Assembly (NCBI GenBank): GCA_016181845.1 | Contig: JACOYO010000008.1 | Coordinates: 1-36,279, forward strand | Origin: Parcubacteria group bacterium | GTDB lineage: Bacteria > Patescibacteriota > Minisyncoccia > Phycocordibacterales > 21-14-all-47-15 | Reading direction: 5' to 3' | Length of the DNA stretch: 36,279 bases | In this document: piece by piece, positions 1 to 36,279 of the stretch | Numbering within the stretch: position 1 is the stretch's first letter | Layout of the letters: every line of letters begins with the position of its first letter | Notes under the pieces: model-generated | Seen by the model: the letters and a program-made list of their open reading frames with translations, nothing else | Database searches by the model: none | What the model was told of the DNA's origin: nothing | Position numbers and translations under genes: made by a program

Positions 1-324
1 CCAAAAATAATGAGTATCGCCGTTGCTCAAAATAACGAAACGGCAACGCTTGGCTTTGGCGTAATCCTCGGCCTGTTTCTTGCCGACAACCGGATCTTTG
101 CTTTGAGATTTTGCTTCAAAAACTGCGAGAGGAAATCCTTTTGTATCTAAAAGTAAGTAATCAATAAAACCTTTGCCGTGTTCAAAATCATCGCCCAAAC
201 TTTCCAAATTCACATTGTCCTCAACCTCGATGTTCTTTGATCCCGTTTTCACATCAAAAAACCTCCAGCCGGAATCTTGGAGTAAACTATTTATTTTGAT
301 TCTAGCTTTGGCTTCTTTTTGCAT
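1..324 (-). CDS. hsdR: Type I restriction enzyme R subunit (HsdR N-terminal domain), C-terminal part outside window
   Basis: Reverse-strand ORF not in the supplied track because it runs off the edge; my translation MQKEAKARIKINSLLQDSGWRFFDVKTGSKNIEVEDNVNLESLGDDFEHGKGFIDYLLLDTKGFPLAVFEAKSQSKDPVVGKKQAEDYAKAKRCRFVILSNGDTHYFW has the D...E-x-K nuclease-like pattern of HSDR_N proteins. Confidence 0.75.
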   Translation of the reverse strand, partial: MQKEAKARIKINSLLQDSGWRFFDVKTGSKNIEVEDNVNLESLGDDFEHGKGFIDYLLLDTKGFPLAVFEAKSQSKDPVVGKKQAEDYAKAKRCRFVILSNGDTHYFW

Positions 325-328
325 AAAT

Positions 329-520
329 TTATTTTGTGATCACCCTATAGTCTCCCTCGTTGCCACCGACCCGGATATAATCCTCACATCCATCAACAGA
401 AATTCTCTTACACTTGCAGTAGGTGAATTTTTTGTGGGTATTCCAAAAAATCTCATCTCCGCAATGAGTGCATTTGTAGTAAGTCTCTTCTTTGGTTTTG
501 GTGGCGATTTCCTTTGGCAT
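329..520 (-). CDS. Small zinc-ribbon protein (CTHCGDEI...YCKCKR)
   Basis: 63 aa ORF between and tightly spaced with the HTH gene and hsdR; two Cys pairs. Confidence 0.55.
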   Translation of the reverse strand: MPKEIATKTKEETYYKCTHCGDEIFWNTHKKFTYCKCKRISVDGCEDYIRVGGNEGDYRVITK

Positions 521-522
521 AT

Positions 523-909
523 TTATAGTTTTCTATAGCTCGTTGACCGGCCTTGTCCGATACGCTCAATCTTTTTTAATCGCATCAATTTATCGATTGC
601 CTGCCTGACAGTCGGATAAGCGACCTTCGTCTGTTCGGAAATCTCGCGCGGCGTAGAACTATCAACTGTTTGGAGGTAACTCCAGACAGCGAGCTGTTTT
701 TGCGTAAGCAGTCGTTCAATGTTTTCCTCAAAGATAGAATTAAGAATTGAGAGGTTAACAATTTGCTCAACGTCATTGTTGGTAACTTTAACACCCGCAA
801 GTCGTAGGGAAGACGCGGTGCTTTGAATCAAGGTTCGGCGTTTCGCCTCTTTTAAAACTTGCGCCAGCGGGCGAACAGGAGTTTTAATTTTTCTGCCATT
901 TTTTGCCAT
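523..909 (-). CDS. Winged-helix HTH transcriptional regulator (MarR/Rrf2-like wHTH)
   Basis: ORF 523..930; likely start MAKNGRKIK at 909; C-terminal STPREISEQTKVAYPTVRQAIDKLMRLKKIERIG is a wHTH pattern. Same direction as the zinc-ribbon gene and hsdR. Confidence 0.6.
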   Translation of the reverse strand: MAKNGRKIKTPVRPLAQVLKEAKRRTLIQSTASSLRLAGVKVTNNDVEQIVNLSILNSIFEENIERLLTQKQLAVWSYLQTVDSSTPREISEQTKVAYPTVRQAIDKLMRLKKIERIGQGRSTSYRKL

Positions 910-1113
910 ATGTTTAATCCGATATATCAACTATAGCGGATTGTAACGAATAAATCAAGCCCGGCACTTATTATGAGCTAGGCCGGAAAGTTGCAGTAAG
1001 AGCATTTGAATTACGACTTGGCGCAAAAAGATGGCGTTTCCGCAATATGACACTTTTGTATTATTCGGGAAAAGCCGACCGGAAAGAGCCTTTAAGGACG
1101 ATTCCAGTCCAAA

Positions 1114-1166
1114 ATGTAAACAAAATATGCCAGTTTGTTTACATTGAGCTTGGTGATGTAAACAAA
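1114..1166. promoter_or_regulatory. Three copies of ATGTAAACAAA (two direct, one inverted)
   Basis: ATGTAAACAAA at 1114-1124 and 1156-1166 (42 bp apart), inverted TTTGTTTACAT at 1134-1144; TACAAT -10-like at ~1180. Confidence 0.4.
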
Positions 1167-1245
1167 CTCAAAAAAGTGATACAATAAATTCAACAGTTAA
1201 ATAATCGCTTCAATGGGCGACCTGAATGGTATTCCGAGTCCAAGG

Positions 1246-1367
1246 GCTCCGCTGGTAGGATTCTTTTGTTACACAAACAGTATAGGTTTCGTATCCGCCC
1301 TGGGCGGATATACTCAACCTTTTCGAATCCTACACGCAAAGCACGCGGGTGCTTTGCTCCGCGGAGC
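1246..1367. repeat. tRNA-Asn-mimicking structured fold-back element with truncated tRNA-Asn 3'-end copy (1246-1263)
   Basis: Paired segments: GCTCCGC 1246-1252/GCGGAGC 1361-1367; GTAGGATTC 1255-1263/GAATCCTAC 1325-1333; TTTGT-tac-ACAAA 1265-1277; TATCCGCC 1292-1299/GGCGGATA 1303-1310; GCAAAGCA 1336-1343/TGCTTTGC 1350-1357. 1246-1263 matches tRNA-Asn 3' end (1412-1429) at 17/18. Confidence 0.7.
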
Positions 1368-1380
1368 TTAAAAAATCAAA

Positions 1381-1398
1381 ACCCCCGAATTGGGGGTT
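1381..1398 (-). terminator. Terminator hairpin downstream of tRNA-Asn
   Basis: ACCCCCaattcGGGGGT followed on the minus strand by TTTTGATTTTTT. Confidence 0.6.
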
Positions 1399-1412
1399 AA
1401 GATTTTTACAAG

Positions 1413-1784
1413 CTCCGCGGGTAGGATTCGAACCTACGACCAACCGGTTACACTTATCTCAAAATTTCTTTTGAGGGTGGACTATATCATCACCCTTCCA
1501 TTATTAAAAATGGGGTGGGGTGGAAGGCGCTTCGGGCCGAGTTTATATCGGGCCTACTCTCTTGCGAGATAGTCTCTGAACCTTCCCCGCAAGGTGCGGG
1601 GCTTGGCTGCTGATTACCTTATTTGCAAATGAGCAAGCGTAGGCTTCCAGTTCCCACACAAAATTAATTTAGTCGGAATCCCGACTTATTGTCGAGACAA
1701 TTCACCTTCTTTTTCATCCCTAAATTCCTTTAGGGAGCTGCGTAATGTCCACAGCCGGACGCTCTACCACTGAGCTACCGCGGA
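1413..1784 (-). tRNA. tRNA-Asn(GUU), interrupted by a group I intron
   Basis: 5' exon 1784-1751 (TCCGCGGTAGCTCAGTGGTAGAGCGTCCGGCTGT) and 3' exon 1450-1413 (TAACCGGTTGGTCGTAGGTTCGAATCCTACCCGCGGAG) join to a 72-nt cloverleaf with a 7-bp acceptor and loop CUGUUAA (anticodon GUU); G73. Confidence 0.9.
1451..1750 (-). ncRNA. Group I self-splicing intron in tRNA-Asn, between anticodon positions 35 and 36
   Basis: R-region motif AAGGTTCAGAGACTA (1584-1570) and S-region motif ATATAGTCCACCC (1487-1475). P1 can form between exon GCUGU and IGS GCAGC with a U-G wobble at the 5' splice site; intron ends in G. Hairpin TCCCTAAAggaaTTTAGGGA follows the IGS. No homing endonuclease ORF. Confidence 0.88.
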
Positions 1785-1940
1785 ATGTTTATATTCTTTT
1801 TAATGTACTTTCTTTTTCCGCTCCTTTTAATATCGCGGAATGCATTGTTCTGTAAAAAGAACGTGAGTGCATAATATCAAAAATAGCAGAGCAGGGCAAG
1901 AATACTAAAAACAATATACAAAATACGATATACTAAGATT

Positions 1941-2165
1941 ATGTATATCAGAGTGAATGCGATTGCCGGCGCAAAAAAAGAATCAGTGAAAGAGATAGGG
2001 GAGAATCGTTTGGAAATCGCTGTGCGCGAGCCGGCAGAGAGAAACATGGCAAACAAGCGCATTACGGAACTCGTGGCGGCGTATTGCGGTGTGCCACCCA
2101 AAGCCGCGCGTATTATCAATGGGCACCATTCGCCGCATAAAATGTTTTCTATCCACGAAAAATGA
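1941..2165 (+). CDS. DUF167/YggU family protein
   Basis: 74 aa, MYIRVNAIAGAKKESVKEIGENRLEIAVREPAERNMANKRITELVAAYCGV...; TATACT 6 nt before ATG. Confidence 0.8.
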   Translation: MYIRVNAIAGAKKESVKEIGENRLEIAVREPAERNMANKRITELVAAYCGVPPKAARIINGHHSPHKMFSIHEK

Positions 2166-2201
2166 CTTTCCTCACCAAAGCGCTTGTGGTATAATATATC
2201 C

Positions 2202-2570
2202 ATGCGTACTTCAATAAAAACAACTCGTCTGTTATTAACGTCTGCCATTTCGGACTATATAGATAAAAAAATTGCCGATATTGAAAAATTTATCTCGGCA
2301 GAGGATGAGAGTGTTTCGGCGAATATTGAAATTGAAAAGACAACCGCGCACCATCATTCCGGCGATATTTTTCGCGCAGAAATAAACATGCATATTGCGG
2401 GTGGAAATTTACGCGCTGAAGCGACCAAAGAAGATTTACACGCGGCGCTTGATGAAATCAAAGACGAAATCATACGGGAACTATCTACGCAAAAGAACAA
2501 ACGAGAAACGCTTATCAAGAAAGGCGGGAGGGTGTTCAAGCGCCTCTTGCGCGGGTTTCCAAAAAAATGA
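2202..2570 (+). CDS. hpf: Ribosome hibernation-promoting factor HPF/RaiA family
   Basis: MRTSIKTTRLLLTSAISDYIDKKIADIEKFI...AEINMHIAGGNLRAEATKEDLHAALDEIKDEI; start chosen just after TATAAT at 2190-2195. Confidence 0.85.
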   Translation: MRTSIKTTRLLLTSAISDYIDKKIADIEKFISAEDESVSANIEIEKTTAHHHSGDIFRAEINMHIAGGNLRAEATKEDLHAALDEIKDEIIRELSTQKNKRETLIKKGGRVFKRLLRGFPKK

Positions 2571-2617
2571 TACAATGTTTTTACTTTTATTAATCTGATT
2601 GCGTAATCTGATTATGT

Positions 2618-3244
2618 ATGGAAGAGAAAAATAATATTCACTGGGGAGTTTTTTTACTGTCGGTTGTCGTATTGGTCGCTGTATTTATGCTCGGGTATCT
2701 ATTTAAAAATATATCAATGCAAGGAGAAAAAAACGTAGCAAAAGATTTAGCGTCAAAAACAAATCTTGCGCAGAGTGTCATCATAAAAACAAATGTCGGG
2801 GACATAGAGCTCGCTCTTTTCACAAACAAAGCGCCGCTTACCGTTGAAAATTTTGTGAAATTGTCTGAAGCTGGTTTTTACAACGGCACGCTCTTTCATC
2901 GGGTTATTAAAGATTTCATGATTCAGAGCGGCGACCCGTTGAGCAAAGAAAGCAATTGGGCATTACATGGCACTGGCGGCCCAGGGTATGCATTCAAAGA
3001 TGAAATTAATGACGAGAAATTAGTTCGCGGAGTGCTTGCAATGGCAAATGCCGGACCAAATACCAACGGAAGTCAATTTTTTATTGTTACTGCTGAAAAA
3101 ACGCCATGGCTTGACGGCAAACATACAGCATTTGGAAAAGTTATAAAGGGAATGGATGTGGTGGATAAAATCAGCATGGTTGAAGTCAACGAGCAAAGCC
3201 ATCCTCTGCGTGATGTGGTTATTGAGCAAATCGTACTCAAATAA
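2618..3244 (+). CDS. Membrane-anchored cyclophilin-type peptidyl-prolyl cis-trans isomerase
   Basis: N-terminal TM; cyclophilin core [15 protein letters not shown]...[25 protein letters not shown]. Confidence 0.95.
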
Positions 3245-4142
3245 GCATACTCTGAAACCCATCCCAGCTCATGAGAGTCTTGCCCTCCGGCAGGACTTTT
3301 TTGATAATAAAGACTTTATTGTCAAGAATGGCGTCTTTCACGATGACGCGAATTTTTTTGTCGCCTCTTTGGGCGAAAAAATACAACGATGGCCATCCGT
3401 CATACGCGCACCATTTGCGATAAAGCATCTCGGGGTTTTTTTCTAAATCTGAAAGCTCAAATAATCCGTCTTCTTTTTTTATTTTTTTTGTATAGGTTGC
3501 CTTAGCGTGGTCCTGCTCTCGCGGTGTTATGTTTCCAGCGACCCATTCAGGAATAGTCTCCGCGAGGAGCCGTCCCCCCATCTCCGCGAGCGTAGTTTCA
3601 AGCGTCAAACGCTTTATGGGCAATGGCGTATCCAATATTTCTTGCGCAACAATCGGACCATGGTCAAGCTCTTCATCAATAAGCATAATAGTCGTGCCTG
3701 TAACATCGGCTGAGAGAATAGCCGATTGGATAGGCGAGGCGCCGCGGAATTGGGGCAAAAGCGACGGATGGACATTGAGAGCGCCGTGGCGCGGGAGAGC
3801 CAAGATAGTTTTTGGAATAATTTTTCCGTATGCCGCGACTATAAAAAAATCACTATTTATGTTCGCCAGCCTTTCCGGAACAGGCGATAGTGTTTCCGTC
3901 TGAATATACGGTATGGTATTTTTCTCTGCCCATACTTTTACCGGCGGAGGAGTGAGCAAGAGCTTTCGTCCGCGCGGTTTGTCGGGCGCCGTAACAATAA
4001 GCGCGGGCATCAATCCGCGCCGCTTGAGTTCGTCTAAAACAATCACTCCGAATTCCGGCGTGCCAAAAAACACAAAATGATGGGACTTTTTTGATGGAAA
4101 CACATTCATATTACTATGAATCACGAAACTCTTCTTCATCAT
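3237..4142 (-). CDS. fmt: Methionyl-tRNA formyltransferase
   Basis: [39 protein letters not shown]. True start may be internal. Confidence 0.95.
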
Positions 4143-4165
4143 GAGTTTCGTAATTCAAGATCATG

Positions 4166-4741
4166 TTAAGCATCCGGTTTTATTTCTTCAATTTCTTTCG
4201 CGTGGTCAATGAAAAGAATGCCGTTCAAATGGTCTATTTCGTGCTGAAAGACTTGCGCGAGTAAGCCGCTCGCGCCCATTTCAAAAGAGGTTCCGTGCTC
4301 ATCATAAGCGCGGATGCGGACTTGCTTGGCGCGATAGGTGTTTCCGTATTGCCATCGCACCGATAAACATCCTTCCGGGACCAATACTTTTTGTTTTGAA
4401 AGTTTTATAATTTCCGGATTGATAAACACCATATCTTTTTCGCGGCATTTTTTTTCAAACGCTGCTTTTTCTTTTTTGGTTAAAATTGGTTCCGGCGTGT
4501 CTTTTGAGACTTTGTCGGTTTCTTTTTTTAGATAAAAAATTTTCCCCGATACGACGAACATGCGAAGCGGAACGTCAATTTGCGGGGCGGCAATGGCGAT
4601 GCCGTCGTCGCAAGTGTAGAGCGCGTCTTTCATGTCGGCAATAAGACGCTTTATTTTTGCGCCTTTGATTTCAGAGAGCGGGATATTTTTTGCTATTTCA
4701 CGAAGCACGGGTTCGTCTTTTTGAACAATTTTTATTGGCAT
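4166..4741 (-). CDS. def: Peptide deformylase
   Basis: Motifs GIAIAAPQ, EGCLSV, QHEIDHLNG; start MPIKIVQKDEPVLR preferred over ORF start 4762. Confidence 0.93.
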   Translation of the reverse strand: MPIKIVQKDEPVLREIAKNIPLSEIKGAKIKRLIADMKDALYTCDDGIAIAAPQIDVPLRMFVVSGKIFYLKKETDKVSKDTPEPILTKKEKAAFEKKCREKDMVFINPEIIKLSKQKVLVPEGCLSVRWQYGNTYRAKQVRIRAYDEHGTSFEMGASGLLAQVFQHEIDHLNGILFIDHAKEIEEIKPDA

Positions 4742-4861
4742 ATATAGTGCAAAGCATAACATTTTTTTGAGCAGATTTCCATTTTACAACTCACTTTTAA
4801 TTTGCGACTATTATCAATAGGTTTCTCATTGAAAGATTAAAAAACAAAAACACAAAGGGGG

Positions 4862-5326
4862 TTGATGACAATGGAGATACCGATAAATTTAATCGGCGGA
4901 GCCGGGTTTTTCCCCGCAAGAAACTTTACCGATACTTCTCAATATAAGGAATCACGCGAATCTTCTTACGAAGAAGAACTCAATATTCTCGGTATAGAAG
5001 GGAAGAGTTCTGCTGATTTATTTAATATAATCTTTGCAATTGAATTGCGATGGATTCTAAATGCGTCTATCAAATGGAAAAGTGTTGGTACCGCGCCCAA
5101 TAGAAAATTTTTGGCGATGTATCAAGGCGTTGAACTTTTTTTATATGTGAATGTTTGCAATGACGGCGCTCTCGGCAAACACACGGCAATTATAAAAATC
5201 GGAAGAATCGTGCGGAGTGTGTCAAAAGTGTCTAGTATCGTTTTGCTTGTACGAGAAATCTCGGTGAGAAACAATTTAGTTTTTCGCAAAAATACCCATT
5301 ATACGCATAGACCTCGCAATAACTAA
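4862..5326 (+). CDS. Hypothetical protein
   Basis: 154 aa ORF between def and priA, followed by a terminator-like hairpin; no family recognised. Confidence 0.5.
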   Translation: MMTMEIPINLIGGAGFFPARNFTDTSQYKESRESSYEEELNILGIEGKSSADLFNIIFAIELRWILNASIKWKSVGTAPNRKFLAMYQGVELFLYVNVCNDGALGKHTAIIKIGRIVRSVSKVSSIVLLVREISVRNNLVFRKNTHYTHRPRNN

Positions 5327-5345
5327 CATATTGCGGGGTCTTTTT
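5310..5345 (+). terminator. Rho-independent terminator-like hairpin
   Basis: GACCTCGCAATA-actaaca-TATTGCGGGGTC then TTTTT. Confidence 0.7.
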
Positions 5346-7239
5346 ACAATAGATGCTCCGGGTCAACATTAATGATGAATGCCGGAGGCAGTGAAGCGAG
5401 CATGTCTGAAAGTTTTTTGTCCGGCCATGATTTTGGCGAAATTTTCAATAGGGCATGCATGGTATACGCGCCACGCACATGCGGCATAAAAGCTGGGAAT
5501 ATGATTGGATGGTATGCGTCAAAGAATTTTTCAAGGTGAGACATGGCTTCTTCCGCGACGGATTGTTTTCCTGAATATGATATTTTGATAAAAAATAAAA
5601 ACGGCGGGTATCCGAATTTTTTGCGTTCAGCAAGCTCATCTTGATAAAATGATAATAAATCTCCTTTTGCTCCCTGCATCCAGACCGGACTTTCCGCGCG
5701 CCGTGTTTGTATAAAAAAAGTTTCAGTCGCTTTCGCACGAAGGCGAAGAAGCAGACGGAATATTTTGTCATTGATGCGAAAATCGGGCATGGAGAATAGC
5801 GCGTCAGCAGAAACAATTGCGACATGCTCTATTGGCTCCATGAGATACGAAAGCGCCATTTCGGTCCCGATGAGAATACTACCCGGAGTATGGTAAAACC
5901 GCTCCGCGATAATGGTCGCTTTTGTTTTTTTTACGGCGTCCGTATCAATGCGAAAAATTTTTTGTTGCGGAAACAATTTTTCAATCGCTGAAACAACGCT
6001 TTCCACGCCGATACCAAGCGGCACCATTCTCCAGCTAAAACAGACAGCGCACTGGTCGTTTGCGACTTCCTCGTGTCCGCATTTGTGGCACAAAAAAATA
6101 CGGACGGCATTTTTTGTGTGCAGGACAAGCGGCAGGCGGCACACGGAGCACGAAACAATTTTTCCGCAATCAGAACATATAGTTGACGCGTGAAGACCAC
6201 GTCTCGCGGCGAATAAAAAGATTTTTCCGTTGTGTTCAATGGCGTTTCTGATGTGCGTCTCAAGAGCGTTTCCTATGATTGCGAATGAAACATTTTTGTC
6301 ACGCGTGGACATATCTACAATGCGGTGTTTGACAGCGGAAAGCGCTCGGAATTGAAGAGATGAAAGCGGCGTGTACCTGCCTTCTGTCTGTTTCCAAATG
6401 GTTTCAGGGCGCAAAAAGAGGTCTCCGAAGATAAGTTTCGCGTTTTGCCGCCGCGCGAATAACTCGGCGAATGTACGCATATCAACAAATGGACGAAAAA
6501 GAGTTTTATAATTTCCTCCGCCTTCTTTATCAACAATAATTGTTTTTATATCGGCACGCGGAATGCTAAAAAACATGCCGGTACCTATCAGAAGAATCGG
6601 ATGGCGCGTTGATACGATTTGTTTCCACGCGTCAAAGAGCTCGCGTTTTGAGATATCTCCATGCAAGACAAACGTGTACCCCTCAATCCCTTTTTCAAGA
6701 TGTTCTTTCACTCGCGCGAGATGTTTTTTGTCCGGCACACAGAAAAAAACTGATTCTTGGCGCGCGAAACTTTCGCGCACTATGCTTTTATAAGTGGCGA
6801 ATCGTTCTTTATCATCCGCTTGTATAACATATGTTTCCTCTAACGTACCGCCATGCGTTGATTCTCCTTTTTCTTTTGAAACATACTGGTGACGGAGCGT
6901 ACCGGCGTTCTGCAGGATTTTTTCTGGAACCAGCGCTTTTAAGGTGGCGCCGGTGGAAGCCCCCGCATAGACGGCCATGTCTTTTGCCGCTGAAAGAAAA
7001 GCGGGGAGAAATAGTTGGGTATTTTTTATGCCGATAATTTTTTTTAATTGAAAACTGGCGGTGCGCAATTGCGATTTTATTGACGCGGCATCTTCGCAAG
7101 CTAAGACGACAGCGTCTTTTTTTTGCGAGCGAAGCGGAATAGACACGAGTGTTCCCGGTGCCAGTTTTTTTGAGGTGAAATAAGATAATAATTCAGGGGC
7201 GATGCCTCGGCCAATTGGAATAACGTGCGCAATATACAT
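5344..7239 (-). CDS. priA: PriA-like primosomal protein N', helicase motifs degenerate
   Basis: Zinc module CSDCGKIVSCSVCRLPLVLHTKNAVRIFLCHKCGHEEVANDQCAVC, ILIGTEM, PDFR, LAERKKFGYPPF; no GxxGxGKT, no DEEH, no QVAGRAGR. Confidence 0.85.
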   Translation of the reverse strand: MYIAHVIPIGRGIAPELLSYFTSKKLAPGTLVSIPLRSQKKDAVVLACEDAASIKSQLRTASFQLKKIIGIKNTQLFLPAFLSAAKDMAVYAGASTGATLKALVPEKILQNAGTLRHQYVSKEKGESTHGGTLEETYVIQADDKERFATYKSIVRESFARQESVFFCVPDKKHLARVKEHLEKGIEGYTFVLHGDISKRELFDAWKQIVSTRHPILLIGTGMFFSIPRADIKTIIVDKEGGGNYKTLFRPFVDMRTFAELFARRQNAKLIFGDLFLRPETIWKQTEGRYTPLSSLQFRALSAVKHRIVDMSTRDKNVSFAIIGNALETHIRNAIEHNGKIFLFAARRGLHASTICSDCGKIVSCSVCRLPLVLHTKNAVRIFLCHKCGHEEVANDQCAVCFSWRMVPLGIGVESVVSAIEKLFPQQKIFRIDTDAVKKTKATIIAERFYHTPGSILIGTEMALSYLMEPIEHVAIVSADALFSMPDFRINDKIFRLLLRLRAKATETFFIQTRRAESPVWMQGAKGDLLSFYQDELAERKKFGYPPFLFFIKISYSGKQSVAEEAMSHLEKFFDAYHPIIFPAFMPHVRGAYTMHALLKISPKSWPDKKLSDMLASLPPAFIINVDPEHLL

Positions 7240-7383
7240 ATCTGTTAGTATATCATTTATTAGCTCATTAGGTTTTAGCTTTTTAGGTTGTTAGGCATGT
7301 TAAAGCCGGACATTGGATGATAATGTGGATGTGTTGGTGTCAAATTTTACGTTTGATAATAAAGAGGGTACAATTGGGCTGTT

Positions 7384-8685
7384 ATGGCGGATGCTTTTCT
7401 AATAAAAGGGCTTGATGGCGCGAAAACACTTTCCGGCATCATAGCGGTAAACGGCTCAAAAAACGCGGCATTGCCGGCGCTCGCGTTGCCGTTTCTTTTT
7501 TCTGACACTGTCATACTTGAAAATGTACCGGCGCTTGAAGACATACACCGCGTGGAAGAATTGCTCCAATCACTTGGGGTGCTTTGTAAAAAACAAAAGC
7601 CAAACCGTTATGAACTAACGGCTCAGAACGTCTGCAACACGACGCTCTCTCCCGATATCGCCAAACGTCTTCGCGCGTCAATTCTTTTTACCGGTCCGTT
7701 GCTCGCGCGGTTTGGACGCGTATCATTCCCTCACCCGGGAGGATGTGTCATCGGCGAAAGGCCGATTGACCTATTCATGGAAGGATTTGAAAAAATGGGC
7801 GCGCGGGTGAATGAAAAAAATGGAATGTATGATGTAATCGCTCCAAAAAATGGATTGCGCGGCGCGGATATTTTTTTCCGCACGCAAAGCGTTACCGCGG
7901 CGGAAACATTTCTTATGGCGGCTGTACTCGCGCGCGGCAAAACAATTCTTCGCAATGTGCCGGTTGAGCCGGAAATAGGCGAGCTCGTTTCGTTTTTACA
8001 AAGTCGCGGCGCGCGTATTTCAGGAGCGGAAACGCACCGGCTTGAAATTATTGGCGGAGAGCCGCTTTCGGCTGACGGGGTAGCGTACTCAATTATTCCG
8101 GACCGGATTGAGACCGGCAGTTTTCTTATTCTTTCCGCTCTCGCTGGGAAAAAAGTAACCATTACTCGCTGTAATCCGGAACATGTCGGTTCAGTCATAG
8201 CGCATCTGCGTTCCTCCGGCGTGAATCTTCTCGTGGATGAAGACACCATTACGATTACCTCCTCTCGGGCAAAACGGATGCAGTCATTTTATAAAAGTAT
8301 TTCTATGAAAACACACGAGTACCCGGGATTTCCGACTGATTTGCAAGCTCCAATGGCAGTATTTCTTACACAAGCAGATGGCGAGGCGCTCATCTTTGAA
8401 ACTATTTTTGAAGGTCGTTTGGGATATGTGCCGGAGTTGGTCCGCATGGGTGCCAAGATACAAGACATGGGTCCGCATAAAATTTTTATACAAGGCGGTA
8501 CGCCGCTTCGCGGAAGAGAATTGGAAAGTCCTGATTTGCGGGCAGGTCTCGCGTTTATCATCGCGGCGCTCGTTGCGAAGGGAGAATCTATCGTGCATAA
8601 TGCATACTCTATAGACCGCGGCTATGAACAGATAGAAAAACGTCTGCAAAAAATCGGCGTATCAATTAAACGTATTTCAGCATGA
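7384..8685 (+). CDS. murA: UDP-N-acetylglucosamine 1-carboxyvinyltransferase
   Basis: GSKNAALPALA, active-site Cys context FPHPGGCVIGERPIDL, PDRIETGSFLILSAL. Confidence 0.96.
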   Translation: MADAFLIKGLDGAKTLSGIIAVNGSKNAALPALALPFLFSDTVILENVPALEDIHRVEELLQSLGVLCKKQKPNRYELTAQNVCNTTLSPDIAKRLRASILFTGPLLARFGRVSFPHPGGCVIGERPIDLFMEGFEKMGARVNEKNGMYDVIAPKNGLRGADIFFRTQSVTAAETFLMAAVLARGKTILRNVPVEPEIGELVSFLQSRGARISGAETHRLEIIGGEPLSADGVAYSIIPDRIETGSFLILSALAGKKVTITRCNPEHVGSVIAHLRSSGVNLLVDEDTITITSSRAKRMQSFYKSISMKTHEYPGFPTDLQAPMAVFLTQADGEALIFETIFEGRLGYVPELVRMGAKIQDMGPHKIFIQGGTPLRGRELESPDLRAGLAFIIAALVAKGESIVHNAYSIDRGYEQIEKRLQKIGVSIKRISA

Positions 8686-9695
8686 GTTTTTTTTCTCCAA
8701 AATTGGGTATTGATTTGGGAACGGCGAATACGCTCGTGTTTGTGCCAAACAAAGGCGTGGTATTAAATGAGCCGTCAGTCGTTGCGGTTTCAAAAGACAA
8801 TGGCGAGATTTTAGCAGTCGGGCTTGAAGCAAAAAACATGATTGGGAAAACTCCCGACACCATAATCGCGTATCGTCCAATGAAAGATGGCGTCATTGCG
8901 GATTATCGGGTTACTGAAGTTATGTTGCGCTACTATATGGGGAAAGCGCTTGGCGCGTGGAATATATTCAAATCGGAAGTTATGATATCGGTGCCTGCAG
9001 GTGTAACTTCAACTGAACGCCGCGCGGTCGTTGAGGCGGCGATAAAGGCGGGGGCGAAAAGCGCCTACGTAGTCAAAGAGCCGATTCTCGCGGCTATTGG
9101 AGCGGGTATTCCTATTCATGAAGCGTATGGAAACATGGTGGTTGATATCGGCGGAGGCACTACTGACGTGGCGGTTATTTCGCTCGGTGGCATAGTGGCT
9201 TCAACTTCAGTCAAATGCGCCGGAAACAAAATAGACAAAGCGATTGCCGATTACATAAAACGCACCTTCAATCTTGCCATAGGAGATAAAACGGCGGAAG
9301 AAATTAAAATAAAAATAGGTTCGGCGATTCCGCTCGAGGAAGAGCTTGCTTGCACCATAAAAGGAAGAGATTTGGTTTCCGGACTTCCTCGGTCAACTGA
9401 AATTACCACCAATGAAATCGTAAAGGCAATCGGCGGGGAATTGAAAGAAATGATAACGGCGATTAAAAATGTTTTGCAGGAAACTCCGCCGGAGCTCGGC
9501 GCGGATATTATTGACCGTGGAATTATCATGACTGGCGGGTCGTCGCTTCTCCGTAATCTGCAGGAGCTTGTATACCGCCGCACCGGCGTAAAAGCTAATC
9601 TTTCGGAAGACGCTCTTTATTGCGTTGCAAAAGGCACTGGAGTCGCGTTGAGCCATCTGGATACGTATAAAAAAAGTATTATTGCGAAACGCTGA
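8682..9695 (+). CDS. mreB: Rod shape-determining protein MreB
   Basis: LGIDLGTANTLVFVPNKGVVLNEPSVVAV...MVVDIGGGTTDVAVISLGG; ATGA overlap with murA. Confidence 0.96.
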   Translation: MSFFSPKLGIDLGTANTLVFVPNKGVVLNEPSVVAVSKDNGEILAVGLEAKNMIGKTPDTIIAYRPMKDGVIADYRVTEVMLRYYMGKALGAWNIFKSEVMISVPAGVTSTERRAVVEAAIKAGAKSAYVVKEPILAAIGAGIPIHEAYGNMVVDIGGGTTDVAVISLGGIVASTSVKCAGNKIDKAIADYIKRTFNLAIGDKTAEEIKIKIGSAIPLEEELACTIKGRDLVSGLPRSTEITTNEIVKAIGGELKEMITAIKNVLQETPPELGADIIDRGIIMTGGSSLLRNLQELVYRRTGVKANLSEDALYCVAKGTGVALSHLDTYKKSIIAKR

Positions 9696-9706
9696 ATCTT
9701 TTTATC

Positions 9707-10399
9707 GTGGAATCACTTGCTGATATATACACGCGCACCGGTTCTCTCCATCATGCCTACGCCATCGCAGGACCCCGTGACGCGGTGAAAAACTCACTGC
9801 TTCTTTTTTTAGAACACAAAGTTGGAATCACCAGTCGTGGAAATCCCGATATGTTTGACGAAACCTACAATACTTTTGGCATAGACGAAGCTAGGGCGAC
9901 GCGTGGGCATCAATCCAAAAACGCTTCAACCAATACGGCAAAAAAAATTTTTATTTTGTCGGCAACGATAATCACGCATGAAGCGCAAAATGCCCTGTTG
10001 AAAATATTTGAAGAGCCGACGCGCGATACGCATTTTTTTCTCATTATCCCTGACATAGAAATGCTTCTGCCGACGCTCTGCTCGCGTTTGGTTACGATTG
10101 CGTACGACAAAACGCGCGCTGAAATATCTCTAGCGAAAGATTTTTTAGCGGGCGACACGCCAAAACGTTTCAAACTTCTTAAAGATATTATTGAAGATAA
10201 AAATCGTATGGCGGCTATGGAGCTTCTTGACGGGCTGGAAACACTGCTACATAGCTCTGCACATCGTACAAATAGCATGGCAGAATATGCGTTTATTTTT
10301 TCTGAAATCGCAAAGTGCCGAGAGCATCTTCGCAGTCGTGCGCCATCTCTCAAACTCATTTTAGAACACATCGCTCTTATTCTCCCTAGTTTTGCATAA
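9707..10399 (+). CDS. holB: DNA polymerase III subunit delta'-like (HolB)
   Basis: LHHAYAIAGPRD..., ITHEAQNALLKIFEEPTRDTHFFLIIPDIEMLLPTLCSRLVTI. Confidence 0.8.
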   Translation: MESLADIYTRTGSLHHAYAIAGPRDAVKNSLLLFLEHKVGITSRGNPDMFDETYNTFGIDEARATRGHQSKNASTNTAKKIFILSATIITHEAQNALLKIFEEPTRDTHFFLIIPDIEMLLPTLCSRLVTIAYDKTRAEISLAKDFLAGDTPKRFKLLKDIIEDKNRMAAMELLDGLETLLHSSAHRTNSMAEYAFIFSEIAKCREHLRSRAPSLKLILEHIALILPSFA

Positions 10400-10412
10400 G
10401 TTTGGCATAAAA

Positions 10413-10447
10413 AACTCCATTTGGGAACTTAGTTCCCAAATGGAGTT
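10413..10447. repeat. Palindrome AACTCCATTTGGGAACT-t-AGTTCCCAAATGGAGTT between convergent genes
   Basis: 17-bp perfect arms, 1-nt centre; between holB (+) and purF (-). Confidence 0.85.
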
Positions 10448-10478
10448 CCAAAGTGGATTGAAATCCAACTTGGACGCC

Positions 10479-10503
10479 AACTTGGACGTCCGACGTCCAA
10501 GTT
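10479..10503. repeat. Palindrome AACTTGGACGTCCGACGTCCAAGTT
   Basis: Near-perfect inverted repeat with ACTTGG/CCAAGT ends, like other short palindromes in the window. Confidence 0.8.
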
Positions 10504-10509
10504 GAGTTA

Positions 10510-11916
10510 TTACACCTGCACGGGATAGTCGCCATTGAAACAAGCCATGCAGTAAGAATCACCCAGTATTTTTTTGAATGATTCTACGGGCAAGTAGGTG
10601 AGCGAGTCCGCGCCGATAAAATCGCAAATCTCCGCTTCTTTCTTTTGCGCGGCGATAAGCTCGTCGTAGGATTTCATATCAACGCCATAAAAACAAGGAT
10701 GCCGAATCGGCGGCGCGGCGATACACACATGAACCTCTTTCACAAAACATTGTTTTTTGAGCAGTTCGGAAACAACCCATCGTAATGTGGTCCCGCGCAC
10801 GAGCGAATCATCAACAATAATAATTCGTTTGCCAGCGAGCAGATGCGGTGACGGATGAAATTTTGTCCGTACGCCATATTCACGATGTTTTTGTTTCGGG
10901 CTTAAAAAAGTCCGACTGCTATAATGGTCGCGAATGAGGCACGGCTCAAAAGGAATTTTTGACATGTTTGCAAAACCAAGCGCCGCCTGATTTCCTGAAT
11001 CAGGAACCGGTATAACCATATCCGGCAAAGGTACAAACAGGTCTTGCCGTATCCGGTTATAGTATTTATCCAAAAAACATTCCGCCAGTTTCATGCCAAA
11101 TCGCTGTCTCACGCTATAGATGTCTTCCGAGCGAGTATTCGTGCGCGTAGAAGCTGGGCTCTGTAGATACACAAGCTCAAACGCGCAACGCGCAAGTGGC
11201 GGGGTATCCATGCCCCAGAGCATAATGGTTTCAGCCTCAAGATTAACGAGGCCTATTTTGATAATTTCACCCGCGGCAACTTCACGCACGAACGTTGCGC
11301 CAGCCGCGTCAATCGCGACTGTTTCAGACGCAAATACATACGAAGATTCTGTGCATCCGATTACCAAACCCCGAAATTCGCGCTGGTCGCGGACGGCATA
11401 GAGCGCGTGCTTGCTCAACAACAAAAACGAAAAAGCTCCTTCCAATTGCCGCACGGCGTCAATAAGCGCTTTATCCAAAGTTGTTTCTTGCGACCGCGCG
11501 ATTAGGTGTAAAATTATTTCCGTATCGGTTTCCGTTTGGTTTATGAGCGTATGTGATTCGTTACAGCGAGCTTGCAGTGATGCCAGATTGGTGATGTTGC
11601 CGTTGTGTACGATGGCGATTCTACCAAATTTACATTTGCCATAAATAGGATGCGCGTTTTTAATCGTACTGTTGCCCGTTGTGCCGTATCTGATATGTCC
11701 GATTGCCGCGTGTGTGTCGTATTTGCCACCCATGAGGTCATATTCTTGAAACAGTTCATTCACAAATCCCATCTTACGAAAAATAACCATCTCTCTCCCT
11801 GAATTCAAAAGAGCAACGCCGGCTGATTCTTTACCGCGGTGCTGTTGCGCAAGCATACCTAAAGCCAGAGGTTTGATAACATCGTCACGCGATATCATGC
11901 CAATAATTCCGCACAT
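10510..11916 (-). CDS. purF: Amidophosphoribosyltransferase
   Basis: MCGIIGMISRDDV, HRGKESAGVAL, IIIVDDSLVRGTTLR. Confidence 0.96.
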   Translation of the reverse strand: MCGIIGMISRDDVIKPLALGMLAQQHRGKESAGVALLNSGREMVIFRKMGFVNELFQEYDLMGGKYDTHAAIGHIRYGTTGNSTIKNAHPIYGKCKFGRIAIVHNGNITNLASLQARCNESHTLINQTETDTEIILHLIARSQETTLDKALIDAVRQLEGAFSFLLLSKHALYAVRDQREFRGLVIGCTESSYVFASETVAIDAAGATFVREVAAGEIIKIGLVNLEAETIMLWGMDTPPLARCAFELVYLQSPASTRTNTRSEDIYSVRQRFGMKLAECFLDKYYNRIRQDLFVPLPDMVIPVPDSGNQAALGFANMSKIPFEPCLIRDHYSSRTFLSPKQKHREYGVRTKFHPSPHLLAGKRIIIVDDSLVRGTTLRWVVSELLKKQCFVKEVHVCIAAPPIRHPCFYGVDMKSYDELIAAQKKEAEICDFIGADSLTYLPVESFKKILGDSYCMACFNGDYPVQV

Positions 11917-12099
11917 ATATTTTCTCCCCCTTTTTATATATTATGAACAAACGATACACTCTGCGGATAGCGTATCAAAAAACTGCAAAAATAACAAAAT
12001 ATCGATTAGATAACCAAAAATCACACCCTAGCCCGTATCGTTAGATAACGATAAATAATACCATGACGTGTATACTAACAGTCTAATTTCCTTCGCTAA

Positions 12100-12143
12100 C
12101 ATACTCTTACTATTTTCGCGGTCGTGAAAATAGTAAGAGTATG
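12100..12143. repeat. Long hairpin CATACTCTTACTATTTTC-gcggtcgt-GAAAATAGTAAGAGTATG
   Basis: 18-bp perfect arms in the purF/frr intergenic region. Confidence 0.85.
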
Positions 12144-12359
12144 AAAATGAAAGTCTGTTGAAGGAAAATCTGTTGAAGTCAAACTTCAACAGAGATAGTA
12201 AAAAACCCTTATATTTACAAAGGTTCCTCCTTCGTTGTGGAATTTGAAATTCAAAATTGTTTTAGAAGTCTTCCAAAAATAGCCCTTTGTATATTATTTA
12301 AAGACGTTATGGTTAGATTTTTAGATTATCTAATACGAATATGATATACTATATGGCAT

Positions 12360-12911
12360 ATGCAATATGATTTTTCTACATTCAAAACACGAAGCGCTGA
12401 AGTCGCCGCTTGGCTAAAAACAGAATTTGCAGGCATCCATACCGGAAGGGCAACGCCATCATTGCTTGATAAAGTGATGATAGATTCTTATGACGCAAAG
12501 ACACCTATCCAGCATGTGGCTAGTATTTCTGTTGAGAACGCGCGCTCGCTTCGCATTGTGCCATGGGATAAAAAGAATATAAAAGAAATTGAGAAAGCAA
12601 TAGGAAACGCAAAATTGGGAGTCAACGTGTCAATAGACGACCAGGGGGTGCGCGTGTCGTTTCCCGAATTAACTTCAGAAAATCGTCAGATGCTTGTCAA
12701 ACTGGCACGGGCGAAGCTTGAAGACGCGCGCGTAACGCTCAAAAAAGAACGCGAAGAAGTGTGGAATGACATTCAAAAAAAGGAGCGGGAAGGAGAAATT
12801 CCGGAAGACGATAAATTTCGCTTCAAAGATGAATTACAAAAATTGATAGATACCGCGCACAAAGAACTTGAAGCAATAATTGAACGCAAAGAAAAAGAAA
12901 TTATAGGCTAA
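12360..12911 (+). CDS. frr: Ribosome recycling factor
   Basis: FAGIHTGRATPSLLDKVMIDSYDAKTPIQHVASISVENARSLRIVPWDKKNIKEIEKAI. Confidence 0.96.
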   Translation: MQYDFSTFKTRSAEVAAWLKTEFAGIHTGRATPSLLDKVMIDSYDAKTPIQHVASISVENARSLRIVPWDKKNIKEIEKAIGNAKLGVNVSIDDQGVRVSFPELTSENRQMLVKLARAKLEDARVTLKKEREEVWNDIQKKEREGEIPEDDKFRFKDELQKLIDTAHKELEAIIERKEKEIIG

Positions 12912-12914
12912 CAA

Positions 12915-12969
12915 TTTACAAAGGTTCCTCCTTTGTAAGTTATCCACAACGAAGGAGGAACCTTTGTAA
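12915..12969. repeat. Inverted repeat TTTACAAAGGTTCCTCCTT ... AAGGAGGAACCTTTGTAA
   Basis: Arm with CGTTGTGGA extension also occurs at ~12216-12242, so copies flank frr. Confidence 0.75.
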
Positions 12970-12983
12970 TAGATAAAAAGAGT

Positions 12984-14093
12984 ATGTCCATCATTATTTT
13001 TATTATTGTTCTTGCTTTATTGATTCTCGTGCATGAGCTCGGGCATTTTTTGATTGCCAAAAAAGCGGGGGTGAAGGTGCCGGAATTTGGGCTCGGGTTT
13101 CCTCCAAAGATTTTTGGCATCAAAAAAGGAGAGACCGAATATACGCTGAACTGGATTCCGTTTGGCGGATTTGTGAAAATTGTCGGGGAAAACGCCGATG
13201 AAGAAATCGCTCCGGAGGACCGCCAAAGAAGCTTGACCGCAAAACCGCGGCATGTGCAGGCGGCGATTATCGCGGCTGGGGTTACGTTCAATTTTTTATT
13301 CGCATGGATAATTTTTTCTATCGGTTTTATGGTCGGGCTTCCCGCGTCTGTGGAGACAACTCCTTTGTCGGCATTTGCTACCGCGCCTGAGCTTACTATC
13401 ACTTCCGTATTGGATGGCTCGCCAGCTGAAAAAGCGGGCTTGAAAACTGGAGATATTATTTTGGCCTTAACTTCAAAAGAGGATGCTCTGCAGAACGCGT
13501 CTAATGCAAATGACGCCCAGACATTTATTTCTGCGTACGGAGAAACAGAAGGAGAAATCGGTTTTTTGTATAAACGCGGAAATTCGGACGCCACATTTGT
13601 GTCTGTCGTTCCTGAAACAGGCATCATCCCTGATAAACCGGCTGTCGGCATTACTATGGATGTGGTAGGCATTGCGCGTTTCAATCCGCTTCGCGCTTTG
13701 TGGGAAGGGGCTAGCGTTACCGGCTTTCTTATTGGAAACGTGGCAATGGGATTTTTTGGATTTATAAAAAGTGTGTTTATAGGCGCCGCGAATGTGAAAG
13801 ATATCGCGGGACCGGTGGGCATTGCTGGACTCGTGGGGCAAGCGGAGGCGCTCGGATTTACTCACCTTATGATGTTTGTGGCGTTTATTTCAGTAAATCT
13901 TGGGGTAATCAATCTCATTCCTTTTCCGGCACTTGACGGAGGGCGGCTCTTTTTTCTCGCGATAGAAGCAATCAAACGCTCGCCAATAAATCCTCGTGTA
14001 TCTGCGCTTCTAAATACAATCGGTTTCGCGCTTCTCCTCATTTTGATGCTTGTGGTTACCTACAACGACATCGCGCGAATTATCAATGGATAA
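12984..14093 (+). CDS. rseP: Site-2 protease, RseP/M50 family
   Basis: LVHELGHFLIAKKAGVKVPEFGLGFPPKIF, PDZ-like middle, LGVINLIPFPALDGGRL. Confidence 0.93.
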   Translation: MSIIIFIIVLALLILVHELGHFLIAKKAGVKVPEFGLGFPPKIFGIKKGETEYTLNWIPFGGFVKIVGENADEEIAPEDRQRSLTAKPRHVQAAIIAAGVTFNFLFAWIIFSIGFMVGLPASVETTPLSAFATAPELTITSVLDGSPAEKAGLKTGDIILALTSKEDALQNASNANDAQTFISAYGETEGEIGFLYKRGNSDATFVSVVPETGIIPDKPAVGITMDVVGIARFNPLRALWEGASVTGFLIGNVAMGFFGFIKSVFIGAANVKDIAGPVGIAGLVGQAEALGFTHLMMFVAFISVNLGVINLIPFPALDGGRLFFLAIEAIKRSPINPRVSALLNTIGFALLLILMLVVTYNDIARIING

Positions 14094-14168
14094 AAATTCC
14101 GCCGATAGATTATCTGTTGGTGTTGTGGCATAAAGTGGATGGTAATACGCGCGCATTGCCGTATAATC

Positions 14169-14203
14169 TTGACATAAAAATATCCGTTGTATATATTATA
14201 GAT
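14169..14203 (+). promoter_or_regulatory. Sigma-70-like promoter of the TA operon
   Basis: TTGACA 14169-14174, 17 bp, TATATT 14192-14197, then 6 nt to ATG 14204. Confidence 0.7.
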
Positions 14204-14479
14204 ATGAAAACAATGATAAACATAAAAGCGGATAAGGAGGTAAAAGAAAACGCGCAAAATGTAGCGCGGGATTTGGGTTTGCCGTTAAGCACGGTTATCA
14301 ATGCGTTTCTCAAAGAATTTGTGCGCAGTAGGAGCATATCCTTTTCTGTTATTCCTAAAATGACGCCATATCTGGAAGAGATTTTGAATGAAGCGGAAAC
14401 AGATATTCAAAACAATAAAAATATGATTGGGCCCTTTGACACGGCACAAAAAGCAAACGCCTACCTTGATACCCTATGA
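14204..14479 (+). CDS. RelB/DinJ family antitoxin
   Basis: MKTMINIKADKEVKENAQNVARDLGLPLSTVINAFLKEFVRSRSISF; trimmed from ORF 14117. Confidence 0.88.
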   Translation: MKTMINIKADKEVKENAQNVARDLGLPLSTVINAFLKEFVRSRSISFSVIPKMTPYLEEILNEAETDIQNNKNMIGPFDTAQKANAYLDTL

Positions 14480-14736
14480 AAATAATTTTTCATAAAAATT
14501 TTATAAAGCAATATAAAAAACTTTCCCATACGATTCAATCGGCAGTGCAGAAAAAAAATATACTGTTTGAAAAAGATTTATATCATCCGATACTTAATAA
14601 TCATATTCTCCACGGCGCGTACAGCGGGTACAGAAGTGTTAACGTAACCGGAAATATAAGAATTATTTATAAAATGTTAGATAAGAATGCTGTCTTATTT
14701 GTGCACATCGGGACACATAGCAAACTATATTCTTAA
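14476..14736 (+). CDS. RelE/YafQ-family type II toxin
   Basis: 86 aa, ATGA overlap with antitoxin; LHGAYSGYRSVNVTGNIRIIYKMLDKNAVLFVHIGTHSKLY. Confidence 0.88.
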   Translation: MKIIFHKNFIKQYKKLSHTIQSAVQKKNILFEKDLYHPILNNHILHGAYSGYRSVNVTGNIRIIYKMLDKNAVLFVHIGTHSKLYS

Positions 14737-14737
14737 C

Positions 14738-15634
14738 ATGGACATCTATTCAAACCAAGATTCAAATATCCGCCGAACATGGCTCTTGATGCTCGTATTC
14801 GTGCTTGTGATTATAGGCATCGGATGGTCGTTTTCGTATATTTATAACGACCAATCAATTCTTTATTTCGCAGTATTTTTTAGCGTCGGGATGAATATTT
14901 TGAGTTACTGGTATTCGGATAAAATTGTTTTGAAGATGTCGGGAGCGCGTCCGGCAAAGCGGGAGACATACCGCGAGCTCTGGAATATCGTGGAAAATCT
15001 TTCTATCACGGCAGGTCTCCCGATGCCGAAACTCTATGTGATAAACGACCAGGCGCCAAATGCCTTTGCCACAGGAAGAAACAAAGAGCACGCGGCAGTC
15101 GCGGTGACATCTGGACTGCTTGCTATCCTAGACCGCACCGAGCTTGAGGGGGTTGTCGCTCACGAACTCTCGCACATCGGCAATCGTGACATTTTGCTTC
15201 AGACGGTTGTAGTAATTCTTGTCGGGTTCGTTACGCTTCTTTCCGATTTTTTTCTACGCATGACATTTTTTGGCGGAGGGAGTGGGAGTGATAATCGCGA
15301 TAATCGAGTGCAAATGATAATGGTGCTTTTGGGTATCGCGCTGGCGATTCTTTCTCCGATTATCGCGACCATTATCCAACTCGCCATTTCGCGCAAGCGC
15401 GAATTTTTGGCTGATGCGTCGGGGGCACTGCTCACGCGTTATCCAGAAGGTCTCGCGAAAGCGCTTGAAAAAATTTCAAAAGCGCCGCAAGAACTTCGCC
15501 GCGCGAATCACGCTACTGCTCATCTCTACATCGCAAATCCGTTCAAAGGCCGTAATGCTTCCGGTTTTATGGCAAAATTGTTTATGACGCATCCGCCGTC
15601 AGCCGAAAGAATTGCCATCTTGCGCGGTGAATAA
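14738..15634 (+). CDS. htpX: HtpX-like M48 family membrane zinc metalloprotease
   Basis: VVAHELSHIGNRDI, AISRKREFLADASGALLTRYPEGLAKAL. Confidence 0.95.
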   Translation: MDIYSNQDSNIRRTWLLMLVFVLVIIGIGWSFSYIYNDQSILYFAVFFSVGMNILSYWYSDKIVLKMSGARPAKRETYRELWNIVENLSITAGLPMPKLYVINDQAPNAFATGRNKEHAAVAVTSGLLAILDRTELEGVVAHELSHIGNRDILLQTVVVILVGFVTLLSDFFLRMTFFGGGSGSDNRDNRVQMIMVLLGIALAILSPIIATIIQLAISRKREFLADASGALLTRYPEGLAKALEKISKAPQELRRANHATAHLYIANPFKGRNASGFMAKLFMTHPPSAERIAILRGE

Positions 15635-15655
15635 AAACAGGTATATACTTTTTAT

Positions 15656-16015
15656 ATGTCATTTGAACAACAGCCGCATAGCGCAAAAGAAGAAGAAACA
15701 GAAAATGGAATTGCCGTGTGCCGTCATCTGAAAGAAAAAGAACCGGACCCGTTTCATTGGGGGCCCGTTGAGTGTGAAAAAATTATTCCTGAAGAAGCGA
15801 TTCTGATTACCAAATTCAGCGCGCTAAAAGAACATCCATCGGTAGAGGAGGTGCTCTCGTTTAATACCGAGGTGCTCAATTTACATAGGAAAGAGGGATA
15901 CAATGGCGCGGTCACCGAAACGCTGTTAAACGAGATTGCAGTCTTGCTTTATGACATAAAACACTCCGATCATGGTAACGTTGATGGCAGCGCTCACTAT
16001 AAAAACAAAAATTAA
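15656..16015 (+). CDS. Hypothetical protein
   Basis: 119 aa ORF; TATACT 15644-15649, 6 nt before ATG. Confidence 0.6.
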   Translation: MSFEQQPHSAKEEETENGIAVCRHLKEKEPDPFHWGPVECEKIIPEEAILITKFSALKEHPSVEEVLSFNTEVLNLHRKEGYNGAVTETLLNEIAVLLYDIKHSDHGNVDGSAHYKNKN

Positions 16016-16025
16016 CCCTTGTGAA

Positions 16026-16070
16026 AGACGTCCGACCTCTGATGTGAAAGATGCCCGACCTCGAACGTCT
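16026..16070. repeat. Rearranged copy of the AGACGTCCGACCTCT repeat family
   Basis: AGACGTCCGACCTCTGATGTGAAAGATGCCCGACCTCGAACGTCT. Confidence 0.65.
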
Positions 16071-16079
16071 AAAGAATAA

Positions 16080-16112
16080 AAAACCGGCTTACTTGTGTAA
16101 GACGGTTTTTTT
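16080..16112. terminator. Terminator-like hairpin
   Basis: AAACCGGCTTAC-ttgt-GTAAGACGGTTTTTTT; between convergent genes. Confidence 0.65.
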
Positions 16113-16124
16113 AATGCTTTTAAC

Positions 16125-16955
16125 TCAAGAAGGCCGTACCGCTTTTACCTGTGTGGCGATTCCTGCTATTTCTAGAAATCTAATAAACCACCAAGTCATA
16201 TCTATTTCAAACCATTTCCAGCCGTGTCGCGCCGATGATGGGCACTTATGATGGTTGTTGTGCCACCCTTCTCCCCACGCGAGCAATCCTACCCACCAGC
16301 AATTTGTAGAGCGGTCCGGCTCCGGCAAATCGTACGTTTTATATCCAAAATAATGCGCGGCGCTGTTTACGAGCCATGTTGCGTGCCACACAATGACAAG
16401 CCGAAGGAAGACTCCCCAGAATACCCACGGCCACCCGCCAATCAAAAACAAGATCAATCCGATGGCAATCTGCATCCAAATAATAAAAAGAAAATTATTA
16501 AAAGGACGAAAAAATGTCCCTGTGCAAATATCATACGCAAGCTCTTTGATTTTCACAGGATTGTCGGCGTCTTTATGATTGAAGCACATCCATCCAATGT
16601 GCGCCCACCAAAACCCCTGACTTGCATTATGCGGGTCTTTTTGGGTATCTGAAAATCTATGATGCAGTCGGTGGTGGGCAATCCATTTTCTCGGAGTGCC
16701 TTCACATGCAAGTGCGCCGCAACATACCACAAACAACTCTAATGCGAGCGGTATCTTGAACGCGCGATGCGACAATAGCCGGTGGAAACCAAAACAAACA
16801 CCGACGCTCGCTGTAAGCCAGTAGAGAAACATACAAAGCCATACCGCGCTCCATGAAAAATTTTCCGGCAGAAAAGCGCCGATTGCCGCAATATGCGTAA
16901 ACGCAAGAAAAGCGGTACTGATTGGATTGAATGTATACGATTCTTTATTTTGCAC
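16125..16955 (-). CDS. Membrane fatty-acid (acyl-CoA type) desaturase
   Basis: Three histidine boxes HRLLSHR, HRLHHR, HNNHH plus TM segments. Confidence 0.93.
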   Translation of the reverse strand: MQNKESYTFNPISTAFLAFTHIAAIGAFLPENFSWSAVWLCMFLYWLTASVGVCFGFHRLLSHRAFKIPLALELFVVCCGALACEGTPRKWIAHHRLHHRFSDTQKDPHNASQGFWWAHIGWMCFNHKDADNPVKIKELAYDICTGTFFRPFNNFLFIIWMQIAIGLILFLIGGWPWVFWGVFLRLVIVWHATWLVNSAAHYFGYKTYDLPEPDRSTNCWWVGLLAWGEGWHNNHHKCPSSARHGWKWFEIDMTWWFIRFLEIAGIATQVKAVRPS

Positions 16956-17075
16956 GCGCGCCTCCTTTTTTAGAATTATATATAATGAACAAGATACTGG
17001 GCATCACTCTATCATAAAAAAGGCAGGCGCGCATCAGTAGATGCTTCACCTGCCTAAAAAATTACCCCCGTGTCA

Positions 17076-17771
17076 CTACTCTTCTGGCGCTGGTTGTTTG
17101 GTCGTTGCCGCGGGTGCGTCGGTTGCGGCACTTTTGAAAAAAGTCTCCGCTATGGATATCGCCGCGTCGTCAATACTTTTGGGTTCTTTAAATTTCCCCC
17201 AAATTTTTAACAATACTTTCTTTTTGGCCGGGTCCTTCGTGTCATACAACACGAAACTGAACCTCACCAATTCATATTTTGTCTGGTCTGGATACATCAT
17301 TCCCGTTGTAAAGACACCGTCTAACCCATACTCCTTGGCAGTTTCCAAGTACTGCTGAAAATCGGAAGCGCTTTTCAGGGCGGGGAACCGCTCAAGCAAT
17401 TTGGCTTCAGTGACAACTGTGTCACGGCCGTCAACCTTTCCTATTTCCTTGCCGAGTTTCTCCAGAAAATCTTCGGAGACACTCTTGAAGTCTTGCGGAA
17501 TCCCTTTTTTCAACGACCACATGTTCAAAAACCCGTAGTTTTTGATTTTTTTAATCTCTTCGTTGGAAACACCCGGACCATTGCGGACTCCGGTCATCTC
17601 CTCTGTCATTTCATAATCGCCGATATATTTTCCGGTGACATTGAGCGCTCCGATACCGTAAAGCAAGCCATGGAAAGCGACTTGCATGGCCTGGCCGGAA
17701 CACCCGGCGCCAAGAAGCAACAGCAAAAACACCAAAGAGAACTTAACGAACCCGTTTCTTATCAGATTCAT
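17076..17771 (-). CDS. Predicted lipoprotein, unknown function
   Basis: Signal peptide with lipobox LLGAGC; GGGAGG upstream of start. Confidence 0.7.
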   Translation of the reverse strand: MNLIRNGFVKFSLVFLLLLLGAGCSGQAMQVAFHGLLYGIGALNVTGKYIGDYEMTEEMTGVRNGPGVSNEEIKKIKNYGFLNMWSLKKGIPQDFKSVSEDFLEKLGKEIGKVDGRDTVVTEAKLLERFPALKSASDFQQYLETAKEYGLDGVFTTGMMYPDQTKYELVRFSFVLYDTKDPAKKKVLLKIWGKFKEPKSIDDAAISIAETFFKSAATDAPAATTKQPAPEE

Positions 17772-17915
17772 AAAAACCTCCCTTGTAGATTTGAATTGCC
17801 GTTGCTAGACTGTATTGTCTAGCAATTGATTGAAAATCAAAAAACAGTAATATTTCTATAGTAGACTATACATAAACTATACAAATTGTCAAGCAATCAG
17901 GGTAAAAACAATGCT

Positions 17916-18000
17916 GGAGGCGTCGCATAGCGGTCTAGTGCACTGTCTTGGAAAGACAGCAAGGTGAAAGCCTTCGCGAGTTCGAATCTCGCCGCCTCCG
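17916..18000 (+). tRNA. tRNA-Ser(GGA)
   Basis: GGAGGCG...CGCCTCC acceptor, anticodon stem/loop CTGTCTTGGAAAGACAG, long variable arm, T loop TTCGAAT. Confidence 0.93.
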
Positions 18001-18028
18001 TAACGATTTTTTACAATACCGTTTTCAT

Positions 18029-18044
18029 AATTTCGCCGCCTCCG
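18029..18044 (+). repeat. Truncated copy of tRNA-Ser 3' end
   Basis: AATTTCGCCGCCTCCG vs AATCTCGCCGCCTCCG at 17985-18000 (15/16). Confidence 0.8.
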
Positions 18045-18086
18045 TCAAACAAACAAAATGCCGACCACAATGGCCGGCATTTTCAT

Positions 18087-19058
18087 TTATTTCATGAAAC
18101 GAGACACCATAGCGTCTGTTTCAGAAATTAATTTTTTGCGGATTTCAGAGTCGCTTCTGGCGTGCCCGGCAACGACAATATGCAATTTTGACTCCGGTAA
18201 TTCTTTGTGTAAACGAATTGCGTTTTCTACCTGGCATACATCATCATACCGCCCATGAATGATTGAAGTCGGAATATCCAGTATGCGATGTGTGTGGTTC
18301 AAAATAAAGCCATCCTCCAAAAAACAAAAATTCCGGATATAGTGTGCTTCCAGAATGGCAAGCGACACGTATGATTCTGCCAAAATTTCTTTTCTCAAAT
18401 CTTTTTCCCGCGACGGCGTAAGTTGCAAACGCGCGTATTCATAATATGTCCACGCATATGCATATTCGCGCCGCACTTTTTGGTCATCGGATATCATCAT
18501 AGCAAAATAATAATCCGCCGGGTTGCCTCGCGCGCTTATGGGAACCTTTTCTAAAAATCGGTCGCGTATCTCCGGGAAACGCGAGGATTTTTGTTGTCCG
18601 CTTAGATAATCAGCGCACTCCCGCTTTTCTGCAAGAAATATTCCTCGCAATATCATTCCCAACACTTTTTCAGGATGCGCGATGGCATACACAAGCGCTA
18701 GCGTGGAACCCCATGAACCGCCAAACAAAACCACTTTATCTTTTTTCAGCACGCAAAGAAGTCTGTCAATATCTTTTACCAGATGCTCCGTGGTGTTGGC
18801 GTATGTACTGGTATAAGGTCGGCTCCTGCCGCTTCCGCGCTGGTCAAAAAGAATCACATGGCATTTTTTCGGGTCAAAGAATCTGCGCGCGCCCGCGTCG
18901 CAACCGGCACCTGGTCCTCCGTGAATATAAAGAACGGGGACGCCGTTTGGATTGCCGCATTCTTCATAATAGATTTGATGACCATCGCCAAGCAAAAGCA
19001 ATTCTGAATGATATGGCTTTATAGGAGGAAATAATTCTTCAACAATTCTTCGTTTCAT
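18087..19058 (-). CDS. pip: Proline iminopeptidase
   Basis: LYIHGGPGAGCDAGARRFFDPKKCHVILFDQRGSGRSRP, GGSWGSTLAL; start trimmed to MKRRIVEELFPPI. Confidence 0.92.
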   Translation of the reverse strand: MKRRIVEELFPPIKPYHSELLLLGDGHQIYYEECGNPNGVPVLYIHGGPGAGCDAGARRFFDPKKCHVILFDQRGSGRSRPYTSTYANTTEHLVKDIDRLLCVLKKDKVVLFGGSWGSTLALVYAIAHPEKVLGMILRGIFLAEKRECADYLSGQQKSSRFPEIRDRFLEKVPISARGNPADYYFAMMISDDQKVRREYAYAWTYYEYARLQLTPSREKDLRKEILAESYVSLAILEAHYIRNFCFLEDGFILNHTHRILDIPTSIIHGRYDDVCQVENAIRLHKELPESKLHIVVAGHARSDSEIRKKLISETDAMVSRFMK

Positions 19059-19269
19059 TGCGCTCTCCCTTGGTGAGGTTTTGTATGTCAAATTAAACGC
19101 TATTCTAGCTAATGAATACCACTATATATACCGTATTGCAAGGATTTTTGACAACGATACGCGTTATCCACAATGCGCAAATTTTGAAATTGAGTACAAT
19201 GGAAGTATCCCCATTAATAATTACCCCGCCAATGCGCGGGTTTTGCTAACTATATAAAATACATACCGT

Positions 19270-21546
19270 ATGCGCAAAAACACAAAAAATATTTCCGTGA
19301 TGCCAAAAAAGGTTATTAAACGCGATGGCGCGATTGTTCCGTTTGACATGGAAAGAATCACCAACGCGATTTTCAAAGCAATGACTGCTTCCGGCGAGGG
19401 GAGCCGTGAGAAAGCGGAAATTTCTGCTAAAAAAGTTATCAAAGAATTGATGCGCGCTCACAACAATAATCGTGATTATTTGCCGTCTATTGAAGAAATC
19501 CAGGATTTCGTTGAACGCGAATTGATTTTGGAAAACTTTGCAAAAACAGCAAAAGCATACATTTTGTATCGTGAACGCCGCACTGATTTGCGCCGCGAAC
19601 GCGGCATGCAAGTATCGCAAGAAGTGAAAACGCTTGCGCAAGAAAGCAAAAAATATTTTCGCAATCCGCTTGCCGAGTTTGTCTATTACAGCACGTATTC
19701 AAAATGGATACCTGAAAAAAATCGCCGTGAGACATGGATGGAGACGGTAGACCGCTACGCTGATTTCATGAAAGAAACGCTGGCGCAGAAATTAAAACCA
19801 GCCGAGTATGCGGAAATTCGTGAATACATGCTCAACATGAAAGCGCTCGGTTCCATGCGGCTTCTTTGGGGTTCTGGGACTGCCGCGCGCGCGACAAACG
19901 TGTGCGCGTACAACTGTTCGTATGTGGCGCCTTCAGCATGGCAAGATTTTGGAGAAATTATGTATGTGCTTATGTGCGGGACGGGCTTGGGGTATTCGGT
20001 AGAGCGGCAAACCGTTGAATTGCTTCCGATTATTAATAAACAAACCGGCGTCAAATTACCCACACACACTATTGCCGATAGCAAAGAAGGATGGGCTGAT
20101 GCGTTTGTTCTCGGACTTAAAACATGGTCGGAAGGAAATGACATAGAATTTGATTATTCACGCGTGCGCCCGGAAGGAGCGCGCCTCAAAACGATGGGTG
20201 GGCGCGCGTCGGGACCGCGTCCGCTTATAGAGCTCATTGAATTTTCAAGAAGAAAAATGCTTGAGAAGCAGGGGAGACGGCTATTGCCCATTGATGTGCA
20301 CGATATTATCTGCATGATTGGACAGGTTGTCGTGTCTGGAGGAGTGCGAAGAAGCGCGCTCATTTCACTTTCTGATTTGGATGATATGGAGATGCGCAAT
20401 GCAAAAAACGGACAATTTTACCTTACCCATCCTGAAAGGAGCATGGCGAATAATTCGGTGGCATATAACGAAAAACCCAGCGCAACGGTGTTTATGGACG
20501 AATGGCTCAATCTTGCAAAAGCGGGCTCCGGAGAGCGCGGTGTTTTCAACCGTGGCAGTTTAGAAAAGCAACTTCCAAAGAGGCGATGGGGGATTTTTGC
20601 GCAGGATGCCGGCACAAGCGGGCTCAATCCGTGCGGTGAAATTATTCTTAAATCAAAACAGTTCTGCAATCTTACCGAGGTGGTCGCGCGTGCGGAAGAT
20701 ACCGAAAAAGATTTGCTAAACAAAGTGCGTATCGCAACTATTCTCGGTACTTATCAATCAACCCTGACCTACTTCCCGTATCTTTCAAAAGAATGGAAAA
20801 AAAATTGCGAGGAAGAACGTTTGCTTGGCGTTTCAATCACGGGGCAGTGGGATTGTCCGGCGCTTCGCAATCCGAAAACACTTGAAAAATTGCGCAAGGA
20901 AGCCATTGCTGTCAACAAAAAATATGCGAAACGATTTGGCGTGAGCGAATCAACAGCCATCACCTGTGTTAAGCCGTCTGGAAACGGCTCACAACTTTTT
21001 GATTCTTCTTCTGGGATGCACCCACGTCACGCGGAGTATTATATCCGCCGTGTACGCATTGAACGCCACAATCCGCTTTTCCAAATGTTGAAAGACATGG
21101 GTGTTCCATATCACCCGGAAGTCGGGCAAGATGAAAAAACGGCAACAACGTTTGTTATTGAATTTCCGGTAAAAGCTCCTTCCAAAGCAGTGGTGAAAAA
21201 GGAAATAAGCGCGGAGAAATTGCTTGATTATTGGAAAATGCTAAAAGGGCATTTCACCGAGCACAATCCTTCAGTGACTGTTTCTGTTGGGAACGATGAA
21301 TGGCTAAAAGTGGGGAATTGGGTGTATGAAAATTGGGATATGGTGGGTGGGCTCTCGTTTCTTCCAAAAGACGACCATATCTATAAACTGGCTCCGTACG
21401 AAGAAATTTCAAAAGAAAAATATGAAACGCTTGCCACGCAATTTCCAGCGCTTGATTTTTCAAAAATCGTGCTCTACGAATATGGAGACGCCACCGAAAG
21501 CGCGAAAGAGTTGGCGTGTGTCGCCGGAGTCTGCGAAATTCAGTAA
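19270..21546 (+). CDS. nrdJ: Class II (adenosylcobalamin-dependent) ribonucleotide reductase with N-terminal ATP-cone
   Basis: VIKRDGAIVPFDMERITNAIFKAM (ATP-cone), CGTGLGYSVERQTVE, SGGVRRSALISLSDLD, NPCGEIILKSKQFCNLTEVV, TCVKPSGNGSQLFDSSSGMHPRHAEYYIRRVRIE. Confidence 0.88.
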   Translation: MRKNTKNISVMPKKVIKRDGAIVPFDMERITNAIFKAMTASGEGSREKAEISAKKVIKELMRAHNNNRDYLPSIEEIQDFVERELILENFAKTAKAYILYRERRTDLRRERGMQVSQEVKTLAQESKKYFRNPLAEFVYYSTYSKWIPEKNRRETWMETVDRYADFMKETLAQKLKPAEYAEIREYMLNMKALGSMRLLWGSGTAARATNVCAYNCSYVAPSAWQDFGEIMYVLMCGTGLGYSVERQTVELLPIINKQTGVKLPTHTIADSKEGWADAFVLGLKTWSEGNDIEFDYSRVRPEGARLKTMGGRASGPRPLIELIEFSRRKMLEKQGRRLLPIDVHDIICMIGQVVVSGGVRRSALISLSDLDDMEMRNAKNGQFYLTHPERSMANNSVAYNEKPSATVFMDEWLNLAKAGSGERGVFNRGSLEKQLPKRRWGIFAQDAGTSGLNPCGEIILKSKQFCNLTEVVARAEDTEKDLLNKVRIATILGTYQSTLTYFPYLSKEWKKNCEEERLLGVSITGQWDCPALRNPKTLEKLRKEAIAVNKKYAKRFGVSESTAITCVKPSGNGSQLFDSSSGMHPRHAEYYIRRVRIERHNPLFQMLKDMGVPYHPEVGQDEKTATTFVIEFPVKAPSKAVVKKEISAEKLLDYWKMLKGHFTEHNPSVTVSVGNDEWLKVGNWVYENWDMVGGLSFLPKDDHIYKLAPYEEISKEKYETLATQFPALDFSKIVLYEYGDATESAKELACVAGVCEIQ

Positions 21547-21577
21547 TACTGTTTGAAATCACGGTACAAACAAAAAG

Positions 21578-21610
21578 AAAAAACGCTCCGCTTAATGCGG
21601 GGCGTTTTTT
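21578..21610 (+). terminator. Rho-independent terminator downstream of RNR
   Basis: CGCTCCGC-ttaat-GCGGGGCG then TTTTTT. Confidence 0.8.
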
Positions 21611-21635
21611 CTTTTCATGTTATACTTTTTATATT

Positions 21636-24326
21636 ATGAATGAAGAACATGCGACTCCATGGCACGCTATTCCAAAAGAAGAAATCGCGTTCAAATTAAT
21701 GACCGACCTGAAAAATGGGCTTACCGAAAAAGAAGTAGCGCGGCGGCTAGAGCGGCATGGTCCAAACCTTATTGTCGCTGGCAGAAAAAAAACCGTATGG
21801 AAAAGAATCGCAATCCAGTTTAAAAACCCACTGCTATTTATACTTCTTGCGGCAGGAGTAGTAACGATTTTTCTTGGCGCGTTTGTTGATTTTACGGTTA
21901 TCGCCATTGCGGTCATTATCAATGCCGCTATTGGCGTGTTTCAAGAAGAAAAAGCCGACAACGCGTTTGCGAAATTGGCGGAATCGCAAGTATCTTTCAC
22001 TATTGTGGTGCGCGATGAAAAGCGCCGAGTAATTCCGTCAACTGATATAGTGCCCGGGGATGTCATTATTCTTGAGCCGGGCATGACGGTGCCCGCTGAT
22101 TGCCGCATCATATCAACAAAAAATATCTTGCTCAACGAAGCGCCTCTCACTGGCGAATGGCTTCCGGTTGCAAAAAAAAATCTGCCGGTATCGCCAAAAG
22201 CGGCTTTGACGGAAAAGAAAAACATGGTTTGGAAAGGAACGCTTGTCGTATCAGGCACCGCAAGCGTTGTGGTAGTTGCTACCGGCGGGCAAACCGAGTT
22301 TGGCGCTATCGCAAAAGCATTGGACAAACAAAAAAGTGGGCTGACTCCTCTGGAACGAAGCATGCGCCATGTTGCCCGTTTGCTTTCTTTTGTCGCACTT
22401 GCGGTGCTCGTTATTATTTTTATCGCCGGTATCTGGCGCGGCCAGCCGATTTCTGAAATGTTTCTTTTATCAGTGGCGCTTGCGGTGGCTGTAGTACCAG
22501 AAGGATTACCCGCCGCGGTAACTGTAGTGCTTGCGTTTGGGATGGAATCTATCTTGAAGCGGCGTGGACTGGTTAAAAATTTACTTGCCGCGGAGACTTT
22601 GGGAAGCACCACGGTGATTCTTACCGATAAAACCGGCACGATTACCGAAGCGAGAATGCGATTAAAATCAATCACCGCGTACTCGTCGCTTCGGTATGAC
22701 GCCTTTGACGAGCGGCGCAAAAAAGACGAACGTGACATACTTGATATGGCAATACTGTCAAGCGGCGCCTTTATAGAAGGAGACCCTGGATTATCGGCAA
22801 CACAAATAAAAGAAGAAGCGGTACGTGGCACGCCGGTGGAGCGAGCGATTCTCATCGCGGGCTTATATTATGGCATTACACCAGCGTTACTCGCGAAAAA
22901 GAGGCCGACTGTTGACACGCTTGAGTTTCAATCTCAAAACCGATTTTCGGCGGCAATTATAAAAAAAGAAGACGGGAAACGAAGGCTCTACGCGACCGGC
23001 GCGCCGGAACTTTTTTTGAAAAAAGCGACGGCGGTATATAAAAACGGACGGGCGGTTGAAATGACGACGGGTATTCGGCAAACTCTTGAACAACAACTGC
23101 AAAAAATGAGCGGTGCCGGATTTCGTATCGTGGCATCGGGATACGTGGAAACAACGCGCGCTGTTTTTCCGCAAGACGCGAGGATACGTGCCGGCGTCGC
23201 TCCACACTTGCTCGAATCGCTCGTTTTCGGCGGCTTTTTTGCATTTTATGACCCGATTCGCGGCGATGTGAAAGAAGCAATCACAACCGTGCAAAAAGCA
23301 GGCGCGCGCGTCATTATGATTACCGGCGACCAGGCAATTACGGCTCATCAAATTGCCGAGGAAACTGGAATTGACGGACGCGAAGATACGCTTTCCGGCG
23401 ACGAGATAGACGCGCTTACCGACGAAGAATTGGGCAAACGATTAGACAGCTCAAATGTTCTTGCTCGTTTTCTTCCGCATCAAAAACTTCGGGTTGTGGA
23501 ATTATTGAGAAAAAAAGGCGAAGTGGTCGCTATGACTGGCGATGGCATCAATGACGCGCCGGCGCTTCGCGCCGCCCATATCGGATTAGCGCTCGGAAGC
23601 GGAACGGATGTCGCCAAAGAAGCGTCTGATATCATTCTTTTGGACAATGGTTTTGGCGTCATTGCGCATGCCATAGAAGAGGGGAGGCGTATTTTGGATA
23701 ATCTTAAAAAAATTACCATATACTTGCTTTCAACCAATTTCAGCGAAATTTTTGTCATAGCCATATCGCTTTTTATAGGCGCGCCTTTGCCGATTTTGCC
23801 GACACAAATTCTCTGGACCAATATCGTTGAAGAGGGTTTTATGAATTTTGCTTTTGCTTTTGAGCCCGCAGAATCTGATTTGATGATGCGTAATCCGCGC
23901 GCGTCTCACATGAAATATATTTTGACACCGCGTATACGGAAAATTATTTTTGCAATGGGATTGATTACCGGCTCGTATCTGGTTATGTTATATCTCACGC
24001 TTCTTATGCTGGAATTGCCGATTGAAAAAATCCGGACACTGGTCTTTGCCGCGGTGTCAATTGATTCTATTTTTTTCTCGCTTTCCTTAAAAAATCTTCA
24101 TTCCCCGATATGGCGCATCAATCTTTTTAACAACAAATATCTTCTCGGAGCTCTCGCGTTTAGCGTGTGCGCGTTATTATTGGCATTGTTTTTTGAGCCA
24201 TTGCAAATTCTTCTTTCGCTTGTCCAGCTTTCTATTTTAGATATGGTTCTCATTTTAGGCATCGGATTTCTTAATTTATTTACCATAGAACTTCTGAAAT
24301 ATAGATTATTTGGAAAAGGTCATTAA
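21636..24326 (+). CDS. Cation-translocating P-type ATPase (Ca2+-ATPase-like, P2)
   Basis: VILTDKTGTITEARM, AMTGDGINDAPALRAAHIGLALGSGTDVAKEA, VVPEGLPAAVT; start trimmed from 21516. Confidence 0.94.
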   Translation: MNEEHATPWHAIPKEEIAFKLMTDLKNGLTEKEVARRLERHGPNLIVAGRKKTVWKRIAIQFKNPLLFILLAAGVVTIFLGAFVDFTVIAIAVIINAAIGVFQEEKADNAFAKLAESQVSFTIVVRDEKRRVIPSTDIVPGDVIILEPGMTVPADCRIISTKNILLNEAPLTGEWLPVAKKNLPVSPKAALTEKKNMVWKGTLVVSGTASVVVVATGGQTEFGAIAKALDKQKSGLTPLERSMRHVARLLSFVALAVLVIIFIAGIWRGQPISEMFLLSVALAVAVVPEGLPAAVTVVLAFGMESILKRRGLVKNLLAAETLGSTTVILTDKTGTITEARMRLKSITAYSSLRYDAFDERRKKDERDILDMAILSSGAFIEGDPGLSATQIKEEAVRGTPVERAILIAGLYYGITPALLAKKRPTVDTLEFQSQNRFSAAIIKKEDGKRRLYATGAPELFLKKATAVYKNGRAVEMTTGIRQTLEQQLQKMSGAGFRIVASGYVETTRAVFPQDARIRAGVAPHLLESLVFGGFFAFYDPIRGDVKEAITTVQKAGARVIMITGDQAITAHQIAEETGIDGREDTLSGDEIDALTDEELGKRLDSSNVLARFLPHQKLRVVELLRKKGEVVAMTGDGINDAPALRAAHIGLALGSGTDVAKEASDIILLDNGFGVIAHAIEEGRRILDNLKKITIYLLSTNFSEIFVIAISLFIGAPLPILPTQILWTNIVEEGFMNFAFAFEPAESDLMMRNPRASHMKYILTPRIRKIIFAMGLITGSYLVMLYLTLLMLELPIEKIRTLVFAAVSIDSIFFSLSLKNLHSPIWRINLFNNKYLLGALAFSVCALLLALFFEPLQILLSLVQLSILDMVLILGIGFLNLFTIELLKYRLFGKGH

Positions 24327-24392
24327 AAGCGCCATATAGTTGCTTGGCATGCTATAATCAAACATTATAAGTTTCGTTAGAAATTAACTTGG

Positions 24393-25484
24393 ATGAATAC
24401 AGCATTTATTATTTCCATAAGTATTGTGGGTGGGATTGCTCTTGGCGGACTGGTCATTTGGCTTATTATCCGCGCCCATATGAGGAGAGAGAAAGAAGAC
24501 AACGGCAAAAACGACCAAAGTTTTATCATGCTTCAAAATCAGATGGGGGAGCTTGCGCGCACGCTTGACCAAAAGCTCGGCGAATCGTCGCGCTCAATGC
24601 ACGACGCCGTGCGCGTGCAATTTAGCGAATCGCAGAAGCTTATACGCGATATCACCGAGCAGATTACTCATGTCAAAGAAACAAACCGTCAGGTTATAAG
24701 TGTTGCCGACCAATTAAAATCGCTTCAAAACACGCTTCAGAATCCAAAACAGCGCGGGGTGCTCGGGGAATATTATCTTGATACGGTGCTAAAAAATGTG
24801 CTTCCGCCGGAACATTACAAACTGCAATACGGATTTGCAAACGGCGACATCGTTGACGCTGTCATCTTTTTTGACCGCGCGCGCACAGCAAAACTTCTGC
24901 CGATTGATTCAAAATTTTCGCTTGAAAATTATAATCGTCTCATAGAAGAATCACCTGGACCGGAACGAGACCGCGTGGAAAAACTTTTCGTGCAGGATAT
25001 TAAAAACCGTATTGATGAAACGAGCAAATATATCCGCCCAAAAGAAGGGACGCTTGATTACGCGTTTATGTTTATTCCTTCCGAGGCGATTTATTACGAT
25101 TTGCTCGTCAATAAAGTGGGAGCGATAAAAAGTTCAACCCGCGATTTGATAGAATACGCCTTCGGCAAACATGTCATTATTACGTCGCCGACCTCTTTTA
25201 TGGCGTATTTGCAGACGGTGCTTCAGGGTCTGCGCGCGCTTCAGATAGAAGAGTCGGCAAAAGAAATCCGCACGCACGTGGAAGAATTGGGACGCCACAT
25301 CGGCGCGTACGAGCAGTTTATGCAGAAGCTCGGCAACTCGCTCGGCACGACGGTCAATCACTACAATACCGCCCACAAAGAGCTCAAAAAGATAGACAAA
25401 GACGTCATGCGCATCACCGGCGCCAAAGATTCAATCGGCATTGAGCCGGTGGTGTTGGAGAAGCCACTGGTTGAAGAAGAATAA
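24393..25484 (+). CDS. rmuC: DNA recombination protein RmuC homolog
   Basis: N-terminal TM, LQNPKQRGVLGEYYLDTVLKNVLPPEHY, LPIDSKFSLENYNRL, AFMFIPSEAIYYDLL. Confidence 0.92.
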   Translation: MNTAFIISISIVGGIALGGLVIWLIIRAHMRREKEDNGKNDQSFIMLQNQMGELARTLDQKLGESSRSMHDAVRVQFSESQKLIRDITEQITHVKETNRQVISVADQLKSLQNTLQNPKQRGVLGEYYLDTVLKNVLPPEHYKLQYGFANGDIVDAVIFFDRARTAKLLPIDSKFSLENYNRLIEESPGPERDRVEKLFVQDIKNRIDETSKYIRPKEGTLDYAFMFIPSEAIYYDLLVNKVGAIKSSTRDLIEYAFGKHVIITSPTSFMAYLQTVLQGLRALQIEESAKEIRTHVEELGRHIGAYEQFMQKLGNSLGTTVNHYNTAHKELKKIDKDVMRITGAKDSIGIEPVVLEKPLVEEE

Positions 25485-25507
25485 AGTCGGTATTGTTTGG
25501 GAACATG

Positions 25508-25560
25508 TTTGGGAACTTAGTTCCAAAGAAACGGGAATGTTTGGGAACTTAGTTTCCAAG
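25508..25560. repeat. Two copies of TTTGGGAACTTAGTT(T)CCAA(A/G)
   Basis: 25508-25527 and 25541-25560; same core as the palindrome at 10413-10447. Confidence 0.7.
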
Positions 25561-25636
25561 AAACTTTTTTGCGTTTTTATAAAAAAATGGTATGCTAAAA
25601 ATAATTCTGCAGTTTTATGCAGAGTTTTTTAGTGAC

Positions 25637-25654
25637 TGGCCCTCTATCGTCTAA
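25637..25654 (+). repeat. Truncated 5' tRNA-Glu fragment
   Basis: TGGCCCTctATCGTCTAAC just upstream of tRNA-Glu TGGCCCTATCGTCTAAC. Confidence 0.7.
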
Positions 25655-25674
25655 CCAAGTTAATAGTAATACAT

Positions 25675-25746
25675 GGCCCTATCGTCTAACGGTTAGGACA
25701 TCGGCTTTTCAAGCCGGTAATCCGGGTTCGATTCCCGGTAGGGTCA
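25675..25746 (+). tRNA. tRNA-Glu(UUC)
   Basis: GGCCCTA...TAGGGTC acceptor, loop TTTTCAA, T arm CCGGGTTCGATTCCCGG; 72 nt. Confidence 0.93.
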
Positions 25747-25765
25747 AAAATGCAGCGAAGCGAAA

Positions 25766-25905
25766 TTTTTGACCCTAAGCGAGACAACTGCTTGTCTCGC
25801 GTCCGGGAATCGAAAACCTTTGCGTTATTTATGAAGAGCTTTGCTCTGAATAAATCGCAAAGGTATACTGTTCTCGTAGAGAAAGATTCCCGGTAGGGTC
25901 AAAAA
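25766..25905 (+). repeat. tRNA-Glu-mimicking structured fold-back element, ending in a perfect copy of the tRNA 3' end
   Basis: TTTTTGACCCTA 25766-25777/TAGGGTCAAAAA 25894-25905; GCGAGACAA 25779-25787/TTGTCTCGC 25792-25800; CCGGGAATC 25803-25811/GATTCCCGG 25885-25893; ACCTTTGCG 25816-25824/CGCAAAGGT 25856-25864; TTCTC-gta-GAGAA 25871-25883. GATTCCCGGTAGGGTCAAAAAT is a 22-bp perfect direct repeat of 25730-25751. Confidence 0.85.
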
Positions 25906-25953
25906 TTGCACGCAGGTAAAGCAGGTAAACTGCTTTACCTGCGTGCAATTTTT
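25901..25953. repeat. 24-bp-arm perfect hairpin AAAAATTGCACGCAGGTAAAGCAG-gtaaa-CTGCTTTACCTGCGTGCAATTTTT
   Basis: Perfect inverted repeat abutting the tRNA-Glu fold-back element. Confidence 0.9.
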
Positions 25954-26043
25954 GAAACTGCAGCCATGTCGCTCTGCGACAGGCGAGGCGGGGTCGCGAG
26001 CACTTAGCAGATTGCGAGGAACCGAAGCAATATGCTTAGTGAC

Positions 26044-26161
26044 TTGTGACCAAGAAAAATTAGACAAGCGAAGCGAGTACGATACGAAACCTGTACTGTT
26101 CCTGTAAGGAAAGATTCCTGTCATTTCCGTCAGGAAAAATATTTGTGACCAAGCAAAATTA
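26044..26161 (+). repeat. Third, partial fold-back element copy between 19-bp direct repeats TTGTGACCAAG(A/C)AAAATTA
   Basis: Direct repeats 26044-26062 and 26143-26161; GATACGAAACCTGTACTGTT (26081-26100) matches the tRNA-Asn element at 19/20; hairpin TTCCT-gta-AGGAA 26099-26111 then GATTCC. Confidence 0.65.
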
Positions 26162-26172
26162 ATTTTTCCCAC

Positions 26173-26204
26173 CAAAAACCTTTCGATATATCGAAAGGTT
26201 TTTG
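26173..26204. terminator. 32-bp perfect palindrome CAAAAACCTTTCGATATATCGAAAGGTTTTTG
   Basis: Perfect palindrome, A/T tracts on both sides; terminator-like. Confidence 0.7.
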
Positions 26205-26230
26205 AGAGAGTATGTGGATAATAATGAAAT

Positions 26231-26259
26231 AAATGTTGGACATCGGATGTCCAACATTT
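26231..26259. repeat. Palindrome AAATGTTGGACAT-cgg-ATGTCCAACATTT
   Basis: 13-bp arms; TTGGACATCGGATGTCCAA differs from the 10479-10503 core (read as reverse complement) by a compensatory pair. Confidence 0.85.
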
Positions 26260-26300
26260 CTAATTTGCCATTTTTTGTCGTATTCATGATTTTTACATTA

Positions 26301-27215
26301 TCATTTTTCTTTCCCAAAATTAACATTGCAAAACTGCGCCGTTGAAATCACCCGTCCCATATTTTCTTCTTGAAGCGCGAGCTCGCCGCTTGATATAAGC
26401 GGGTTCATATCCGCAAAAATTTCATCGCATAATTGATGGAGCGATAGGGAAGACGCGCGTACAGCGTACGAGGTGAGCATCACGAATCCTTCACTGTCTT
26501 CTTTTAATAACGCGCGGCAATCGCGAAGTAACGCCGGTAAATCATCAAAGAAATTCCACACTTCATTCTTAGCGCCGCGACCGAATTTTGGCGGGTCTAA
26601 TAAAATAACATCATATTTTTGTCCGCGCCGTATTTCCCGAGCAACAAATTTTTGCGCGTCATCGCATATGAAGCGAATTGGCGCGCTTTCAAGCCCGGAA
26701 AGTTTTTGATTTTCTTTTGCCCACTCAATCGCTTTTTTTGACGCGTCTACGTGTGTTACTTCAGCACCAGCCTCTGCCGCGAAAAGAGAGGCAACTCCGG
26801 TGTAAGCAAAAAGATTGAGCGCTTTCGCATTTTGCATTTGCGCTACGCGTCGGGAAATTAAATCCCAATGAGCCGCTTGTTCCGGGAAAAATCCAAGATG
26901 CCGAAAAGAGGTAATCCTGCCTAGAAATTTTACCGAAGCGTATGATGTTTCCCATGCAGTTAATGGCTCGCCTCGGAAACGCCAATTTCCGCTCTCTCGC
27001 TCGTCTTCACCTGTAAATATCGCATCTGCCTCCTGCCACGCGCGCGCTAGCAATTTCTGATTCCACATTGCTTGCTGTTCCGGCCGGTCTATCACGTACT
27101 TGCCAAATCGTTCAAGCTTTCTGCCATTGCCGCTGTCCAAAAGAGCGTATTCGCTCCAATTTTTGGTGATGAACATTCGTAAGATATTTGAAGTATCTTT
27201 ATCCACGATAGTCAA
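26301..27215 (-). CDS. Class I SAM-dependent (rRNA-type) methyltransferase
   Basis: ALNLFAYTGVASLFAAEAGAEVTHVDASKKAIEWAKEN, YDVILLDPPKFGRG. Confidence 0.88.
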   Translation of the reverse strand: MTIVDKDTSNILRMFITKNWSEYALLDSGNGRKLERFGKYVIDRPEQQAMWNQKLLARAWQEADAIFTGEDERESGNWRFRGEPLTAWETSYASVKFLGRITSFRHLGFFPEQAAHWDLISRRVAQMQNAKALNLFAYTGVASLFAAEAGAEVTHVDASKKAIEWAKENQKLSGLESAPIRFICDDAQKFVAREIRRGQKYDVILLDPPKFGRGAKNEVWNFFDDLPALLRDCRALLKEDSEGFVMLTSYAVRASSLSLHQLCDEIFADMNPLISSGELALQEENMGRVISTAQFCNVNFGKEK

Positions 27216-28151
27216 TTATTTTCCGTGCAAGTGAAGATAAATATCTTCTATGGCGCGGACTCCGTCTCCGGCGGAAATATTATTTTGATGATAGAGCACG
27301 TTTGTGCAGTCACCGGCCGCCCAAATGCCTTTGTCTGATGTCTGCTGTGTCCAAGGGTCAATTTTTATAGCACCGAATTCATTCACATCAACAATATCTT
27401 TCACAAAATCGGTGGTCGGCACCGCCCCGATTTCTACAAACAATCCACCTATCGGCAATTCCTTTTCCTCGCCTGTTTTTTTATTTTTGTATACAACCGC
27501 GCTTATAAATTGCCCGCCTTTGATTGCGGTCGGTTCGGTATTGGTAAGCGCCTTCATCTTTGGATTTTTAAGCACCTTTTCAACTGTTATCGGATCTGCT
27601 TTTGAAAATTCTTCTCCGCGGTGAAAAAGGGTTACACTTTTTGCGTACGCGAGAAGCTGTGCGGCTGTCTCAAAACCGGCATTGCCTCCGCCGACTACCG
27701 CCACGTCTTTCCCCGCAAAAAGAGGTCCGTCGCATGAAGCGCAGTAGCTGATACCTTTATTATTAAATTGTTCTGCTCCTGGAATCTCAAGCTTTCTACG
27801 ATGGCTTCCTGTTGCCACAAGCACCCCGCGCGTTTCAAAAGCACCTTTGTCGGCAATGACGAGAAATCCATCAGTATCGTTTTTTTTCTCCACTTTCAGA
27901 GCTTTTGCGCCGATAGTCGTCTCCAGCGAATCGTCCGCGTAAGAAAGCAAATGCTCTTTTAGCTGACGCGCCAATTCTTCGCCTTTGATAGACGGCGTTC
28001 CTATCCAATTTTGAATTTCTTCAGAAACAATAGATTGTCCGCCGATTTCCGGTGCAATAAGCATTGTTTTTAATTTTTTTCGCGCCGCATAAATTCCGGC
28101 GCTTACTCCCGCCGGCCCGCCGCCTAAAATAATGAGGTCATAGAGCATAAA
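27216..28151 (-). CDS. trxB: Thioredoxin-disulfide reductase
   Basis: LIILGGGPAGVSAGIYAARKK, CASCDGPLF, VAVVGGGNAGFETAAQL; start MLYDLIILGG preferred because the upstream extension overlaps a repeat. Confidence 0.93.
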   Translation of the reverse strand, partial: FMLYDLIILGGGPAGVSAGIYAARKKLKTMLIAPEIGGQSIVSEEIQNWIGTPSIKGEELARQLKEHLLSYADDSLETTIGAKALKVEKKNDTDGFLVIADKGAFETRGVLVATGSHRRKLEIPGAEQFNNKGISYCASCDGPLFAGKDVAVVGGGNAGFETAAQLLAYAKSVTLFHRGEEFSKADPITVEKVLKNPKMKALTNTEPTAIKGGQFISAVVYKNKKTGEEKELPIGGLFVEIGAVPTTDFVKDIVDVNEFGAIKIDPWTQQTSDKGIWAAGDCTNVLYHQNNISAGDGVRAIEDIYLHLHGK

Positions 28152-28176
28152 TATATAAGGATTAAATTTAGTAACG

Positions 28177-28255
28177 AGACGTCCGACCTCTGACGTAGTA
28201 ATTATTTTATTTGTTGCCAATGCCGATGTTTTACTACCGCAGAGGTCGGACGTCT
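28177..28255. repeat. ~79-bp inverted-repeat element, copy 1
   Basis: Perfect 16-bp arms AGACGTCCGACCTCTG 28177-28192 / CAGAGGTCGGACGTCT 28240-28255. Confidence 0.85.
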
Positions 28256-28305
28256 AAATGGCCAATGCCGATGTTTTACCACCGCAGAGGTCGGACGTCT
28301 AAATG
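28216..28305. repeat. 45-bp tandem duplication of the right half of the element
   Basis: GCCAATGCCGATGTTTTAC(T/C)ACCGCAGAGGTCGGACGTCTAAATG at 28216-28260 and 28261-28305. Confidence 0.9.
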
Positions 28306-28540
28306 GCCAAATTCAGTATACCATACAAAAATAAAGGTTCCTCGCTAGCCTACTGCGAGGTATTTAATTGGAACTCGCTTCGTCGTACTCTCCCGATGCC
28401 AAGCATCTGGGTATTAACCTTTGTTAGCTCCTCGGCTCGGTAATGCAAAAGCAAGCTTTTGCATTACGCTCGCTCTACGTCGCTAATAAAAACCCCTCCG
28501 CGTAAATTGGATGTGTTTTTATTTTAAGTTTTTTAAGTTA

Positions 28541-29740
28541 TTATTTTTTATTTCTTCGCAAGAATGCCGGTACTGCAGCCCAATCGTCATCATCCGCCTC
28601 AATGATGGTTTTTTCTTTGCTTTCTTTATGCGGCTGGGCTGTCGCCACAGACGGCAGTGAATTATGAATTGCTTCCTTTTTGTTTTCTCCGTGATTGGCT
28701 GTCTGTGGAGGTTGTTTTGCCGATGAACTAAAAGAAAAAAGAGGAGAAGCGCCGCTGTTGCTTGAGCCGTTTTCTGGAAATCCCGAAGCGATAACCGTAA
28801 CTTTGATTTCTTTTTTATTAAGACGGTCATCTTTAATAGCGCCAAAAATAACTTTTGCTTCTTTGTCTATTGATTCGGTGATAGTTTTTGCCGCCTCGTT
28901 TATTTCATTCAAAGTGAGGTCGTCTCCTCCGGCAATGGCAAACAAAACACCCTTCGCGCCAGTAATAGAGAGGTCAAGAAGCGGGGAATTGACCGCTAAT
29001 TTTGCGGCATCTTCGGCGCGCTTTTCACCGGAACTATATCCAATGCCCATCAATGCCGAACCGGCATCTTTCAAAATTGCTCTTATGTCTGCAAAATCAA
29101 CATTGATAATTCCAGGCGTGGTAATCAAATCAGAAATACCTTCCACTGCCTGACGCAAAATATCATCACACATGGCAAACGCCGCGAGCGCTGTTGTCTC
29201 TTTCTGAATAGCCGCGAGCAGACGGTCATTTGGCACCGTAATAAGCGCGTCAACTTCTTTGCTCAATCGTTCTATACCATCGTTTGCGATGCGTGTGCGT
29301 TGCGCTCCTTCAAAAAAGAACGGCCGCGTGACGACTCCTACCGTGAGCGCACCAAGCTCTCGCGCCTTTTTTGCGATAATCGGCGCCGCACCCGTGCCGG
29401 TGCCTCCTCCCATACCGCAAGTGATGAACACCATATCCGCGCCTTTGATGACGCTTTGAATTTCTTCAAGTGTTTCTTCGGCGGCGCGCTGGCCCACTTC
29501 AGGATTCATGCCGGCCCCCAACCCTTTGGTCAGGTTTTTGCCAATGTGGATTTTTTTCTTTGCCAATGAATTATGGAGATCTTGCGCGTCAGTGTTGACG
29601 GCAATAAATTCAACTCCTTTTACCTGCGAATTAACCATATGATTCACGGCATTTTTCCCTGAACCGCCAACGCCAATCACCTTGATTCGCGCGAATGCTT
29701 CTACGTCTGGATGTACTTTTGGCATATAAATTGAGCTCAT
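28541..29740 (-). CDS. ftsZ: Cell division protein FtsZ
   Basis: GGGTGTGAAPIIAKKARELGALTVGVVTRPF, IKVIGVGGSGKNAVNHM. Confidence 0.97.
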   Translation of the reverse strand: MSSIYMPKVHPDVEAFARIKVIGVGGSGKNAVNHMVNSQVKGVEFIAVNTDAQDLHNSLAKKKIHIGKNLTKGLGAGMNPEVGQRAAEETLEEIQSVIKGADMVFITCGMGGGTGTGAAPIIAKKARELGALTVGVVTRPFFFEGAQRTRIANDGIERLSKEVDALITVPNDRLLAAIQKETTALAAFAMCDDILRQAVEGISDLITTPGIINVDFADIRAILKDAGSALMGIGYSSGEKRAEDAAKLAVNSPLLDLSITGAKGVLFAIAGGDDLTLNEINEAAKTITESIDKEAKVIFGAIKDDRLNKKEIKVTVIASGFPENGSSNSGASPLFSFSSSAKQPPQTANHGENKKEAIHNSLPSVATAQPHKESKEKTIIEADDDDWAAVPAFLRRNKK

Positions 29741-29891
29741 TAAACAGGGATTTTGTCCCTTTGATATTAAAAGATACTAACAGAAAAAAACAAAAAGAAA
29801 ACCTTGACAGATATAATAGATTTGTTATGTATAGATACAAGAAAAGACACGTTATTTGAAAATAAAAAAACGCGCGTGGAAGGAGTATGCT

Positions 29892-30053
29892 ATGTCAGAA
29901 AATAAACCAAATTTTTGCGTGATCGTAATAAAATGTTTCATTACGATTGTTCTCTGGGTAATAACTGGAGTATCAGTGGTAGCAAACAATGGCAATGGCG
30001 TCGGTTTCGCACTACTAGCATTTGTAATGACTGGTGTATTATTCCGCCGGTAG
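29892..30053 (+). CDS. Small membrane peptide
   Basis: MSENKPNFCVIVIKCFITIVLWVITGVSVVANNGNGVGFALLAFVMTGVLFRR; AAGGAG upstream of ATG; terminator follows. Confidence 0.6.
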   Translation: MSENKPNFCVIVIKCFITIVLWVITGVSVVANNGNGVGFALLAFVMTGVLFRR

Positions 30054-30066
30054 ATAGTTTGTATCT

Positions 30067-30106
30067 AAAAAATCCATGATGGTCATTCTTCCTTCATGGA
30101 TTTTTT
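30067..30106 (+). terminator. Rho-independent terminator
   Basis: AAAAAATCCATGA ... TCATGGATTTTTT. Confidence 0.75.
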
Positions 30107-30132
30107 ATATGTATCAAACGCAGTAAATACTA

Positions 30133-31290
30133 TTATGGTAAAAATTGCTTAAACCACGAAGCGAGATTGTGCTGTGTTTTTTTCATCAACTGCAATCCGA
30201 GCGATTCTTCATCAGAGTCAAGCCCCCATACGCAGAGCCCGTATGCCACCGCCCACGACGAATCGTGTACTTGGTGGTCTGAATTAATGCTGTATTGCGG
30301 AGCGGCGATTTGCGCGGGAAGTTTGAGAGAGGATTTTGCAAGGTCGGTGATATTGTTGACAGAGACTCCGCCGCCGGTGAGCACGATGCCCGCCGGAAGC
30401 AGGCCGTTTCGCCTGATTTTTTTCAAATGAGCTTCAATGAGTTCAAAAATATCAGAGAGACGCGCCTCCACGATTTCATTCAATCGTTTTTCCGGATATG
30501 AGTGGATTATATCGCCCAGTTTGATACGCTCCGCTTCATCAAGTGGAATTTTTAATCCAAGGGCGATATCGTTGGTAATATCCGTGGAACCAATAGGAAA
30601 TACCTCAAGCGACACCGGCATATTATTTTCAAACACGCAGATAGACACGGTTTCAGAACCGATATTTGCAAGCACGCATCCTGCAGTTTTTTGCTGTCTG
30701 GAAAGAGTGACGAGACTCGCCGCTATCGGAGCCGCCATGATGTCTTCAACAGCGATGCCGGAATCTTGAATAACTGTTATCAAATCATCGGCATGTTGCG
30801 AGAGCGAAGTAATGCAGAGCGCTTTGGTTTCAAATTTTATTCCCTTAAGACCGTTCGGTCTGCCCATGATTTCTTTTCCGTCAATCAGGAAACGGAGCGG
30901 GATAGTATGGAGGAGCTGTTGATTTTTATTATCCACTTTTTCCTCGGCGGTCGCGATGACTTTTTTCATATCAATATCGGTAATTTCACCGTCCGCTTTT
31001 GAAACGATCACGGAACCATGTGTAACGCTTGCGCCCAAACTAATCCCGCCGATACTCACAAACGCTGACTTAATTGGCACATTGGCTTTTTTTTGCGCGG
31101 CATCAATCGCCGCTCTGACGCTTTTTGAAGTTTCTTTAGGATTTACCACATAGCCATGGCGCATTCCTTTTGACTCCGCAAGCCCTATGCCTAAAATTTT
31201 TGGCGACACGTCGCCTTTTTTGTATTCAGAAACAACCACACGGATAAAAGCCGTACCAACATCAATACCGGTTGCAATAAGCCGTGACAT
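30133..31290 (-). CDS. ftsA: Cell division protein FtsA
   Basis: IATGIDVGTAFIRVVVSEYKKG, LANIGSETVSICVFENNMPVSLEVFPIGSTDITNDIALGL, GIVLTGGGVSV; upstream of ftsZ on the same strand. Confidence 0.93.
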   Translation of the reverse strand: MSRLIATGIDVGTAFIRVVVSEYKKGDVSPKILGIGLAESKGMRHGYVVNPKETSKSVRAAIDAAQKKANVPIKSAFVSIGGISLGASVTHGSVIVSKADGEITDIDMKKVIATAEEKVDNKNQQLLHTIPLRFLIDGKEIMGRPNGLKGIKFETKALCITSLSQHADDLITVIQDSGIAVEDIMAAPIAASLVTLSRQQKTAGCVLANIGSETVSICVFENNMPVSLEVFPIGSTDITNDIALGLKIPLDEAERIKLGDIIHSYPEKRLNEIVEARLSDIFELIEAHLKKIRRNGLLPAGIVLTGGGVSVNNITDLAKSSLKLPAQIAAPQYSINSDHQVHDSSWAVAYGLCVWGLDSDEESLGLQLMKKTQHNLASWFKQFLP

Positions 31291-31336
31291 AAAAACAAAT
31301 GCGAGATAATACCGCTAATAATAAATCAATAAAAAA

Positions 31337-31723
31337 TCAAAAAAGAGAAAAACGTTTGCGAAATTTCTTTTCCGCTCGTTCCATTGTACTACTGTGCCGC
31401 AATCCTTTCAAATGAAGCATTCCGTGGATAAAAAGAATGCCCAACATTTTTTTAGGAGTGGTTTGAAATGATGGAGCGTCTTTCTTGGCGCGAATTGGAT
31501 TAATAAAGATTTCGCCTTCTCCTGTCCCAAGCGGGAAAGAGAGGACATTTGCCGGCTTGTTTTTTCCGCGATATTTTTTATTGAGTTGCCGCGAACGTGC
31601 ATCGCCGACAAACACCAAACTTAAAACATAGCGTTCTCCAAGCACAGCTTTTTTTATATCTTGAAAAGGCAATCCTCTTGCAAAAAGATTGCCCTTCAGT
31701 GTTGAAGAAATAGAGAATGGCAT
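31337..31723 (-). CDS. ybeY: Endoribonuclease YbeY
   Basis: HGMLHLKGLRH metal motif; RQLNKKYRGKNKPANVLSFPL. Confidence 0.92.
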   Translation of the reverse strand: MPFSISSTLKGNLFARGLPFQDIKKAVLGERYVLSLVFVGDARSRQLNKKYRGKNKPANVLSFPLGTGEGEIFINPIRAKKDAPSFQTTPKKMLGILFIHGMLHLKGLRHSSTMERAEKKFRKRFSLF

Positions 31724-31728
31724 TATGG

Positions 31729-31956
31729 CTACTTCGTTTTAATTTTACCAAGTTTTTTCAAACGCTCCACTTCTACGCGGCGCGCGATTCGGCGCAAAGC
31801 GCTTGTTTTTCTTTTATATTTGGATTGCGGACGTGAAGCATACCGCTCGCCGCGCACCTTCACCAAAATACCGGCTCCTTGTACCCGTTTGGTAAAACGG
31901 CGGATAATAGACGCAGTGCTTTCATTTGGATTTTTTTGAATCTCAACATTTATCAT
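31729..31956 (-). CDS. rpsU: 30S ribosomal protein S21
   Basis: MINVEIQKNPNESTASIIRRFTKRVQGAGILVKVRGERYASRPQSKYKRK. Confidence 0.93.
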   Translation of the reverse strand: MINVEIQKNPNESTASIIRRFTKRVQGAGILVKVRGERYASRPQSKYKRKTSALRRIARRVEVERLKKLGKIKTK

Positions 31957-32006
31957 AAGTCTTGTGAGAATAACATATTATAACGAGCAAAGCAACAAAT
32001 GAATTA

Positions 32007-33392
32007 TTATATTTTTTTCACGTAATCGCCAAGAATCTCCAGCGGCACTGTTTCCTGTGAGCGCGTATCCATATTTCTCACAATGACGGTATTATCAACG
32101 GCTTCTTTTTGTCCGAAAATAAGCGCGTACGGGATAGCGAGCCGCTCTGCAACGGCAAGTTGAGCGATAAGACTGTCTTTTGCGAGAGCTTGACGAAGCG
32201 GGATTTTTGCCTTCCGCAATATCTCAAGCACGGTCAAACTTTTTAATTTTGCTTCAAATCCAAGCTGGATAAAATATACTTTTGGCTTTTTTAAAATTTT
32301 AGGGTCAAGCGGTTTTGCCTGCGGATGCGACAGCACGCGGTCCACGCCTATGCTTGCGCCGACACCGGGGACGTCTTTGCGGCTCCCCAGTTGTTTGGCG
32401 AGGTAGTCATATCTTCCGCCTGCGGCAAGAGTGAGTGGCAATGATGAAGTGGCGCTTTTCACGCTAGAATCTTTTGTCGCATTCGCGTCCGCTTCATCTT
32501 TTTTCTCTTTGTTGTTTGTTATATCTTTTCCATCAGAATCTCCGTCTATCGTTGTTATTTCAAACACTGTTTTTGAATAATAATCAATCCCGCGGACAAG
32601 CGTTTTGTCAATACTATATTCAACTCCCATTGACTCAAGATACTCAAGCACTTCTTTGAAATGCTTTTGGGCGTCCTGGCTCAAAAAATTGACCGATTCA
32701 GGAGCATCTGTTTTGAATGGCTGGCACTTCTCTTCTTTGCAATCAAGAACGCGCAGAGGATTATTTTTTAATCGCTGGCGGCAATTTGCGCATAGGTCGC
32801 CCGCGTGTTTGCGGTAATATGAAATAAGCTCGCGCACGTAAGAACCGCGGGATTCTTTATCTCCGAGCGTATTTATGTTGACGCACAATTGCTTGAATCC
32901 GGCTTCTTTCAAAATAGCTGTCGCGGTTCGTATCACCATGGCGTCGGCGATGCTTTTTGGCGTTCCTAATATCTCAAGCCCGAATTGTCTAAATTCCCGC
33001 ATTCGTCCTTTTTGCGGATTTTCATGACGGAAAAATGGTCCGTAATAATAGAGCATGACCGGCTGTGGAAGCGCCTGAAAACCATTTTCCATATAAGCCC
33101 TGACAACTGCCGCGGTGCCTTCCGGACGCAAAACCAAATGCGTACCGCCTTTTGTTTTGAGAGAATACATTTCTTTTTCAACAATATCAGTATCGGGACC
33201 AATCCCCGATGTAAACACTTCTTCTTTTTCCAATATCGGTGTCTCAATCGGTGTAAAACCGTAATAAACCGCGATTTCTTGCGCTTTTTCAAAAAACCCC
33301 TGATAGCGATAATAAGAATCGTCAATAATATCCCGCATTCCTTTTGGAGATGTCGGTGGTTCTTTCATTCTTGGTTTTTTTGTTGACGGCAT
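32007..33392 (-). CDS. hisS: Histidyl-tRNA synthetase
   Basis: PKGMRDI, RPEGTAAVVRAYMENG, FFRHENPQKGRMREFRQFGLEI, AAGGRYDYLAKQLGSR. Confidence 0.96.
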   Translation of the reverse strand: MPSTKKPRMKEPPTSPKGMRDIIDDSYYRYQGFFEKAQEIAVYYGFTPIETPILEKEEVFTSGIGPDTDIVEKEMYSLKTKGGTHLVLRPEGTAAVVRAYMENGFQALPQPVMLYYYGPFFRHENPQKGRMREFRQFGLEILGTPKSIADAMVIRTATAILKEAGFKQLCVNINTLGDKESRGSYVRELISYYRKHAGDLCANCRQRLKNNPLRVLDCKEEKCQPFKTDAPESVNFLSQDAQKHFKEVLEYLESMGVEYSIDKTLVRGIDYYSKTVFEITTIDGDSDGKDITNNKEKKDEADANATKDSSVKSATSSLPLTLAAGGRYDYLAKQLGSRKDVPGVGASIGVDRVLSHPQAKPLDPKILKKPKVYFIQLGFEAKLKSLTVLEILRKAKIPLRQALAKDSLIAQLAVAERLAIPYALIFGQKEAVDNTVIVRNMDTRSQETVPLEILGDYVKKI

Positions 33393-33422
33393 AATAATAC
33401 AGGCAGTATATCACAAAAATTA

Positions 33423-34001
33423 TTATTGCGTGCGGCCTGGCCATATTCCTGTTTCAGAAATAGGGAATAGCCGCAACCACGCTCTGCCGATAATCAAGTC
33501 GCGCGGCAAGGCGCCCCATATCCGCGAATCAAGACTTGCGGTACGATTATCTCCCATAACAAAATATTCATCATTCGTGAGCGTGATGGAAAAAGTGTCT
33601 TTTGGCAATTCGCGGAGATACGATTCATTGAGCGTGTGTTCATTGCCTGCCGTGTCTTTCGCCACAACGACACCATTAACCGACTGCAGAGTTTCTCCAG
33701 GCAATCCGATAATTCGTTTTATAAAAAATTTTGACGGGTCATTTGGATATTTGAAAATTATTACTTCGCCGCGCTCGGGCTCATTGAGCCGATATCCGAT
33801 TTCGTCAATGATTAAATAATCTCCAGTTTCAAATGTTGGATGCATAGACGCGCCCGACACGATAAACGGCTGAATAATAAACATTCTAATAGGCAATACG
33901 ATAAGCACCGCGATAAGCGTGAAGCGTATGATATCGCGCCAAAAAAAATCGCCGCTTTCCGGTTTTTCCGTTGGTACTATTTTTTCTTTTTCTTCAGTCA
34001 T
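33423..34001 (-). CDS. lepB: Signal peptidase I
   Basis: SGASMHPTFETGDYLIIDEIGY, FIKRIIGLPGETL, EYFVMGDNRTASLDSRIWGALPRDLIIGRA. Confidence 0.95.
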   Translation of the reverse strand: MTEEKEKIVPTEKPESGDFFWRDIIRFTLIAVLIVLPIRMFIIQPFIVSGASMHPTFETGDYLIIDEIGYRLNEPERGEVIIFKYPNDPSKFFIKRIIGLPGETLQSVNGVVVAKDTAGNEHTLNESYLRELPKDTFSITLTNDEYFVMGDNRTASLDSRIWGALPRDLIIGRAWLRLFPISETGIWPGRTQ

Positions 34002-34057
34002 GCTGATGATAATAACATATAATAGTGTGAATTACGAAACGCAGATTGAAAGCCAAA

Positions 34058-34138
34058 CAGACGCCCGACCTCTTGATTGGTAAAACATCAGCATTTGCCA
34101 CAAATAAAATAATTACCACATCAGAGGTCGGACGTCTG
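34058..34138. repeat. ~80-bp inverted-repeat element, copy 2
   Basis: CAGACGCCCGACCTCT 34058-34073 / AGAGGTCGGACGTCTG 34123-34138; interior matches reverse complement of copy 1. Confidence 0.85.
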
Positions 34139-34188
34139 AACGGTCAATGCAGATGTTTTATCAGTATGTTCTGTGTTATGATAAAAAA

Positions 34189-34779
34189 ATGTCTTACGTT
34201 ATTGTCGGATTAGGCAATCCTGGAAAAGAATACGAATGCACGCGGCACAACACGGGGCGAATCGCGCTTGATTATTTTGCAACCGCGCATGATTTTTTGC
34301 AATGGCAAAACGACCGGAAAACGCAGGCGCTCATTTCTAACGGCACTATAAAAAAAGAAAAACTACTCCTCTTAAAACCGGAAACATTCATGAACAAATC
34401 TGGCGCAAGCGTCAAGTCGCTTATTACCAGCCCTAAAAAAGCCGCGCAACTGATAGTAATCCATGACGACCTGGATTTGCCGCTCGGCACATTCAAAATC
34501 GTGTTTGGCAGGGGCTCCGGCGGACACCGCGGAATAGAATCAATTATTCGTGCCATTAAAACAAAAGATTTTATTCGTATTCGCATTGGTATTGCGCCAA
34601 CCACGCCAAGCGGAAAGCTTAAAAAGCCAAAAGGGGAGAAAGCAATCATTGATTTTATTATCGGCGCGTTCAAGCCAAAAGAACTGGAAATAATCAAAAA
34701 AACATCAAAATTAATCGCCCAAGCAATTGAAACACTTATTATTGAGGGCAGAGCAGTGGCAATGAATCATTTTAATTAA
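34189..34779 (+). CDS. pth: Peptidyl-tRNA hydrolase
   Basis: MSYVIVGLGNPGKEYECTRHNTGRIALDYF, LLLKPETFMNKSG, VIHDDLDLPLGTFKIVFGRGSGGHRGIESI; TATGAT 6 nt before ATG. Confidence 0.96.
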   Translation: MSYVIVGLGNPGKEYECTRHNTGRIALDYFATAHDFLQWQNDRKTQALISNGTIKKEKLLLLKPETFMNKSGASVKSLITSPKKAAQLIVIHDDLDLPLGTFKIVFGRGSGGHRGIESIIRAIKTKDFIRIRIGIAPTTPSGKLKKPKGEKAIIDFIIGAFKPKELEIIKKTSKLIAQAIETLIIEGRAVAMNHFN

Positions 34780-34801
34780 CTTGGAGGCTGAGCCTCCAAG
34801 T
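34779..34801. repeat. Palindrome ACTTGGAGGCTGAGCCTCCAAGT
   Basis: 22/23 identical to the coding-region palindrome at 36092-36114. Confidence 0.85.
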
Positions 34802-34802
34802 A

Positions 34803-34842
34803 AAACCCCCACTTGGACGTCGGGTTTCCAAGTGGGGGTTTT
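34803..34842 (+). terminator. Terminator hairpin after pth
   Basis: ACCCCCACTTGGA-cgtcgggt-TTCCAAGTGGGGGT then TTTT. Confidence 0.8.
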
Positions 34843-35004
34843 TGCTATAGTTTTCAAGGGAAACGAGATAAGCGAGAAAAAATATATTTATTATTTTTAT
34901 AAAAACGAGAAAAACGTGATTGTATTACTAGGGCGTTCAACTTCTTGGACGTTCAACCTCTTCAATGGCAAAACATCTGTATTTGCACTTAGACGCCCGA
35001 CCAA

Positions 35005-35083
35005 AGACGTCCGACTTCTGAAGTTGTAACACATCGGCATTTGCCACAAATAAAGCAATTACCACATCAGAAGTCGGACGTCT
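35005..35083. repeat. ~79-bp inverted-repeat element, copy 3, with compensatory arm change
   Basis: AGACGTCCGACTTCTG 35005-35020 / CAGAAGTCGGACGTCT 35068-35083; a left-half remnant lies at ~34949-34987. Confidence 0.85.
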
Positions 35084-35286
35084 GTTAAAAAAACGAGACT
35101 GAAAACGAGATGCTATAAAAAAATTTTCATAAAAACGAGCACATCTCGTTTTCTTTGAAAATTCTTGTACTTATCCACAAAATACAAAAAATATTCATAT
35201 CAATAATATTTTAAAAAAGATATAATAATGGTGATAAAACGAGAGGAATAATTTTTGCGTTGCAATCATTTTTTCTAAAACGAGAT

Positions 35287-36279
35287 ATGTCAGAAAATGA
35301 CACAACCATTATTATAGACGGGAAAAAATATATCTCATCAAAAAAAGCCGTGAGGCTCACTGGCTACACCAACGACTACATCGGCCAGCTTTGCCGCGCC
35401 GGAAAAGTGCCAGGCAAAGTTTTCAAGCATCGTCGATTTGTTGAGGAGGAATCTCTTTTAACACATGCCAAAAATATCGGGGGAGTGGAAATCAAACCGG
35501 AACAGCATTCATTGCTTAGTCAAGTCAAAAATATATTTCAAAAAATAAAACCGGATATCAAGACAATACCAAAAAAATCCGCGTCAATTTCTATCCAAAA
35601 TACGCAACAAAAAATTACTCCTTCAGAGGTTGATTCATATCTGCCAACACTTGAAATAAAATCGTTGAATGAAAAAGATACACTCACCAACGCCTGGGGC
35701 AGCATCACGTACGCCGAAGAGCCGATGGAAGAGCCGACAGAGACAACGGAGACTGAAAGCGCTCCGTCAGTTCCCGCAATTCATACAAAACCACATGGAA
35801 TGCGCGTTCCTTCTCCCTCGCGTTTTTTTCCTTCAGGATTTTCACACGCGCTTCTTTCAAAAATAGTTTCATCGGTTGCCGTCGTCTCACTCGCCGTGGG
35901 CGGGTATGCTTTTGCCGACACACCGGTCGCGCGGACGCTGTTCGCGCAAGCAAAAAAAACAGCGGCTGACGCAATGACGCATCTTTCGGAAACCGGAAGC
36001 AACCTTTCCGCGTCCGCTCTCGCCATTGCCGAAAACCTCCGCCCGTCTTTTTCGGGAACGCTGTCGTACCAGGCGCCGTTTGCAAACGCCGACTTGGAGG
36101 TTGAGCCTCCAAGTAATTTGGGAACTGCCGACAACTTGGGAGTTAAACTCCCAAGTGGACATCGCAACGAAGAAAAAGTTTTCCCAAACTTCACAAACGC
36201 GCTTTCCTCCGTTTCAGACGGAAGCCGTCAAATACTCGCCGAACTCTTCATCAATATTCCTGTCCGATACAAAACACTC
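35287..36279 (+). CDS. HTH-domain, single-pass membrane protein, C-terminal part outside window
   Basis: Open frame from ATG 35287 to window end, absent from the track because it runs off the edge. N-terminus KKYISSKKAVRLTGYTNDYIGQLCRAGKVPGKVFKHRRFVEEESLL (HTH-like), TM LLSKIVSSVAVVSLAVGGYAFA. Confidence 0.75.
   Translation, partial: MSENDTTIIIDGKKYISSKKAVRLTGYTNDYIGQLCRAGKVPGKVFKHRRFVEEESLLTHAKNIGGVEIKPEQHSLLSQVKNIFQKIKPDIKTIPKKSASISIQNTQQKITPSEVDSYLPTLEIKSLNEKDTLTNAWGSITYAEEPMEEPTETTETESAPSVPAIHTKPHGMRVPSPSRFFPSGFSHALLSKIVSSVAVVSLAVGGYAFADTPVARTLFAQAKKTAADAMTHLSETGSNLSASALAIAENLRPSFSGTLSYQAPFANADLEVEPPSNLGTADNLGVKLPSGHRNEEKVFPNFTNALSSVSDGSRQILAELFINIPVRYKTL
36092..36156 (+). repeat. Two palindromes inserted in frame inside the coding sequence
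   Basis: ACTTGGAGGTTGAGCCTCCAAGT 36092-36114 and ACTTGGGAGTTaAACTCCCAAGT 36134-36156; encode DLEVEPPSN...NLGVKLPSG. Confidence 0.85.

What the first reader, a model, noticed from the sequence alone, without database searches (positions are those of the whole stretch)
1246..1429. The same architecture follows tRNA-Asn, with different but tRNA-Asn-derived stem sequences
Read on the minus strand after tRNA-Asn: terminator, anti-acceptor (GCTCCGC), hairpin (GCAAAGCA..TGCTTTGC), anti-T-arm GTAGGATTC, hairpin (TATCCGCC..GGCGGATA), hairpin TTTGT-gta-ACAAA, then GAATCCTACCAGCGGAGC, a 17/18 copy of the tRNA-Asn 3' end. Order, orientation and spacing (166 vs 155 bp) match the tRNA-Glu element, yet the outer and inner stems follow tRNA-Asn instead of tRNA-Glu. 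The terminal hairpin covaries in all three copies: TTCTC/GAGAA, TTTGT/ACAAA and TTCCT/AGGAA, always around loop GTA and preceded by TACTG. This argues for conserved structure with stems retargeted to each host tRNA.
Basis: seen in the sequence. Interest (0 to 1): 0.92.

Follow-up and report, generated by a model that had tools for sequence, protein, structure and literature searches.

The report
tRNA-anchored mobile DNA hairpin cassettes
In a group of tiny uncultured bacteria, short gene-less DNA elements of about 150 bases sit behind many different tRNA genes, and their outer stems copy whichever tRNA they sit beside while near-identical cores spread between tRNAs; no such kind of element is described in the libraries and papers searched here.

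Summary
After tRNA-Asn (minus strand; the tRNA is split by a group I intron) lies an element made of an inverted copy of the tRNA 3' tail, interrupted by a hairpin, then a core of two more hairpins, then a direct copy of the tail starting at T-loop position 57. In the same genome, 17 of 46 tRNA genes plus tmRNA carry such an element with an A- or B-type core. A covariance model finds the A type in 46 of 60 relatives, and the B core occurs in 52 of 60. Of 121 A elements from 20 genomes, 104 have a tRNA just upstream, with the junction nearly always at GTTC|G/A. The arms match their own tRNA far better than others, while cores resemble cores of the same genome rather than the same tRNA. Same-genus genomes differ in presence or absence at matching tRNAs; cassettes occur in tandem, one tRNA-Val cassette sits inside a tRNA-Arg array, and a core is inverted. 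Best reading: gene-less, cassette-like mobile DNA at tRNA T-loops, whose arms are re-matched to each host tRNA. Recombinase and copying step are unknown. Restricted to Ca. Paceibacteria in the sample; not in Rfam.

The parts
1412..1784 (-). tRNA-Asn (GTT): exons 1784-1751 and 1450-1412 interrupted within the anticodon by a group I intron (about 1750-1451)
   Evidence: Rfam RF00028 at 1760-1458 minus, 61.4 bits; exon sequence read directly; ARAGORN misses the tRNA
1412..1429 (-). tail 1: 3' end of tRNA-Asn from T-loop position 57, GAATCCTACCCGCGGAGC
   Evidence: sequence; junction GGTTC|GAATCC common to nearly all elements
1359..1367 (-). anti-acceptor arm GCTCCGCGG, inverted copy of the acceptor part of the tail
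   Evidence: statistic
1336..1357 (-). hairpin 1 (GCAAAGCAC-CCGC-GTGCTTTGC), placed between anti-acceptor and anti-T arm
1325..1333 (-). anti-T arm GTAGGATTC, inverted copy of the T-arm part of the tail
1264..1324 (-). type A core: GAAA, hairpin 2 with GA/GA internal loop (1320-1284), TACTG, hairpin 3 TTTGT-GTA-ACAAA (1277-1265)
   Evidence: R1 match 1256-1357 minus, 106.5 bits; the locus contributed to building R1
1246..1263 (-). tail 2: direct copy of the tRNA-Asn tail, 17/18
25674..25747 (+). tRNA-Glu (TTC)
   Evidence: ARAGORN and Rfam
25766..25884 (+). tRNA-Glu element: anti-acceptor 25766-25777, hairpin 1 25779-25800, anti-T 25803-25811, type A core 25812-25884 with hairpin 3 TTCTC-GTA-GAGAA
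   Evidence: R1 match 25779-25892, 97.7 bits; sequence; same core at tRNA-Glu of G001
25885..25906 (+). tail 2 of tRNA-Glu, extending into the trailer AAAAAT
25946..26120 (+). second, decayed cassette behind tRNA-Glu: type B core 25946-26062 joined to an A-type right end with hairpin 3 TTCCT-GTA-AGGAA (26094-26111)
   Evidence: R2 match 34.4 bits; weak R1 match 25996-26120, 25.6 bits

Best explanation
The feature is one copy of a family of short, gene-less, cassette-like mobile DNA elements that insert at the T-loop junction (C56|57) of tRNA and tmRNA genes in Ca. Paceibacteria. A cassette reads: tail of the host tRNA, spacer (often the tRNA terminator), inverted tail split by hairpin 1, core of two hairpins; the next tail follows. 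The inverted tail, the core and the following tail fold into one branched hairpin that rebuilds the T and acceptor arms. Shown: the architecture, covariation, tracking of the host tRNA, within-genome sharing of cores between different tRNAs, presence/absence differences, tandem arrays, a heterologous cassette in one array, an inverted core. Inferred: recombination at the core|tail and T-loop junctions by an enzyme supplied in trans acting on the folded single strand (as integron integrase does on attC), and re-matching of the short anti-T and anti-acceptor arms to the new host tRNA by templated hairpin repair or by selection. The host tRNA stays intact because the first tail matches it.
For: Junction nearly always at GTTC|G/A; 104 of 121 A elements have a same-strand tRNA within 320 bp, 18 amino-acid types; tmRNA too. 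Own-tRNA match of all four arms far above 300 shuffles. Nearest core lies in the same genome for 53% (shuffled 8%, maximum 18%) but at the same isoacceptor for only 1.9% (shuffled 3.2%); tmRNA and tRNA-Pro of the window genome share a 0.95-score core with different arms. Syntenic sites differ between G000 and G001: tRNA-Cys and tRNA-Lys(CTT) filled versus empty, tRNA-Ile(TAT) filled with different cores. Array G023 L099: a tRNA-Val cassette, similar over 166 bp from the TTC|GA junction, lies between the tRNA-Arg core and a tRNA-Arg-like tail. Tandem cassettes share one tail block but carry different cores (L105). An inverted core lies in L035, between the inverted T-arms. Spacer is terminator-like in 31 of 80 against 1.0 in shuffles, so the core often lies beyond the tRNA terminator. 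Two dissimilar cores, A and B, use the same site and arms.
Against: No recombinase could be tied to the elements. Y1/RAYT transposases are absent from element-rich G005, G012 and G032, and many are flanked by their own palindromes. Reverse transcriptase is absent from G000, G005, G023 and G040. The single Xer-type recombinase is nearly universal, but G019, without a hit, still has type B elements. No larger autonomous version was found in six inspected stretches. How the arms come to match a new tRNA is not shown. The G.U test does not settle DNA against RNA.
Confidence: 0.6

Rival explanations
1. It is an RNA element of the tRNA transcript: the read-through trailer folds into a tRNA-like structure that helps 3' processing, termination or tRNA quality control, and its arms co-evolve with the tRNA.
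For: Strong covariation and a consistent orientation relative to the tRNA; in hairpin 1, G.U pairs outnumber A.C (17 to 2).
Against: Presence varies between species of one genus and is patchy over the order; the core often lies beyond a terminator-like hairpin; hairpin 3 shows no G.U excess (8 against 7 A.C, with 62 to 4 in tRNA acceptor stems); a core is inverted; cores are shared across unrelated tRNAs.
Confidence: 0.17
2. No transposition: hairpin-driven template switching and gene conversion at tRNA 3' ends repeatedly build inverted and direct copies of the tail, and homologous exchange spreads the cores.
For: Tail, terminator and anti-tail look like a fold-back; stems change on both sides together; exchanges between loci are seen (G005 tRNA-Phe locus carries a tRNA-Lys tail 2).
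Against: Does not by itself place an 80-base conserved core and hairpin 1 at one exact position behind tRNAs that had none (empty sites), nor a complete foreign cassette between core and tail.
Confidence: 0.17
3. Leftover attachment sites of phages or islands that integrate into tRNA genes by a tyrosine integrase.
For: Direct repeats of the tRNA 3' end starting in the T-loop are the mark of such integrations (Islander, PMC4383910).
Against: Elements are about 150 bases, carry conserved hairpins and inverted tail copies, use nearly all tRNA types, and no match was found in phage records; core patterns gave no viral hit for type A, and the four type B pattern hits lacked the element.
Confidence: 0.06

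Closest known systems
Integron gene cassettes and their attC sites
   Same: Cassette arrays with head-to-tail order; recombination junction next to a folded, imperfectly paired single-stranded site whose structure is kept while its sequence varies; cassettes found out of place in other arrays
   Different: No gene in the cassette, no attI platform recognised, anchored at tRNA T-loops, stems copied from the host tRNA, two dissimilar cores
Genomic islands in tRNA and tmRNA genes (Islander type)
   Same: Target is the tRNA 3' half, the tRNA is kept whole by a matching tail, a displaced tail copy marks the far end
   Different: About 150 bases instead of kilobases, no integrase, an added inverted copy of the tail, and many tRNA types used within one genome
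REP/REPIN elements moved by RAYT (Y1) transposases
   Same: Short gene-less palindromic repeats in many copies; RAYT genes exist in these genomes
   Different: The RAYT genes inspected here are mostly flanked by other, simple palindromes; the elements here have tRNA-specific arms and occur without Y1 hits in some genomes
TIGR arrays of TIGR-Tas systems (also in CPR bacteria)
   Same: Repeat arrays with palindromic parts in the same kind of bacteria (PMC12045711)
   Different: TIGR arrays sit by Tas proteins and encode paired short spacers; here units sit by tRNAs and copy the tRNA tail

Membership tests
Integron cassette / attC | integron integrase (IntI) with attI platform in the genome | tested here: inconclusive
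   PF00589 proteins are mostly one per genome, Xer-like by size and copy number; not tested for the IntI-specific domain
Integron cassette / attC | cassette carries an open reading frame | tested here: not met
   units are about 130-200 bases and filled by arms and hairpins
Integron cassette / attC | conserved R-box GTTRRRY at the crossover | tested here: not met
   junction is GTTC|G/A followed by the host tRNA tail
Integron cassette / attC | head-to-tail arrays with exchangeable cassettes | tested here: met
   tandem and heterologous cassettes
tRNA-gene genomic island | tail restored by the element and displaced tail copy at the far end | tested here: met
tRNA-gene genomic island | encodes an integrase | tested here: not met
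   no coding capacity in about 150 bases; six longer stretches inspected without an autonomous form
REP/REPIN of RAYT transposases | same palindromes flank the RAYT gene | tested here: not met
   RAYT genes whose flanks could be read are mostly bounded by other simple palindromes, not by these cores (output partly cut)
Known structured RNA family | match to an Rfam covariance model | tested here: not met
   no match of the elements at gathering score, nor any credible one at E up to 5 in 7 loci

The most novel reading that the evidence does not exclude
A class of gene-less mobile DNA that re-writes its own recognition arms to match each new tRNA it settles at, by copying the tRNA tail in inverted and direct form, so that one core can colonise many different tRNA genes of a genome.
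Probability: 0.45. Interest if true: 0.93.

Novelty: categorically new. Interest (0 to 1): 0.87.

Why it matters
If right, it is a tRNA-anchored cassette system in one of the largest uncultured bacterial groups, in which target recognition is renewed from the target itself. It would explain a good part of the DNA between tRNA genes in very small genomes, raises the question of which host enzyme moves it, and offers a natural case of re-programmable site choice by DNA hairpins. It also warns that tRNA tail repeats in these genomes are not proof of phage integration.

Tried and rejected
Rfam search of elements: nothing. Hunting an autonomous copy near elements without a tRNA: six stretches; in two the upstream gene was tmRNA or an intron-split tRNA-Asn that ARAGORN had missed, the rest had no clear upstream gene. 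Y1/RAYT transposase and reverse transcriptase as movers: presence does not follow the elements, and many RAYT genes have their own palindromes. Xer: nearly universal; at first the two genomes without it had no A elements, but one of them has B elements. 'No G.U pairs, hence DNA': first count looked clear, but the control with tRNA stems and a fuller count made it ambiguous, so I do not rely on it. Virus and phage searches: no type A match, four chance type B pattern hits without the structure. Literature: eight searches found no description; subscription papers and preprints are not covered.

Full report
Check of the observation. The motif TACTGTTNNNGTANNNAA is found three times in the window and never in 100 shuffles. 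ARAGORN misses the tRNA-Asn because a group I intron of about 300 bases splits its anticodon (Rfam RF00028). The third window copy of the motif is the right end of a second, decayed cassette behind tRNA-Glu whose core is of another type.

Genome-wide picture. The window lies in a 0.74 Mb genome in 11 contigs. Flanks of its tRNA genes were fetched. Counted from the sequences listed, 17 of 46 tRNA genes, and tmRNA, are followed by an element with a direct copy of their own 3' tail about 115 to 180 bases downstream, and most also show an inverted copy in between. Two core types fill the space between the inverted and the direct copy. Type A is the window type. Type B has a GGC-GGA/GA-GGC hairpin and a terminal hairpin GGTCG...TGACC next to the junction. 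Tandem arrays occur: A then B then A behind tRNA-Lys(CTT), A then B behind tRNA-Gln(TTG), A and A behind tRNA-Leu(GAG).

Structure. Folding and hand alignment of 14 type A elements give one architecture: acceptor arm, hairpin 1, T arm, GAAA, hairpin 2 with a GA/GA internal loop, TACTG, hairpin 3 with loop GTA, then the other halves of the T and acceptor arms. Ten of them gave a covariance model, R1. On 112 matches from other genomes, 94.7% of cells pair, with 992 both-sided changes against 283 in shuffles; sliding partners by one column drops pairing to 42-48%. These matches were aligned to the model, so the alignment leans towards it, but the slid and shuffled controls are far below. In an independent count, hairpin 3 keeps the loop GTA in 115 of 120 cases while its stem takes more than 40 sequences.

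Distribution. R1 finds matches at E up to 0.001 in 46 of 60 relatives of the same order, from 1 to 33 per genome. At the stricter E of 1e-6 it finds 20 of 286 genomes of the class, and none outside the class in a sample of 287 genomes of the phylum. A 20-base core pattern in named genomes hits Lloyd-, Taylor-, Yonath-, Nomura- and Campbellbacteria among others; contig lengths identify G001, of the window's genus, as a Ca. Lloydbacteria assembly. Two hits in Bacteroidales or Bacteroidia bins are probably mis-binned contigs. A model of type B, R2, finds matches in 52 of 60 relatives. Of its 30 best loci, 16 have a tRNA or tmRNA upstream on the plus strand, and most of the rest, being minus-strand hits, have one in the matching place on the minus strand.

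Tracking of the host tRNA. Of 121 type A matches from 20 genomes, 104 have a tRNA at most 320 bases upstream on the same strand, covering 18 amino-acid types, and the tail copy nearly always begins right after GTTC of the T-loop. These 121 are the better-scoring matches, so the fraction may be lower for weak ones. For the 104, the anti-T arm matches its own tRNA at 8.15 of 9 positions against 6.02 for other tRNAs, the acceptor part of tail 2 at 6.04 of 7 against 4.26, and the anti-acceptor at 5.72 of 7 against 3.96; the largest of 300 shuffles stays far below in each case.

Spread of cores. If elements only followed their tRNA by descent, cores of the same isoacceptor should be nearest. Instead the nearest core is in the same genome in 53% (shuffled 8%, maximum 18%) and at the same isoacceptor in 1.9% (shuffled 3.2%). 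In the window genome, tmRNA and tRNA-Pro share nearly the same core with different arms. So cores spread inside genomes and the arms come to fit the new neighbour.

Mobility. G001 was compared at tRNAs with conserved surroundings. tRNA-Cys and tRNA-Lys(CTT) are filled in the window genome and empty in G001; tRNA-Ile(TAT) is filled in both with different cores; tRNA-Asn has the same outer block but different hairpins, and no intron in G001; tRNA-Glu has the same core in both. In G023 an array behind tRNA-Arg holds a whole tRNA-Val cassette, similar to the tRNA-Val locus over 166 bp starting at the TTC|GA junction, followed by a tRNA-Arg-like tail. In G005 the tRNA-Phe element ends in the tRNA-Lys tail. 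Two tandem cassettes in G023 share tail, terminator, hairpin 1 and anti-T arm but have different cores. In the window genome one core is inverted between its inverted T arms. Elements whose hairpin 3 ends in TTC have intact tails in 34 of 42 cases, those with a G.A closing pair in 21 of 61 (p = 3e-6), and are more often followed by another cassette (9 of 42 against 2 of 61, p = 0.007).

DNA or RNA. The core lies beyond a terminator-like hairpin in 31 of 80 first-position elements, against 1.0 expected. Hairpin 3 shows no preference for G.U over A.C mismatches (8 to 7), unlike tRNA acceptor stems (62 to 4), but hairpin 1 does (17 to 2). I read this as leaning to DNA without settling it.

Mechanism. 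The simplest model is cassette recombination at the T-loop junction with a folded single strand as substrate, as in integrons, with survival limited to cassettes that leave the tRNA intact, and with the short arms corrected to the neighbouring tail by hairpin-templated repair or selection. The first part rests on arrays, the heterologous cassette and empty sites; the folded-strand substrate, the enzyme and the arm correction are inference. No tested protein family tracks the elements: Y1/RAYT, reverse transcriptase, tyrosine recombinase.

Known relatives. Eight literature searches found no description. Islander-type islands (PMC4383910) share the tail duplication; integron attC sites share the folded-site logic; neither has target-derived inverted arms or gene-less units. 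I rate it categorically new with the caution that the library lacks subscription papers and preprints.

Noticed in passing
window 1412-1784 (minus): tRNA-Asn is interrupted within the anticodon by a group I intron of about 300 bases; the G001 orthologue has no intron.
   Followed up: partly
window about 26236-26258: Palindrome GTTGGACATCGGATGTCCAAC, the same repeat that flanks a RAYT-type (Y1) transposase gene at G000:C2 (L251): a separate REP-like family in this genome.
   Followed up: partly
L014 (G000:C2:15000-16100, minus) and G001:C11 about 108324-108550: Behind tRNA-Thr(TGT) lies what looks like a second, tRNA-Thr-like sequence with hairpins inserted in the D-arm region and an exact copy of the 3' tail; conserved in both species.
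   Followed up: no
L029 (Ser-GCT), L010 (Val-GAC): Solo remnants in the window genome: tail, spacer, anti-acceptor and hairpin 1 without core and second tail, where G001 has a full B element or an empty site.
   Followed up: partly
L110, L142, L143, L153, L163: Type A elements without an upstream tRNA; some are preceded by a GGTTC sequence and a terminator-like hairpin. They may be secondary insertion sites or sites of lost tRNAs.
   Followed up: partly
L176, L200: The core pattern occurs in contigs labelled Bacteroidales and Bacteroidia, probably mis-binned Paceibacteria contigs.
   Followed up: no

Follow-up and report, generated by a model that had tools for sequence, protein, structure and literature searches.

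The window analysed here, a stretch of 36,279 nucleotides, is one contig (C9) of a genome of 741,763 bases that is 100% complete and 0.36% contaminated. On its minus strand lies a priA-like gene (5344–7239), which the initial annotation had read as an intact frame encoding a PriA homologue without helicase motifs; the frame starts with ATG and indeed runs uninterrupted for 631 aa. Downstream, on the same strand, is def (4166–4762, minus; peptide deformylase, Pfam PF01327), followed by fmt (3237–4142, minus; methionyl-tRNA formyltransferase, PF00551). The arrangement fmt, def, priA, an EPSP-synthase-family (murA-like) gene and mreB is collinear with that in a relative of the same genus, Candidatus Lloydbacteria (79% identity). 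The interval separating def from priA contains an ORF of 154 aa on the other strand (4862–5326, plus) with no Pfam match; this region is common to the same-genus relative (L183), which likewise has a long open frame there on the corresponding strand. Elsewhere in the window, a 230-aa protein resembling the delta-prime subunit of DNA polymerase III (9707–10399, plus) has a P-loop-like site, GPRDAVKNS, that lacks the consensus glycine and lysine-threonine; delta-prime of Escherichia coli is also P-loop-poor. Glutamine amidotransferase and phosphoribosyltransferase domains occur together in a PurF-like protein (10510–11916, minus), here in a bacterium of reduced genome, and a ribonucleotide reductase (19270–21546, plus) carries an ATP cone and a B12-type insertion domain, its match to the barrel-domain model being weak.

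The homology of the 631-aa protein to PriA is beyond chance, because it matches the NCBIfam PriA models with E values of 4e-70 to 2e-65 (NF004066, 4e-70; TIGR00595, 2e-65, residues 150–612) and the PDB chains of PriA (4nl4) at 1.5e-32, and because the best structural matches to its predicted fold are all PriA. The PDB alignment has the register assumed in the initial annotation. With TIGR00595, the equivalog model for the replication restart helicase PriA, the score is 221.3 bits, below the curated cut-off of 230.35. Pfam recognizes a single part of the protein, the 3′-DNA-binding domain (3′BD; 6916–7239, minus; residues 1–108), by a match to PF17764 over residues 19–105 that is above the gathering score (E 7e-6). 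The PDB alignment and the model place the former helicase lobe 1 at residues about 135–315 (6295–6837, minus) and the former lobe 2 at residues about 411–545 (5605–6009, minus). Between them is the cysteine-rich region (6010–6204, minus; residues 346–410), in which all four of the CxxC pairs previously aligned with canonical PriA are present (C355/C358, C364/C367, C384/C387 and C397/C400). The C-terminal domain (CTD; 5347–5604, minus; residues 546–631) is delimited by the model and by a whole-chain match to PriA. Full-length homology, the 3′BD, the cysteine-rich region, the overall fold and the CTD thus all identify the protein as a member of the PriA homologous family. According to the model, the winged-helix domain that separates the 3′BD from lobe 1 in E. 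coli is absent, and the strand ahead of the motif I site starts at residue 136, directly after the 3′BD and a disordered stretch. P-loop-bearing relatives also lack this domain (L067, from its model), which is therefore not universal in the PriA family.

Alignment and pattern search find none of the SF2 helicase motifs I, II, III, V and VI. At motif I (Walker A) the protein reads YVIQADDKERFA (6796–6831, minus; residues 137–148), with R146 aligned at the position of the catalytic lysine. By alignment, motif II is replaced by IIVDKEGGGNYK (6505–6540, minus; residues 234–245), motif III by GDLFLRPE (6403–6426, minus; residues 272–279), motif V by GTEMALSYLM (5839–5868, minus; residues 458–467) and motif VI by RLRAKAT (5725–5745, minus; residues 499–505). 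The readings given in the initial annotation, YVIQADDKERFATYKS for Walker A, DKEG in place of DEEH (TIIVDKEGGGNYK), FGDLFLRPETI in place of GSATP and RLRAKATETF in place of QVAGRAGR, are exact in all letters; the loss of motif V, where GTEMALSYLM stands against GTQMxxKGxD, had gone unmentioned, as had the missing winged-helix domain and Q-motif helix. The Walker A register is secure, because an alignment of 177 proteins has no gap between the motif I column and a conserved tyrosine four residues on (Y150). A displaced functional P-loop, named at the outset as a finding that would overturn this reading, was looked for and rejected: the pattern [AG]x4GK[ST] does not occur anywhere in the 631 aa, and the AlphaFold2 model contains no such loop. 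ATP-driven unwinding, which had already been thought unlikely, therefore appears very unlikely on the evidence of sequence and model, since there is no P-loop in either, no DEEH, and the motif VI arginines are gone.

The AlphaFold2 model, for which a 90-sequence alignment served as input, has the PriA fold (pLDDT 92.9, pTM 0.91), with a folded structure predicted for each of the two RecA-like lobes. In place of the P-loop there is a two-residue turn, the preceding strand ending at residue 140 and the helix starting at 143. In a control model of the P-loop-bearing L067, a normal five-residue loop lies between the end of the strand at 156 and the start of the helix at 162, and the Q-motif helix of L067 (131–146) has no counterpart in the window PriA. 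The comparison with PDB structures that had been proposed as a check returned PriA for all nine top Foldseek matches, the best being 8fak (PriA of E. coli in a fork complex with PriB), matched over the whole chain with a TM score of 0.84, as compared with 0.62–0.73 for other PriA states. This preference could be taken to indicate a protein locked in the fork-bound conformation. We reject it as evidence of locking because L067 is predicted likewise (8fak, 0.85; other states, 0.63–0.73); judged from the two models, the fork-bound-like pose is a habit of prediction or of a body without a winged-helix domain. Nor does a predicted fold match to PriA by itself demonstrate DNA binding.

The motif loss is specific to PriA, rather than a product of poor sequence or general decay, since other helicases of the same genome keep their P-loops: RecG has its motifs (GSGKT, DEQH), UvrD its P-loop (AGAGAGKT), and UvrB and a DEAD-box protein retain theirs. 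A search of this complete genome for a second, canonical priA, suggested in the initial annotation, found none, the other matches being UvrB, RecG and the DEAD-box protein. DnaB is present. The SSB ends in DIPF, a tail of the kind to which PriA binds in solved structures (4nl8), and the genome has no second SSB-like (PriB-like) match.

A survey of Patescibacteria, also proposed earlier, revealed that P-loop loss is class-wide and not an oddity of one genome. In the order to which the organism belongs, 55 of 60 genomes have a PriA match, and the P-loop is missing from every one of the 58 PriAs examined, those of the window, the same genus and the same family included. In the rest of the class it is missing from 61 of 64 usable PriA sequences, the exceptions being L009, L010 and L011. 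Other parts of the phylum supplied about 86 genomes with PriA; in 57 of these the alignment starts at position 1 or 2 of TIGR00595 and so takes in the Walker A loop, and in the remainder it begins after this loop or is partial. For other classes, the loci retrieved comprise the 30 with the highest scores and 19 degenerate ones picked in addition, and are thus a non-random sample. A maximum likelihood tree of 32 sequences, with the motif columns excluded, leaves many deep branches unresolved, yet places the P-loop-less L016 and L097 with the P-loop-bearing L009–L011 (100/99), apart from the clade of the window PriA (100/100). Because regain of a P-loop after its loss is implausible, there were at least two losses within the class. 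The presence of P-loop-bearing relatives in the same class also makes the loss in Patescibacteria separate from that in Deinococcus. Our literature search for PriA in Patescibacteria, Parcubacteria or the candidate phyla radiation, whose coverage left out most subscription journals, returned nothing relevant.

With TIGR00595 at an E value of 1e-15, about 65 of 142 class genomes (∼45%) have no recognizable PriA, and a rescue search with a lineage profile added almost only weak lobe 1 matches in RecG-sized frames. PriA function is therefore dispensable or replaceable in these genomes. In three class members, from two families (G070, G135 and G120), priA is split or has in-frame stops, apparently a gene loss in progress.

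Comparison of the window priA with its nearest relative, L008, gives dN 0.14 and dS 1.5, hence a dN/dS of ∼0.09, which is approximate because dS is near saturation; dN is similar in every domain, lobe 1 included. Within the order, conservation has shifted away from the lobes, which are the best-conserved parts of P-loop-bearing PriAs. Median pairwise identity in the order, as compared with P-loop-bearing PriAs, is 0.36 versus 0.48 in lobe 1 and 0.38 versus 0.51 in lobe 2 (2b), 0.45 versus 0.47 in the cysteine-rich region, 0.34 versus 0.28 in the 3′BD and 0.31 versus 0.27 in the CTD. The dead site itself has acquired fixed residues. The catalytic lysine column is arginine (R146) in 58 of 58 sequences of the order and in 42 other class members, and new near-invariant residues have appeared at D253 (58/58), R255 (57/58), W403 (56/58), W605 (54/58), R249 (52/58) and Q140 (49/58). 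E239 of motif II and T459 of motif V have been retained, and an Arg–acid pair may replace the Lys–Asp contact in these PriAs.

The order of parts, 3′BD, lobe 1, cysteine-rich region, lobe 2 and CTD, is that of the E. coli and Klebsiella PriA helicases (8fak, 4nl4), from which the window PriA differs by the loss of the motor residues, the lack of a winged-helix domain and an identity of only ∼20%. It scores 237 bits with general PriA models and at most 67 bits with the PRK14873 models, which we take to represent actinobacterial PriA, so that any resemblance to the latter would, from these scores, be convergent. The putative orthologue from actinobacteria has been characterized as a smaller and highly divergent protein (PMC1193525). 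A closer parallel is PriA of Deinococcus radiodurans, a biochemically demonstrated pseudohelicase that has no ATPase or unwinding activity and binds DNA and DnaB (Lopper 2015, PMC4504706); it too has defective Walker A and B motifs, with Lys changed to Arg at the catalytic position. The sequence pattern of this type of pseudohelicase, catalytic Walker residues lost in a gene that is intact and conserved, is also that of the window PriA. In Deinococcus–Thermus, however, the motifs are described as matching poorly, and the lysine of GKT as changed to arginine (PMC4504706), whereas in the window PriA the replacement extends to the entire P-loop and to motifs II, III, V and VI, and new residues have been fixed.

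We consider it probable that the window PriA is a pseudohelicase of the Candidatus Lloydbacteria lineage, which has lost its motor, whose fork-recognition body remains under selection, and which helps to reload DnaB without ATP. E. coli PriA binds forks by its 3′BD, lobes, cysteine-rich region and CTD, and holds 8–9 nt of lagging-strand single-stranded DNA in a pore (PMC10175261); the parts retained in the window PriA are these fork- and ssDNA-contacting ones. The structural loader or fork-binding scaffold proposed in the initial annotation is thus kept as the best reading. The different replication-restart mechanism that was thought to follow from it is not implied, because E. coli PriA whose ATPase has been inactivated by K230A can still load DnaB in vitro and PriA–PriB restart in vivo does not depend on the ATPase and helicase activities of PriA (PMC10175261), and because D. 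radiodurans provides a precedent. The pseudohelicase would bind abandoned forks or D-loops through the 3′BD and CTD, the cysteine-rich region and both of the dead RecA-like lobes, and lagging-strand ssDNA would be held in a pore that the cysteine-rich region forms with lobe 2 and the CTD. DnaB would then be recruited through the cysteine-rich region or the dead lobes, perhaps with the help of a DciA-like protein of very small size, and if a double-stranded lagging arm had to be unwound, RecG, a UvrD-type enzyme or a similar helicase could do so.

We know of no PriB, DnaT or DnaC partner in this lineage. A loader of the DnaC/DnaI type was considered and rejected: within the order, PF01695 gives partial matches, located in frames of DnaA size (in the window's own genome the match is dnaA), apart from one full-length IstB-like gene in one genome. 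Pfam finds no DciA in the window's genome, and among 31 genomes gave a single match, below the cut-off. Directly after dnaA and dnaN on another contig of the genome (C8; L193:8370–8630) is an ORF of 86 aa that appears by eye to be homologous to an ORF of 98 aa in another genome (G145; L195:4175–4471), whose own match to DciA is weak (22.1 bits, E 2e-4, just under the cut-off of 24). These similarities are suggestive only, and the 86-aa ORF may encode a minimal DnaB loader of the DciA type that Pfam fails to recognize in this lineage. A bolder proposal, which we think unlikely, is that the dead ATP site of the order has become a new functional site, in which the invariant arginine, D253, the motif II glutamate, W403 and W605 would lock the lobes or bind a partner; the protein would then act with the DciA-like ORF after dnaN as an ATP-independent DnaB-reloading complex distinct from PriA–PriB–DnaT–DnaC and PriA–DnaD–DnaB–DnaI.

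Recruitment to a job other than restart, for instance to a structural role in fork protection or at D-loops that involves no DnaB loading, would give the new near-invariant residues (R146, D253, W403, W605, R249 and Q140) a function of their own and would accord with the lack of a recognized loader or adaptor of the E. coli type. Nevertheless, we regard it as improbable, given the persistence of the 3′BD, cysteine-rich region and CTD by which E. coli PriA contacts forks and ssDNA, the presence of DnaB and of SSB with the usual tail, and the finding that the motorless D. radiodurans PriA still contacts DnaB (PMC4504706). Far less probable is a decaying relic with no present function. The many class members in which PriA is not recognizable, the broken genes in three members and the disappearance of the helicase motifs are what such decay would produce; a low dN/dS that is similar across all domains is not, and neither are Arg, Asp, Cys and Pro columns that are invariant among sequences of 35% median identity. 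Moreover, the median ORF length over 59 loci of the order is 632 aa, with only three below 590 aa (L055, L151 and L159), possibly through effects of contig ends or gene starts. That the protein still uses ATP at an unrecognized, displaced or altered site, as a divergent and active helicase, is scarcely credible despite the folded lobes and the retention of E239 and T459, given the two-residue turn in place of the P-loop, the arginine that all 58 sequences of the order have at the lysine position, a change that as K230R abolishes the ATPase of E. coli PriA (quoted in PMC4504706), and the missing motif VI arginines.

We therefore return to the motorless fork-binding PriA as our preferred reading. 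A pseudohelicase PriA as such is already known; what is new is the lineage, the depth of the motif loss and the residues newly fixed in the dead site. For annotation there is a warning, in that such proteins match models named ‘primosomal protein N′’ or PriA helicase and yet, from their sequences, are very unlikely to be helicases. In nearly all the surveyed relatives in the class that keep it, PriA is probably a scaffold that marks forks rather than a helicase. Over most of a large bacterial class the PriA motor has been discarded, at least twice, and the fork-binding body is still selected. The proposition that the core task of PriA is to recognize forks and reload the helicase rather than to unwind DNA, supported so far by E. 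coli mutants and one Deinococcus protein, can now be tested in this class.

Follow-up and report, generated by a model that had tools for sequence, protein, structure and literature searches.

A dispersed 79-bp hairpin element, probably REPIN-like, in a Patescibacteria genome and the palindromes of RAYT genes in its order

The gap between ftsZ and trxB in the window, that is, the whole analyzed stretch of 36,279 nucleotides, which is the entire contig C9, contains a short inverted repeat that recurs elsewhere on the same contig. This raises the question of what kind of element the repeat is and how its copies were dispersed. The initial annotation called it a MITE-like or REP-like element, probably mobilized in trans. 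The contig belongs to a 742-kb genome (G000; 11 contigs, rated 100% complete), and the host is taken to be an ultra-small, Lloydbacteria-like bacterium. We compared this genome with one of the same genus (G001, 67% complete), with a further member of the family (G002), and with other genomes of the order and phylum.

Copies, nesting and mobility

The initial observation of a dispersed repeat in the window is confirmed, but it was understated. The copies annotated at 28177-28255 and 35005-35083 and the remnant at 16026-16070 are borne out, and the copy placed at 34058-34138 is real with slightly different bounds, whereas the remnant at ~34949-34987 is real and extends further (Table 1). The range first given for the ftsZ/trxB locus, 28177-28305, also takes in a tandem half-copy. 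One arm of the 34059 copy carries two changes (AGACGCCCGACCTCTT). The window neighbors of the element are trxB, ftsZ, lepB and pth.

Table 1. Element copies, fragments and related palindromes in the window
Feature	Position	Strand	Context
Full element, 79 bp	28177..28255	+	gap between ftsZ and trxB, both genes on the - strand
Left arm AGACGTCCGACCTCTG, an imperfect palindrome by itself	28177..28192	+	
Right arm CAGAGGTCGGACGTCT, 16-bp pairing with left arm	28240..28255	+	
Right half-copy in tandem, 45 nt	28256..28300	+	
Truncated third half-copy AAATGGCCAA	28301-28310		directly after the 28256..28300 half-copy
Full element	34059..34137	-	gap between lepB and pth (divergent); adjoins inverted fragment of an older copy
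Older-copy fragment GAACGGTCAATGCAGATGTTTTATCAGTATGTT	34138..34170	+	host of the inserted 34059 copy
Full element	35005..35083	-	downstream of pth
Degenerate right-half remnants	34947..35002	-	adjoin the 35005 copy
Remnant: left half AGACGTCCGACCTCTGATGTG and collapsed copy	16026..16070	+	
Half of second palindrome family GTGAATTACGAAACGCA	34027..34043	-	beside the 34059 copy
Dispersed palindrome ACTTGGACGTCCGACGTCCAAGT	10480..10502	.	kin to the element arm and to palindromes in and around resident RAYT L029
Dispersed palindrome ACTTGGACGTCGGGTTTCCAAGT	34811..34833	.	identical to one within the L029 coding sequence (contig C1)

The genome-wide search that the initial annotation had proposed, run with the 79-bp query, found 27 full copies in G000 and many partial ones (E values from 5e-36 to 2e-14). 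The arm core, allowing at most one mismatch, has 78 matches per strand against 4-7 for the reversed pattern; repetition of the element is far above chance. All 27 full copies are intergenic, in stretches with a coding share of 73-95%. Eight of them fall within short ORFs, which were judged spurious, since their reading frames run across the element. The flanking gene pairs are same-direction for 14 copies, convergent for 5 and divergent for 8 (a tally in which the C2:23057 site was corrected on reading), and local GC skew is too weak to relate element orientation to the direction of replication. Plasmids and phages gave no match. A search with the 16-nt arm in 84,980 named species genomes returned 85 stretches, only one of which, on a Lloydbacteria contig with the same sequence as the G001 site, has a paired arm; the others are single chance matches with the arm unpaired. 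The partner arm is likewise absent from eight matches on viral contigs.

The copies are not generally syntenic with the congener; constant synteny was one of the situations that the initial annotation had named as evidence against a mobile repeat. Only one copy is present in the 400 kb of G001, and none in G002. In the syntenic regions of G001 the element is missing at all three sites of the window copies, and at the 28177 site it is also missing from G002; therefore, the element moves. The intergenic regions at these sites have diverged, so the exact target sequences cannot be read. The sole G001 copy is shared with G000 at C2:23057, between divergent genes, where an intact copy is surrounded by a second copy that is split and more degenerate. 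Such nesting is frequent: 18 of the 27 copies adjoin pieces of older copies, with direct orientation in 13 cases and inverted orientation in 5, and nesting scores are 11-39 against a shuffled maximum of 9. Tandem slippage does not readily account for the inverted cases. A second palindrome family, with ends TTTGAATTACGAAAC, encloses several copies and also exists elsewhere empty of the element. An inverted repeat formed by the flanks themselves is not general; only some of the copies are located within another palindrome. Target-site duplications, which had been suggested as a feature to look for, are absent: none of the 27 copies has an adjacent duplication of at least 3 nt.

Other repeats accompany the element. 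A second dispersed palindrome family, TTTGAATTACGAAACTC ... GAGTTTCGTAATTCAAA (window 4117-4157; L232-L246), has a loop that, depending on the copy, holds almost nothing, the 79-bp element, or a nested structure of 100-200 nt with more palindromes. A further dispersed repeat, the TAATGCAAAAGCAAGCTTTTGCATTA region, lies at 28409-28492 and has relatives at several places in G001. In addition, the minus strand holds a Group I catalytic intron at 1458-1760 (Rfam RF00028, 61 bits).

Anatomy of the element and its relatives in the order

The element is non-coding and consists of two 16-nt ends and an asymmetric interior of ~47 nt, 79 bp in total. The ends pair completely in most copies, a second helix of 6 bp (TGGTAA/TTACCA) lies inside the element, and a C-G pair is jointly changed to U-A in 7 of 24 copies. 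Each 16-nt arm is an imperfect palindrome, AGAcGTC-C-GACcTCT, with one C-C mismatch; therefore, the element consists of two REP-like palindromes in inverted orientation. The mean difference between copies is 5.4% in the arms and 15.1% in the interior.

Using a covariance model built on the G000 and G001 copies, we found full-length relatives of ~80 nt in seven other genomes of the order (G226, G276, G064, G356, G127, G155 and G194), which belong to families f27, f58 and f63, while a few more genomes of the order have short doublets of 39-46 nt only. We aligned 21 elements, 79-83 nt long, from nine genomes, namely these seven and two Lloydbacteria genomes. The alignment reveals interior stretches kept around TTTAGCCA and GTTTTACCA, and ends that vary among GACGTCCGACCTC, GAGGTCCGACCTC, GAAGTCCGACTTC and GAAGCAAGGCTTC. 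The ends still pair in 95% of cells, and 31 of the changes are double, the shifted and shuffled controls being far lower; pair 4/80, for example, is AU in 7, CG in 7 and GC in 7 of the 21 elements. Arm covariation in this alignment reaches 0.295 against 0.099 after shuffling. Pairing within each arm is retained as well (84%) and covaries as such. Comparison of genomes thus shows both the mobility of the element and its structure as a family.

A second model, applied to 380 genomes of the phylum, recovered the full-length copies in G000 and one longer match of 87 nt in another genome of the order, the rest being short hairpins; its matches outside the order are plain short hairpins of 31-34 nt. 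Several copies in G226, G276 and G356 end in TCTTTT, unlike those of G000, and the G226 copies with this ending might act as terminators there.

Palindromes in and around RAYT genes

As initially stated, the window contains no transposase, and the Y1/RAYT transposase to be sought elsewhere does exist: G000 has five Y1_Tnp genes, all on other contigs (C1, C2 and C11). Y1_Tnp genes occur in 89 of 148 genomes in a survey of the order. None was detectable in G001, which has one element copy and is 67% complete. A search of solved structures with one RAYT sequence found nothing.

RAYT genes of the order (L026-L030, L192-L231, L251, L272, L274, L302-L313) are often flanked by a private palindrome of 19-31 bp. 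Frequently, an in-frame copy of it lies inside the gene, at similar positions among genes; its sequence varies from gene to gene and matches the gene's own flanks. Among 61 sampled RAYT genes, palindromes match on both sides in 34 and a matching one is present inside the gene in 20, against 1 and 0, respectively, of 38 control genes. Leaving out two loci that had been chosen for their palindrome, matching 5' and 3' palindromes remain in 33 of 59 RAYT genes and internal ones in 18 of 59.

Perfect palindromes AGACGTCSGACGTCT are present in other genomes of the order, and three of these loci are RAYT genes (L251 of G246, L272 of G106 and L274 of G035), the last with AGACGTCSGACGTCT at both flanks and within the gene. 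These three genes form one clade (support 100/99) together with resident L028 and L029 and two RAYTs that have GAAGC..GGC palindromes. As L251, L272 and L274 were looked up for their palindrome, only their being RAYTs of this clade counts as independent evidence. Four aligned clade members show no variation in the HUH residues or the tyrosine region.

The palindromes of resident L028 and L029 are related to the element arm, but none is identical, and no RAYT in the G000 assembly has the exact AGACGTCCGACCTCT arm. L029 holds ACTTGGACGTCGGGTTTCCAAGT inside the gene on the other strand, and the palindrome at 10480-10502 is a nearer relative of the arm than ACTTGGACGTCGGGTTTCCAAGT is. The L029 palindromes, like the dispersed copies of them, have the core GACGTC[CG]G. 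RAYT genes of the clade carry single, almost perfect palindromes with an ACTT...AAGT foot; the element arms, in contrast, are imperfect, and most of them are without this foot. In another family, the element arms of G064 are AGAAGCAAGGCTTCT, and RAYT L309 of G131, a genome of the same family as G064, belongs to the same RAYT clade and has GGAAGCAAGGCGTCC both within the gene and on either side of it; judged by sequence, the changed arm of this second lineage again resembles a RAYT palindrome. Further dispersed palindromes in the window (26235-26255, 12916-12938, 34779-34801 and 36092-36114) match or closely resemble those of resident RAYTs L027, L026 and L028.

Nature of the element and mode of dispersal

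A REPIN is a doublet of REP sequences that forms a hairpin, with arms less variable than the interior (Bertels and Rainey 2011, PMC3116915). The element resembles REPINs in its inverted, REP-like and conserved 16-mers, which can form one long hairpin across a less conserved spacer, in its length of ~80 nt, and in being dispersed, intergenic and non-autonomous, REPINs being thought to be moved by RAYTs in trans (PMC3116915). It differs from them in lacking the GTAG foot, in an interior motif conserved across families of the order, in nesting of copies both ways, in its Patescibacteria host, and in that no RAYT with the exact arm was found in the assembly. In the 27 copies read, GT[AG]G is absent 5' of the hairpin foot, and GTGG occurs only 3' of the arm palindrome. 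Short palindromes and inverted dimers are also shared with GTAG- and CGTC-tagged REPs, and gene-flanking palindromes unrelated to GTAG with the TIR-associated RAYTs (Di Nocera et al. 2013, PMC3733652). However, the element has neither tag at the defining position: CGTC REPs, which have no associated RAYT (PMC3733652), have an unpaired CGTC at the end and next to it a stem of 8-9 bp, whereas here CGTC lies inside the paired arm. HUH Y1 transposases, hairpin ends and the absence of target-site duplication are common to IS200/IS605 elements, although the mobile unit here is 79 bp and non-coding.

RAYT genes of TnpAREP subclass 2.4 are known to contain in-frame REP insertions (Quentin et al. 2018, PMC6006769), thus the in-gene palindromes described here extend this feature to Patescibacteria. 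RAYT genes that are flanked by REPs and hold in-frame REPs, as in the REPtrons of that subclass, are widespread in the order. The subclass 2.4 REPs have GT[AG]G feet, which most palindromes here lack, and one in-gene palindrome site here lies past the tyrosine motif.

We consider the element to be, with good probability, a REPIN-like non-autonomous mobile hairpin that is dispersed in trans by a RAYT through single-stranded DNA, given its anatomy, the absence of target duplications and the resemblance of its arms to RAYT palindromes in two lineages. The REP-like part of the initial proposal therefore stands, in the form of a REPIN-like doublet, and mobilization in trans is supported by RAYT genes elsewhere in the genome, non-syntenic copies and arms resembling the palindromes of one RAYT clade. 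Nesting in both orientations, the interior conserved in other families and the palindromes within RAYT coding sequences go beyond that proposal. The element is not filed as a canonical REP because it is without the GT[AG]G foot used by the TnpAREP enzymes characterized so far, and the exact arm is found in no resident RAYT. These two features weigh against the RAYT reading, as do the differences between the arms and the palindromes of the RAYT clade and the presence of an element copy in G001, where no Y1_Tnp gene was detected.

It is unlikely that the element is a structured regulatory sequence or RNA (a bidirectional terminator, an mRNA 3'-end protector or a riboregulator) that is retained for its function and moves rarely or never. 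The strong 16-bp hairpin with its compensatory changes, the interior conserved across families, the copy kept between divergent genes in two species and the TCTTTT ends in three genomes would all suit such a function. However, the element is missing at all three congener syntenic sites, older copies hold nested ones in both orientations, gene-pair orientations appear random, the G000 copies are followed by no consistent T-run, and no Rfam match to the element was found in the window and three related loci. Individual copies may have been co-opted for function.

The MITE-like part of the initial proposal, taken as a DDE transposon that has undergone an internal deletion, bears 16-bp terminal inverted repeats and is moved by a DDE transposase in trans, is quite improbable. 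A dispersed, non-coding unit of 79 bp with inverted ends, missing at the congener syntenic sites, does have the outward form of a classical MITE, but a DDE-type element fits poorly because the 27 copies lack target-site duplications and each arm forms a palindrome of its own, with covariation to match; the likeness of the arms to RAYT palindromes in two lineages also speaks against it. Very improbable, finally, is transposase-free spread by recombination, gene conversion or replication template switching between palindromes, which would produce nested and tandem half-copies by hairpin slippage or template switching and a collapsed copy such as that at 16026-16070 by hairpin deletion, but alone does not carry the element to unrelated intergenic sites and leaves the inverted nesting and the likeness to RAYT palindromes unaccounted for.

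For the REPIN-like element, we infer from sequence comparison that a RAYT, an HUH single-tyrosine transposase of the L028/L029 clade, acts on it. Such an enzyme would recognize the element in single-stranded form, excise or copy it as single-stranded DNA, presumably the transposition intermediate, and allow it to be rejoined at another site without duplicating the target, often within existing palindromes, including older copies of the element. The cognate enzyme may be L029, L028 or a RAYT that has since been lost. The TnpAREP enzymes studied so far cut at CT beside the hairpin, and how strictly they need GTAG varies (PMC8266576). The exact cleavage sites in the element would be placed by analogy; its conserved 3' end, TCT, is compatible with a CT cut, which is only a lead.

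A broader, tentative possibility is a modular palindrome system that spans the order, in which an old element of ~80 nt keeps its interior and length and exchanges its REP-like arms as the palindrome specificity changes in one RAYT clade, whose genes hold the same palindrome internally at a fixed position. If this were true, the transposase gene would record its own target, so that its sequence would reveal and predict the specificity.

We found no description of REPIN/RAYT systems in Patescibacteria in the literature searched. Genomes of this group are small and thought to be streamlined; despite this, nested mobile palindromes of several families are present in G000. The RAYT genes holding their own palindrome represent natural enzyme-substrate pairs across the order, thus the recognition and spreading of REPs by RAYTs can be tested by comparison and in vitro.
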